Program-made: the position numbers and the translations under genes
In this document: positions 1 to 44,359 of the stretch, one piece after another
Layout of the letters: each line of letters opens with the position of its first letter
Numbering within the stretch: the stretch's first letter is position 1
Assembly: GCA_020848615.1 (NCBI GenBank)
Contig: JADLHW010000132.1
Location: 1 to 44,359 of the forward strand
DNA: 44,359 nt
Reading direction: 5' to 3'
DNA from: Thermoleophilia bacterium
Lineage (GTDB): Bacteria > Actinomycetota > Thermoleophilia > Miltoncostaeales > Miltoncostaeaceae
The notes under the pieces: generated by a model
Database searches by the model: none
Told to the model about the DNA's origin: nothing
Seen by the model: the letters and a program-made list of their open reading frames with translations, nothing else

Positions 1-694
<694 letters not shown>

Positions 695-698
<4 letters not shown>

Positions 699-1099
699 TC
701 GAGGTCGAGGTCCGGGCCGACGCGGCGACGGCGGCCGCCCTGGAGGAGGTCGTGCGGTTCACCTGCGGCCGGCTGGGGGTGGCGCGGGCCACGGTGGGCC
801 TGATGGTCGTGGGCCCCGAGGAGATGGCCGGCATCAACGGGGAGCACCGCGACAGGCCCGAAGCCACCGACGTGCTGGCGTTCCCCGTGGACGGCCCGGA
901 CGTGCTGGGCGGCTGGCCGGAGGACGGGCCCCCGCCCGAGCTCGGCGACGTGGTGATCTGCCCGGAGGCCGCGCAGGAGCCCCTCACGACGCTGGCGGTG
1001 CACGGCCTGCTGCACCTCCTGGGCTACGACCACGAGACCGACGCGGGCGAGATGCTCGCCCTGCAGGACCGGCTCGTGGACGAGCACGCCGCGGCATGA
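695..1099 (+). CDS. ybeY: YbeY endoribonuclease / rRNA maturation factor
   Basis: YbeY is a zinc-dependent endoribonuclease needed for 16S rRNA 3' maturation and ribosome quality control. The diagnostic metal site H-x3-H-x5-H is seen as [11 protein letters not shown] near residues 109-119. The protein is 134 residues, slightly short of the common ~150. The GTG start overlaps the phoH stop by four bases and the stop overlaps the next gene by ATGA, so the genes are translationally coupled. The order phoH-ybeY-dgkA-era is a classic bacterial operon, which supports the call. Confidence 0.93.
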
Positions 1100-1905
1100 C
1101 CACGATCCGCCCGAAGGACCCGCAGAAGCGCGCCCGCCTGCGCGACCGCGTGGGGCGCCTGCGCATCCTGCGCCGCCGCCGCGCCCCCGCGCTGCCGCGC
1201 CAGGGGTCGCTGCGCTGGTCGTTCACGTGGGCGTTCGAGGGCATCGTCTACGTGCTGCGCACCCAGCGGAACATGCAGCTGCACGTCGCCGCGGGGGCCT
1301 TGGCGCTGGTGATGGGCCTCGCCCTCAACCTCACGCGCCTGGAGCTGCTGGCGATCGTGCTCGCGGTGAGCCTGGTGTTCGTCGCCGAGATGTTCAACAC
1401 GGCGCTGGAGGCCGCCATCGACGCGGTGATCACCGACTACCACCCGCTCATCAAGGTCGCGAAGGACGTCGCGGCGGGGGCGGTGCTGGTGGCCGCGGTG
1501 AACGCCACCGCCGTGGCCTACCTGGTGTTCTACGACCACATCGCGGGGCCGAGGCGGGACATGGTGGACGGGGTCCGTGACAGCCCGACGCTGCTGGTCG
1601 TGGTCGCCATGATCCTCACGATCCTGGCGACCATCGTGATCAAGGCCGCCACGGGGCGCGGCACGCCCCTGCGCGGCGGCTGGCCCTCGGGCCACGCGGC
1701 GGCGGCGTTCGCCGCGTGGTCGGCCATCACGATCATCGCGGAGCCGCTGCGGCACGCCACGCTCATCTCGATGCTGGCGTTCCTCATGGCGGTCCTGGTC
1801 GCGCAGTCCCGCGTGGAGGCCGGCATCCACTCCGCCGTGGAGGTCGCCGCCGGCGCCGTCCTGGGGACGGGGCTCACCGTCGTGCTCTTCCAGGTGTGGC
1901 AGTGA
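1096..1905 (+). CDS. DgkA-type lipid kinase fused to a PAP2 phosphatase domain
   Basis: This 269-residue integral membrane protein joins two domains. The N-terminal half (about 40-150) is a diacylglycerol/undecaprenol kinase, with the active-site box EMFNTALEAAID; E98 and N101 match the E. coli DgkA catalytic Glu/Asn. The C-terminal half is PAP2-like, with PSGH at 197-200 and SRVEAGIH at 238-245. The first PAP2 motif is weak and the terminal Asp of the third motif is Glu (E249). Kinase action on undecaprenol and phosphatase action on undecaprenyl pyrophosphate both yield undecaprenyl phosphate, so the fusion could serve carrier-lipid recycling; that role is inferred. The ATG overlaps the ybeY stop; longer in-frame starts upstream would lie inside ybeY and were rejected. 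Confidence 0.88.
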   Translation: MTTIRPKDPQKRARLRDRVGRLRILRRRRAPALPRQGSLRWSFTWAFEGIVYVLRTQRNMQLHVAAGALALVMGLALNLTRLELLAIVLAVSLVFVAEMFNTALEAAIDAVITDYHPLIKVAKDVAAGAVLVAAVNATAVAYLVFYDHIAGPRRDMVDGVRDSPTLLVVVAMILTILATIVIKAATGRGTPLRGGWPSGHAAAAFAAWSAITIIAEPLRHATLISMLAFLMAVLVAQSRVEAGIHSAVEVAAGAVLGTGLTVVLFQVWQ

Positions 1906-2786
1906 GCGCCCACCGGTCGGGGATGGTGGCCCTCGCCGGCCGTCCCAACGTCGGCAAGTCGACGCTCGCCAACGCCCTGTCCGGCACCCACGTGGCGGCG
2001 GTGTCCCCGCGCCCGCAGACCACCCGGCGACGCCTCGCGGTGGCGGTGCACGGGGACGCCTGGCAGGCGGTGCTGCTCGACATCCCCGGGTTCCAGACGC
2101 CGCGTGACGCGCTCACCCGCCGCATGCAGCAGACCGTGGACGCGACCCTCGCGGACTGCGACGCCGCGATCTTCATGGTGAACGCCGCCGAGCCGGTGGG
2201 CGGCGGCGACCGGTTCATCGCCGAGCGGCTGGTGGCCTCGGGCCTGCCGGTGCTCGCCGTGGTGAACAAGGTCGACGAGGTGCCCCCGCAACGCATCGCC
2301 GAGACCATCGCGGCGGTGTCGGAGCTGGTGCCGGACCTGGCCGCCCTGCACCCGGTGAGCGCCCTCACCGGCGACGGCATGGACGCGCTGCGCGCCGGGC
2401 TGCCCGCCCTGCTGCCGGAGGGCCCCCCGTACTTCCCGCCCGGCATGACCACCGACCAGACCATGGACGAGCTCGCGTCGGAGCTCATCCGGGAGGCCGC
2501 CCTGGTGCGCCTGCGCGAGGAGGTGCCGCACGCAATGGCCGTCCAGGTGGAGGAGATCGAGCCGGCCCGCGAGGGCATCCGGGTGGAGGCCGTGATCTAC
2601 GTGGAGAACCCGTCCCAGAAGGGCATCGTGGTCGGCAAGGGCGGGCACATGGTCCGGGAGATCGGCTCCGCCGCCCGCCGCGCCCTCGGCGTCGCGTGGG
2701 GGGCGGAGGTGCACCTGGGCCTCATGGTGAAGGTGCGCCGCAAATGGCGTGAGGACGAATCGATGCTCACGCGCCTGGGGTTGTGA
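1902..2786 (+). CDS. era: GTPase Era
   Basis: Era is a GTPase that binds 16S rRNA and assists 30S subunit assembly. Visible motifs are G1 GRPNVGKS at residues 13-20, G3 DIPG, G4 NKVD, and a C-terminal KH RNA-binding domain containing KGIVVGKGGHMVREI. The length of 294 residues is normal. The start is the GTG at 1902, which overlaps the stop of the kinase/phosphatase gene (GTGA) and lies just upstream of the P-loop; an in-frame extension to 1716 would lie inside the previous gene. It is the last gene of the phoH-ybeY-dgk-era operon and is followed by a convergent gene. Confidence 0.96.
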   Translation: MSAHRSGMVALAGRPNVGKSTLANALSGTHVAAVSPRPQTTRRRLAVAVHGDAWQAVLLDIPGFQTPRDALTRRMQQTVDATLADCDAAIFMVNAAEPVGGGDRFIAERLVASGLPVLAVVNKVDEVPPQRIAETIAAVSELVPDLAALHPVSALTGDGMDALRAGLPALLPEGPPYFPPGMTTDQTMDELASELIREAALVRLREEVPHAMAVQVEEIEPAREGIRVEAVIYVENPSQKGIVVGKGGHMVREIGSAARRALGVAWGAEVHLGLMVKVRRKWREDESMLTRLGL

Positions 2787-2796
2787 GCCCCGGCCG

Positions 2797-3117
2797 TCAG
2801 ATCCCCGTGACGGCGAACGCCAGGAGCGCCACCGTCACGAACGGGACCAGGGCGCACAGCACGGTCCCGCGGGCGCCGCGGATGCGGTTGTCGTTCACCA
2901 GCGCGTAGAGGGCCAGGCTCGCCATCCCGACGGCCACGAAGGCGATGGCCACCACCACCGGCGAGGCGGACACCCGGTGGGCCAGCAGCGCCAGGGCGAG
3001 GGCCTGGATGAACGGCGCCGCCAGCAGGGCGGTGCCGACGCCGGTGAGCAGCGTCACGGCCGCGGCACCGAGGTTGCGCGGCGGGTCTCCGGACGGCGTG
3101 AGGGGCACCCGTTCCAT
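2797..3117 (-). CDS. Small hydrophobic membrane protein, unknown function
   Basis: I do not recognise this 106-residue protein. After a short polar N-terminus it shows three or so hydrophobic stretches (about 17-45, 52-71 and 83-105), so it is probably an inner-membrane protein with both ends close to the bilayer. No catalytic or metal-binding motif is visible. It is convergent with era, whose stop lies 10 bases beyond its own stop. The ATG at 3117 is the first start in the frame. Codon use fits its neighbours, and hydrophobicity periodicity is the main reason to accept it as real. Confidence 0.62.
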   Translation of the reverse strand: MERVPLTPSGDPPRNLGAAAVTLLTGVGTALLAAPFIQALALALLAHRVSASPVVVAIAFVAVGMASLALYALVNDNRIRGARGTVLCALVPFVTVALLAFAVTGI

Positions 3118-3209
3118 GCCCCGATCATCGACCCTTCCGCAACTCCCTCAACTGGACGAAGGACGAGGCCCGCCCGCCCGGCCGGGGGGACTTGCCCCGT
3201 ACGGCGGAC

Positions 3210-4028
3210 CTATCGGCCGGGCGGCGGGGGCGGCGGCTGGGAGGTCGCCGTGCGGCCCATGCGGCTCATGATCCACCGGCGCAACGCGGCCACGCGTGTG
3301 AACACGCCGGTGACGTTCCGGCAGGTCACGTCCTCGATGGCGAGGCTCGTGATGCCCACCAGACGCCGGGTGCCGTCCGCCGCGTCCACCACCAGCGGGC
3401 CGCCGCTGTCGCCGGGGCAGATCCCCTGGCGGTCGGACGCCGCGCACACCTGGCTCCTCTGGAACGCGTCGACCAGGCCGGGCGTGACGCAGTTGAACGG
3501 GGAGAGCATCTCCAGCCGGGCGGTGCGCGCCCTGCGCTGGGAGACCGGCTGCCCGACCCGGGTGATCCCGAAGCCCACCGCCGTGGCCTGCGCCCCCTGG
3601 CCGGCGAGGTCCCGTTCCTCGTCCGGGGTCGCCACCTTGACCCCGGTGCCCAGGGGCTTGGCGAGGGTGAGGATCGCCAGGTCGTAGCCGGCGCGCGTGT
3701 CGGTGAGGCGGTACCGCGGGTGCACCGACACCCGGATCACGCGAGCCAGCCGGGCATGGCGGCCCGGGTTGCCCACGCGCACGGCGCGCCCGACGGTGAT
3801 GACCCGGCCGCCAGGCCGCTCCGGCCGCACGCAGTGCGCGGCGGTGAGCACGTACCGCCGGTTCACGAGCGCACCGCTGCACTCGGCGATCGACGGGCCC
3901 TCCAGCACCGTGAAGTACGCGGTGAACGCCGACTCGCGGGGGGTCGCGGCCCGGCCGCCGTAGGTCGCCGACGCGGGGGCGGCGAGCACCGCGAGCATCG
4001 CGATCGCGGCGAGCAGGGACCGCCTCAC
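3210..4028 (-). CDS. Secreted S1-family serine protease
   Basis: This is a chymotrypsin-fold serine protease with the full catalytic triad: H65 in LTAAHC, D116 in YDLAIL and S208 in GDSGGP. The GTG at 4028 overlaps the stop of the upstream glycosylase gene and is followed at once by a signal peptide (RR, hydrophobic core, APASA; likely cleavage after residue 21), which fixes the start. Much longer in-frame starts would lie inside the glycosylase gene. The residue six before the catalytic Ser, which sets S1 specificity, is Gly202 rather than the Asp of trypsin, so cleavage after Lys/Arg is not implied. Cysteines are placed to form disulfides, which suits an exported enzyme. The C-terminus ends in a proline run. 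Confidence 0.93.
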   Translation of the reverse strand: MRRSLLAAIAMLAVLAAPASATYGGRAATPRESAFTAYFTVLEGPSIAECSGALVNRRYVLTAAHCVRPERPGGRVITVGRAVRVGNPGRHARLARVIRVSVHPRYRLTDTRAGYDLAILTLAKPLGTGVKVATPDEERDLAGQGAQATAVGFGITRVGQPVSQRRARTARLEMLSPFNCVTPGLVDAFQRSQVCAASDRQGICPGDSGGPLVVDAADGTRRLVGITSLAIEDVTCRNVTGVFTRVAALRRWIMSRMGRTATSQPPPPPPGR

Positions 4029-4873
4029 CGCAGGAGCCGGCTCATCCGCCGGTCGGCGTACATGCGTCCACCCGTCTGGCACGCCGGGCAATAAACCAGT
4101 TCGTACTCGGAGAACCCAACCCGGGCGAGAGATGTTCCACATCTCAGACACGGCTCGCCGAAGTGCCCGTGCACGTAGGTGAGGCGCTGCTCCCGGTCGG
4201 GCAGGTTGGTGGTGATGCGCTCCCGCGCCCGGTCGAGGGCCGCGCCGAGCACCTGGTCGGCGGCGGCCGCGAGCCGCTCCCAGGCGTCGTCCGGCAGGCG
4301 GTCCGTGCGGGCCAGCGGCGGCAGCCGCGCCGCCCACATGATCTCCGAGGCGTAGCACCGGCCCACGCCGGCGACGCGCCGGCCCTCCCGCAGGGCGTTC
4401 TGCAGGACCCCCGGCGGGGCGGTGAGCCGCTCCCGCCACTCCGGCGCGGTGAGGCCCATGGGCTCGGGGCCCAGGCGGGCGAGCTGCGGGTGGTGCTCCA
4501 GGCCGGTGACGGGCACCAGGGAGGCGCTGGCCCGCCGTCTGGTGGACAGCTCCCGCAGGCGCAGCTCCCGGCCGTCGTCGAGGACGAGCCCGATGCCCGC
4601 GGTGCGCGGCGGCCGGCCCTTCGGCGGGGTCGTGAGGCCCAGGCGGCCGGAGGACATGAGGTGCATCACCAGCACCAGGTCGCCGGCCTCCACCAGCATG
4701 AGCTTGCCGCGACGGCGCACCGCGCGCACCTCGCCGCCGGCGAGCGCCTCCAGCGGCGGCTCCGCGGTGCGCAGCGTCGCGGGCGACCACGCGACGGCGC
4801 GTTCGACGCGCCGGCCGGCGATCTCGGCGGTGAGTCCCTCGGCGAGGGCCTCCAGTTCGGGCAGCTCAGGCAT
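4025..4873 (-). CDS. Fpg/Nei-family DNA glycosylase
   Basis: This is a base-excision DNA glycosylase/AP lyase of the Fpg/Nei family acting on oxidised bases. It starts with MPELPE, where Pro2 acts as the nucleophile after Met removal and Glu3 is the second catalytic residue. It contains a helix-two-turn-helix segment (VAGVGRCYASEI) and ends in a C4 zinc finger at C242, C245, C262 and C265, followed by an Arg-rich tail like that of the actinobacterial Fpg/Nei subfamily. In the helix-two-turn-helix the usually invariant Asn of GxGN is Arg. The conserved DPRRFG loop of classical Fpg is replaced by STRRRAS, so substrate range may differ from MutM. The stop overlaps the start of the protease gene downstream. 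Confidence 0.9.
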   Translation of the reverse strand: MPELPELEALAEGLTAEIAGRRVERAVAWSPATLRTAEPPLEALAGGEVRAVRRRGKLMLVEAGDLVLVMHLMSSGRLGLTTPPKGRPPRTAGIGLVLDDGRELRLRELSTRRRASASLVPVTGLEHHPQLARLGPEPMGLTAPEWRERLTAPPGVLQNALREGRRVAGVGRCYASEIMWAARLPPLARTDRLPDDAWERLAAAADQVLGAALDRARERITTNLPDREQRLTYVHGHFGEPCLRCGTSLARVGFSEYELVYCPACQTGGRMYADRRMSRLLR

Positions 4874-4919
4874 CGGTCGGACTCCCTGACCGGCCAGGAC
4901 GGTGGCCGGACCGGTTCCT

Positions 4920-4925
4920 TATACT
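4920..4925 (+). promoter_or_regulatory. Possible -10 element ahead of the deoC-like/his/trp operon
   Basis: TATACT stands out in GC-rich DNA and lies seven bases before an ATG at 4933, a spacing that would suit a leaderless transcript. No convincing -35 hexamer is present at 16-19 bases upstream. It sits between the divergent glycosylase gene and the operon beginning at 4953. Confidence 0.35.
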
Positions 4926-4932
4926 GGCCCGC

Positions 4933-4953
4933 ATGTCCGACAAGCGCCTGTGA
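4933..4953 (+). CDS. Six-codon mini-ORF overlapping the deoC-like start
   Basis: The frame ATG...TGA encodes MSDKRL and ends in TGATG, so its stop shares one base with the start of the deoC-like gene. The downstream ATG has no recognisable Shine-Dalgarno sequence, so ribosomes may reach it by termination-reinitiation. The peptide has no Trp or His codon, so it is not a classical attenuator leader for these pathways. That it is translated is inferred. Confidence 0.3.
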   Translation: MSDKRL

Positions 4954-5657
4954 TGCGCGCCGAGGATCTGTCGAAAACCCTGGACCACCTGGTCCTGGCG
5001 CCCGACACGGACGTGGCGGAGATCGAGGCGGCCTGTGACCTGGCCGTCCAGTACCACTTCGCCGCCCTCTGCGCGTTGCCCGAGTTCGTGCCCCTCATCG
5101 CCGACCGCCTTCGCGGTACGGACGTCAAGACCTGCGCCACCATCGGGTATCCCGACGGGACGGGCGGCATGGCGAACCTGCGGGCCGCCGAGCAGGCGGT
5201 CACCGACGGCGCGAACGAGCTGGACGTCGTGATGAACGTGCCGGCGATGCTGGGCGGCCAGTTCACGCTGGTGCGGGACGAGCTGGTGCGCATCGTGCGT
5301 GCCGTCCGTTCTCGCGCCGCGAACAACGGCCGCGGCGATGTGATCGTGAAGGTCATCATCGAGGCGCCGCTCCTGGACGACAAGCTCGTGCGGCTGGCCT
5401 GCAAGATCGTGGACGACGCCGGCGCGGACTTCGCGATCACCTCCACCGGGTACGACGGCCGGCTGGCCACCACCCACGACGTCGAGGTCATGCGCGACGC
5501 GCTGCCGGAGCGGGTGGGCGTGCAGGCCGCGGGCGGCGTGGCGGCCCTCGAGGACGTGCAGGCGATGATCTCCGCGGGCGCCGCCCGCGTGGGCACGGAC
5601 TGCGCGGTGGCGGTGCTGGAGGAGCTCTTGGCGGCGGATGGCGGGCCGGCGCGGTGA
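4953..5657 (+). CDS. DeoC-like (deoxyribose-phosphate aldolase family) protein lacking both catalytic lysines
   Basis: This 234-residue TIM-barrel protein aligns along its length with DeoC: TLDHLVL at the N-terminus, [20 protein letters not shown] with the conserved Asp (D91, equivalent to E. coli D102), and VKVIIEAP. However, the Schiff-base lysine motif KTSTG reads AITSTG, with Ile162 at the lysine position. The proton-relay lysine (GFKPAGG in E. coli, GVKASGG in T. maritima) is Gln191 in GVQAAGG. The phosphate-binding GTSSG loop is GTDCA. A normal aldolase mechanism is therefore unlikely; a changed reaction or a non-catalytic role are both open. The stop overlaps the hisIE start (GTGA). 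GTG 4950 is an alternative start directly before the ATG. Confidence 0.85.
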
Positions 5658-6307
5658 GCGGCGGGCCGGCGGCCGCCGCTGACGCCGCCGACCGCGTGAG
5701 GTTCGGCCCCGACGGCCTGGTGCCGGCGGTGGTGCAGGACGCCTCCAGCGGGCGGGTGCTCACCCTCGCCTACATGAACCGGGAGTCCCTGGAGCGGACC
5801 CTGGAGACCGGGCAGACGTGGTTCTGGAGCCGGTCCCGCGGCGAGCTGTGGCACAAGGGCGCCACCAGCGGCAACACCCAGGACGTGCGCGCGGTGCTGC
5901 TGGACTGTGACCGCGACGCGGTGGTGGTGCGGGTGGACCCGGCGGGCCCGGCGTGCCACACCGGCGCGCGGGACTGCTTCGGCGACGTCCTGGCCGGCGG
6001 CGACGACGCGCCGTTCGCGGCGATCGCGGACCTGGTGGCCGTCATCGCCGACCGCGCCGCCGCGGCCGACCCGGAGTCGTCCTACACCGCCCGGCTGCTG
6101 GCCAAGGGCATCGACACGGTCTGCAAGAAGGTGGGCGAGGAGGCGACCGAGGTGGTGCTGGCCGCCAAGGGCGCCGAGCACGGCCAGGCGGTGTACGAGA
6201 GCGCCGACCTGCTGTACCACCTCGCCGTGCTGTGGCAGGCCGTGGGGGTGACCCCGCAGGAGGTCGCCGCCGAGCTCGCCCGCCGCCACGTCCCCGCCGC
6301 GAAGTGA
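5654..6307 (+). CDS. hisI: Bifunctional phosphoribosyl-AMP cyclohydrolase / phosphoribosyl-ATP pyrophosphatase
   Basis: HisIE performs the second and third steps of histidine synthesis. The N-terminal HisI domain (about 15-115) shows [27 protein letters not shown], the Asp-rich metal site LLDCDRDA and [10 protein letters not shown] with zinc-binding cysteines. The C-terminal HisE domain (about 122-215) shows [26 protein letters not shown] and [13 protein letters not shown], the MazG-like pyrophosphatase helices. The 217-residue length suits a fused enzyme. The GTG start overlaps the deoC-like stop and the GTGA at the end overlaps trpE, so histidine and tryptophan genes are co-translated. No other his genes are in the window. 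Confidence 0.95.
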
Positions 6308-7845
6308 CGGACCTGCGCCTGGAGCTCCCGGTGCGCGCGTCGGCCCTGGAGATCTACCCGGGCCTCGACGAGCTGCGCGCCCTGCAGGGGCGGCGCGGGC
6401 AGGTGGTGCTCTCCCACACCTGGATCGCGGACTGCGACACCCCGGTGGGGGTGTTCCTCAAGCTGCGCGACGGCGGTCCGGCGTTCCTGCTGGAGTCCGC
6501 CGAGCACGGCCGGCTGGGCCGGTACTCGATGCTGGGCGTGCGCCCGCAGGCCGTGATCCGCGGCACCGCGGAGCGGCTGGTGCTCACCGACGCCCGGGGC
6601 GCGGAGCACGAGCTGGACGCCTCCGACCCGTTCGGCGCGGTGCAGGACGTGGTGGACGGCGTGGGGATGCTCACCGTGCCCGGCGCCCGCACGCCGCCGT
6701 TCCCCGGCGGGGCGGTGGGGTACTTCGGGTACGACCTGGTGCGGCGGGTGGAGCGCCTGCCCGAGGTGCCGCCGGACGACCTGGGCCTGCCCGAGCTGCT
6801 CATGATCATCACCGGCCCGGTGGTGGCGTTCGACCACGTGGCCCGCACGCTCACGGTGTCGGTGCCGTGCCACGTGGATCCCGACGAGGACGTGGAGTCC
6901 GCGTACTGGCGGGCCGTCGCCACGGTGGCGGAGCTCAAGGCGTCGCTCACCGGCCCGGTGCCGCGCGCCGGCCGTCACGCCGAGGGCGCCGGGAAGCCCA
7001 CCCTGGGCGAGGTGACCAGCAACATCGGGCGGGAGCGCTTCGAGGAGATCGTGGAGGCCTGCCGCGAGTACATCTTCGCCGGCGACGCCTTCCAGGTCGT
7101 GCCCTCGCAGCGGTTCAGCGCCGAGGTGGACCTCGACCCGTTCGCGATCTACCGCGGCCTGCGGGCCGTGAACCCCTCGCCGTACATGTTCTTCCTGGAG
7201 TTCCCGGACCTGGCGCTCGCCGGGTCGTCCCCGGAGATCCTGGTGAAGGTGGAGGGCCGCACCGTCCACACCCGGCCCATCGCCGGCACCCGGCCCCGCG
7301 GCCGGGACGACGAGGAGGACCGCCGCCTCGGGGAGGATCTGCTGGCCGACCCCAAGGAACGGGCCGAGCACGTGATGCTCGTCGACCTGGGCCGGAACGA
7401 CCTGGGCCGCGTGTGCACCGTCGGGTCGGTGCACGTGGAGGAGCTGATGGTGGTGGAGCGCTACAGCCACGTGATGCACATCGAGAGCTCCGTGGCGGGC
7501 GAGCTCGCCGAGGGCCGCCGCGCGTGCGACGCGCTGCGCGCGACGTTCCCGGCCGGCACCCTGTCCGGGGCGCCGAAGGTGCGGGCCATGGAGATCATCG
7601 ACGAGATGGAGCCCAGCAAGCGCGGCACGTACGGCGGCGCCGTGGGGTTCCTGGGATTCGACGGTGACCTGGACACGTGCATCACCATCCGCACCGTGGC
7701 GTGCAAGGACGGGCGCATCCACGTGCAGGCCGGCGCCGGCATCGTGGCGGACTCGGTTCCGGCCACCGAGTACGAGGAGACCCAGAACAAGGCCCGCGCG
7801 ATGTTCCGGGCGATCGAGGTGGCCGCGGGGCAGGGGGACTGGTGA
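6304..7845 (+). CDS. trpE: Anthranilate synthase component I
   Basis: TrpE converts chorismate to anthranilate using ammonia supplied by TrpG. The protein is 513 residues. The N-terminal regulatory region includes LLES (in [16 protein letters not shown]), the site where tryptophan binds for feedback inhibition. The chorismate-binding core carries [49 protein letters not shown] and the Gln/Gly-rich C-terminus. The GTG at 6304 overlaps the hisIE stop and is followed by sequence typical of a TrpE N-terminus; starts further upstream lie inside hisIE. It overlaps trpG by four bases, as expected for two subunits made in equal amounts. Confidence 0.96.
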
Positions 7846-8420
7846 GCACGCCGCGGGTGGTTCTCGTCGACAACTACGACAGCTTCACCTACAACCTGGT
7901 GCAGTACCTGGGCGAGCTGGGCGCCGAGGTGCTGGTGCACCGCAACGACGCCATCGACCTGGACGGGATCGCCGCCCTGGAACCCTCGCACCTGGTCATC
8001 AGCCCGGGCCCCAGGACCCCGCGGGAAGCGGGGATCTCCGTGGAGGCGATCACCCGGTTCGCCGGCGTGGTGCCGGTGCTGGGGGTGTGCCTGGGGCACC
8101 AGGCCATCGGGGAGGCGTTCGGCGCGCGGGTCGTGCGCGGCCGGGAACCGGTGCACGGCAAGACCAGCAGCATCAGCCACGACGGGCGCGGCGTGTTCGC
8201 GGGCGTCGAGGACCCCATGACCGCCACCCGGTACCACTCCCTGGTCGTCCACCCGGACCTGGCGCCCGGCCTGGAGCGCACCGCGTGGTGCGACGGGGAC
8301 GTGGTGATGGGCGTCCGTCACCGCGACTTCCCGGTGGAGGGCGTGCAGTTCCACCCCGAGTCGATCCTCACGGACCTCGGGAGGTCCCTGCTCGGCAACT
8401 TCCTGGAGATGACCGCCTGA
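7842..8420 (+). CDS. trpG: Anthranilate synthase component II (glutamine amidotransferase)
   Basis: TrpG is the class I glutamine amidotransferase that feeds ammonia to TrpE. It has VDNYDSFTYNLVQYLGELG at the N-terminus, the oxyanion strand VISPGPRTP, the nucleophile Cys in GVCLGHQAI and the His/Glu pair in VQFHPESIL. The length of 192 residues is normal for an unfused subunit. Many bacteria share this subunit with aminodeoxychorismate synthase, and that dual use cannot be excluded. The GTG start overlaps the trpE stop and its own stop overlaps the trpD start as TGATG. Confidence 0.96.
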   Translation: MSTPRVVLVDNYDSFTYNLVQYLGELGAEVLVHRNDAIDLDGIAALEPSHLVISPGPRTPREAGISVEAITRFAGVVPVLGVCLGHQAIGEAFGARVVRGREPVHGKTSSISHDGRGVFAGVEDPMTATRYHSLVVHPDLAPGLERTAWCDGDVVMGVRHRDFPVEGVQFHPESILTDLGRSLLGNFLEMTA

Positions 8421-9454
8421 TGTCCCAGCCCGTGCTCGCGGAGGCCATCGACCGCCTGCTCGCCGGGGAGGACCTGGGACGCGAGGGCGCCGCGGTGGCC
8501 CTGGACGTGGTGATGAGCGGCCAGGCGGACCCCGCCCAGACCGCCGGGTTCCTCATCGCGCTGCGGGCGAAGGGCGAGAGCGCCGCGGAGCTGGCGGGGC
8601 TGGCGAGCGTCATCCGGGACCGCGCGGTGCGGGTCACCCCGCCGGACGGCCCGTTCGTGGACACCTGCGGGACCGGCGGCGGCATCTCCACGTTCAACGT
8701 GTCCACCGCCGCGGCGTTCGTGGCGGCCGGCGCCGGCGTCGCGGTCGCCAAGCACGGCGCCCGGTCGAACAGCTCGCTCAGCGGCAGCGCCGACGTGCTG
8801 GAGGCCCTGGGCGCCCGCATCGACCTCACCGCCGATGCCGTGGCGGAGTGCCTGGCCGAGGTGGGCTTCGGGTTCATGTTCGCCCCCAACCACCACCCCG
8901 CGTTCGCCCACGTGGTGCCCGTGCGCAGGGCCCTGGGCGTGCGGACCGTGTTCAACCTCATCGGCCCGCTGGCGAACCCCGCCGGCGCCCGCCGGCAGGT
9001 GGTCGGGGTGGCGCAGGAGAGCGACCTGCGGCGCATCGGGGACGCCCTCGCGGAGCTCGGCGCGGAACGGGCCCTGGTGGTGCGCGGGCGCGACGGCATG
9101 GACGAGCTGTCCACCGCCTCGCTCAGCGACGCGATCCAGGTGCACGACGGCGCCGTGCGGCACATCGAGGTGGACCCGGAGGAGTTCGGGATCGGGTCGC
9201 CGCCGGAGTGGGCGCTGGCCGGCGCCGGCCCGGACGACAACGCCGGGGTGATCCGCGCGGTGCTGGACGGCGACCTGGGTCCCGCCGGGGACGTGGTGGC
9301 CCTCAACGCCGGGGCGGCGGTGTGGGTGTCCGGGCAGGCCGACACACTGGCCGAGGGCGTCGAGATGGCACGTGAGAGCATCCGGTCCGGCGCCGCACGC
9401 GACCGGATGGACCGGTTCGTCGCGGCGACGAACCGGCTGGCGCCCAAGGCCTGA
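8420..9454 (+). CDS. trpD: Anthranilate phosphoribosyltransferase
   Basis: TrpD transfers phosphoribose from PRPP to anthranilate. Recognisable motifs are DTCGTGG (PRPP pyrophosphate loop), FNVSTAAAFVAAGAGV, KHGARSNSSLSGSADVLEAL, FMFAPNHHPA and RTVFNLIGPLANPA. The 344-residue length is standard. The ATG at 8420 shares one base with the trpG stop; the open frame continues upstream, but only inside trpE and trpG. A 13-base gap to trpC carries an AGGGAG ribosome site. Confidence 0.96.
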   Translation: MSQPVLAEAIDRLLAGEDLGREGAAVALDVVMSGQADPAQTAGFLIALRAKGESAAELAGLASVIRDRAVRVTPPDGPFVDTCGTGGGISTFNVSTAAAFVAAGAGVAVAKHGARSNSSLSGSADVLEALGARIDLTADAVAECLAEVGFGFMFAPNHHPAFAHVVPVRRALGVRTVFNLIGPLANPAGARRQVVGVAQESDLRRIGDALAELGAERALVVRGRDGMDELSTASLSDAIQVHDGAVRHIEVDPEEFGIGSPPEWALAGAGPDDNAGVIRAVLDGDLGPAGDVVALNAGAAVWVSGQADTLAEGVEMARESIRSGAARDRMDRFVAATNRLAPKA

Positions 9455-9467
9455 CCCAGGGAGCGGC

Positions 9468-10244
9468 GTGAGCACCTTCCTCGAGACCGTCGTGGAGCAC
9501 ACCCGGAAGCTGGTGGGGCAGCGCAGGCTGGAGCTGCCCGAGGCCGAGCTGCTGCGGCGCATGGAGCCCGTCCCGCGGGGCCGTCCGTTCTCGGAGGCGC
9601 TGATCGCGGAGGGCATCAGCCTGATCGCCGAGATGAAGCGCTCCAGCCCCAGCAGGGGGCCGATCCGCCCGGACGCCGGGGTCACCGAGATCGTGACCGC
9701 CTACCAGGACGCGGGGGCGTCGGCGGTGTCGGTGCTCACCGAGCCGAAGTGGTTCGGCGGGAGCCTGGACGACCTGGTGGAGGCGCGGGCCGCGATCCAC
9801 CTGCCGATCCTGCGCAAGGACTTCATCGTGGAGCCCTATCAGCTGCTCGAGGCCCGGGTGGCGGGTGCGGACGCCGCGCTGCTCATCGTCGCGGCCCTCG
9901 GCCGCGAGCGCCTGGAGGAGCTCATGGCCGCCGCCGGGGAGATCGGCCTGGACACCCTCGTGGAGGTCCACGACGACGACGAGGTCGCCACGGCGGTGGA
10001 GACGGGCGCGGAGATCATCGGCATCAACAACCGCGACCTGCACAGCCTGGAGGTCGACCTGCGCACCGGCTTCCGGCTGCTGGCCGACGTGCCGGCCGGC
10101 ACCGTGGTGGTGGCGGAGTCCGGGATCACCGGCCGGCAGGACGTGCTGGAGCTGGAGGAGGCCGGGGTGGACGCCATCCTGGTGGGCGAGGCCCTCATGC
10201 GTCACACGGATCCGCGTGACGGCGTGCGCGCCCTCCTGGGCTGA
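9468..10244 (+). CDS. trpC: Indole-3-glycerol-phosphate synthase
   Basis: TrpC is the TIM-barrel enzyme that closes the indole ring. Visible motifs are LIAEMKRSSPSRGPI with the catalytic lysine, SVLTEPKWFGGS, PILRKDFIVEPYQL with the second catalytic lysine, VEVHDDDE, IGINNRDL and ESGI near the end. At 258 residues it is a stand-alone TrpC, not fused to TrpF. The GTG at 9468 follows an AGGGAG ribosome site at 9458-9463. Neither trpF nor trpA is seen in the window, so those steps must be encoded elsewhere. Confidence 0.95.
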   Translation: MSTFLETVVEHTRKLVGQRRLELPEAELLRRMEPVPRGRPFSEALIAEGISLIAEMKRSSPSRGPIRPDAGVTEIVTAYQDAGASAVSVLTEPKWFGGSLDDLVEARAAIHLPILRKDFIVEPYQLLEARVAGADAALLIVAALGRERLEELMAAAGEIGLDTLVEVHDDDEVATAVETGAEIIGINNRDLHSLEVDLRTGFRLLADVPAGTVVVAESGITGRQDVLELEEAGVDAILVGEALMRHTDPRDGVRALLG

Positions 10245-10264
10245 GCGCGGCTAGGCTTCGGGAC

Positions 10265-10927
10265 GTGAGCGAAGCGGTCGAACCCGCCGCACCGGCGGAC
10301 GAGCCCGAGGACGGGCGCGGATGGGACCGCCGCCGCGTCCTCTGGGCGGCGGCGACGGGCGTCGTCATCGCCGCGATCGCCGTGCTGCTGGTGGTGGGCC
10401 TCCTGAACCGGGGCGTGGACAACAGCATCGATGAGGCCATCGCGAGGGGGGAGCGCGCCGAGGCGCCGGCCTTCACCCTGCCGGTGCTGTTCACGGCTCC
10501 GGGCCTGCCGGCCGCCGGCCGGGACCTTCAGCTGTCCGCCCTGAAGGGGAAGGTCGTGGTCCTGAACATCTGGGCGTCGTGGTGCGACCCGTGCCGCGAC
10601 GAGGCGCCCATCCTCCAGTCGATGTGGAACCGCTACAGGGCACGCGACGTGGTGGTGCTGGGAGCGAACGTCCGTGACCTGGAGGACGAGGCCGAGGAGT
10701 TCCACGACACCTACGGGATGTCGTTCCCGTCGGTCCGGGACGGGGAGGGCGACATCATGGGGCGCTACGGGGCGACAGGGGTGCCGGAGACGTTCATCAT
10801 CGACCGTGACGGCCGCGTGGCCGCCGCCCTGCGCGGTGCCCTGGTGAGCGGCGGCGGCACCGCCAACCTGGCCGCGTTCCAGAACGTCCTGGACACGGTG
10901 ATCGCCGAGAAGGCGGGTACCCCGTGA
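10265..10927 (+). CDS. Membrane-anchored TlpA/CcmG-like thiol-disulfide oxidoreductase
   Basis: This 220-residue protein has one transmembrane segment (about 25-47) and a periplasm-facing or extracellular thioredoxin-like domain with the active site WCDPC (C107, C110), the insert typical of TlpA/ResA/CcmG and the cis-proline region GVPETFIID. CcmG-type proteins keep the haem-binding cysteines of apocytochrome c reduced. The next gene, overlapping by GTGA, is ccmH, which makes this role likely. It follows trpC by 20 bases in the same direction and may be read from the same transcript. The start is the GTG at 10265. Confidence 0.9.
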   Translation: MSEAVEPAAPADEPEDGRGWDRRRVLWAAATGVVIAAIAVLLVVGLLNRGVDNSIDEAIARGERAEAPAFTLPVLFTAPGLPAAGRDLQLSALKGKVVVLNIWASWCDPCRDEAPILQSMWNRYRARDVVVLGANVRDLEDEAEEFHDTYGMSFPSVRDGEGDIMGRYGATGVPETFIIDRDGRVAAALRGALVSGGGTANLAAFQNVLDTVIAEKAGTP

Positions 10928-11379
10928 CGCGCCGGGTGCTCGCCGCGCTGTGCGCGCTGATGGTGGCCCTGGTGGCGGTGTCGCCGGCCATGGGCGACGT
11001 GGACATCAAGGGCTTGGAGAAGGAGCTCCGGTGCATCACCTGCAACACGCCGCTGGACATCTCCAACGCCCCGAGCGCCCTGGACATGAAGGAGTACATC
11101 CGGGAGAAGGCCGCGGCCGGGTGGACGAAGGACCAGATCAAGGACGCCCTGGTGGCGCAGTTCGGCCGCGAGGTGCTGGCGACGCCGCCCAAGGAGGGCT
11201 TCGACCTGGTGGCGTGGCTGGTGCCGGCCATCGCGGTGGCCGCCGGCCTGGCCGCGATCCCGTTCCTCACGCGCGTCTGGGCGCGGCGCGGCGGGGCCCG
11301 CCCCGCGCCGGCCGGCGCGGACGCCTCCGATGAGGAACGCGAGCGGCTGCAGCGGGAGCTCGACGACCTCGAGATCTGA
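10924..11379 (+). CDS. ccmH: Cytochrome c biogenesis protein CcmH/CycL-type
   Basis: CcmH is a membrane-bound thioredox partner in system I cytochrome c maturation. The 151-residue protein has an N-terminal signal/anchor (about 5-24), the diagnostic LRCITC redox pair (C37, C40), the following three-helix region up to GREVLATPP, and a second membrane helix (about 94-116) with a charged cytoplasmic tail. The GTG start overlaps the thioredoxin gene. No ccmF, ccmE or other haem-delivery gene lies in the window, so the rest of the pathway is elsewhere. Confidence 0.92.
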   Translation: MTRRVLAALCALMVALVAVSPAMGDVDIKGLEKELRCITCNTPLDISNAPSALDMKEYIREKAAAGWTKDQIKDALVAQFGREVLATPPKEGFDLVAWLVPAIAVAAGLAAIPFLTRVWARRGGARPAPAGADASDEERERLQRELDDLEI

Positions 11380-11433
11380 CGCGCCCCGGGCCCGTGTCAT
11401 CACAAGGTGATAACTGGTGGGGGCCTCCGGCCG

Positions 11434-11461
11434 CCGGAACGGCATGGACATGGCGTTCCGG
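11434..11461 (+). promoter_or_regulatory. Hairpin just upstream of the GNAT start codon
   Basis: CCGGAACG and CGTTCCGG form a perfect 8-bp stem that continues, after one G-G mismatch, with CAT/ATG around a GGAC loop. The stem ends eight bases before the GTG at 11470. It could terminate ccmH transcription or limit ribosome access to the acetyltransferase start; there is no T tract. Confidence 0.45.
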
Positions 11462-11469
11462 GTGAGTCC

Positions 11470-11979
11470 GTGACCGTGTTGCGCGGCGAGCGGGTGATGC
11501 TGCGCCCCGTGGGCGACGGCGACCGCGATGCGCTGGCGGCGATCCTCGCCGAGGAGTCGGTGGCCCGGTGGTGGAGCCCCGGCACCCCGGAGGAGCATGC
11601 GGACGCCTGGCTGGAGGACGACCCGGACACCACGGTGTGGGTGATCGAGGCGGACGGCGCGGTCGCGGGCAGCATCTCCGCGTGGGAGCAGGCCGATCCC
11701 GACTACCGCCACGCCGGCATCGACGTGTTCCTGTCTGCGGCCCACCAGGGGCGGGGGCTGGGAACCGACGCGATCCGGGCCGTCGCCCGGCATCTGCTCC
11801 GCGACCGCGGCCACCACCGCCTCACCATCGACCCCTCCGCCACGAACGCGCGGGCGATCGCCGCGTACCGGCGGGTGGGGTTCCGGGAGGTCGGGGTGCT
11901 CCGGTCGTACGAACGGGGCCGTGATGGGACCTTCCACGACGGCCTGCTCATGGACCTCCTGGAGGGCGAGCTCACATAG
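11470..11979 (+). CDS. GNAT-family N-acetyltransferase
   Basis: This 169-residue protein belongs to the GCN5-related acetyltransferases, which move an acetyl group from acetyl-CoA to an amine. It shows RVMLRPVGDGDRDAL at the N-terminus, DVFLSAAHQGRGLGTDAI containing the acetyl-CoA pyrophosphate loop (Q/RxxGxG/A), and TNARAIAAYRRVGFREVG, the motif B signature. The pattern is nearest to the RimJ/RimL or aminoglycoside 6'-acetyltransferase-like branch, but the substrate cannot be read from sequence. The GTG at 11470 starts exactly at the conserved N-terminal strand; the open frame upstream to 11407 looks non-coding and contains the hairpin. Confidence 0.9.
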   Translation: MTVLRGERVMLRPVGDGDRDALAAILAEESVARWWSPGTPEEHADAWLEDDPDTTVWVIEADGAVAGSISAWEQADPDYRHAGIDVFLSAAHQGRGLGTDAIRAVARHLLRDRGHHRLTIDPSATNARAIAAYRRVGFREVGVLRSYERGRDGTFHDGLLMDLLEGELT

Positions 11980-12049
11980 CGGCTTTTCCCCGGTGCGCCC
12001 GCGTCCGGCCCCGGCATAGGCTCCGCCAGGTTCGTCAAGGGGGAGACCC

Positions 12050-13411
12050 ATGCCGCAGCACCGCTACCTGCTCACCGAGGACCGGATCCCGGCGCGCTGG
12101 TACAACATCGCCGCTGACCTGCCGACCCCGATGCCGCCGCCCCTGGCGCCCGACGGCGGTCCGCTGCAGCCGGACATGATGACCCCCATCTTCCCGATGG
12201 AGCTCATCCTGCAGGAGGTCAGCCAGGAGCGGTTCATCCCGATCCCCGACCCGGTGCGGGAGATGTACGCGCTGTGGCGTCCCACCCCGCTGTACCGGGC
12301 GCTGAACTGGGAGCGGGCCCTGGGGACCGACTGCCGGATCTTCTACAAGTACGAGGGCGTGAGTCCCGCGGGCAGCCACAAGCCCAACACCTCCGTGCCG
12401 CAGGCGTACTACAACGCCCAGGCGGGGGTGAAGCGCCTGTCCACCGAGACCGGTGCCGGCCAGTGGGGCAGCAGCCTCGCGATGGCGTGCCAGCTGTACG
12501 GCCTGGAGTGCAAGGTCTACATGGTGCGGGTGAGCTACGACGCCAAGCCGTACCGGCGCCTGATGATGGAGACCTGGGGCGGGCAGTGCGTCGCCAGCCC
12601 GTCGCAGGAGACCAATGCCGGCCGGGCGATCCTCGCCGAGCATCCGGACTCGCCGGGCAGCCTCGGCATCGCGATCAGCGAGGCCGTGGAGGACGCCGCG
12701 ACCCGTGAGGACACCAACTACGCGCTGGGCAGCGTGCTGAACCACGTGCTGCTGCACCAGACGGTGGTGGGCCAGGAGGCCGTGGAGCAGCTCAGGATGG
12801 CCGGCGCGGAGCCGGACGTGGTGATCGGCTGCGTCGGCGGCGGGTCGAACTTCGCGGGCATCTCGTTCCCGTTCCTCGCCGAGAAGTTCGCCGGCAAGGA
12901 CATCCAGGTGATCGCCGCGGAGCCGGCGGCGTGCCCCAGCCTCACCCGCGGGCACTACGGCTACGACTTCGGCGACACCGCCGGGATGACCCCGCTGCTG
13001 CCCATGCACACCCTGGGCCACTCGTTCGTGCCGCCCGCGATCCACTCCGGGGGCCTGCGGTACCACGGCATGGCGCCGCTGGTGTCGCACCTGGTGCACA
13101 CCGGCCTGGTGGAGGCCCGCGCCTACAGCCAGGTGGAGTGCTTCACGGAGGCCGTCGGCTTCGCCCGGGCGGAGGGCATCATCCCCGCCCCGGAGCCGTC
13201 GCACGCGATCCGCGCGGTGGTGGAGGAGGTCCAGCGGGCCAAGGAGGAGGGGAAGGCCAAGACCATCCTCTTCAACCTCTGCGGCCACGGGAACTTCGAC
13301 ATGGCGGCGTACGAGAGCCACCTCACCGGCCAGATGGTCGACCTGGAGCTGCCGCAGGACGAGCTGGACCGCGCCGCGGCCGAGCTGTCCTCGATGCCGG
13401 CCGTCGGCTGA
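12050..13411 (+). CDS. trpB: TrpB2-type tryptophan synthase beta chain (PLP-dependent)
   Basis: This PLP enzyme condenses indole with serine to form tryptophan. The 453-residue length, long N-terminal extension (RIPARWYNIAADLP, WRPTPLYRA) and KYEGVSPAGSHKPNT, with the PLP-binding Lys, mark the TrpB2 subgroup rather than the TrpA-partnered TrpB1. The phosphate-binding loop is GCVGGGSNF. TrpB2 enzymes may work without a tightly bound TrpA, and no trpA is adjacent. The gene stands apart from the trpEGDC cluster, separated by ccm and GNAT genes. The ATG at 12050 follows an AAGGGGGAG ribosome site. A strong hairpin follows the stop. Confidence 0.92.
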   Translation: MPQHRYLLTEDRIPARWYNIAADLPTPMPPPLAPDGGPLQPDMMTPIFPMELILQEVSQERFIPIPDPVREMYALWRPTPLYRALNWERALGTDCRIFYKYEGVSPAGSHKPNTSVPQAYYNAQAGVKRLSTETGAGQWGSSLAMACQLYGLECKVYMVRVSYDAKPYRRLMMETWGGQCVASPSQETNAGRAILAEHPDSPGSLGIAISEAVEDAATREDTNYALGSVLNHVLLHQTVVGQEAVEQLRMAGAEPDVVIGCVGGGSNFAGISFPFLAEKFAGKDIQVIAAEPAACPSLTRGHYGYDFGDTAGMTPLLPMHTLGHSFVPPAIHSGGLRYHGMAPLVSHLVHTGLVEARAYSQVECFTEAVGFARAEGIIPAPEPSHAIRAVVEEVQRAKEEGKAKTILFNLCGHGNFDMAAYESHLTGQMVDLELPQDELDRAAAELSSMPAVG

Positions 13412-13422
13412 CCCACGTCCCA

Positions 13423-13454
13423 CCCGCGGGGCGGCACGGATGCGGCCCCGCGGG
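13423..13454 (+). terminator. Hairpin terminator after trpB2
   Basis: CCCGCGGGGC at 13423-13432 pairs perfectly with GCCCCGCGGG at 13445-13454 around a 12-base loop. There is no T tract, as is common in high-GC actinobacteria. It lies 12 bases after the trpB stop. Confidence 0.6.
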
Positions 13455-13553
13455 GAACCCCGGGAACATGGAGCTTCTGGAAGGTTGCCGTTGAGCGTTC
13501 ACGCCGTCCTGCCGATGACCTGAACCGGAGTCACGACGCGGCAGGGAGGCCGG

Positions 13554-15521
13554 GTGACCAGCAGCACTCGACACGACGGGAACGACACGCGCGCCGAGCG
13601 CCTCGCCGAGGCGGTCCAGGTGCTCGCGGGCGAGCGCGACATCGACCGGATGTGCGGCCTCGCCCTGGACGCCGCCATGGACCTGGCGGGCGCCGCGGCG
13701 GGACACGTCGCGACGGCCGACGGGACCGGGGGTCTCGAGACCCGCGTGGCCAAGGGCGAGCCTGGCGAGGGGCCCGGCGCCGAGGAGCCCGTCACCGTCG
13801 CCGGTGAGCGGGTGGGGGTGATCGTGCTGTGGGGGGCGGACGACGCGGCCCGGCCCGCCGTGCGGGTGCTGGCGACCCAGCTGTCCCAGGGGTTCGCGAA
13901 CGTCGAGATGGAGCGCCGCGCGGCGCAGCAGCGCGGCCGGGCCCGGCGGTTCGCCGAGGCGGTCCGCGCGCTGCGCGGCGTGCAGCCCACCGAGCAGGCC
14001 GTGCTGTGCCTGGTCGACGAGGCCCGCAAGCTCGTCGCGGGCGCCGCGTCCGCGCTGGTCACCGGCCTGCCCGGCGACCCGGGACCCGCGGTGAGCCTGG
14101 GCCTGGACCCGGACTCCGAGCGCCTCCTGGCGGGCATCGTCGCAGGGGAGCTCAGCTCCCTGGTGGTGCACGGCAGGCCGTGGGCGGGCCCGGTGCCCAA
14201 CGACGTCCCGCTGCGCGAGCAGGGCCTGGTGGGCCTCGCCCTGGTCCCCGTGGGCGACGAGACCGACCGCATCGGGACGCTCGCGGTGCTCACCCGTGAC
14301 CCGGTCGGCGTGACCCTCGACGAGCTCGAGGCCCTGTGGAGCCTCGCGGACCACGCCACCGCCGCCCTCGGCGCCGCCGCCCTGCGGGAGCGCCTGGACG
14401 AGCTCGGGACCGTGGACCCCGCGACCCGGTTCTTCAACGCCCGGTACTTCACGACGCGCCTGGAGCAGGAGACCCACCGGGCCCTGCGGTCGCGGGAGGG
14501 CCTGTCCCTGGCGGTCTTCGGCATCGACGGGCTCACCCAGCTGCGGGCGACCGCGGGGGACCGCGCCGCCGAGGACGCGGTGTCGGCCCTGGCGGAGCAC
14601 ATGGTGCCGCGGCTGCGGGCCACCGACGTGGGATGCCGCACCGCCGTCGACGAGCTGGCGGTGATCCTGCCGGGCTCCGACGGCCTCGACGCGTACCGCA
14701 TCTCGGAGCGCATCCGCGCGGGGTTCGCCGCGGAGGCGGCCCTGACCCACGGCGTGTCGCTGTCGGTCGGTGTCGCGAACTTCCCCTCGCAGGCCGGCAC
14801 CGCCGACCAGCTGGCGGGGTTCGCCCGCACGGCCCTCACGCTCGCCCGCCGTCACGGCGGGGAGCGCACGTTCCTGTACGACCGCGAGGTCGCGGCGATG
14901 CTGGACGAGGAGGACCGCCGCGGCCGGGTGGTGGAGGAGTCGCTGGTCACCACGATCTCCACGCTGGCGGTGGCCGTCGACGAGCGGCACCACACGACCC
15001 GTGACCATTCCCAGAATGTCGCCCGTGTGGCGGCCATGCTGGCGTCCGAGCTCGGGATGGACCCCGAGCGCGTCGAGGAGGTCCGCCTGGCGGGCCTGCT
15101 CCACGACGTCGGCAAGATCGGCGTGAGCGAGGAGCTGCTCACCCGAGGCGGACCCCTCGAGCCCCATGAGTGGGACGAGATCCGCCAGCACCCGGAGATC
15201 GGGTACCGGATGCTGTCCGGCACCCGTCTCCGCAACGTCCGCGAGTTCGTCCGCCACCATCACGAGCGGTGGGACGGCGGCGGCTACCCGACGGGTCTCT
15301 CGGGGGAGGAGATCCCGCTGGAGAGCCGCGTCATCGCCGTGGCGAACGCGCTGGACAGCATGGTCAACGACCGCCCGTACCGGATGGCCCTGCCGTTCGA
15401 GGACGCGCTGGAGCTGATCGTGCAGAAGGCCGGGGGGCAGTTCTGCCCGGTCGCCGTCGAGGCATTGCAGCGGCTGGCCGAGCGTGACCCGGCATGGCTG
15501 CGTCCCGAGCCGAACGCGTAG
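13554..15521 (+). CDS. GAF-like / degenerate GGDEF / HD-GYP signalling protein
   Basis: This 655-residue soluble protein has two GAF-like sensor segments (about 15-120 and 135-275), a GGDEF-fold domain (about 280-440) and a C-terminal HD-GYP domain (about 455-640). The GGDEF signature is replaced by AVDEL (364-368), so cyclase activity is unlikely; it may bind a nucleotide instead. The HD-GYP domain keeps H517-D518, the H568-H570 cluster and GGYP up to P579, typical of c-di-GMP phosphodiesterases. The last metal-ligand Asp (usually AVAD) is Asn598, so activity is uncertain. The GTG at 13554 follows a strong AGGGAGG site. The next gene, 17 bases on, encodes an HDOD-LuxR protein. Confidence 0.9.
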   Translation: MTSSTRHDGNDTRAERLAEAVQVLAGERDIDRMCGLALDAAMDLAGAAAGHVATADGTGGLETRVAKGEPGEGPGAEEPVTVAGERVGVIVLWGADDAARPAVRVLATQLSQGFANVEMERRAAQQRGRARRFAEAVRALRGVQPTEQAVLCLVDEARKLVAGAASALVTGLPGDPGPAVSLGLDPDSERLLAGIVAGELSSLVVHGRPWAGPVPNDVPLREQGLVGLALVPVGDETDRIGTLAVLTRDPVGVTLDELEALWSLADHATAALGAAALRERLDELGTVDPATRFFNARYFTTRLEQETHRALRSREGLSLAVFGIDGLTQLRATAGDRAAEDAVSALAEHMVPRLRATDVGCRTAVDELAVILPGSDGLDAYRISERIRAGFAAEAALTHGVSLSVGVANFPSQAGTADQLAGFARTALTLARRHGGERTFLYDREVAAMLDEEDRRGRVVEESLVTTISTLAVAVDERHHTTRDHSQNVARVAAMLASELGMDPERVEEVRLAGLLHDVGKIGVSEELLTRGGPLEPHEWDEIRQHPEIGYRMLSGTRLRNVREFVRHHHERWDGGGYPTGLSGEEIPLESRVIAVANALDSMVNDRPYRMALPFEDALELIVQKAGGQFCPVAVEALQRLAERDPAWLRPEPNA

Positions 15522-15538
15522 GAAAGGAATCCACGCCG

Positions 15539-16603
15539 ATGGGCACCAACACCGCGGCGGCGCACCTGCGCGTCGTCGAATCCCCACCGCAGAAGGCGCC
15601 CCAGGACCGTCCTGGCCGTGACCTCCTCACCCAGAAGGCCGTCGCCGAGGCGGCGGAGAAGCTGGCCGCGCCGTCGGCCGTCGTGAGCAGCGTGCTGGAG
15701 CTCATCGACGGTGGCTCGGCACCGGTCCGCGCGATCGCGCAGCGTGTGGCGCAGAGCCCGGAGATCGCGGCGCAGCTGCTGCGTCTCGCGAACTCCGCCC
15801 TGTTCGGTGAGCCCGTCGACTCCCTCGACCGCGCCATCGTGCGCATCGGCGAGCGGAGCCTGCGGGGCCTGCTGCTCGCCGCGTCGACGTACCGGCTGCT
15901 GGAGGGCGAGCTGCGCATCTACGGCGTGCCGCGCCTGGCGCTGTTCACCCACTCCAACGAGGTCGCGACGATGGCGCAGGCCATCGCCACGCGCATCGCC
16001 GCGCCGGTCGCGCCGCAGGCGTTCCTGGCGGGCCTGGTGCACGACCTCGGCAAGCCGATCCTGGCGGAGGTCGCCCGCACCCGGGTGGAGCTGCCGGTGG
16101 TGCGCAACGTCAGCGAGGAGCGTGCGGTGTTCGGGACGGACCACGCCCGCGTCGGCACGTGGATCGCGAAGCGCTGGTCGCTGCCGCAGGACCTGTGCGA
16201 GGCGATGGAGCACCATCACGCCGCCACGCCGCCGGATGCGCCGGTCGGGCGGGCCGTGTGGCTCGCGGATCTGGTGGTGCGCGCCCAGCAGGGCGAGGCG
16301 GACGCCATCTCCCGGCTGCCCGCCGGCGCGGAGGCCTGCGGCATGCCGTCGGAGGTCCTGGAGTCGCTCCTCACCGCGACCTCCGTGGAGTCCGAGGAGC
16401 CGCAGCGGCCCTCCGGCCTCACGGACCGTGAGCTGCAGGTGCTGCGGATGCTCGCCACGGGTGCCGCCGCCAAGCAGGTCGCCCACCAGCTGGGCTGCTC
16501 GGTGTCGACGGTGCACAACCACCTGCACCACGTGTACCGCAAGCTGAACGTGACGGGCCAGGCGCAGGCGCTGCTGCTGGCCCGTGAGATGGGCTGGGTC
16601 TAG
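15539..16603 (+). CDS. HDOD domain protein with C-terminal LuxR-type HTH
   Basis: This 354-residue protein joins an HDOD signalling domain (about 35-235, with LRLANSALFGEPVDSLDRAI and HDLGKPIL) to a LuxR/FixJ-type helix-turn-helix at the C-terminus (LTDRELQVLRMLATG...VSTVHNHLHHVYRKLNV). HDOD domains resemble HD domains but usually lack full catalytic sets and act in signal transduction. The DNA-binding tail suggests that the HD-GYP/HDOD pair ends in a transcriptional output. The ATG at 15539 is chosen because AGGAAAGGA lies just upstream; an earlier start would overlap the HD-GYP gene. The two genes are almost certainly co-transcribed. Confidence 0.9.
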   Translation: MGTNTAAAHLRVVESPPQKAPQDRPGRDLLTQKAVAEAAEKLAAPSAVVSSVLELIDGGSAPVRAIAQRVAQSPEIAAQLLRLANSALFGEPVDSLDRAIVRIGERSLRGLLLAASTYRLLEGELRIYGVPRLALFTHSNEVATMAQAIATRIAAPVAPQAFLAGLVHDLGKPILAEVARTRVELPVVRNVSEERAVFGTDHARVGTWIAKRWSLPQDLCEAMEHHHAATPPDAPVGRAVWLADLVVRAQQGEADAISRLPAGAEACGMPSEVLESLLTATSVESEEPQRPSGLTDRELQVLRMLATGAAAKQVAHQLGCSVSTVHNHLHHVYRKLNVTGQAQALLLAREMGWV

Positions 16604-16606
16604 GCC

Positions 16607-16870
16607 TCAGCCATCGGACTCGCGGCCGGGCGTCCCGCCCGGTCGCCGCCCGGACGGGCGCGCGGGTCGCGTCCGTCGCCAAATGGCGCTCACCTGGGTC
16701 GCCGTCAGGCCCAGGTGCGCGCCCAGGCGCCGCGTCGACATCCCCTGCTCGATGAGCCGGATGACCGCGCGGTCGCGGAGTCGCCGCAGCGCGACCACCT
16801 TCTCCTCCGCCTCACGGACGGCGGCCGCGAGCTCCACGGCCTGCCTGAGGGTGTCGGGCTGCTCCGCCAT
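16607..16870 (-). CDS. Small helix-turn-helix protein
   Basis: This 87-residue protein has a long charged helix (TLRQAVELAAAVREAEEKVV) followed by a putative HTH (IEQGMSTRRLGAHLGLTATQ) and a basic, low-complexity tail. It looks like a small DNA-binding regulator. It faces away from the ATPase gene, with the 22-bp-spaced repeats between them, so autoregulation or control of the ATPase is plausible. The ATG at 16870 begins just before the helix; a start at 16930 (MAKGQPGVGG) is possible, and one at 16960 would be encoded by the repeats themselves and is unlikely. It is convergent with the HDOD-LuxR gene, only three bases apart. Confidence 0.6.
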   Translation of the reverse strand: MAEQPDTLRQAVELAAAVREAEEKVVALRRLRDRAVIRLIEQGMSTRRLGAHLGLTATQVSAIWRRTRPARPSGRRPGGTPGRESDG

Positions 16871-16922
16871 CGGCCCGGAAGGCTCGCAGACGGGGAGGGC
16901 ACCGCCAACACCGGGTTGACCC

Positions 16923-16981
16923 TTAGCCATCTGCGCAGCCAAGATTAGCCATATGCACACGCCGGATCAGCCAAATGCACA
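16923..16981. repeat. Three direct repeats at exact 22-bp spacing
   Basis: TTAGCCATCTGCGCA (16923), TTAGCCATATGCACA (16945) and TCAGCCAAATGCACA (16967) are 15-base repeats whose starts are exactly 22 bases apart, about two helical turns. Neighbouring copies differ at two positions. They occupy the divergent promoter region of the HTH and ATPase genes; the second copy contains the proposed ATPase start codon. This arrangement suggests a regulator binding three sites on one face of the DNA. Confidence 0.7.
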
Positions 16982-18236
16982 GGGTCCCCGCGGGCCGATC
17001 TACGAGCGCGCCGCGACCCGGCTGGTGGAGGAGGCGCTCGAGGACACCCGTGTCGTCTTCGTGAGCGGTGCGCGGCAGGTCGGCAAGAGCACCCTGGCAC
17101 GGGCGATCGCGTCGCGACGGGGCATGCCCTACGTCACGCTTGACGATGACACGGTGGCCGACGCCGCTCGGACGGACGCTCGAGGATTCCTCGCGGGTTT
17201 CGGTGAACCTCTGGTCATCGACGAGATCCAGCGAGCGCCTCAACTGGTCACCGCCATCAAGCGTCGCGTCGATATCGACGACCGACCCGGTCGCTTCCTG
17301 CTCACCGGATCCGCCAACGTGTTCGCGTCGCGCCTGGCACCGGAGGCGCTGACCGGTCGTCTGGAGACGGTCAGGCTCTGGCCCCTGAGCCAGTCGGAGA
17401 TCCGCGGGACACGCGCGAACGCGGTCGACATGCTGTTCGCCGGCCGCCCTCCTGATGTGGTTGGTGCGCCGGTCGGCCGGGCGGCGTTCGCCGACGTCAC
17501 CCTCGCCGGTGGATACCCCGAGGCACTCCGCAGGAATCCCGGCGGCCGGCGGGACCGGTGGTTCGCGGCGTATCTGGACGCCTCGCTCACGCGTGACCTC
17601 CGTGATGTCTCGGATGCCCTCAAACTCGCCGAGATGCCGAGACTGATGCGGTTGCTCGCGGCTCAGGCGGCGGGCGAGCTGTCATACCGCAACCTCGCCT
17701 CACGCCTGGAGATCACCCGAGACACGGTGCAGAGCTACATCCGCCTCCTCGAACTTGTATTCCTCACCGTCACGCTGCCGGGATGGCGGCCCGGGATCGG
17801 CGCACGCGAAACCCAGCGGCCGAAGGGCTATGTCGCCGACTCCGGTCTGCTTGCACACCTGCTCAATGCGGACGACGCTCGGATCCGCAATGACGACCAG
17901 GTCACGGGCCGTCTCCTGGAGAACTTCGTTGCGATGGAGCTCGTGCGCCTGGCGGACGGCTCGACGACACGTCCTTCCCTCTCCCACTACCGGCAGGGTC
18001 GCGAGGAGGTCGACGTAATCATGGAACGACGCTCGGGCGCGATCGTCGGAGTGGAGGTGAAGGCGGCGGCGACACTCCGACCGAGCGACTGGGCGGGCCT
18101 CGTGCGTCTCCGGGATGCCCGCGGCGACGCGTTCACCTGCGGCATCGTCCTCCACGCCGGCGATCGAACCGTCCCGCTGGCGGAACGCGTCTGGGCCGTG
18201 CCGATCAGCGGACTCTGGGCCGGCGCGTCCGGCTGA
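16953..18236 (+). CDS. AAA_14/DUF4143-type ATPase
   Basis: This 427-residue protein belongs to the common 'AAA ATPase plus DUF4143' family, whose cellular role is largely unknown. Visible are Walker A GARQVGKST at 39-47, Walker B LVIDEIQ, the sensor region FLLTGSANV, a central winged-helix-like region (LASRLEITRDTVQSYIRLLE) and a C-terminal part resembling a restriction-nuclease fold (EEVDVIME, VGVEVKAAATL). Such genes are scattered and often move between genomes; here it opens the accessory region. The ATG at 16953 lies inside the second 22-bp repeat with no ribosome site. A leaderless start is possible (weak TTGACC at 16916 and AAGATT at 16941). Confidence 0.88.
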   Translation: MHTPDQPNAQGPRGPIYERAATRLVEEALEDTRVVFVSGARQVGKSTLARAIASRRGMPYVTLDDDTVADAARTDARGFLAGFGEPLVIDEIQRAPQLVTAIKRRVDIDDRPGRFLLTGSANVFASRLAPEALTGRLETVRLWPLSQSEIRGTRANAVDMLFAGRPPDVVGAPVGRAAFADVTLAGGYPEALRRNPGGRRDRWFAAYLDASLTRDLRDVSDALKLAEMPRLMRLLAAQAAGELSYRNLASRLEITRDTVQSYIRLLELVFLTVTLPGWRPGIGARETQRPKGYVADSGLLAHLLNADDARIRNDDQVTGRLLENFVAMELVRLADGSTTRPSLSHYRQGREEVDVIMERRSGAIVGVEVKAAATLRPSDWAGLVRLRDARGDAFTCGIVLHAGDRTVPLAERVWAVPISGLWAGASG

Positions 18237-18237
18237 C

Positions 18238-18768
18238 ATGTCCACCACGTCGCCGTTCACCGCCATGCTCGCCGGGGGCGATCCCCGGTCGCTGGGGCGC
18301 ACCGCCGAGGTCGTGGACGTGGTGCTCGCCGACCCGGGTCGTCTGGGCGAGCTGTTCGCCTGCCTGGACAGCCCGGACCCGGTGGTGCGGATGCGCGCCG
18401 CCGACGGGCTCGAGAAGGCCTGCCGGGCGCGGCCGGAGCGGTTCACGCGGTTCGTGCCGCGCCTGCTGGGCGAGGTCGCGGCAATCGCGCAGCCGTCGGT
18501 GCGGTGGCATCTGGCGCAGATGCTTGGCGAGGTCGCGCTCCGGCCGTCGGAGGCGGAGGCCGCGCGGGGGGTCCTGCGGGACCAGCTCGCGGGCTCGTCG
18601 GATTGGATCGTCCTCACCTCGGCGATGTCGAGCCTCGCCGCGCTGGCGGGCGACGACCCCGCGCTCCGGGCCGACGCGGTGCGGTGGATCGGCCGGTTCG
18701 CCGACGATCCGCGTCCGGCGGTCGCCAAGCGGGCGGCCCGCGTGCTGACCGCCCTGGGGGCGTCGTGA
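18238..18768 (+). CDS. HEAT-repeat-like protein
   Basis: This 176-residue protein is almost wholly alpha-helical, with repeated helical hairpins such as LDSPDPVVRMRAADGLEKA, LGEVAAIAQPSVRWHLAQML and ADDPRPAVAKRAARVLTALG. The spacing of D-P-x-V-R-x-x-A is typical of HEAT-like repeats, which form protein-binding scaffolds. No catalytic residues are evident. The ATG lies one base after the ATPase stop and its own stop overlaps the next gene by GTGA, so the three genes form a compact unit. The partner protein is unknown. Confidence 0.8.
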   Translation: MSTTSPFTAMLAGGDPRSLGRTAEVVDVVLADPGRLGELFACLDSPDPVVRMRAADGLEKACRARPERFTRFVPRLLGEVAAIAQPSVRWHLAQMLGEVALRPSEAEAARGVLRDQLAGSSDWIVLTSAMSSLAALAGDDPALRADAVRWIGRFADDPRPAVAKRAARVLTALGAS

Positions 18769-19664
18769 GCATCCTGGTCGGCACCGCGTCCTGGACGGAC
18801 CCGGAGTTCATCAGGGCCGGTTGGTACCCGGACGAGGTGAAGAACGACGCGGAGGGGCGCCTGCGGTACTACGCGGACCGCTTCCCGATGGTGGAGGTGA
18901 ACGCCACCTTCTACGCGCTGCCCACGGTCGAGACCGTGGGGGCGTGGACGCGTCGCACGCCGGAGGGGTTCCGGTTCTTCGTGAAGGCCCATCAGGTGAT
19001 CTCCGGGCACCCGTCCGAACCCGGCCGCCTGCCGGCGGTGCTGCGGGAGCTGCCGTTCACCCCGGACAAGCGGGGGCGGATCCGGCGTCCGAGCCGGGAG
19101 ATGCGCGACGCGGTCATCGACGGCCTGCTGGAGGCCCTCGGCCCGATGGGGACCAAGCTCGGGGGGATCCTGCTGCAGCTCCCGCCGTACGTCGTCGCCG
19201 GCGACGCCCAGAGGGCGGAGGTGGAGCGCATCATCGCCCGGTGCGCCCCGGTGCGCGTGGCGGTGGAGTTCCGGCACCGGTCGTGGGTGGCGGAGGGGGA
19301 GCGGGAACGCACGATGGACATGCTCGGCGCCCGCGACGCCGCGTACGTGTGCGTCGACGCGCCGCGAATCGACACCGCCTCGGCGATGCCGCCGATCGCG
19401 GAGGTCACCTGCCCGGAGCTCGCGTACCTGCGCCTGCACGGCCGGAACGCCGCGACCTGGCACACCGGCACGACCGTCGCCGAACGCTACGACCACGTCT
19501 ACACGCGCGACGAGATGACCGAGTGGCTCGACCCGGTCCTGGAGATGGCCGAGCGCGCCCAGGAGGTCGCGGTGGTGTTCAACAACAACGCCAGGGACCA
19601 CGCCCTCAGGAACGCCGCCGACTTCAGGAATCTCCTGCAAGAGCGGGCATCCGAGGGCGGATGA
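18765..19664 (+). CDS. DUF72 family protein
   Basis: This 299-residue protein has the DUF72 (YecE-like) signature, a TIM-barrel fold whose biochemical role remains unknown. Characteristic segments are ILVGTASWTDPEFI at the N-terminus, MVEVNATFYALP, FRFFVKAHQVIS, VAVEFRHRSWV, LAYLRLHGRN and VVFNNNARDHALRNA near the end. The GTG at 18765 overlaps the HEAT-like gene and begins at the conserved first strand; the longer open frame upstream runs inside that gene. It closes the run that begins with the ATPase. Confidence 0.92.
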   Translation: MSILVGTASWTDPEFIRAGWYPDEVKNDAEGRLRYYADRFPMVEVNATFYALPTVETVGAWTRRTPEGFRFFVKAHQVISGHPSEPGRLPAVLRELPFTPDKRGRIRRPSREMRDAVIDGLLEALGPMGTKLGGILLQLPPYVVAGDAQRAEVERIIARCAPVRVAVEFRHRSWVAEGERERTMDMLGARDAAYVCVDAPRIDTASAMPPIAEVTCPELAYLRLHGRNAATWHTGTTVAERYDHVYTRDEMTEWLDPVLEMAERAQEVAVVFNNNARDHALRNAADFRNLLQERASEGG

Positions 19665-20209
19665 GAGGGCGAAGACCTTCTCCCCGGGGCCGTGCTGAGT
19701 CGAGAGCGACTGCGCGGCGCTGCACGCCGCGGCCCGGGTGCCGCTCTACGCCCTGTTCGCGTACCTGGGTGACCGACCACGAGGCGCGGGAGCGCGAGCA
19801 GTGGTGCGGCGTGCAGCGCGCAGCCAGGGACGCCAAAGCGAACGGTCCTCGGACCCGTCGCGTGGGCCGCCGGATCTGGAGGCCTTGGAGCGCGACGTGA
19901 CCAGGCGCCTGCCAGGGCGCCGCCGAGCTGCAGCACATCGCCGGGGCCCATGCCATCCGCGACTGGCTCACCGGCCGCTGAAGAGAACCCATCTGGCTGG
20001 TCGTCCTCCCCGGAATCCGCCCTCGGGTCGACCGACGACGCCCTGGTGACGGCCCTCCATGCCCAGAACGGGACGGATTCGGTGTCGTGCGTCCCGCCGA
20101 GGTGCCGCTCCTGGGCCGGTACCCGCCCGCACGTGGCCAGGCACAGCGGCGGGCTGAACGTCTGGACCGGGCTGTAGAACAAGCCGATGCTCGCGGAGGC
20201 GTCTCCAAG
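19665..20209 (+). other. 545-base stretch without an intact gene; decayed coding remnant
   Basis: No frame here gives a convincing protein. Three short plus-strand pieces in different frames look like parts of one decayed gene: QRAARDAKANG near 19810-19850, PPDLEALERDVTRRL near 19870-19910, and AAELQHIAGAHAIRDWLTG ending at the stop 19979-19981. The first two recall the linker and C-terminal part of serine recombinases, but the match is from memory and weak. From 19982 to 20209 I see nothing identifiable. The decay fits the mobile character of the neighbourhood. Confidence 0.3.
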
Positions 20210-20569
20210 GTGAGCGGCGGGGCGGAGAGCTTCGTCGTGGTCTACGACCACGACGCGGCGCGGGAGCTCCAGGACATCCGCGACAAGCGCCTGCGCGCGG
20301 CGATCTTCACCGCGGTGGAGAAGCTGCGGGTCCTCGGTCCCAAGACGATCGAGCCGCATGGCAGGAAGGTCCAGGGCGCCACCAAGCTTCGAGAGCTGCG
20401 GCCCCGTGGTGGGCAGTGCACGGTGCGACCCCTCTACGTCCAGCGCGACGAGCGCGAGTACGTGGTCCTGGCGATCGCCCCGGAGGCCATGGAGAACCCC
20501 TCGGGGTTCAACACCTCGGTCGAACGGGCAAGGGCTCGGGCTCGGAACCGCTACGGGATCGATGCCTGA
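20210..20569 (+). CDS. RelE/HigB-type toxin
   Basis: This 119-residue protein resembles the HigB/phage Gp49-like branch of RelE-fold mRNA interferases. It has VVYDHDAARELQDI, TKLRELRPRG, the basic RPLYVQRDEREYVVL strand pair and a C-terminal helix ending ARARARNRYG. These toxins cleave mRNA on the ribosome when free of antitoxin. The GTG at 20210 starts directly before the first strand; the upstream frame to 20050 has no protein-like character. The antitoxin gene follows 101 bases later, the toxin-first order typical of higBA. Confidence 0.82.
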   Translation: MSGGAESFVVVYDHDAARELQDIRDKRLRAAIFTAVEKLRVLGPKTIEPHGRKVQGATKLRELRPRGGQCTVRPLYVQRDEREYVVLAIAPEAMENPSGFNTSVERARARARNRYGIDA

Positions 20570-20600
20570 GGCGACGCTCAAGGTCTCTCCATGGTCGGGC

Positions 20601-20643
20601 GATAACACGCGTGGTATCGTCACTCACGGATCGCCGTCCGTGA
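20601..20643. promoter_or_regulatory. Two adjacent palindromes between toxin and antitoxin genes
   Basis: GATAACACGCGTGGTATC at 20601-20618 is an 18-base palindrome matching its own complement at 16 of 18 positions. It is followed by TCACGGA (20624-20630) and TCCGTGA (20637-20643), a perfect 7-bp inverted repeat with a six-base spacer. Both precede the antitoxin start at 20671. They are candidate binding sites for the HTH antitoxin and could serve an internal promoter; TATCGT at 20615-20620 is a weak -10 candidate. Confidence 0.55.
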
Positions 20644-20670
20644 CAGAGGGCGGGAGATGAGGGGGCACCG

Positions 20671-21069
20671 ATGACTCGCATCAATGCGGGCGACCTCACG
20701 ACCCATGGTCAGCTGGTCGCCGAGGAGATCAACACCGACGCCGAGTTCCGTCAGGAGTGGGAGCGGCTCGCCCTCGCGCGCGCGGTCGCCGCCGAGGTCG
20801 TCCGGTACCGCGCCGACCACGACCTGTCCCAGCGGGACCTGGCGCGCACCCTTGGCATCCGTCAGCCGCAGGTCGCACGCTTGGAGAACGCCGAGCACAA
20901 CCCGTCGCACGAGACGCTGGTGATGCTCGCAAGCCGGCTGGGCATCGAGTTCAACATCAGCATCGTGCCGGCGGACAAGACCCCCGCCTTGCTCACCAAG
21001 AAGGGGCGTGAGGACGCCACCGCGTGCATCCGGGCAGACGACGCGGTGGTCCGGTTCAACGCGCGTTGA
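20671..21069 (+). CDS. XRE-family antitoxin (HigA-like)
   Basis: This 132-residue protein has a central Cro/C1-type helix-turn-helix (HDLSQRDLARTLGIRQPQVA, then RLENAEHNPSHETL), preceded by a helix that may contact the toxin. HigA antitoxins neutralise HigB and repress their own operon through the HTH. The ATG follows GAGGGGGCACC. The palindromes just upstream are suited to its dimer. The C-terminal ~40 residues are less conserved and may be a flexible tail. Confidence 0.86.
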   Translation: MTRINAGDLTTHGQLVAEEINTDAEFRQEWERLALARAVAAEVVRYRADHDLSQRDLARTLGIRQPQVARLENAEHNPSHETLVMLASRLGIEFNISIVPADKTPALLTKKGREDATACIRADDAVVRFNAR

Positions 21070-21126
21070 ACCTCTCGTCGAGCGATCCGATCCGGCACGA
21101 TGGTCTACCCGGATCGTGAGGCGGCC

Positions 21127-21963
21127 ATGACCGAGTCTGCGCGTGAAGGTTCCATGACGAAGCCGGCGCCGGCCGGTGGAGGGTTCCTCAACAGTGGGCC
21201 TCTGGGGGCGAGATTGGCCGGCATTGACTACAAACCGGACGTTGCCGCGGCAGCGGCAAGCCTCGTGCTCTCTCGTCTTCCGATGCGCTTTCCAAAGGCG
21301 AGCGGCGAGCTTGCTGAGTGGGACGTTGCGGGACCGGCGATGGTCGTCCGGTCGAGCTTCACGGTGCGCGCGCTGCATCGGATGCCGCCGGAGGATTCGA
21401 TGCCGCCCGCTGAGGCGGTGGCGCGGTCTCTCATTGAGCAGATCATCACGTTTGCCTGGCTCGCCGCGAAGCCTGAGGAGCGACTAGTTGAATGGGTCGG
21501 CTGGTTGTACACCGAGCGCATCAAGTCGGACAACAAGTTCAAGAAGTGGCTGCGGGGGCAGGGGAGGGACGGCGACCCCCTGTTCAGCGATGACGCCCGA
21601 ACGGCGGCGGAAGAGGCCTCTGGCGGCAAAGCACTCGATCTAGGTTCCCGCGCAGTGCAGGCCGACGAAACCTGGCGCCCGCAGATCACCGCACTCGGTG
21701 AGAAGGGTTGCTCGTTCGCCGAGATCTACGCGAGCGCCTACACGAGCTACTCGTACTCCACGCATGCCCTCGCGCAACCCCTGCTCCGGTACACGGGGGC
21801 ACACCCAGACGGAGGGGTCTATATCGGCCCGGAAGGCGCTCTCGGCGAAAGCACACCTTGGGGTGTCGGCTTGGTGGTCTACCTGCTTGGGCTGCTCGTC
21901 TCGTCACGAGCTGTCGGATGGCCCGATTCAGATGAGGTTTACAAGCTGCTTCGATCGGCCTAG
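21127..21963 (+). CDS. DUF5677-like hypothetical protein
   Basis: This 278-residue protein shows a helical central domain (SLIEQIITFAWLAAKPEERL, VGWLYTERIKSDNKFKKWL) and a hydrophobic C-terminal segment (GVGLVVYLLGLLVSSRAVG) that may be a membrane helix. The region FTVRALHRMPP...EAVARSLIEQ recalls DUF5677 proteins often found in accessory islands; this is from memory and unconfirmed. Its composition is less GC-rich than the core genes, with codons such as TTG, ACT and GTT more common, which suggests transfer. The ATG at 21127 is preferred because GTGAGG lies just upstream; 21100 and 21154 are alternatives. Confidence 0.6.
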   Translation: MTESAREGSMTKPAPAGGGFLNSGPLGARLAGIDYKPDVAAAAASLVLSRLPMRFPKASGELAEWDVAGPAMVVRSSFTVRALHRMPPEDSMPPAEAVARSLIEQIITFAWLAAKPEERLVEWVGWLYTERIKSDNKFKKWLRGQGRDGDPLFSDDARTAAEEASGGKALDLGSRAVQADETWRPQITALGEKGCSFAEIYASAYTSYSYSTHALAQPLLRYTGAHPDGGVYIGPEGALGESTPWGVGLVVYLLGLLVSSRAVGWPDSDEVYKLLRSA

Positions 21964-22011
21964 ACGTCCTGATGACTCAGCGGCAGAGAGATCACCTATT
22001 CCCGATCGCGA

Positions 22012-22278
22012 CTGCTCAAGGCGACGGAGGGGTTCAGCCGGCCCGTTCCGACGATCGTGGTGCTCGCGGGCTACGCGATCGCCTTCACCCTGCTGGCGCA
22101 TGTCGTCGGCCGCATGGACGTCGGCACCGCGTACGCGATCTGGTCCGGACTCGGCACGGCCGCCATCGTCATCGTCTCCGCGCTCGCCTACGGTCAGCGG
22201 CCGACGATCACTGCGCTCGGAGGCATCGGCCTGATCGTGACCGGCGTCGTCGTCCTCAACCTGTCCTCCCCCCACTGA
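22012..22278 (+). pseudogene. 5'-truncated SMR-family multidrug transporter
   Basis: From 22012 the plus strand encodes LLKATEGFSRPVPTIVVLAG followed by AIAFTLLAHVVGRMDVGTAY, IWSGLGTAAIVIVSAL and GLIVTGVVVLNLSS: transmembrane helices 2-4 of an EmrE/QacE-type small multidrug resistance protein in perfect frame. The first ~20 residues, which carry helix 1 and its essential glutamate, are replaced by unrelated sequence, and the frame closes at a stop at 21969-21971. An ATG-like GTG at 22057 would give only 73 residues. Without helix 1 a working transporter is unlikely. The break near 22010 probably marks a recombination or insertion junction. Confidence 0.75.
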
Positions 22279-22635
22279 GGCCACGGGCGTGCGGGACCTC
22301 CCGGGCGGAGCGGTGACCTCGGCTGCCGTCGGCTTCGTGGTCCCGTCGGCGCTGTGCGGACGCCGGCCGCGCGGAGGGCGGTGCACCGTGCGACCGCCCC
22401 GGGGCCATGGAGGACCGCCCTCCGGCCTCAGGGCATCGGTCGGGCGGGGGCGGGAACCGGCGGACGAGGAGGTGACGCTTCGCTTCGTGGGTTGCGTCGT
22501 GACGATGCTCGACCGACGAGCCGTCCGCTCCGCGGGCCGCACACGCGGGTGATGACGCGGAGGCGCGACCGCCGCTGCGGCAGCGGCACGCGAACGCGGA
22601 TGTAAGCGCCGACGTCTCACCGGACATGATGGGGC
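22279..22635. other. 357-base intergenic region, nothing identified
   Basis: I find no convincing coding frame, RNA gene or strong hairpin between the truncated transporter and the sigma factor gene. It may contain the promoter of the sigma operon and debris from whatever truncated the transporter. Confidence 0.5.
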
Positions 22636-23151
22636 ATGACGCGGGATGCCGAGGCCAGGTTCGACGCGCTGTGGCATGACCACCACGGGGAGGTCATGCG
22701 GTACCTCGTGCGCCGGCAACCCGAGATGGCCGGCGACCTGTGCGCCGAGGTGTTCGCGGTCGCATGGCGCCGGATACGGGATGTGCCGGCGCAGCCGGTC
22801 CCGTGGCTGCTCGGGATCGCGCGCAACGTGCTGCGCAACCACCTCCGGGGCGAACGACGCCGGAAGCGGCTGGTCGTGCGACTCGGGCAGGAGCCGCCGG
22901 GAGTCTCACCCGAGCCGCTGGCGACGGGGCTGGATCCACGCCTGGCCGTGGCCCTTCGGGGGCTCTCCGCCCGCGATCGCGAGCTGGTGGCGCTGCTCGC
23001 CTGGGAGGAACTCACCCCGGGCGAGGCCGCCGCGGTGCTCGGCACCACGCGCGGGGCGATCGCGGTGCGGCTTCACCGCATCAAGACCCGCCTGGCCGGC
23101 AACGGCGACCCGGCGATCGACGAAACCGCGACGACGGAGGGGCGACCGTGA
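22636..23151 (+). CDS. ECF-type RNA polymerase sigma factor
   Basis: This 171-residue protein has region 2 (FDALWHDHHGEVMRYLVRR, DLCAEVFAVAWRRI, PVPWLLGIARNVLRNHLRGE) and region 4 (LSARDRELVALLAWEELTPG, EAAAVLGTTRGAIAVRLHR) of extracytoplasmic-function sigma factors. Such factors direct RNA polymerase to stress or envelope promoters. The ATG at 22636 is the first start in a sensible position. The GTGA overlap with the following membrane-anchored gene suggests that the latter is its regulator. Confidence 0.93.
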   Translation: MTRDAEARFDALWHDHHGEVMRYLVRRQPEMAGDLCAEVFAVAWRRIRDVPAQPVPWLLGIARNVLRNHLRGERRRKRLVVRLGQEPPGVSPEPLATGLDPRLAVALRGLSARDRELVALLAWEELTPGEAAAVLGTTRGAIAVRLHRIKTRLAGNGDPAIDETATTEGRP

Positions 23152-24386
23152 GCGTCGAGCTCGACGAGCTGATCCAGGCGGTGCGGCGGGCCGACCCCGC
23201 CAGGGGCGCCCCGATCCCGCAGATGGCGGATCCGGCGGCGATCCGCGCCGCGAACCCCCGTCGGCGCACAGCCCGCCCCCTCGCCGTGGCGGCGGCGTGC
23301 GCCGCGGTGATCGGCGGGGCGGTGTTCGTCGTCGCGACGCTGCCGAAGGGCGACGAGGAACCGCCACCCCCCGTCGCCGCGACGACGATCGGGATCCTCG
23401 ACCGGGCCGCGGGTCCCGCGGATCGCCTTCCGGGGTGGGTCACCGACAGCCGTCAGCTCCGCGCCGACCCGCGGCTGGCACGGACCGCGCGCCTCGCAGG
23501 CGTGTTCGGCAATCGCCGGGTGTGGGTCGCGCGCGGAACGGACGACCGGGTGTGCACGATCGACGTGCTCATCGGCGCCCCCGCCGGCGCGGGTGATCGG
23601 GGCGCCGTGTCGTGCGGGTCCGCGCGGGCCCTGGACACGAGCCTCATCGTGTCGCCGCTGCGCGCCCGGGCCGCGAAGCCCTGGGACCTGATGGGGGTCG
23701 CTCCCGACGGGTTCGACACCGCGCGTTCGGGGTCCGTGCGGGGCGAGGTGCGGAACAACGTGTACGTCCTGCGTGGTGTGCGGGTCTGGGATCCGGTCGT
23801 CGCCACCGGATCCGCCGGAGCGCGGCGCGCCTGGACCGGGATCACAGCACCCGGGCCACAGCCGCGCGGCCCGAACCCGAGGCTTCGGGTGAGTCTGCTG
23901 GAGAGACCGCCCGTACCGGACACCCGGCTGCCCGCGAGGATCCGCCGCGCGGTGCGCGATGAGCCGGGCCGCCGGGCGTGGCGGGCGACGCCGGTGGGAT
24001 CCACCCAACCGATCTGGATCCTCACGACGCTGCGACCCACGCGCCCAGGTCGCCACGGCGTCACCATCAGCGGCGGGACGGTCGGCGGGTTCATCTGGCC
24101 CACCCGGCAGCGCCCGGCATCGATGGCCACCGTGATGCGCGCGGCAGCGGACGGCACGCTCGACGACATCACCCTCTCGGGCATCGCCGGCGACGGCTAC
24201 GACACGCTCACGGTCGGCGACCGGTCCGTCCCGATCCGCGACAACGTCTTCGAGATGCGCGGACTGCGCGGCCCCGAACCCCTGCGGGGCGTCTTCAGCG
24301 GCCCCGCCGGGGAGTGGACGACGACCACGTCCGGGTCGATGGCACTGGTTCCCAGGAGCATTCTGAGGCCACCCCGGCGCGCCTGA
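23148..24386 (+). CDS. Membrane-anchored partner of the ECF sigma factor (candidate anti-sigma)
   Basis: This 412-residue protein has a short cytoplasmic N-terminus of about 40 residues (ELDELIQAVRRADPARG), one transmembrane helix (about 45-65: LAVAAACAAVIGGAVFVVA) and a large extracytoplasmic part with no domain I recognise. The external part contains two similar-looking segments, NNVYVLRGVRV near 205 and DNVFEMRGLRG near 366, each after a GFD/GYDT-type turn, suggesting an internal duplication. Position and topology fit an anti-sigma factor, but no zinc-binding HxxxCxxC motif is seen. It is followed by a strong terminator. Confidence 0.75.
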   Translation: MSVELDELIQAVRRADPARGAPIPQMADPAAIRAANPRRRTARPLAVAAACAAVIGGAVFVVATLPKGDEEPPPPVAATTIGILDRAAGPADRLPGWVTDSRQLRADPRLARTARLAGVFGNRRVWVARGTDDRVCTIDVLIGAPAGAGDRGAVSCGSARALDTSLIVSPLRARAAKPWDLMGVAPDGFDTARSGSVRGEVRNNVYVLRGVRVWDPVVATGSAGARRAWTGITAPGPQPRGPNPRLRVSLLERPPVPDTRLPARIRRAVRDEPGRRAWRATPVGSTQPIWILTTLRPTRPGRHGVTISGGTVGGFIWPTRQRPASMATVMRAAADGTLDDITLSGIAGDGYDTLTVGDRSVPIRDNVFEMRGLRGPEPLRGVFSGPAGEWTTTTSGSMALVPRSILRPPRRA

Positions 24387-24419
24387 GCCGAGGTCCGCTC
24401 GGTCCCCCGGGCACCCGAA

Positions 24420-24457
24420 CGCCCGCGCCGGCCCCACGGACAGGGCCGGCGCGGGCG
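24420..24457. terminator. Bidirectional hairpin terminator
   Basis: CGCCCGCGCCGGCCC at 24420-24434 pairs perfectly over 15 bases with the sequence at 24443-24457 around an eight-base loop. It lies between the convergent sigma-partner gene and csbD-like gene, and so can serve both. No T tract is present. Confidence 0.75.
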
Positions 24458-24506
24458 AGGTGAGGTTCCCCGAGGCCCGTGCCCTGGCCTGGGGGAACCG
24501 ACCGGC

Positions 24507-24686
24507 TCAGCGCCGGATGGCGTCCTTCACATCGTCGACCGCGTCCCGGATGTGCTCCTTGGCCTGGTCGATCTTGCCCTCGGACTGCTCGCGCTGGCCC
24601 TCACGGCGCCGCTCGTCGTCGTTGGTCAGCGCACCGGCGGCCTCCTTCGCGCGGCCGCCGATCTCCTTCGCCTTGCCGGAATCCAT
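24507..24686 (-). CDS. CsbD-like stress protein
   Basis: This 59-residue hydrophilic protein begins MDSGKAKEIGGRAKEAAGAL and continues with GKIDQAKEHIRDAVDDVKDA, the pattern of the CsbD family, small proteins induced in general stress responses; their molecular role is not settled. The ATG at 24686 follows GAGGAGACC, a good ribosome site; the open frame upstream to 24854 lacks protein-like character. Its place next to an ECF sigma operon, convergent with it, suggests stress-related DNA. Confidence 0.85.
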   Translation of the reverse strand: MDSGKAKEIGGRAKEAAGALTNDDERRREGQREQSEGKIDQAKEHIRDAVDDVKDAIRR

Positions 24687-24771
24687 CGGGGGTCTCCTCG
24701 ATCGCCTCTGGGGTCGAGAAGAGGGTTCCCGGGTCATGGCGCCGGAAACCGGCCCTGTCGCGCCGGAACAG

Positions 24772-25617
24772 CTACCCGTCCGGCCGCCGCCAGGGCGTCC
24801 CGGGGATCGCGTCGTCGAACACCCAGCGAAGCCAGAGCGTCTGCTCCCACCCACTGTCCCACGGCATGAAGGCGGTGGTGCCGCCCGGGACGGGGACCGC
24901 GACGTACGCCGTCCGCAGGATCCCGTCGAACGTCATCCGGACCCCGTCCCAGTCGCGGGCCGCGGACGCCCAGTCCACGCCGAGGAGTCCCCCGGGCAGG
25001 GTCAGGTCGTACAGCGGCTCGTCCATGGCGGTGAGCGGCCGGGGATGCGCCGTGACCAGCTCGGCCCAGCCGGCCGGGTCCCGGATCTCCAGCACCCGCG
25101 CCGACCGCGGGACGGTGAGCGCCCACACCGGGGCCCCGGGCGCCGTGCGGCGCTCCCACGGCACCGGCCACATGTCGCCGTCGTCAAGCGTCGTGGTGGT
25201 CGCGCCGAGCAGCGTGCAGCCGAACGGCGTGTACTCCGGCGCGGGCGGCGGGACGAACACGCCGGGATCCGGGGGTTCATCGACGTCCCCGCACACCCAG
25301 CCCTGCCGGTCACCGTCGAACGGCGCGAACCACGGATGGTCCCGGTGGCGTGCGAGCCAGGCCTCGGCGGCGGCACGATACCGCGGGGCATTCGCCTCGA
25401 GGTCCGTCACCGCGGCGTGTCGGTCGGCCGCGAACGGGGCGACGCACTCCACGATCCAGTACAGGTCCCCGCGCAGCTCCGCGCCCCGGGGGTCGAGCTC
25501 CAGGTCCCCCTCCAGCACGCTCCGCCCGAGTTCGAGCAGGGCGGGCGGAAGCTCCGGGGTGCTGAAGCCGTTCGCGTCCACCCGGGGAGTGAACCGGAAG
25601 AGGGAGGTCCCCGCCAC
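24772..25617 (-). CDS. Hypothetical protein, unknown function
   Basis: I do not recognise this protein of about 281 residues. It is rich in Trp, Pro and Asp, with segments such as DLYWIVECVAPFAADRHAAV, HPWFAPFDGDRQGWVCG and TTAFMPWDSGWEQTLWLRWV, and no signal peptide or membrane helix. The start is uncertain: GTG at 25617 begins where protein-like sequence starts, and the frame is open to 25731 with Arg/Ser-rich sequence that looks non-coding. No neighbour in the same operon hints at a function. Confidence 0.6.
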   Translation of the reverse strand: MAGTSLFRFTPRVDANGFSTPELPPALLELGRSVLEGDLELDPRGAELRGDLYWIVECVAPFAADRHAAVTDLEANAPRYRAAAEAWLARHRDHPWFAPFDGDRQGWVCGDVDEPPDPGVFVPPPAPEYTPFGCTLLGATTTTLDDGDMWPVPWERRTAPGAPVWALTVPRSARVLEIRDPAGWAELVTAHPRPLTAMDEPLYDLTLPGGLLGVDWASAARDWDGVRMTFDGILRTAYVAVPVPGGTTAFMPWDSGWEQTLWLRWVFDDAIPGTPWRRPDG

Positions 25618-25925
25618 CTGGAGAGGGAGGTGAGCGGGGACCAGGCTGCCGGAGCGAGGGCGCCTCGATGAGGACGCGCCCCGGGACCACCGACCCTCGG
25701 AAACGCGCGACGGATGACGGTCCGGCCGCACGGTCCACCGGCTTCATGCCGGGTATTCCCGGAAAGACGTGGTCACCGGGACCCGTGCGGGGGTCGCCCA
25801 GGCCCGGCGACGTCCACGCTACGGCCCGCCTCGCCACCCCCACATCCGTGAGGTCCACACGCTCACTGCGCCTCGCGCATCGCGCGCGAGATGCGAATGC
25901 ATGTCCGTCGTGCGCTCCGGAGGCC

Positions 25926-28730
25926 TCAGTCCCGCGGATCGTCCTCCCGGTGAAGTCCCCCCAGGGCCCGGTGCAGGCCGGCGCGGCCCGTGATCCCGAG
26001 CTTGCGGTACGCCCGGGACAGGGTGGCCTCGACGGTGCGGCGGGTCACGAACAGGCGGGCCGCGATGGACGGGTTGTCGAGCCCCTCGGCCGCCAGGCGC
26101 GCCATCCGCATCTCGCTGGGCGAGAGCGTGCCGGTGGGGGAGCGGCTCCACGTGCGGCCCAGCTCCTCGGCGGCGCGGATGCGCCAGATGCCGCCCGCGT
26201 TGGCGGCGAACAGGTCGTGGGCGGTCTGCAGCGCCGCCCGGGCGGCGCCCCGCTGTCGTCGCCGCCGCTCGATCCCGCCCAGGACCAGGTGCGCGCGTCC
26301 CAGCTCGGTGGGGAAGCCCAGGCCGTCCAGCCGCTCGACCGCCTCGCCGGCCACCGCGACGGCCCCGTCCAGGTCTCCGTCGAGCGACAGCAGCAGGGCG
26401 CGGACGCGCACGCATGCGCCGGTGAGCCAGGCCCGGCCGAGCTCCCGGCAGCGATGCTCGTAGGGCTCCAGGAGGCCGAGCGCCGCGTGGACGTCCCCGG
26501 TGCGTCCCATCGCCTCCGCCGCCTCGGGGACGAAGAACGTGTGGGAAGGGTCGGGACCCGGGTCGACGCGCGGGTCGTGGAGCTCCAGCGCGGGACGCAG
26601 CCAGGCGTCGGCCGCGCGCGCGTCGCCGGTGGCCAGCTCGACCCTGCCCAGCACCCACGCCAGCCACGGCACCCACCCGCGCAGGCCGGTGGCCATCGCC
26701 GCGTCCAGTGACCGGCACCCCTCCTCCCGTGCGCCCGCCGCGTCGCCGGATGCCGTGAGCACCAGGGCGCGCAGGAGCGTCCGCGACGACTCCACCATCG
26801 CCGAGCCCATCTCCTCGGCGGCGCTCGTGCACCGGTCGGCCGACCGCACGAGGGTGGTCTCGTCCCCGGTCATCGCGGCGAACGTCCCGAGGTACACCGT
26901 GAGATACGGGAGCTCCGTGACGGCACCGACGGTGAGGGACCGTGCGATCTCGCCCGAGAGCACGTCCATGGCGTGCGGCATGTCGCCCGAGAGCCCGCGC
27001 ATCACCGCCCGCACCACGTGGGCGCGCTGGTGGACCCGGGCCCTGCGGTCCCTGCCGCCGTGGGCGACCGCCCGGGTCAGTCCCGGCTCGTCGATGCCGC
27101 CCACCGTGCGCCACGCCGTGACGGCCCGCACGGTGAGGGCCTCCGGCAGGGGCCCGCCGGGGCCGGCCTCCTCAGCCCGGGTCACGGCGCGGTCGGCGTT
27201 CGCGAGGACGACCCTGCCGGGATACCCGGCGTGGTACGTGGCGTGCGCGAGGTCCATGTGGGCCTCCGCCGCGCCGGCGGGATCGGCGTCCAGCTGGACC
27301 AGCGACTCCTCGAGCAGGCCCACCGCCTCGGCCGTCCTGCCCTGCCACACCATCGTCTCCGCCATGAGCCGCATGGCGTGGCCCAGGGGAGGGCCCCGCA
27401 GCACGCCGAGCACCTCCTCCAGGATCCGCGGGAGCTCGGCGTGGTGGCCCGCCCGGGCACGCAGCTCGCAGGCCCGCAGGACCCTGCGGGCCGCCGCCGC
27501 ATCGTGCCCGGCGGGGGTGAGGCGCCACGCCCGCTCCGCCAGGTCCGCGGCCTCCATGGGCGCGCCGCGGTTGGCCGCGAGCGCCGAGGCGGCCTCCAGT
27601 GCGGCTGCGACCTCGCCGTCCGGCCCGTCCGCGGCGATCGCCAGGTGCCGGGCGCGCTGCTCCGGGTCGTCGGTCCCCGCCGCCAGCTTCGCGTGGGCGC
27701 CGCGACGCTCCTGCGCCGTGCTGAGCGCCAGCACCGCGGTGCGGTACAGCGGATGCGTGAAGATCACGACCCCGTCCGCCCCGAGCCGCACGATCCCGGC
27801 GGCCTCCGCCGGGGCGAGCGATGCCTGGGAGCCCTCCAGCGGCTGGTCGCCGGGCATGCACGCCGCCAGCAGCAGCACCTCGCGAACCCCGGAGGGCAGG
27901 GACGCGAGCCGGCGTGAGACCAGGCCGGTGATGTCGCCCGGCAGGGGCGGCGGGGCATCCGGAGCCTGCTCGGCGGCGCCCCCCAGGGCACGGGCCATCT
28001 CGATCGCGGCCAGCGGGTTGCCGCGGGCACCGCGCACGATGCGCTGCACCGCCTCGTCGGATGCGCACGCGGCGGTGCGCTGCGTCACCAGGCGCGTCAG
28101 CGCCCGTTCGCTCAGCGGGCCCATGAGCACGCGGCGCAGCCGCCCGGGCGGGACGGCCCGTTCCACGGCGCGGGGAGCGGGGCCCTCCCCGATGCGGGCG
28201 CCGGCCAGCACGCCCACCGGGCTGTCCTTCGCCCGCCGCACCGCGAGCTCCACGGCCTGGGCGCCGGCGGGGTCGAGCCAGTGGATGTCATCGAGCACCA
28301 GCAGCAGCGGGCTGCTGCCGGCGAGGTCCGCCAGCAGGGTGGCGAGACCCGCGGCGACGGTCTGCCACTCGGACGCCACGTCCCCGGGGTCCATGCGGCG
28401 CAACGCCACCAGCAGGGCCCGCCGCTGCGGCGCGGGGAGCACCGACAGCGCATCGTCCTCGACGTCCGCCAGCAGCTCGATGAGCGCGGCATGCGGAAGC
28501 TGCAGCTCCCGCTCGGACGGCCGGCAGGAGAGCGTGCGGATCCCGCGCGCGACCGCCTCGGCTCCCACCGTCTCGATGAGGGCGGTCTTGCCGATACCGG
28601 GGTCACCCTCCAGCAGCAACGCGCAGGCGCCGTCGGTGAGGTCGTCCAGGAGGCGTGCGGCGGCGGCCAGCTCGGCCTGTCGCTCGAAGATCATCCGGGG
28701 GTCGGGTCGTGTCGGGGTGGCGGTCCGCAT
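25926..28730 (-). CDS. LAL-type LuxR transcriptional regulator with ATPase domain
   Basis: This 934-residue protein is a large ATP-binding LuxR regulator (LAL, MalT-like, STAND class). It has an N-terminal AAA/NTPase domain with Walker A GDPGIGKT at 42-49 and Walker B LLLVLDDIHWLDP near 143-155, a long helical TPR-like middle, and a C-terminal LuxR helix-turn-helix (LSPSEMRMARLAAEG, NPSIAARLFVTRRTVEATLS, AYRKLGITGR). Such proteins activate transcription when a ligand binds the helical region and ATP drives oligomerisation; the ligand here is unknown. The ATG at 28730 is used; M13 (28694), directly before the conserved FERQAEL, is an alternative. Confidence 0.94.
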   Translation of the reverse strand: MRTATPTRPDPRMIFERQAELAAAARLLDDLTDGACALLLEGDPGIGKTALIETVGAEAVARGIRTLSCRPSERELQLPHAALIELLADVEDDALSVLPAPQRRALLVALRRMDPGDVASEWQTVAAGLATLLADLAGSSPLLLVLDDIHWLDPAGAQAVELAVRRAKDSPVGVLAGARIGEGPAPRAVERAVPPGRLRRVLMGPLSERALTRLVTQRTAACASDEAVQRIVRGARGNPLAAIEMARALGGAAEQAPDAPPPLPGDITGLVSRRLASLPSGVREVLLLAACMPGDQPLEGSQASLAPAEAAGIVRLGADGVVIFTHPLYRTAVLALSTAQERRGAHAKLAAGTDDPEQRARHLAIAADGPDGEVAAALEAASALAANRGAPMEAADLAERAWRLTPAGHDAAAARRVLRACELRARAGHHAELPRILEEVLGVLRGPPLGHAMRLMAETMVWQGRTAEAVGLLEESLVQLDADPAGAAEAHMDLAHATYHAGYPGRVVLANADRAVTRAEEAGPGGPLPEALTVRAVTAWRTVGGIDEPGLTRAVAHGGRDRRARVHQRAHVVRAVMRGLSGDMPHAMDVLSGEIARSLTVGAVTELPYLTVYLGTFAAMTGDETTLVRSADRCTSAAEEMGSAMVESSRTLLRALVLTASGDAAGAREEGCRSLDAAMATGLRGWVPWLAWVLGRVELATGDARAADAWLRPALELHDPRVDPGPDPSHTFFVPEAAEAMGRTGDVHAALGLLEPYEHRCRELGRAWLTGACVRVRALLLSLDGDLDGAVAVAGEAVERLDGLGFPTELGRAHLVLGGIERRRRQRGAARAALQTAHDLFAANAGGIWRIRAAEELGRTWSRSPTGTLSPSEMRMARLAAEGLDNPSIAARLFVTRRTVEATLSRAYRKLGITGRAGLHRALGGLHREDDPRD

Positions 28731-28827
28731 CCAGCGGATCGCAGGAACGCTGCGGAGCGCAACCTATCGCGCCGCGGCACGGCGCGCGCGACGCCTTCAC
28801 GTGGCCCGCGGTGGTCCCTCGGGGGTC

Positions 28828-29058
28828 GTGAGATCCGCCGCCGCGATCGCCGCCGTCCTGCTCGGCGCCGGCCTCGCCGCGTGCGGCGGCGACGGCGCGT
28901 CCCCGAGGCCGCCCGCGGTCCCCGCGACGAACGGCATCGAGCACCTGCGCGTGGTGCGGGTGCTCGGCGGCGTGCGCACCGTGACCGAATCCCGGGAGTA
29001 CCGGCCCGCCGATGGCTGCTGGAGCGCGCGCACGCCGCGGGTCTTCGCGCTGCCCTGA
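28828..29058 (+). CDS. Small putative lipoprotein
   Basis: This 76-residue protein starts at GTG 28828 with a short basic N-terminus, a hydrophobic stretch and a lipobox LAAC at 18-21, so it is probably lipid-anchored outside the membrane. The mature part is only about 55 residues (TNGIEHLRVVRVLGGVRTVT, EYRPADGCWSARTP) with one further Cys. No family is recognised. It is divergent from the LAL regulator, which may control it. It could be the remnant of a longer lipoprotein. Confidence 0.55.
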   Translation: MRSAAAIAAVLLGAGLAACGGDGASPRPPAVPATNGIEHLRVVRVLGGVRTVTESREYRPADGCWSARTPRVFALP

Positions 29059-29102
29059 CCGCCGGCGCGCCGGGACGGGGACCTGCGGTACGGTCACCGG
29101 CG

Positions 29103-29747
29103 ATGGAACCTCGGCGGGCCGAGATCACCACCGAACGGGAGCTGCGGGAGCTGCTGGGGCCGCCCATGCCGCGGGCCATCACGAAGGACCGCACCCGGCT
29201 GCTCGACATTGACCGCGCGTTCCTCGCCGCGTCGCCGTTCTGCCTCATCGCGACCGCCGGTGCCGACGGCACGTGCGACGTGTCCCCGAAGGGCGACCCG
29301 CCGGGGTTCGCCCTGGTGCTCGACGACACCACCATCGCCATCCCGGACCGCCCCGGCAACCGGCGGGCCGACGGCTTCCGGAACATCCTCGCCAACCCCC
29401 GGGTGGGGCTCATCTTCATCGTGCCGGGCAGCCCCGACACCCTGCGCATCAACGGCCGCGCCCGGCTGGTGCGGGAGGCCCCGTTCCTGGACCGCATGAC
29501 GGTGCGGGGGAACCGCCCGCCGCTGGCGCTGGTGGTGGAGGTGGAGCAGGTGTTCCTGCATTGCCCCAAGGCATTCATGCGCTCGCGCCTGTGGGATCCC
29601 GCCACCTGGGACCCCGCGGCACTGCCCGGCACCGCCGAGATGGTCAAGCGGGTGCAGGACGTCGAGGAGAGCCTGGACGAGCTGCGCGAGTACTACGGCC
29701 CGTCGTACGAGGGGCGCCTCTACGGACCGGGGCCGCCGGCGCGGTAG
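29103..29747 (+). CDS. PPOX-class flavoprotein (pyridoxamine-phosphate-oxidase-like)
   Basis: This 214-residue protein has the split beta-barrel of FMN-binding pyridoxamine 5'-phosphate oxidase-like proteins. Segments are FLAASPFCLIATAGADGTCD, VSPKGDPPGFALVLDDTTIA, GNRRADGFRNILANPRVGLI and RINGRARLV, followed by PLALVVEVEQVFLHCPKAFM. The last motif, VFLHCPKA, is typical of the MSMEG_1061-like FMN-dependent subfamily. Substrate is unknown; related proteins bind FMN or F420 and act in detoxification. The ATG at 29103 begins the family's normal N-terminus; a longer frame upstream is not protein-like. Confidence 0.9.
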   Translation: MEPRRAEITTERELRELLGPPMPRAITKDRTRLLDIDRAFLAASPFCLIATAGADGTCDVSPKGDPPGFALVLDDTTIAIPDRPGNRRADGFRNILANPRVGLIFIVPGSPDTLRINGRARLVREAPFLDRMTVRGNRPPLALVVEVEQVFLHCPKAFMRSRLWDPATWDPAALPGTAEMVKRVQDVEESLDELREYYGPSYEGRLYGPGPPAR

Positions 29748-29763
29748 CCACGCCGCGACCCGT

Positions 29764-30423
29764 TCACCATGACGGGTGGTGCCACGGCGGGCCGGTGACC
29801 GCGACGGCCAGCGCCCGCCGCGCATCGTGCAGGACCGGTTCGCCGTGGGTCACCAGGACACGGTCCAACTCCAGGTCCAGCAGCGGCTCCAGCGTGGGGC
29901 GCAGCCTGGTGCGGTACCAGGTGGCGGTCGAGGGCTTCGGCGTGGTCTGCAGCCACACCCGGAGGGCCCCGTCGGCGACCACCAGGGAGTCCCCGGTCAC
30001 CAGCGCCCGGTGGGACGGCAGCAGCACGGGGGTCTCGTACCGGCGCGGGTTCCCGATCGCGAACGCCGACGCGCCGCCGGGCAGCGGGACACCCGGCCGG
30101 ATCTCCCGCACCCGGCCCGGATCGAGTCCGCGCCTGAGGATGGCCGGGTGGCCCCAGATCTCCCCGTCGTACCGCTCCGCCAGGGGAGCGGCGCTGCGCA
30201 CGTGGTACGGGATGGTGACCAGCACCGCGACGGGCGGCCGCACGACGGCGTCGAGAGCGGTCACGACCTCGGCGTGGTCACGCGGCAGCAGCGGGTCGAC
30301 GAGCCACGTGCCCTCCGCGTGCACGGCCGCGTAGGAGCTCACGACGTCCCCGAAGCCGCGGGGATGCCACTCCGGGTGGCGCGCCGTCCACCACCACAGC
30401 CCGTCCGCCAGCTCGTGCACCAC
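29764..30423 (-). CDS. Degenerate metallo-beta-lactamase-fold protein
   Basis: The 219-residue product resembles the metallo-beta-lactamase fold (GTWLVDPLLP, AVLVTIPYHVRSAAPLAERY, LVTGDSLVVADGALRVW, LDRVLVTHGEPVL). The canonical metal site THxHxDH is replaced by TIPYHVRSA, so most zinc ligands are missing and hydrolase activity is doubtful. GTG at 30423 or 30420 is preferred because the sequence becomes family-like there; the frame is open to 30540 but overlaps the divergent gene's control region. It is convergent with the flavoprotein gene. Confidence 0.75.
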   Translation of the reverse strand: MVHELADGLWWWTARHPEWHPRGFGDVVSSYAAVHAEGTWLVDPLLPRDHAEVVTALDAVVRPPVAVLVTIPYHVRSAAPLAERYDGEIWGHPAILRRGLDPGRVREIRPGVPLPGGASAFAIGNPRRYETPVLLPSHRALVTGDSLVVADGALRVWLQTTPKPSTATWYRTRLRPTLEPLLDLELDRVLVTHGEPVLHDARRALAVAVTGPPWHHPSW

Positions 30424-30542
30424 GGCCGCCGTTTCGAAGAGGTTCGTCAGAGCAGCATAAGAGCGGCCGTTCCGGGCTTCTGCGGCGCCGCGCGATCCCG
30501 ATGAAGGAGGTGGACACCCTCCGAACGACAGGAGCACCACCC

Positions 30543-30995
30543 ATGCAGATCACCGCGAACAGCGGGGCCGCCAACACCCAGCGGGCCTTCGGCCCCGAGG
30601 GGGCCGGCCGGATGCCCCCGCCCCCGGGCGGCGGCCCGGCGAAGCTCGCCGAGACCCTCGGCGTGAGCACCGACGAGCTGAAGGCCGCCCGCGACTCGGG
30701 GACGACCCTCACCGAGCTCGCGGCGTCCAAGGGCATCTCCAAGGACGACCTCGTCGCCAAGCTCGTGCAGCAGATGAACGACGACCGGCCGGAGGACGCG
30801 CCGGAGATCTCCGACGAGGACCTGAAGGCCATGGTCACCGAGATGGTCGACCGCGTGCCCGGTCAGGGCGGCCCCGGCGGCCCGCGCGGCGCCGGCGGCG
30901 GTTCCGGGGACGGGGGCGGCACCGACGCGTGGCACCACCACCGCCACCGCGGCGGCGACAGCGACACCTCCGAGCAGGTCGACGAGGTCGCCTGA
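30543..30995 (+). CDS. Small hydrophilic protein with His-rich C-terminus
   Basis: This 150-residue protein has a Pro/Gly-rich linker (GRMPPPPGGGPAK), two helical units (LAETLGVSTDELKAARDSG; LTELAASKGISKDDLVAKLV), an acidic helix, and a Gly-rich tail ending in a His cluster WHHHRHRGGD. There is no signal peptide or membrane segment. The helical units recall a repeat seen in many actinobacterial and firmicute proteins of unknown role; the His cluster could bind metal. The ATG at 30543 follows AGGAGCACC; 30501 is an alternative start. The two-component genes begin 40 bases on, so it may be their target or part of their operon. Confidence 0.75.
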   Translation: MQITANSGAANTQRAFGPEGAGRMPPPPGGGPAKLAETLGVSTDELKAARDSGTTLTELAASKGISKDDLVAKLVQQMNDDRPEDAPEISDEDLKAMVTEMVDRVPGQGGPGGPRGAGGGSGDGGGTDAWHHHRHRGGDSDTSEQVDEVA

Positions 30996-31035
30996 TTCTC
31001 AGAGGTTCCTTATGCGCGCGCGGGATCGTTGCGGC

Positions 31036-31707
31036 ATGAGGATCCTGGTGGTGGACGATGACCGCTCCGTCCGCGAGGCGCTCCGCCGTGCCCTGATCGT
31101 CGACGGGCACGAGGTGCGCCTCGCGGAGGACGGCACGCAGGCACTCGCCGCATGCGGGCCCGGCGCGCAGGACTGCGTGGTCCTCGACATCGGCCTGCCC
31201 GGCGTGAGCGGCCTCGAGGTGTGCCGCATCCTGCGGCGCGGCGGGAACCGCGTGCCGATCCTCATGCTCACCGCGCGTGACGCCGTGACCGCCCGCATCG
31301 AGGGGCTCGACGCCGGGGCGGACGACTACCTCGTCAAGCCCTTCGACCTCGGGGAGCTGCGGGCCCGGCTGCGGGCGCTGCAGCGCCGCACCACCGACGC
31401 GGATCCCGACGACCCGGCGTTCGAGGAGATCCGCCTCGACACCGCGCGGCACGGGGTGCTGGTGCGCCAGGAGTTCGTGGAGCTCACCCGTACCGAGTAC
31501 AGCCTGCTGGAGCTCCTGCTGCGCAACCCCCGCCGCATCCTGTCGCGCAGCGCGATCCACGAGCAGGTGTGGGGGTACGACTTCGGCCCGGACTCCAACG
31601 GGCTGCGCGTGTACATCGGGTACCTGCGCAAGAAGCTGGAGGCGGCGGGCGCCCGGCAGCTCATCCACACCGTGCGTGGCGTCGGCTACGTGCTGCGCGA
31701 GCCATGA
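31036..31707 (+). CDS. OmpR/PhoB-family response regulator
   Basis: This 223-residue regulator has a receiver domain (MRILVVDDDRS with the acidic pocket, VVLDIGLPG with the phosphoacceptor Asp, MLTARD and the KPFD Lys) and a winged-helix DNA-binding domain of OmpR type (VELTRTEYSLLELLLRNPR, GLRVYIGYLRKKLEAAG, IHTVRGVGYVLREP). The ATG at 31036 is chosen because the receiver fold starts there; 31012 would add eight non-conserved residues. The stop overlaps the histidine kinase start (ATGA), so the two are a cognate pair. Confidence 0.95.
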   Translation: MRILVVDDDRSVREALRRALIVDGHEVRLAEDGTQALAACGPGAQDCVVLDIGLPGVSGLEVCRILRRGGNRVPILMLTARDAVTARIEGLDAGADDYLVKPFDLGELRARLRALQRRTTDADPDDPAFEEIRLDTARHGVLVRQEFVELTRTEYSLLELLLRNPRRILSRSAIHEQVWGYDFGPDSNGLRVYIGYLRKKLEAAGARQLIHTVRGVGYVLREP

Positions 31708-33110
31708 CGCTGCGCACCCGGGTCGCGGCGGCCGCCGGCATCGCCGTGGCGATCACCGCGATCGCGCTGGCCGTCGGGAACTGGATCGCCACCCGCAACG
31801 CCCTGCGCGCGGAGATCGACCGGGCGCTCGTCCAGGCCGCCGGCAACTTCGCCCGGGTGCCGCAGGGAACTCCCGCGGACCGCGCGCCCCAGCCGGCGCC
31901 CGGCGGCACGTCCACGACCGGGTCACCTCCGACGCTCCCGCGGCAGCCGTTCGGCGGTGCCACCGGCACCGTCCAGATGGTGTCGTCCACCGGCACGGTG
32001 AGCCGCCCCACCGGGGCGAGCGCGCTGCCGGTGGACGACCTCACCCGGCGGATCGCCGACGAGGGCACCGGCCGGTACTTCCGCGATGTCACCGTCAACG
32101 GCGTGGAGCTGCGCGTCCTCACCGCCGGGGTCGGAACGCGCGGCGCCGTCCAGATCGCGCGGCCGCTCACCGAGGTGAACCGCACCCTCGACCGGATGCT
32201 CATGGCCGTCGTCGCCATCGGGGTCGGCGGCATCGCGTTGGCGGCGCTCCTGGGCGCCTGGGTGGCGCGCACCGCCCTCGCCCCGGTGCGGCGGTTCACG
32301 GACCGCACCGAGGCGATCGCCGACGACCCCGACCCCTCCCACCGCCTCGTCGTCGCCGGGCATGACGAGCTCACCCGGCTGGCGCGCAGCTTCAACCGCA
32401 CCCTCGACGCCCTCGAGGCGTCCGTCGAGTCACAGCGGAACCTCGTTGCCGACGCGGGGCACGAGCTGCGCACGCCGCTGGCCAGCCTGCGCACGAACAT
32501 CCAGGTGCTGGAGCACGCCGACCGGCTCCCGCCGGAGGACGTCGCGGCGCTGCGCGAGGACATCGTCGCCGAGCTCGACGAGCTCACCGCCCTCGTGGCC
32601 GACGTGGTGGAGCTCGCCCGCGGCACCCGCCCCGGTGAGGTCGCCGACGCCGTCCAGCTCGACGAGGTGGTGACGAACCTCGTGGAGCGGTTCCAGCGCC
32701 GCATGCCGGACGTCGCGTTCCGCTGCTCCCTGGACGACACGGTGGTGGCGGGGGAGCCGGAGCGCATCGGGCGGGCCGTCTCGAACCTCCTGGACAACGC
32801 CCGCAAGTGGAGCCCGCCGGGGACGGAGGTGGAGGTGACGGTGCGCGACGGGTGGGTGAGCGTGCGCGACCACGGCCCGGGGTTCTCGCCCGCGGACCTG
32901 CCGCACGTGTTCGACCGCTTCTACCGCGCCGCCGACGCCCGCCGGCTCCCCGGCTCGGGCCTCGGCCTGGCGATCGTCCGCCAGGCCGCCGAGGCCCACG
33001 GCGGCCGCGCCGAGGCCGCCAACGCCGAGGGCGGCGGGGCCGTCGTGCGGATCCGGTTCACGCCCGTCGAGGCTCATGCGACCCCGTCCCTTACGCCGCT
33101 CTTCGACTGA
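31704..33110 (+). CDS. Membrane sensor histidine kinase
   Basis: This 468-residue kinase has two transmembrane helices (about 9-29 and 168-189) flanking an extracytoplasmic sensor of about 135 residues, a HAMP domain, an HisKA dimerisation domain with the phosphorylated H253 in DAGHELRTPLASLRTN, and a HATPase_c domain with N box AVSNLLDNARKWSPPG, G1 RDHGPGFSP and G2 GSGLGLAIV. The sensor region is rich in Pro, Thr and Gly (TPADRAPQPAPGGTSTTGSP) and gives no ligand clue. The layout is like MprB/TcrY kinases. Glycosyltransferase genes follow directly, hinting at an envelope signal. Confidence 0.95.
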   Translation: MTLRTRVAAAAGIAVAITAIALAVGNWIATRNALRAEIDRALVQAAGNFARVPQGTPADRAPQPAPGGTSTTGSPPTLPRQPFGGATGTVQMVSSTGTVSRPTGASALPVDDLTRRIADEGTGRYFRDVTVNGVELRVLTAGVGTRGAVQIARPLTEVNRTLDRMLMAVVAIGVGGIALAALLGAWVARTALAPVRRFTDRTEAIADDPDPSHRLVVAGHDELTRLARSFNRTLDALEASVESQRNLVADAGHELRTPLASLRTNIQVLEHADRLPPEDVAALREDIVAELDELTALVADVVELARGTRPGEVADAVQLDEVVTNLVERFQRRMPDVAFRCSLDDTVVAGEPERIGRAVSNLLDNARKWSPPGTEVEVTVRDGWVSVRDHGPGFSPADLPHVFDRFYRAADARRLPGSGLGLAIVRQAAEAHGGRAEAANAEGGGAVVRIRFTPVEAHATPSLTPLFD

Positions 33111-33141
33111 GCACAGGGACGCCTCAGGCGCACCCGGTTCC

Positions 33142-34434
33142 ATGGACGGCGTCAACGACGATGCGGAGCGCGACATGGAGCCCATCGAAGTGCCCGGCGG
33201 GGCGGCGACCCTCGACCGCCCCCACCGGCTTCCGGCCGAACGGCCCGGCCCCGAGGTGGAGATCGTGATCCCCGTGTACAACGAGGAGCGCGACCTGGGG
33301 CCGAGCGTCCGCCGCCTGCACGCGTACCTGCAGGACGCGTTCCCGTGGTCCGCACGGATCACGATCGCCGACAACGCCAGCACCGACGGCACGTGGTCGC
33401 AGGCCCTGCGCCTCGCGCAGGAACTGCCGGGCATCGAGGTGCTGCGGCTGGAGCGCAAGGGGCGCGGCAACGCGCTGCGCACCGCGTGGCTCGCCAGCGA
33501 CGCCGCCGTGGTGGCGTACATGGACGTGGACCTCTCGACGGACCTCGCGGCCCTCCCACCGCTGGTCGCGCCCCTGATCTCGGGGCACAGTGACCTGGCG
33601 ATCGGGTCGCGGCTCGGGCATGGGTCCCGGGTGGTGCGCGGCCCGAAGCGCGAGTTCATCTCCCGCTCCTACAACCTGCTGCTGCGCACCACCCTGCGGG
33701 CGCGCTTCAGCGACGCGCAGTGCGGCTTCAAGGCCATGCGGGCCGACCGAGCCCGTGACCTGCTGCCGCTGGTGGAGGACGGCGGGTGGTTCTTCGACAC
33801 CGAGCTGCTGGTGCTCGCCGAGCGCGCGGGGCTGCGCATCCACGAGGTCCCGGTGGACTGGGTGGACGACCCGGACTCCCGCGTGGACATCGTGGCCACC
33901 GCGATGGCCGACCTGCGCGGCATCGGCCGGCTCGCCCATGGCCTGGCCACGGGCCGCCTGCCGGTCGCCGACCTGCGCCGCCGGCTCGGGCGCACCCCGC
34001 TCCCGGCCACCCGGGAAGCAGACGGGGAGCGGGGCACGCTCGGCACCCACGCGGTGCGGTTCGTGGCGGTCGGGATCGCCAGCACCATCGCCTACCTCCT
34101 GCTGTTCCTGCTCATGCGCGGCCCCCTGGGCGCGCAGGGCGCGAACCTCGCGGCGCTGGCGATCACCCAGGTGGCGAACACCGCTGCGAACCGGCGGTTC
34201 ACGTTCGGCATCCGGGGTGAGGGCGGCGCGGCCCGCAGCCAGGTGGAGGGCTTCATGGTGTTCGGGATGGGCCTCGCGCTGACCGCCGGTTCCCTCGCGC
34301 TGCTGCACGTCCTGGTGGCGGACCCCGCCCGGGCCATGGAGCTCACCGTCCTGGTGGTCGCGAACCTCGCCGCCACCGTCGCCCGTTTCGTCGCCTTCCG
34401 TGCCTGGGTGTTCCACCCGGCCCGCACCCGCTGA
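33142..34434 (+). CDS. GT2 glycosyltransferase fused to a GtrA-like membrane domain
   Basis: This 430-residue protein joins a family 2 (dolichyl-phosphate mannose synthase-like) glycosyltransferase to a GtrA-type four-helix membrane domain. The catalytic part shows VEIVIPVYNEERDL, ADNASTDGT, YMDVDLSTDL (a DxD-like metal site), GSRLGHGS, DAQCGFKAMR and DTELLVLAERAGL. The C-terminal part (about 300-430) has helices such as RFVAVGIASTIAYLLLFLLM and TANRRFTF, typical of GtrA. Such proteins make polyprenyl-phosphate sugars and pass them across the membrane. The next gene encodes an enzyme that uses such donors. The ATG at 33142 is preferred; 33175 is also possible. Confidence 0.9.
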   Translation: MDGVNDDAERDMEPIEVPGGAATLDRPHRLPAERPGPEVEIVIPVYNEERDLGPSVRRLHAYLQDAFPWSARITIADNASTDGTWSQALRLAQELPGIEVLRLERKGRGNALRTAWLASDAAVVAYMDVDLSTDLAALPPLVAPLISGHSDLAIGSRLGHGSRVVRGPKREFISRSYNLLLRTTLRARFSDAQCGFKAMRADRARDLLPLVEDGGWFFDTELLVLAERAGLRIHEVPVDWVDDPDSRVDIVATAMADLRGIGRLAHGLATGRLPVADLRRRLGRTPLPATREADGERGTLGTHAVRFVAVGIASTIAYLLLFLLMRGPLGAQGANLAALAITQVANTAANRRFTFGIRGEGGAARSQVEGFMVFGMGLALTAGSLALLHVLVADPARAMELTVLVVANLAATVARFVAFRAWVFHPARTR

Positions 34435-34448
34435 CCGTGAGGACCGCG

Positions 34449-36464
34449 ATGACCACGCGTTCGCTTCCCTACATCGCCGGCCCCGGGAGACCGGGGACCG
34501 GTGACGCAACGGCCCCGGCCGCCGCGACCGCGGCGGCCGCAGGGCCCCGCTGGGTCCGTCCCGCACTCGCCGTGCTGCTGGCCGCCACCGCGGCCCTGTA
34601 CCTGTGGGCGCTGGGGGACTCCGGCTGGGCCAACGACTTCTACGCCGCCGCCGTCCAGTCGGGCACGGAGTCGTGGAAGTCGTTCCTGTTCGGCTCCCTG
34701 GACTGGGGCAACGCGATCACGGTGGACAAGCCGCCGGCGTCCCTCTGGGTGATGGAGCTCTCGGGGCGGGTGTTCGGCTTCTCCAGCTGGAGCATGCTGG
34801 CCCCGCAGGCCCTGGAGGGCGTCGCCGCGGTGTGGCTGCTGTTCGCCGCGGTGCGGCGGGTCGCCGGACCCGTCGCCGGGCTGGTGTCCGGCGCGGCGCT
34901 CGCCGTGACGCCCGTCGCGGCCCTGATGTTCCGGTTCAACAACCCGGACGCCCTGCTGACGCTCCTGCTGGTGGCCGGCGGCTACTGCATGGTGCGGGCG
35001 GTCGAGCGCGGCGCGATCCGCTGGATCGCCCTCGCCGGCGCCGCCGTGGGCTTCGCGTTCCTCACCAAGATGCTGCAGGCGTTCCTGGTGGTCCCGGCGT
35101 TCGCCGCCATGTGGATGGTGGCGGCCCCCGTCGACCTCAGGCGCAGGTTCATGGGGCTGGCCGCCGGCCTGGGCGCGCTGGTCGCGTCGGCCGGCTGGTT
35201 CATCGCCCTGGTGGAGCTGTGGCCCTCGGGCAGCCGGCCGTACATCGGCGGCTCCACCGGCAACTCGATCCTCGAGCTCACCCTGGGCTACAACGGCCTG
35301 GACCGGCTGTCCGGGGGCTCCGGCCCCGGTGGCGGCGGTGGCGGCGGCGGCGGGACGGGCTTCGGGGGCACCGCGGGCCTGGGCCGCATGTTCAACGACG
35401 CGTTCGGCACGCAGGTGTCGTGGCTCATCCCGGCCGCGGCGATCCTCCTGGGCGCCGGCATCTGGTTCACGCTCCGCACGAAGCGCACCGACGCGACCCG
35501 GGCGTCGCTCATCCTGTGGGGCGGCTGGGCGCTGGTGACCGCCGGGGTGTTCTCGAAGATGAGCGGCATCGTGCACCCGTACTACGCGGTGGCCCTGGCC
35601 CCCGCGATCGCCGCCCTGTTGGGCATCGGCGGATGGGAGCTGTGGCGGCACCGCGATCGCCTGGAGGCCCGCGCGCTGGGCGCCGCGACCGTGGTGGTGT
35701 CGGGGTGGTGGGCGTCGCGCCTGCTGGACCGCACCCCGGACTGGCACCCGTGGCTGCGCGGCACCGTCCTCGCCGCGGGCCTGCTTGGCGCCGCCCTCAT
35801 CCTGCTCCCGGCGGGCATGCGCACACGCTGGCACGGCGCCGCGGTGGGGACCGTGTGCGCGGTGGCGATGTTCGCCGCCCCCACGGCGTTCGCCCTGCAG
35901 ACCGCCTCGACCCCGCACACCGGGTCCGTTCCCACCGCCGGCCCCACGGCCCAGGGCGGTGGCGGCGGCTTCGGCGGCGGGCCGTCCGGCGGGAACCTCC
36001 AGCCCCCGTCGGGAGGCACCGGCGGGGCCACGCCGCCCACCGACGGCGGCACCGGCGGGTTCACGCCGCCCGCGAACGGCACCGGCGGGTTCACGCCGCC
36101 GTCGGGTCGCGGGATGGACGGCGGCATGGGCACCGCCAGCAGCGAGCTCGTGACGCTCCTGAGGTCGGAGACCGGGCGCTGGGCCGCCGCGACCGTCGGC
36201 TCCCAGAGCCAGGCGGGGCTGCAGCTGGCGTCCGGGAAGGCCGTGATGGCCATCGGGGGCTTCAACGGCGGCGACGACGCCCCCACCCTGGAGCAGTTCC
36301 GGCAATGGGTGGCCGACGGGGAGATCGGGTACTTCATCTCCGGCGGGGGGATGGGCGGAGGTCGCGATGGTGGCGGCTCCGGCCAGCAGATCGCCCAGTG
36401 GGTGGCGGACAACTACACCGCCACCACCGTGGGCGGGCAGACCGTCTACGACCTCACCCCGTAG
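34449..36464 (+). CDS. GT39/ArnT-type polytopic glycosyltransferase
   Basis: This ~671-residue membrane protein resembles the PMT/ArnT group that transfers sugars from polyprenyl-phosphate donors. The first extracytoplasmic loop has WANDFYAAAVQSG and VDKPPASLWV, and MFRFNNPDALLTLLLV is the family's second marker. About ten or more hydrophobic helices follow, with a Gly-rich loop near 295-310. The C-terminal ~190 residues form an external region with Gly/Pro-rich repeats and a final domain (LRSETGRWAAATVGSQSQAG, YFISGGGMGGG). The upstream GT2-GtrA gene probably makes the donor. The ATG at 34449 has GTGAGGA upstream; GTG 34437 would add four residues. Confidence 0.9.
   Translation: MTTRSLPYIAGPGRPGTGDATAPAAATAAAAGPRWVRPALAVLLAATAALYLWALGDSGWANDFYAAAVQSGTESWKSFLFGSLDWGNAITVDKPPASLWVMELSGRVFGFSSWSMLAPQALEGVAAVWLLFAAVRRVAGPVAGLVSGAALAVTPVAALMFRFNNPDALLTLLLVAGGYCMVRAVERGAIRWIALAGAAVGFAFLTKMLQAFLVVPAFAAMWMVAAPVDLRRRFMGLAAGLGALVASAGWFIALVELWPSGSRPYIGGSTGNSILELTLGYNGLDRLSGGSGPGGGGGGGGGTGFGGTAGLGRMFNDAFGTQVSWLIPAAAILLGAGIWFTLRTKRTDATRASLILWGGWALVTAGVFSKMSGIVHPYYAVALAPAIAALLGIGGWELWRHRDRLEARALGAATVVVSGWWASRLLDRTPDWHPWLRGTVLAAGLLGAALILLPAGMRTRWHGAAVGTVCAVAMFAAPTAFALQTASTPHTGSVPTAGPTAQGGGGGFGGGPSGGNLQPPSGGTGGATPPTDGGTGGFTPPANGTGGFTPPSGRGMDGGMGTASSELVTLLRSETGRWAAATVGSQSQAGLQLASGKAVMAIGGFNGGDDAPTLEQFRQWVADGEIGYFISGGGMGGGRDGGGSGQQIAQWVADNYTATTVGGQTVYDLTP
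36015..36100 (+). repeat. Gly/Pro coding repeats in the GT39 external linker
   Basis: Three copies of a GGCACCGGCGGG...ACGCCGCC unit start at 36015, 36048 and 36078 and encode TGGATPP, TGGFTPP and TGGFTPP. The last two copies are 30 bases apart and identical over 23 bases, so slippage or unequal exchange could change the linker length. Confidence 0.7.
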
Positions 36465-36489
36465 GGCACGCGGGCCGGTCGTGGAGAGG

Positions 36490-36518
36490 GGAGGGGGCCC
36501 AGGGCACGGGCCCCCTCC
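36490..36518. terminator. Bidirectional hairpin terminator
   Basis: GGAGGGGGCCC at 36490-36500 pairs perfectly over 11 bases with GGGCCCCCTCC at 36508-36518 around a seven-base loop. It lies between the convergent GT39 gene and the sigma-partner gene, 12 bases from the latter's stop. Confidence 0.8.
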
Positions 36519-36530
36519 GTTCCCTCCGAG

Positions 36531-38081
36531 TCAGTTCACGCCGGAGGCCGTCGCCACGGGCGCACCGGAGGCGTCGTATCCGGTGATCGTCTTCGGCGGC
36601 GGCGCGTTCATGGCTGCGCCGTCATCGACCGCGAGGAACCAGCCGTTCCCGACGGCGGTGCGGTCGGCGCCCGAGATGCGGACCACCCGTTCGGCCACCC
36701 GGCCGTAGACATGGCCGGGACCGGCGCCGCAGATCCGCACCAGTGGGTGCGCCGGCGTGACCGGGCATGGCCCGCCGCCCCCGCCGCTCTGGGAGCCACC
36801 CCCGAGGCGCGGGTCGATCACCATCTCGACCACGTCGCCCTCCGAGTCGCGCGCGAGCCAGATGCTCCACTCGCCGTCGCCGTTGGTGAGCGCGACCATG
36901 CGGCGCAGGCTGTCGCGCACCAGCGTCCGCGAGCCACCGAACACGCCGTCCCGCAGGTACCCCTCGACCATGGGCGGGATGCCGGCCGCCGCGTCGCCGG
37001 TCGTGGAGCGCACCGATCCCGTGGGCTGCTCGGCGAGCACCTCGGGACGGCCGGGCAGCGTCCCGCCCGCGACGAACCGTGCGACGAACTCCGCGGACAC
37101 GGCGTCGGGCGTCGTCGCGACCAACCGTGCGGCGGTGCTGCGCGCGGCATCGACGGTCGCGTAGACGGTGGGCGGGCCCACCTCCTGGAACAGCACGAGG
37201 CTCACCGGGGCGCCCGTGCGCCGCGCGGCCGCCCAACGGTCGCGTCCGTCCGGGGTCAGCGTCAGCGCGATGCCGGTCGCGGACCCCCGGATGCGTGCGA
37301 CGGACGCGATGTCCGCCCCGGAGACGAGCGGCGTGTTCCGCTGGACCGAGAAGCGCTTCCAGCGCACGCCGGCGATGAGGGTGTACCCGGCGGGCACGTA
37401 CCGAACGGTGAACTCCTTCGGGATCCGGCCCGTCCCGCCGAGCATCGCGCGCAGGCTCGCGATGTCGGGGGCGGGGCCCTGGATGGGATTCCCCTCGCGG
37501 TCGACCAGGTACAGCGTCGCGCCCTCGCGCCGCGGCGCAAGGGCCTCGCCGGCGCTCAGCACCTTCAGGAGGTCCGGGCCCTCGGCCACCCTCCCGGCGC
37601 CGGAGTCGTACACGGCGGCGTCGGCCGGCTGCAGCAGCTCGGTCAGCTCCCGCGCCGACCGCGCCACCGGGACCCACCTGTCGAGGGTGCCGTCCGCGTG
37701 CGGATCGGTGAGCAGCGTGTAGCCGTCCGCCTTGGCGCGGGCGTCGAACACGGTCGCGGTCGACCGGGCGGCGTCCGCGGCGGACTCACCGGTGCGCGGC
37801 GTCACGCGCAGCCGCAGGGCCACCCCGCCGTCGGCCTGGTGCTGGTAGGTGAGGGGCGCCGCGCCGCGGTCGCCGCCACCACCGCCGGGCGCGGCCACGA
37901 TCGCGACGATCACCGCGATCACGGCGACGGCCGCACCGGCCGCGGCCATGACCGGCCCGATGAACCGGCGCGGGTGGCGGCGACCGGTCACGCGGGTCCA
38001 GTCCGGTCCTCCGGGCTGCTCGGGCGTGTGCCGCTCCAGGAGCGCGGTGATGCGGGGGTCGCGGTCGTCCGTGCCGGTCAT
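36531..38081 (-). CDS. Membrane-anchored partner of ECF sigma factor, SecD-like external part
   Basis: This 516-residue protein has a ~40-residue cytoplasmic start (DPRITALLERHTPEQPGG), one transmembrane helix (about 42-64: VMAAAGAAVAVIAVIVAIVA) and a large external region. The segment VSGADIASVARIRGSATGIA followed by LTLTPDGRDRWAAARRTG resembles the SecDF P1-head subdomain; this likeness is from pattern memory. Its ATG overlaps the stop of the sigma factor gene (ATGA), so it is likely the anti-sigma or sensor of that factor. No HxxxCxxC anti-sigma motif is present. The longer open frame upstream lies inside the sigma gene. Confidence 0.78.
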   Translation of the reverse strand: MTGTDDRDPRITALLERHTPEQPGGPDWTRVTGRRHPRRFIGPVMAAAGAAVAVIAVIVAIVAAPGGGGGDRGAAPLTYQHQADGGVALRLRVTPRTGESAADAARSTATVFDARAKADGYTLLTDPHADGTLDRWVPVARSARELTELLQPADAAVYDSGAGRVAEGPDLLKVLSAGEALAPRREGATLYLVDREGNPIQGPAPDIASLRAMLGGTGRIPKEFTVRYVPAGYTLIAGVRWKRFSVQRNTPLVSGADIASVARIRGSATGIALTLTPDGRDRWAAARRTGAPVSLVLFQEVGPPTVYATVDAARSTAARLVATTPDAVSAEFVARFVAGGTLPGRPEVLAEQPTGSVRSTTGDAAAGIPPMVEGYLRDGVFGGSRTLVRDSLRRMVALTNGDGEWSIWLARDSEGDVVEMVIDPRLGGGSQSGGGGGPCPVTPAHPLVRICGAGPGHVYGRVAERVVRISGADRTAVGNGWFLAVDDGAAMNAPPPKTITGYDASGAPVATASGVN

Positions 38082-38623
38082 TCGTCCTCCTCCATGCGCT
38101 TCCTGAGGGCGGCGTGGGCCTGCGTGAGGGTCGCGCCGACGGTGCCGCGCCGGACGCCGAGGGCGGCGGCGATGGCGTCGTAGTCGAGGTCCGCGTAGTA
38201 GCGGAGGAACAGCACCAGCCGCTGGCGCTCCGGCAGCTGGGCCACCATTGCGCGCACCGCGGGATCGGCGACGGCGGCGTCCGGTGCGGGCCGGGTGTCG
38301 CCGATGGGCTCGGTGCGGCGCAGGCGCAGGCGTGCCCACCGGCGCTGGTTGCGGGCGCGGTTCACCACGGCCCGCCACAGCCAGGCCTCCACGCCGCCCG
38401 GGCCGCCGCGGTAACCCCCGCGGGTGCGCAGGGCCTCGGCGAAGGCATCGTGGACGGCGTCGTCGGCGGATTCCCGGTCACCGGTGATCGCCGCGGCGAC
38501 GCGCAGGAACTGGCGGTACCTCGTGCGGTACGCGCCCTCGATCTGCGCCTCTGAGGCGCCGGAGCCGGCGTGGGGGATGGGGTCCGCCCGGTCGGGGTCG
38601 GCGAGCGTTGAGAAGGGTGTCAT
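38078..38623 (-). CDS. ECF-type RNA polymerase sigma factor
   Basis: This 181-residue protein has sigma region 2 (YRQFLRVAAAITGDRESADD, AVHDAFAEALRT, VEAWLWRAVVNRARNQRR) and region 4 (LPERQRLVLFLRYYADLDYD, AIAAALGVRRGTVGATLTQA). It is an ECF family member different from the one at 22636 but with the same genetic design: sigma factor followed by a large single-pass membrane protein with overlapping stop and start. ATG 38623 is chosen; GTG 38638 would add five residues. Neither has a clear ribosome site. Confidence 0.93.
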   Translation of the reverse strand: MTPFSTLADPDRADPIPHAGSGASEAQIEGAYRTRYRQFLRVAAAITGDRESADDAVHDAFAEALRTRGGYRGGPGGVEAWLWRAVVNRARNQRRWARLRLRRTEPIGDTRPAPDAAVADPAVRAMVAQLPERQRLVLFLRYYADLDYDAIAAALGVRRGTVGATLTQAHAALRKRMEEDE

Positions 38624-38656
38624 CACACGCGGAGACACCCAAGGCGCCGGTCGTGC

Positions 38657-39057
38657 TTAGCGGGCCGCCGGATCGATGCGGCGAACCGTGGCCACGCGGT
38701 CCAGATCGCGGTCGAACGACGCGACGGCGCGCACCCCGTCCGCGGCCGCCGACGCCGCGAGGTACGCATCGGCGAAGTCGATGCCGAGCCGCTCGTAGTG
38801 GCGCAGGGCTCCGTGGATCACGCGTGGGTCCCTGATCCGGATGGATGGGAACGTCGTGACCGACTCGAGGATCGTCGCGATGTGGTTCCGCGTGAGGCGG
38901 TGGAACGACTCGAGGACGTACACCAGCTCAGCGATGACGAGTCGTGGAGGATCAGGTCGTCGGCGGTCGTCAGGAGCCGCGTCGCGGCGGCGGCCTGTGC
39001 CGGCGGGTCGCCCGTGAGGTGCCGGACCAGGACGTTCGTGTCCAGGTGGGCGGTCAT
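38657..39057 (-). pseudogene. vapC: VapC-like PIN-domain toxin with a frameshift
   Basis: From the ATG at 39057 the frame encodes MTAHLDTNVLVRHLTGDPPA and continues to DDLILHD, the N-terminus of a PIN ribonuclease with its first catalytic Asp. Near 38941 the frame breaks. The rest of the protein continues in another frame as LVIAELVYVLESFHRL through IDFADAYLAASAAADG and SFDRDLDRVATV to the stop at 38657, with the expected Glu and Asp residues. One missing base (GACTCGTC where GACCTCGTC would be in frame) explains it. The uncorrected frame gives a 79-residue product without the core. Either the toxin is inactivated or the base is a sequence error. Confidence 0.8.
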
Positions 39058-39296
39058 CCGGCGTGACGAGCGGCTCGGGTGCGCCGCCGCACCTCGCTCC
39101 AGGGCACCCCACGCAGGTCCTCGGGCACGGCCACCGAGCCCGCCAACTCGAGGAGCCCCGGCGTGCGTCTGAGGGTCGCCACGCCATCCTCGACGCTGAA
39201 CATCACCGTGTCGCCCGTGTCGATGCCGAGCGCATCGCGCACGGCCTTCGGGATCGTGACCTGCCCCTTCGACGTGACGCGCGATCCGACCACCAT
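39054..39296 (-). CDS. vapB: VapB-like AbrB/SpoVT-fold antitoxin
   Basis: This ~80-residue protein has the swapped-hairpin AbrB DNA-binding domain (VVGSRVTSKGQVTIPKAVRD, ALGIDTGDTVMFSVEDG) and a C-terminal tail (VPEDLRGVPWSEVRRRTRAA) of the type that wraps the toxin. It would neutralise VapC and repress the operon by binding the palindrome just upstream. The stop overlaps the toxin ATG (ATGA). The ATG at 39296 follows GAGGTAAGGAG, part of which lies in the palindrome; GTG 39299 is an alternative. It is intact although the toxin is broken. Confidence 0.9.
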   Translation of the reverse strand: MVVGSRVTSKGQVTIPKAVRDALGIDTGDTVMFSVEDGVATLRRTPGLLELAGSVAVPEDLRGVPWSEVRRRTRAARHAG

Positions 39297-39303
39297 CACG
39301 GCT

Positions 39304-39327
39304 CCTTACCTCGTTGCCGAGGTAAGG
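39304..39327. promoter_or_regulatory. Perfect operator palindrome upstream of vapB
   Basis: CCTTACCTCG at 39304-39313 and CGAGGTAAGG at 39318-39327 form a perfect 10-bp inverted repeat with a TTGC spacer, eight bases before the vapB ATG. It overlaps the ribosome site, so antitoxin binding could block the promoter, and the RNA hairpin could also affect translation. Confidence 0.75.
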
Positions 39328-39343
39328 TTAACGCGGTCACCGG

Positions 39344-40528
39344 CTACGGCTGCAGGGCGGGGAAGAACCTCCCCAGGGCGATGCGGGACTCCAGGATCGC
39401 CCGGTCGGTCTGCTCGGCGGCCCGGCGGTCCCGGTCCGCGTCGGGTTCGGGGCCGGGGTCCTCGGTCCAGCCGAGCGGCGGGTCGACGGCCCCCGCGTCG
39501 CGCATCGCCTGCCGCCACGCCTCCGGAAGGGGATCCTCGATGGCGACGCCCGCCATCCGCGCCGCGAGCGCCGCCCACGCCCGCGGCGGCGCCATGAGCG
39601 GGTTGTAGCCCCCGCCGCCCAGGGCCACCCACCGGCCCTCGCACACCTCGTCGGCCAGGTCCTTCAGCGTCCGCCACAGCTCCGGGTACAGCGGCATGGT
39701 GGTGATGAGGTGCGACAGGGGGTCCAGGTGGTGGTGGTCCACGCCGTTCTGGGTGACGATCGCCCGCGGCGCGAACCCGCGCACCACCGGCACCACCACC
39801 TCGGCCATCGCGCGCCGGTACGCGTCGTCGCCGGCGTACGGGGGCAGGGCGACGTTCGCCGCGGTGCCGGGGGCCTGCGCGCCGCCGGTCTCCGCCGGGA
39901 ACCCCGAGCCGGGGAACAGGTACCGGCCGCTCTCGTGCACCGACACGGTGAGCACCCGCGGGTCGTCGTAGAAGATCCACTGCGTGCCGTTGCCGTGGTG
40001 GACGTCCACGTCGATGTACGCCACGCGCTCCATCCCGGCGTCCAGCAGCACCCGGATGGCCACGGCGGTCTCGTTGTAGATGCCGAACCCCTGCGCCTGG
40101 TTCGCCATGCCGTGGTGGGCGCCGCCGCTGGGCGCCAGGGCGCGCACGGCCTCGCCCGACGCCACCGCCTCCGCCGCGCGGGCGCAGGCGGCGCACGAAC
40201 GGGCCGAGTCCTCGTGCATGCCCGGGTAGGCGTTGTTGTCGCCGCCGATGCCCCACTGGCGGGCCTGCGGCTCGCCGGCGAGCACCGGGTTCGCCGAGTA
40301 CCGCCGGATCGCCCGGATGAACGCCGGGGCGAACACCCGCGCCAGGTCGTCGTCGCCCATCGGGGCCCCGGGGGCCGGCTCGCACCGCACGCCCGGGGCG
40401 TCCAGGATCCCCGCCTCCCGCATGAGGGCGACCGCGAGCCGGTGGCGCCGCTGGTCGGTGGGATGCCCCCCGCCGAAGTGCATGCCCAGGTCGTCGGAGT
40501 GGACGACCAGGAGCTCCGGGGGCGTCAC
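39344..40528 (-). CDS. AcuC-like histone-deacetylase-family hydrolase
   Basis: This 394-residue enzyme belongs to the arginase/deacetylase fold, class I histone deacetylase-like, closest to AcuC. Metal and catalytic motifs are seen: SGGAHHGMANQAQGFGIYNE (His-His pair), YIDVDVHHGNGTQ (metal Asp and His), VHESGRYLFPGSG and LGGGGYNP. AcuC removes acetyl groups from acetyl-CoA synthetase in Bacillus, but whether this one does so is inference; amide hydrolysis is likely. The GTG at 40528 overlaps the stop of the cupin gene (GTGA) and begins the family's N-terminal strand (ELLVVHSDDLGMH). It is the last gene of a run starting with nfeD. Confidence 0.9.
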   Translation of the reverse strand: MTPPELLVVHSDDLGMHFGGGHPTDQRRHRLAVALMREAGILDAPGVRCEPAPGAPMGDDDLARVFAPAFIRAIRRYSANPVLAGEPQARQWGIGGDNNAYPGMHEDSARSCAACARAAEAVASGEAVRALAPSGGAHHGMANQAQGFGIYNETAVAIRVLLDAGMERVAYIDVDVHHGNGTQWIFYDDPRVLTVSVHESGRYLFPGSGFPAETGGAQAPGTAANVALPPYAGDDAYRRAMAEVVVPVVRGFAPRAIVTQNGVDHHHLDPLSHLITTMPLYPELWRTLKDLADEVCEGRWVALGGGGYNPLMAPPRAWAALAARMAGVAIEDPLPEAWRQAMRDAGAVDPPLGWTEDPGPEPDADRDRRAAEQTDRAILESRIALGRFFPALQP

Positions 40529-41010
40529 GGCGGCGGCCAGGGCAGGTCCGTGGGCGACTCGACGTCGGGGCAGTCCGCGTACGCCTCCGCCGGGCTGCCG
40601 GTGGGCGCCCGCACCGACGCCCCGTACCTCGCGGCGACCTCGCTGACCGGGTAGTGGATGACGTTGCCGTCGCGCTTGGCGCCGATCATGAGGATCGCGC
40701 AGGGCCCGTCGCCGGCCCCCACGAGGATGTGCGGCGTACCGCCCGGGCAGTGGAGGAAGTCCCACGCCCGCATGCGGTGCTCGGTGTCGTGGACGATGCA
40801 GACGCACTCCCCGGAGAGCACCAGGAAGTCCTCCTGGACGCGCTCGGAGTGGTAGCGACCGTTCGGCTCGCCCGGCCGCAGCACCGTGACGTTGATGCCG
40901 GTGTCGGCGAACGGCGCCTCCCGCGGGGCGAGCCGGAAGTACGCCCCGAACGGCGGCTCCGCGTACGCCGGGGTGTCCGCGACGTTCCGGATGAACCAGG
41001 CGTCCTCCAC
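40525..41010 (-). CDS. Cupin-domain protein
   Basis: The 161-residue protein has a single beta-barrel cupin: PGEPNGRYHSERVQEDFLVL with the metal-type H-x-x-x-x-x-E pattern, SGECVCIVHDTEHRMRAWDF, and LHCPGGTPHILVGAG with the second-motif His. Cupins bind small ligands or carry out isomerase or dioxygenase reactions; the substrate is unknown. GTG 41010 is the chosen start because MutM-like conserved sequence is absent upstream and the SPFH gene ends at 41015. The stop overlaps the deacetylase start, so expression is coupled. Confidence 0.85.
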   Translation of the reverse strand: MEDAWFIRNVADTPAYAEPPFGAYFRLAPREAPFADTGINVTVLRPGEPNGRYHSERVQEDFLVLSGECVCIVHDTEHRMRAWDFLHCPGGTPHILVGAGDGPCAILMIGAKRDGNVIHYPVSEVAARYGASVRAPTGSPAEAYADCPDVESPTDLPWPPP

Positions 41011-41014
41011 CGAC

Positions 41015-41947
41015 CTAGGACCCGGTGGACGGCGGGTACGGCGGCGGGATCGACGCGGGTCCCTCGTTCTTGGCGGCCTCCGTGATCGCCCCGAGCATGG
41101 GGCCCATGCTCGCCAGCGCCTGCGCGAAGTCGTTCGGCACGATCCACATCTTGTTGGCGTCGCCCTGCGCGATCTGCGGCAGCATCTGGAGGTACTGGTA
41201 CGCCAGCAGCTCCGCGTCCGGCCGGCCGTCGTGGATGGCGCGGAACACCGAGGAGATCGCCTGGGCCTGTCCCTGGGCGCGCAGGATCTCCGCCTGCTTG
41301 TCGCCCTCGGCGCGCAGCACCTTCGCCTGCTGCTCACCCTCCGCGGTGAGGATCGCCGACTGCTTCTCGCCCTCCGCCGTGAGGATCGCGGCGCGCTTGT
41401 CGCGATCCGCGCGCATCTGGGTCTCCATGGCCTGCTGGATGGAGGCGGGCGGGTCGATGGACTTCAGCTCCACCCGGTTCACCCGGATGCCCCAGCGGCC
41501 CGTGGCCTCGTCCAGCACGCCGCGCAGTTGCTGGTTGATGTCGTCACGGGAGGTGAGGGTGCGTTCCAGGCTCATGCCGCCGATCACGTTCCGCAGGGTC
41601 GTGACGGTGATCTGCTCGATGCCGATGATGAAGTTCGCGATCTCGTAGACCGCGGAGCGGGGATCGGTGACCTGGAAGTAGACGACGCTGTCGATGTTCA
41701 CCACGAGGTTGTCCTCGGTGATCACCGGCTGCGGCGGGAAGGACTGCACCTGCTCCCGCAGGTCCACCGTGGAGCGGACGCGGTCGATGAACGGGATGAG
41801 GACGTGCAGACCCGGGTCGAGGGTGCGCCGGTAGCGGCCCAGGCGCTCCACGATCGATGCCTGCGCCTGCGGCACGATGCGCAGGCCCGTCGACAGCACG
41901 ATGAGCACCACGACGGCCACGACGGCCACGGCGATGAGGGTTCCCAC
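41015..41947 (-). CDS. SPFH/band 7 (stomatin-like) membrane protein
   Basis: This 310-residue protein has an N-terminal membrane helix (about 4-24) and an SPFH domain (RIVPQAQASIVERLGRYRRT, LDPGLHVLIPFIDRVR, VYFQVTDPRSAVYEIANF, LRGVLDEATGRWGIRVNRVE), followed by an Ala/Glu-rich coiled coil (RAAILTAEGEKQSAILTAEG). Such proteins form ring-like assemblies in membrane microdomains. The directly upstream gene encodes an NfeD protein, the usual partner. The coiled coil contains imperfect repeats of ILTAEGE. The start is GTG 41947, next to the NfeD stop. Confidence 0.95.
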   Translation of the reverse strand: MGTLIAVAVVAVVVLIVLSTGLRIVPQAQASIVERLGRYRRTLDPGLHVLIPFIDRVRSTVDLREQVQSFPPQPVITEDNLVVNIDSVVYFQVTDPRSAVYEIANFIIGIEQITVTTLRNVIGGMSLERTLTSRDDINQQLRGVLDEATGRWGIRVNRVELKSIDPPASIQQAMETQMRADRDKRAAILTAEGEKQSAILTAEGEQQAKVLRAEGDKQAEILRAQGQAQAISSVFRAIHDGRPDAELLAYQYLQMLPQIAQGDANKMWIVPNDFAQALASMGPMLGAITEAAKNEGPASIPPPYPPSTGS

Positions 41948-42379
41948 TCAGTCCCCTTTCAGGACGAGGGCGGTGGCGCCCTCGATCTTCACGACCTGGA
42001 CGTGGTCCCCGGGCTCGATGACCTGCTGCCCGTCCCACGACCGCGCCGACCAGACCTCGCCGGCGAGCCTCACGCGGCCGCCGTCGCCGTCCACCCGCTC
42101 CAGCACGGCCGCCGTCTGGCCCACCAGGGCCGCGATGCCCGTGCGCTGCGCCGACGGCGTGCGCAGGTGGCGCTTGGCGACGGGACGGACCACCAGCAGC
42201 GTCGCGGCCGTCACGACCGTGAACACCACGAGCTGGACGACCTCGTCGGCCCCGAGGGCCGCGGCGGCCGCCGCGGCGACGGCCCCGGCCGCCGCCATGG
42301 CGAGGACCAAGGTGAGGGTGAGTGCTTCGACGGCCAACAGGCCGCCGGCGACGATCACCCAGATGACCCACGCGGACAC
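41948..42379 (-). CDS. NfeD-like membrane protein
   Basis: NfeD proteins pair with stomatin-type SPFH proteins. This 143-residue member is the short form without the protease domain: membrane helices at about 5-23, 26-45 and 49-65, then an OB-fold soluble domain (GIAALVGQTAAVLERVDGDG, GEVWSARSWDGQQVIEPGDH, VQVVKIEGATALVL). The gene precedes the SPFH gene without a gap. The unit is probably co-transcribed with the cupin and deacetylase genes downstream. Confidence 0.93.
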   Translation of the reverse strand: MSAWVIWVIVAGGLLAVEALTLTLVLAMAAAGAVAAAAAAALGADEVVQLVVFTVVTAATLLVVRPVAKRHLRTPSAQRTGIAALVGQTAAVLERVDGDGGRVRLAGEVWSARSWDGQQVIEPGDHVQVVKIEGATALVLKGD

Positions 42380-42452
42380 ATGCTCATTCCACCATGTGCG
42401 GGGGTCGGGTGCGAGCGGCCCCGGCCGCCGCCCGCACCGCCGGAGCGGGGGG

Positions 42453-43514
42453 TCAGTGGCCCCCGCCGGCCTTCACCGTCGCGCGCGTGGTGGCGAAGAG
42501 GCCGACCGCGCCCTTGGTCGCGTTGGTGAAGTCGTGGGTCACGAAGGGGTAGACGCCCTCCTGGTCGAGCGTGAACTCGGCGACGGCGCCCTGCGAGGCC
42601 GACAGGTTGAGGGTCTGGTTGCCGATGCTCAGGTTCTCGGGGTGGACCCCGTCGATCCAGGCCCTGTCGAAGATCGTCCCCACCACGTGGAAGGCGGACC
42701 ACGTGTTGGGCCCGGCGGCCAGGACGAACGCGCGGACCGGCTCGTTGGCGCGCACCCGGATGGGGGTGTCCTTGTACTGGCCGGCGTAGCCGTTGAACGC
42801 CACGACGTCGGGCTGCTCGTTCATGAGCTTGGTGTTGTCCGCGGGCCGGCCGGGCGTGTCCGAGACGTAGAACTCGCTCTGGACGAACGCGTACTCCTGC
42901 TTCACCGGCGGCAGGCCGCCCTCGGGCTCCACGATGATCATCCCGTACATGCCGTTGGCGAGGTGGTGCACCACCGGCGCGGTGCCGCAGTGGTACATGA
43001 ACACGCCCGGCGTGGTCGCGCGGAACGAGAACGTGTGGCTCTTGCCCGGGTCGACGTTCACGAAGGCCTTGTCGGGGGCGATGCGTGCGGCGTGCAGGTC
43101 GATGCTGTGCTGGATCGTGCCCCTGTTGTTGATGGTGACCTGCACGAGGTCGCCCACCCGCACGCGGATGACGGGGCCCGGCACCTTCTTGCCGAAGGTC
43201 CAGACCTTCACGACCTTCCCGGGTGCGATCTCCATGTCCTTCTCGAACATGTCGAGGACGACGCGCTGGACCTTGCCCGGCTTGTACTTCGGGGCGGCGG
43301 CGTCCTGGGTGTTCTTCTCGGCGTTCACCACCGCGGGGTCGGTGGATGTGGTGGACGTCATGGCCATCGACTCATGCGTCGTGGCGGCCTGCGCGTCGGC
43401 GGTCGCCTCTGAGGATCCGCAACCGCTGACGGCGACTGCCGCCGACCCGAGCCCCGCGGCGAGCGCGGAGGCGACGAGGAGGGAGAGGGTGCGGTTCCTG
43501 CGGCGGGCGGGCAT
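42453..43514 (-). CDS. NirK-like two-domain cupredoxin lipoprotein
   Basis: This 353-residue exported protein has a lipobox (AVSGC, Cys32) and two cupredoxin domains. The first holds a type 1 copper site, with QHSIDLHA and FMYHCGTAPVVHHLANGMYG supplying His, Cys, His and Met. As in copper nitrite reductase NirK, the conserved Asp and His of IDLHA and the His in MYHC are present and VTHDF could give the third type 2 ligand. But the second catalytic His of NirK (in PHLIGGHGD) aligns with Ile in FHVVGTIFD, so nitrite reduction cannot be assumed. It may be a related multicopper oxidase. The ATG at 43514 is followed by a typical Arg-rich signal. Confidence 0.85.
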   Translation of the reverse strand: MPARRRNRTLSLLVASALAAGLGSAAVAVSGCGSSEATADAQAATTHESMAMTSTTSTDPAVVNAEKNTQDAAAPKYKPGKVQRVVLDMFEKDMEIAPGKVVKVWTFGKKVPGPVIRVRVGDLVQVTINNRGTIQHSIDLHAARIAPDKAFVNVDPGKSHTFSFRATTPGVFMYHCGTAPVVHHLANGMYGMIIVEPEGGLPPVKQEYAFVQSEFYVSDTPGRPADNTKLMNEQPDVVAFNGYAGQYKDTPIRVRANEPVRAFVLAAGPNTWSAFHVVGTIFDRAWIDGVHPENLSIGNQTLNLSASQGAVAEFTLDQEGVYPFVTHDFTNATKGAVGLFATTRATVKAGGGH

Positions 43515-43539
43515 CTGAGGCCTCTTTCATGGATGAAGA

Positions 43540-43658
43540 ATTTCTCTGGTGCAGACAGGGTAAAACTGTCCTCGGCATTTGCAACGGGTAATCCAGTGAA
43601 AAATAGGCCCGAGGCGTCCGGCCGGGACATTTGCACTGGCGCGACAGGGAAAAATAGG
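43540..43658. repeat. Direct repeats in the cupredoxin/regulator intergenic region
   Basis: Two copies share CATTTGCA followed, 17-18 bases from its start, by CAGKGAAAAATAGG: 43576-43607 and 43628-43658, about 52 bases apart. A third, weaker copy at 43540-43565 (ATTT, CTGG, GACAGGGTAAAAC) aligns best with the second. Within copies, GACAG/CTGTC (43554-43570) and GCGAC/GTCGC (43641-43663) form inverted arms. These AT-rich units stand out sharply in GC-rich DNA and are likely protein-binding sites. Confidence 0.6.
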
Positions 43659-43688
43659 GTCGCCCGGGGGTGTCCCTATGCTTGGGAA

Positions 43689-43717
43689 TTGCCGCGGATG
43701 GACCCGTCCAGTAGATT
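43689..43717 (+). promoter_or_regulatory. Promoter for the regulator gene, probably leaderless
   Basis: TTGCCG at 43689-43694 and TAGATT at 43712-43717 are separated by 17 bases. The ATG of the regulator is six bases past the -10 hexamer and has no ribosome site, so transcription may begin at the start codon itself. Confidence 0.5.
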
Positions 43718-43723
43718 TGTCCT

Positions 43724-44359
43724 ATGGCTACCGGAAAAATTGAGTCGGTTGCCGACCCCCTGCCCGCCGGGGTTGCCCAGGCATCGGCCCTGGCCCACCC
43801 GTCCCGGCACCGGATCGCCCTCCTGCTCGCCGAGGCGCCGGACGGGCTGAGCGCCGCCGAGATCTCGGCCGGCACGGGTCTGCACCACAACGTGGTGCGC
43901 GAGCACCTGCGCACCCTCGCCTCCGCCGGCGTCGTGGCGTCCGAGCGGGAGAAGCCGAAGGGGCGGGGGCGTCCCAGCGAGCGTTACGTCCTGGTGGACG
44001 ACACCGCACCGCAGGCCGCCGCGCACCAGGAACTGGTGCGCCTCATGGTCGGCCTGCTGCACGAGGCGGGCCTGACCGGGGAGCAGGCCGAGGCGTTCGG
44101 CCGCGCCCAGGGACCGGCCCTCATGGACGGCGATCCGCCCGGCCGCTCCGCCATCCAGGCGCGCATGGCCCGGCTGGGGTTCGCGCCCCGGGAGGTCTCG
44201 TCCGCGGCGGAGGCCCGGTCGGGGATCCTGGACGTGCGGCTCGAGCACTGCCCGTTCCGCGAGGCGGTGCTGGCGCCCGGTGGCGAGGTGATCTGCGCGC
44301 TGCACTCGGGCCTGGTGACGGGGATGGCGGCCGCATCGGGCCCGGACGCCCGCCTGGCG
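43724..44359 (+). CDS. ArsR-like transcriptional regulator (COG2345 type), 3' end cut by the window edge
   Basis: The visible 212 residues show a winged-helix DNA-binding domain (ALAHPSRHRIALLLAEAPDG, LSAAEISAGTGLHHNVVREH, LRTLASAGVV, then a wing with KGRGRPSERYVL). The C-terminal part has LEHCPFREAV followed by VICALHSGLVTGM; this Cys-Pro-Phe and Cys-x-x-His pattern is typical of COG2345 regulators and may hold a metal or iron-sulphur cluster. It is divergent from the cupredoxin gene, with repeats between, so it probably controls that gene and itself. The frame is open at the right edge, so a few residues are missing. Confidence 0.88.
   Translation, partial: MATGKIESVADPLPAGVAQASALAHPSRHRIALLLAEAPDGLSAAEISAGTGLHHNVVREHLRTLASAGVVASEREKPKGRGRPSERYVLVDDTAPQAAAHQELVRLMVGLLHEAGLTGEQAEAFGRAQGPALMDGDPPGRSAIQARMARLGFAPREVSSAAEARSGILDVRLEHCPFREAVLAPGGEVICALHSGLVTGMAAASGPDARLA

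Follow-up and report, generated by a model that had tools for sequence, protein, structure and literature searches.

Three 15-bp direct repeats at exact 22-bp spacing, located between a small divergent HTH gene and an ATPase gene of a Thermoleophilia bacterium, are probably an operator that belongs to the ATPase gene, and through which the ATPase, probably by its own winged helix, controls its own promoter. The ATPase is a full-length PDC-S01 protein (a PADLOC phage-defence candidate) with a predicted STAND-like ATPase core, winged helix and PD-(D/E)XK-like domain, and relatives of its gene usually carry their own, differently spelled version of the same site. The window referred to below is the entire stretch of DNA analysed, namely the 44,359 nucleotides of contig JADLHW010000132.1 (assembly GCA_020848615.1). 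The features of the locus are as follows.

16923..16937 (+): operator copy 1, TTAGCCATCTGCGCA
16945..16959 (+): operator copy 2, TTAGCCATATGCACA; holds the ATG of the longest ATPase ORF
16967..16981 (+): operator copy 3, TCAGCCAAATGCACA; ends about 14-17 bp before the position that matches the start codon of the closest relatives
16916..16945 (+): tentative promoter, TTGACC at 16916-16921, 18-bp spacer, CAAGAT at 16940-16945
16953..18236 (+): ATPase (AAA_14 + DUF4143 by Pfam), full-length PDC-S01 family protein
17067..17093 (+): Walker A, residues 39-47 (GARQVGKST)
17220..17225 (+): Walker B residues D90 and E91
17625..17786 (+): predicted winged-helix domain, residues 225-278, the proposed reader of the repeats; predicted recognition helix 256-268 at 17718-17756
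18006..18062 (+): PD-(D/E)XK-like motif, residues 352-370
16607..16870 (-): divergent HTH gene (87 aa), a neighbour and not a part of the system
16917..18773 (no strand): stretch that does not align with the sister genome G134, which has 279 other bp there; begins 6 bp before copy 1

Three direct repeats at the ATPase gene

The repeats noted in the preliminary description were found to be real and to lie exactly where it had placed them. As judged by eye, neighbouring copies agree at 13 of 15 positions and the outer two at 11 of 15. A repeat search with a 9-base seed reported no direct family; the longest exact words shared by the copies are 7-8 bases. To address the possibility of chance, the region 16861-17010 was compared with itself over lags of 8-60; the best self-match is at lag 22 with a score of 21, which was reached by 0 of 5000 shuffles, and in the whole window only a lag of 30 at about 35951-36150, which is a multiple of 3, scored higher. 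The pattern TYAGCCAWATGCACA with up to 3 mismatches hits the window only at these three places (expected 0.50), and 3 or more hits were obtained in 2 of 100 shuffles. Copies scattered elsewhere in the genome without the HTH gene had been named in advance as an outcome that would speak against a dedicated HTH regulator; in the whole genome the looser pattern TNAGCCANNTGCNCA has 5 hits, three of them here and two at further single sites, which is at the level of a reversed control pattern (3 hits).

Three details of the preliminary description require correction. It placed the copies in phase on the helix, but 22 bp is about 2.1 helical turns, so that they are only roughly in phase, and relatives use 22 or 23 bp. 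It also placed the ATPase start codon in the middle copy, and this is uncertain: in the two closest relatives (loci L007 and L037, 64 and 63% identical) the copies lie, as read by eye, before a GGAGG and the start, the position matching their start is about 16995-16998, where the window has no ATG, GTG or TTG, and residues 1-12 of the structural model have pLDDT under 50. Finally, the HTH gene most likely starts at 16870 (MAEQPDTL...), judged from the region conserved in G134, and the repeats are thus not in its coding sequence.

The divergent HTH gene

The interpretation offered in the preliminary description, an operator bound by a dedicated HTH regulator, is supported only in part: comparison supports the operator, whereas the role of the HTH protein is not supported. 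The HTH gene is divergent and adjacent, with the repeats 53-111 bp before its start, and a search of its homologues for neighbouring ATPase genes and the same repeats had been proposed as a test. It is conserved in three related genomes, G134 (85% identical), G031 and G043, between the same HDOD-LuxR and DUF72 genes, with no ATPase hit in between. The DNA between the HTH and DUF72 genes in these genomes holds neither the motif (at least 5, 6 and 6 mismatches of 15) nor a 22/23-bp self-match (scores 8 or less); in G134 and G031 it was also read directly. The window aligns with G134 at 87% up to 16916, breaks 6 bp before copy 1 and resumes at 18774, so that ATPase and repeats lie in one stretch that the sister lacks. 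A search of 337 loci, nearly all of them ATPase loci, with the HTH protein returned a single hit, which is the window's own locus. About 120 of these loci are under 2 kb, with only about 500-600 bp before the gene and nothing after it; of the 300 loci of the main set described below, 235 have at least 500 bp and 171 at least 1 kb upstream. The HTH protein is therefore very unlikely to be the dedicated regulator that binds the repeats.

Other genes around the ATPase were noted in passing. A HEAT-repeat gene (18239-18768, searched with the longer ORF 18115-18768) lies between the ATPase and DUF72 genes, in the stretch that G134 lacks. The gene at 15494-16603 encodes an HDOD domain fused to a LuxR-type HTH and follows a GGDEF/HD gene (13554-15521); both have hits together in G134, G031 and G043. 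At 20087-21069, about 2 kb from the ATPase, a Gp49/HigB-like toxin gene (Pfam PF05973) is followed by an HTH_3/HTH_37 antitoxin-like gene, a HigBA-type pair which suggests a small defence or toxin-antitoxin island.

Repeats upstream of related ATPase genes

The repeats instead accompany the ATPase gene across phyla. Upstream regions of homologues repeat themselves at 22 or 23 bp with sequences unlike those of the window: CTTTCGCCATATGCGCA in L007, forms of ATTCCGTAATTTACG in Betaproteobacteria, Chlorobi and Deltaproteobacteria (L093, L063, L084), and CTCCCAATCTGTCAC in L016. In 161 distinct loci (of 166, after 4 were dropped and 5 merged) the best lag between 8 and 60 is 22 in 69, 23 in 39 and 44 in 7; one other comparison used 102 distinct loci of 113. 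In an enlarged set, 319 loci were examined, 12 were dropped (no Walker A in frame, short protein or short upstream) and 7 with a repeated protein were merged, leaving 300 distinct ATPases. Here the best upstream lag is 22 in 96, 23 in 100 and 44-46 in 30, against 2, 2 and 8 in coding controls and 6, 4 and 9 in shuffled upstream DNA; in the remaining 74 loci it was none of these. A score of 12 or more was reached by 207 of the 300, of which 165 at 22/23, compared to 18 in coding sequence (0 at 22/23) and 5 in shuffled DNA (0 at 22/23).

Members under 38% identity to the window protein favour 23 bp (19 of 43 at lag 23, 2 of 43 at lag 22), and spacing is a clade trait: on the ATPase tree of 185 loci, 22 against 23 bp needs 19 changes, whereas 200 label shuffles gave a mean of 59 and a lowest value of 50. 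All 90 loci with a repeat score under 10 were searched for inverted repeats. A strong inverted repeat near the start was found in 37, against 2 in shuffled and 2 in coding controls, while in 90 loci drawn from the 185 with repeats the corresponding numbers were 8, 1 and 4; 53 of the 90 low scorers have no strong inverted repeat either. Members without direct repeats that have long palindromes at the start include L230 (for example TGTTCAATTCACGATAGAATCGTGAATTGAACA), L236, L267, L183 and L188. One clade seems, by eye, to have both, with palindromes repeated every 22 bp, as in L047, L055 and L067. Among plasmids of named isolates, Agrobacterium pAt1 has three copies at 22 bp and Sinorhizobium fredii NGR234 pNGR234b (L360) six copies at 23 bp, counted by eye; L093, at 22 bp, is from the isolate Azonexus hydrophilus. 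A common-register operator motif obtained by EM mis-registered several loci, including the window, and was used only as an illustration.

The gene is patchy, as 82 of 299 genomes of the class and 388 of 72,556 plasmid records have a match. About 1.3 kb upstream of the intact L093 gene, a fragment (199003-199107 of contig C2 of genome G299) is 88% identical to residues 255-287 of the L093 ATPase, around the end of the winged helix by our reckoning, and is perhaps a remnant of an earlier copy.

Position of the arrays relative to start and promoter

In 119 loci with a score of 18 or more, the array ends a median 21 bp before the nearest plausible start (IQR 11-33) and 103 nt before Walker A (IQR 91.5-112). 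In 25 loci of the TTCC..AT..ACG type (those fitting a set motif at lag 22 with a score of 10 or more), positions 2-7 after the matched copy read TANNAT (T 84%, A 80%, A 84%, T 84%); the array in this type usually abuts a -10 box, with the start 5-8 bp on. In 19 of the 25 the matched copy is the last, and ATG or GTG follows the hexamer after 5-7 bp, mostly 6. In the other 6 a further copy follows; four of these (L061, L076, L078 and L091) have a -10-like hexamer 6-8 bp before the start, and L063 and L071 do not (spacings counted by eye). In this type the promoter is thus nearly leaderless and lies against the array. In the window itself the promoter is only tentative: the TTGACC-18-CAAGAT pair around copy 1 was read by eye, matches 8 of 12 consensus bases and would start transcription at about 16953, but the promoter scan reported nothing at its cut-off of 9. 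The ORF start in copy 2 is therefore possible, yet the closest relatives start after the copies and only 7 of 119 arrays contain the start.

These positions also bear on a function of the repeats in RNA, as a leader structure or a small-RNA target. Copies 2 and 3 of the window would be wholly or partly transcribed if the tentative promoter is right, but in the 25 loci above the arrays lie upstream of the -10 box and would not be transcribed, and we regard this reading as very unlikely.

To test for terminal repeats of a mobile element, the DNA after the gene was searched in 70 loci with a score of 18 or more: 0 of 70 reach 80% of the operator score downstream, and 1 of 70 exceeds its shuffles. 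An alternative in which the repeats are not mainly regulatory, but a docking, loading or cutting site of the ATPase-nuclease (a self-mark, mobility or maintenance site), could draw on the iteron-like array, the PD-(D/E)XK-like fold, the location of gene and repeats in a stretch absent from the sister genome, and the finding that 162 of the 388 plasmid records with a match are typed conjugative. The presence of copies only on the promoter side, their rather constant position relative to start and -10 box, and the palindromic version in other members speak against it, and it is considered unlikely.

The ATPase and its predicted structure

The protein matches the PADLOC profile PDLC04790 over its full length (E 2.7e-152, residues 16-423 on profile positions 11-419 of 422). 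Four further members checked, a paralogue in the same genome (L133), L186, and the Thermus and NGR234 plasmid proteins, match the same profile best. In 48 sequences R41, G44, K45 and T47 of Walker A and D90 of Walker B are invariant, and E91 is conserved in 90% or more. No sequence relative of known structure was found at E 0.01, and fold comparison was needed. In the AlphaFold2 model (pLDDT 90.9), residues 9-320 align with 2qen, 2fna, RPP1 and CED-4 at Z 13.0-15.3 (rmsd 3.6-4.8, 239-254 aligned), indicating, on fold alone, an NTPase core followed by a winged helix in NB-ARC-like order. Foldseek itself ranked RuvB, RPP1 and Apaf-1 highest, at TM-scores of only 0.20-0.36 to the query. The C-terminal part folded alone (pLDDT 87.3) matches PD-(D/E)XK nucleases, best Can2 (Z 9.5, rmsd 4.5, 132 aligned) and McrBC chain M, taken to be McrC (Z 9.0, rmsd 3.4, 123 aligned), which are modest values; no fold family was ruled out by absence from the VIA-align lists. 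Catalytic-type residues are conserved: in 43 sequences D354, E358 and K370 are invariant and E368 nearly so, while in the 48 sequences K370 is nearly invariant.

Which protein reads the repeats

The genome of the window has three such genes, each with its own repeats (the window at 22 bp, L133 and L134 at 23 bp). Over 49 within-genome pairs, among 71 of 185 loci that were assigned to genomes by hand, operators are no more alike than between genomes (0.525 against 0.527, highest 0.71), while over the 185 loci operator similarity rises from 0.50 at 20-30% protein identity to 0.79 above 80%. A shared host factor would be expected to give the opposite pattern. No conserved partner gene was found in 104 loci of at least 3 kb: the commonest flanking family, by eye another ATPase of this kind, occurs in 7 of them. 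PIN-like (L059, L072, L099, L100), YefM-like (L024, L097, L235), nucleotidyltransferase-like (L065, L090, L210) and GNAT-like (L093, L095, L099) genes, judged by eye, recur in 3-4 loci per family. A separate, unlinked regulator, on the model of the repressor RptR (itself linked) that acts through three direct repeats on a defence-island promoter (PMC12255303), would have to exist for each gene, and is unlikely.

To examine whether the winged helix follows the operator, covariation was measured after removing overall identity, in loci with a repeat score of 12 or more at 22 or 23 bp. In 185 loci the winged helix holds 54 of 363 tested columns but 5 of the top 10, 5 of the top 20 and 10 of the top 30, among them T255 and D257 at the start of the predicted recognition helix. 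In 96 loci D257 and V269 ranked first and second of 340, with 3 of the top 10 and 6 of the top 30 in the winged helix. However, the domain-level test barely separates the winged helix (partial 0.136) from the ATPase core and nuclease-like domain (0.10 each) and is too weak to decide alone; in the larger set the top column is G349, in the nuclease-like domain, and the operator-protein correlation is 0.27 against about 0.41 in the smaller set. In addition, in the nearest folds (plant NLRs, CED-4) the winged helix is part of the nucleotide switch and not DNA-binding. We take self-binding as likely, although nothing here shows binding.

Discussion

Taken together, most family members examined carry either an array of direct repeats at 22 or 23 bp, or a palindrome, just before or over their start. 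The comparisons demonstrate that the element goes with the ATPase gene and not the HTH gene, that it sits a short, rather constant distance before the ATPase start, that in one type it abuts a -10 box, that its sequence differs between paralogues of one genome and drifts with the ATPase, and that spacing is a clade trait. The reader of the site, in contrast, is inferred: ATPase protomers would bind successive copies with their winged helices, one per copy and stepwise, each step turned about 34 degrees (22 bp) or 69 degrees (23 bp) at 10.5 bp per turn, giving a short helical assembly that covers the promoter and keeps the gene low. That ATP hydrolysis, or a trigger such as phage or foreign DNA, would change this assembly, release the promoter and free the ATPase-nuclease to act is speculation. 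In PMC4406477 a Thermus gene with AAA 14/DUF4143 rises 6.6-fold when plasmid and Argonaute are both present, which fits an inducible gene but proves nothing here; a relative on a plasmid of another Thermus strain has a palindrome at its start, and this is a lead only.

A more far-reaching scenario, which we consider unlikely although it is not excluded, is that the operator is the 'antitoxin' of a one-gene system. The ATPase-nuclease would be held inactive as a short nucleoprotein filament on its own 22-23 bp repeats, and let loose when foreign DNA, a phage factor or loss of the gene strips or dilutes that site. Private repeat sequences would then keep paralogues from silencing one another, as immunity groups do in phage repressors.

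An operator found across the family gives it a defined DNA target, which can be footprinted, used as an induction reporter, and used to ask what wakes the protein. The private repeat sequences suggest many orthogonal repressor-operator pairs, and operator architecture (22, 23, palindrome) could help sort the family. We found no report of this operator in literature searches, which covered no preprints and few subscription papers, on PDC-S01, DUF4143, COG1373, PF13635/PF13173, Rv2008c, STAND and winged-helix proteins and guilt-by-embedding, including PMC4406477, PMC3087520, PMC12988326, PMC13356809 and PMC12255303; a search on AAA_14 returned mostly unrelated text, and one for operators of AAA ATPases found nothing.

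PDC-S01 is described in PMC12988326 as an ATPase fused to a PD-(D/E)XK member, a single-gene candidate found by genomic association and the fourth most common defence across all prokaryotes, with experimental validation pending for most such candidates; anti-phage activity was not measured here. The main text of that paper has no occurrence of 'promoter', 'operator' or 'direct repeat', and the operator is added by the present analysis. The nearest folds by VIA-align are the archaeal AAA+ ATPases PABY2304 (2qen; Z 15.3, rmsd 4.5, 254 aligned) and SSO1545 (2fna; Z 14.3, rmsd 3.6, 247 aligned), followed by the NLR/CED-4 STAND proteins. Identity to the archaeal proteins is 18-19% over model residues 11-305, and most of the C-terminal nuclease-like domain lies outside that range.

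Plasmid iterons bound by Rep winged-helix initiators are likewise short direct repeats about two turns apart next to a gene for a winged-helix protein, and the present array is evenly spaced beside such a gene. No conserved neighbour, and so no replication gene set, was found here, and the array abuts the promoter; origin function was not examined and no origin has been shown. The nearest documented parallel is the RptR operator of type I restriction islands (PMC12255303), where three direct repeats over a defence promoter overlap promoter boxes and mediate autorepression. Direct repeats over the promoter are seen in the present family as well, although in the window the promoter is tentative. 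RptR is a separate small dimer and its 9-bp repeats share a conserved TAGCTA core, whereas here the units are 22-23 bp and private to each gene, and no small regulator is linked.
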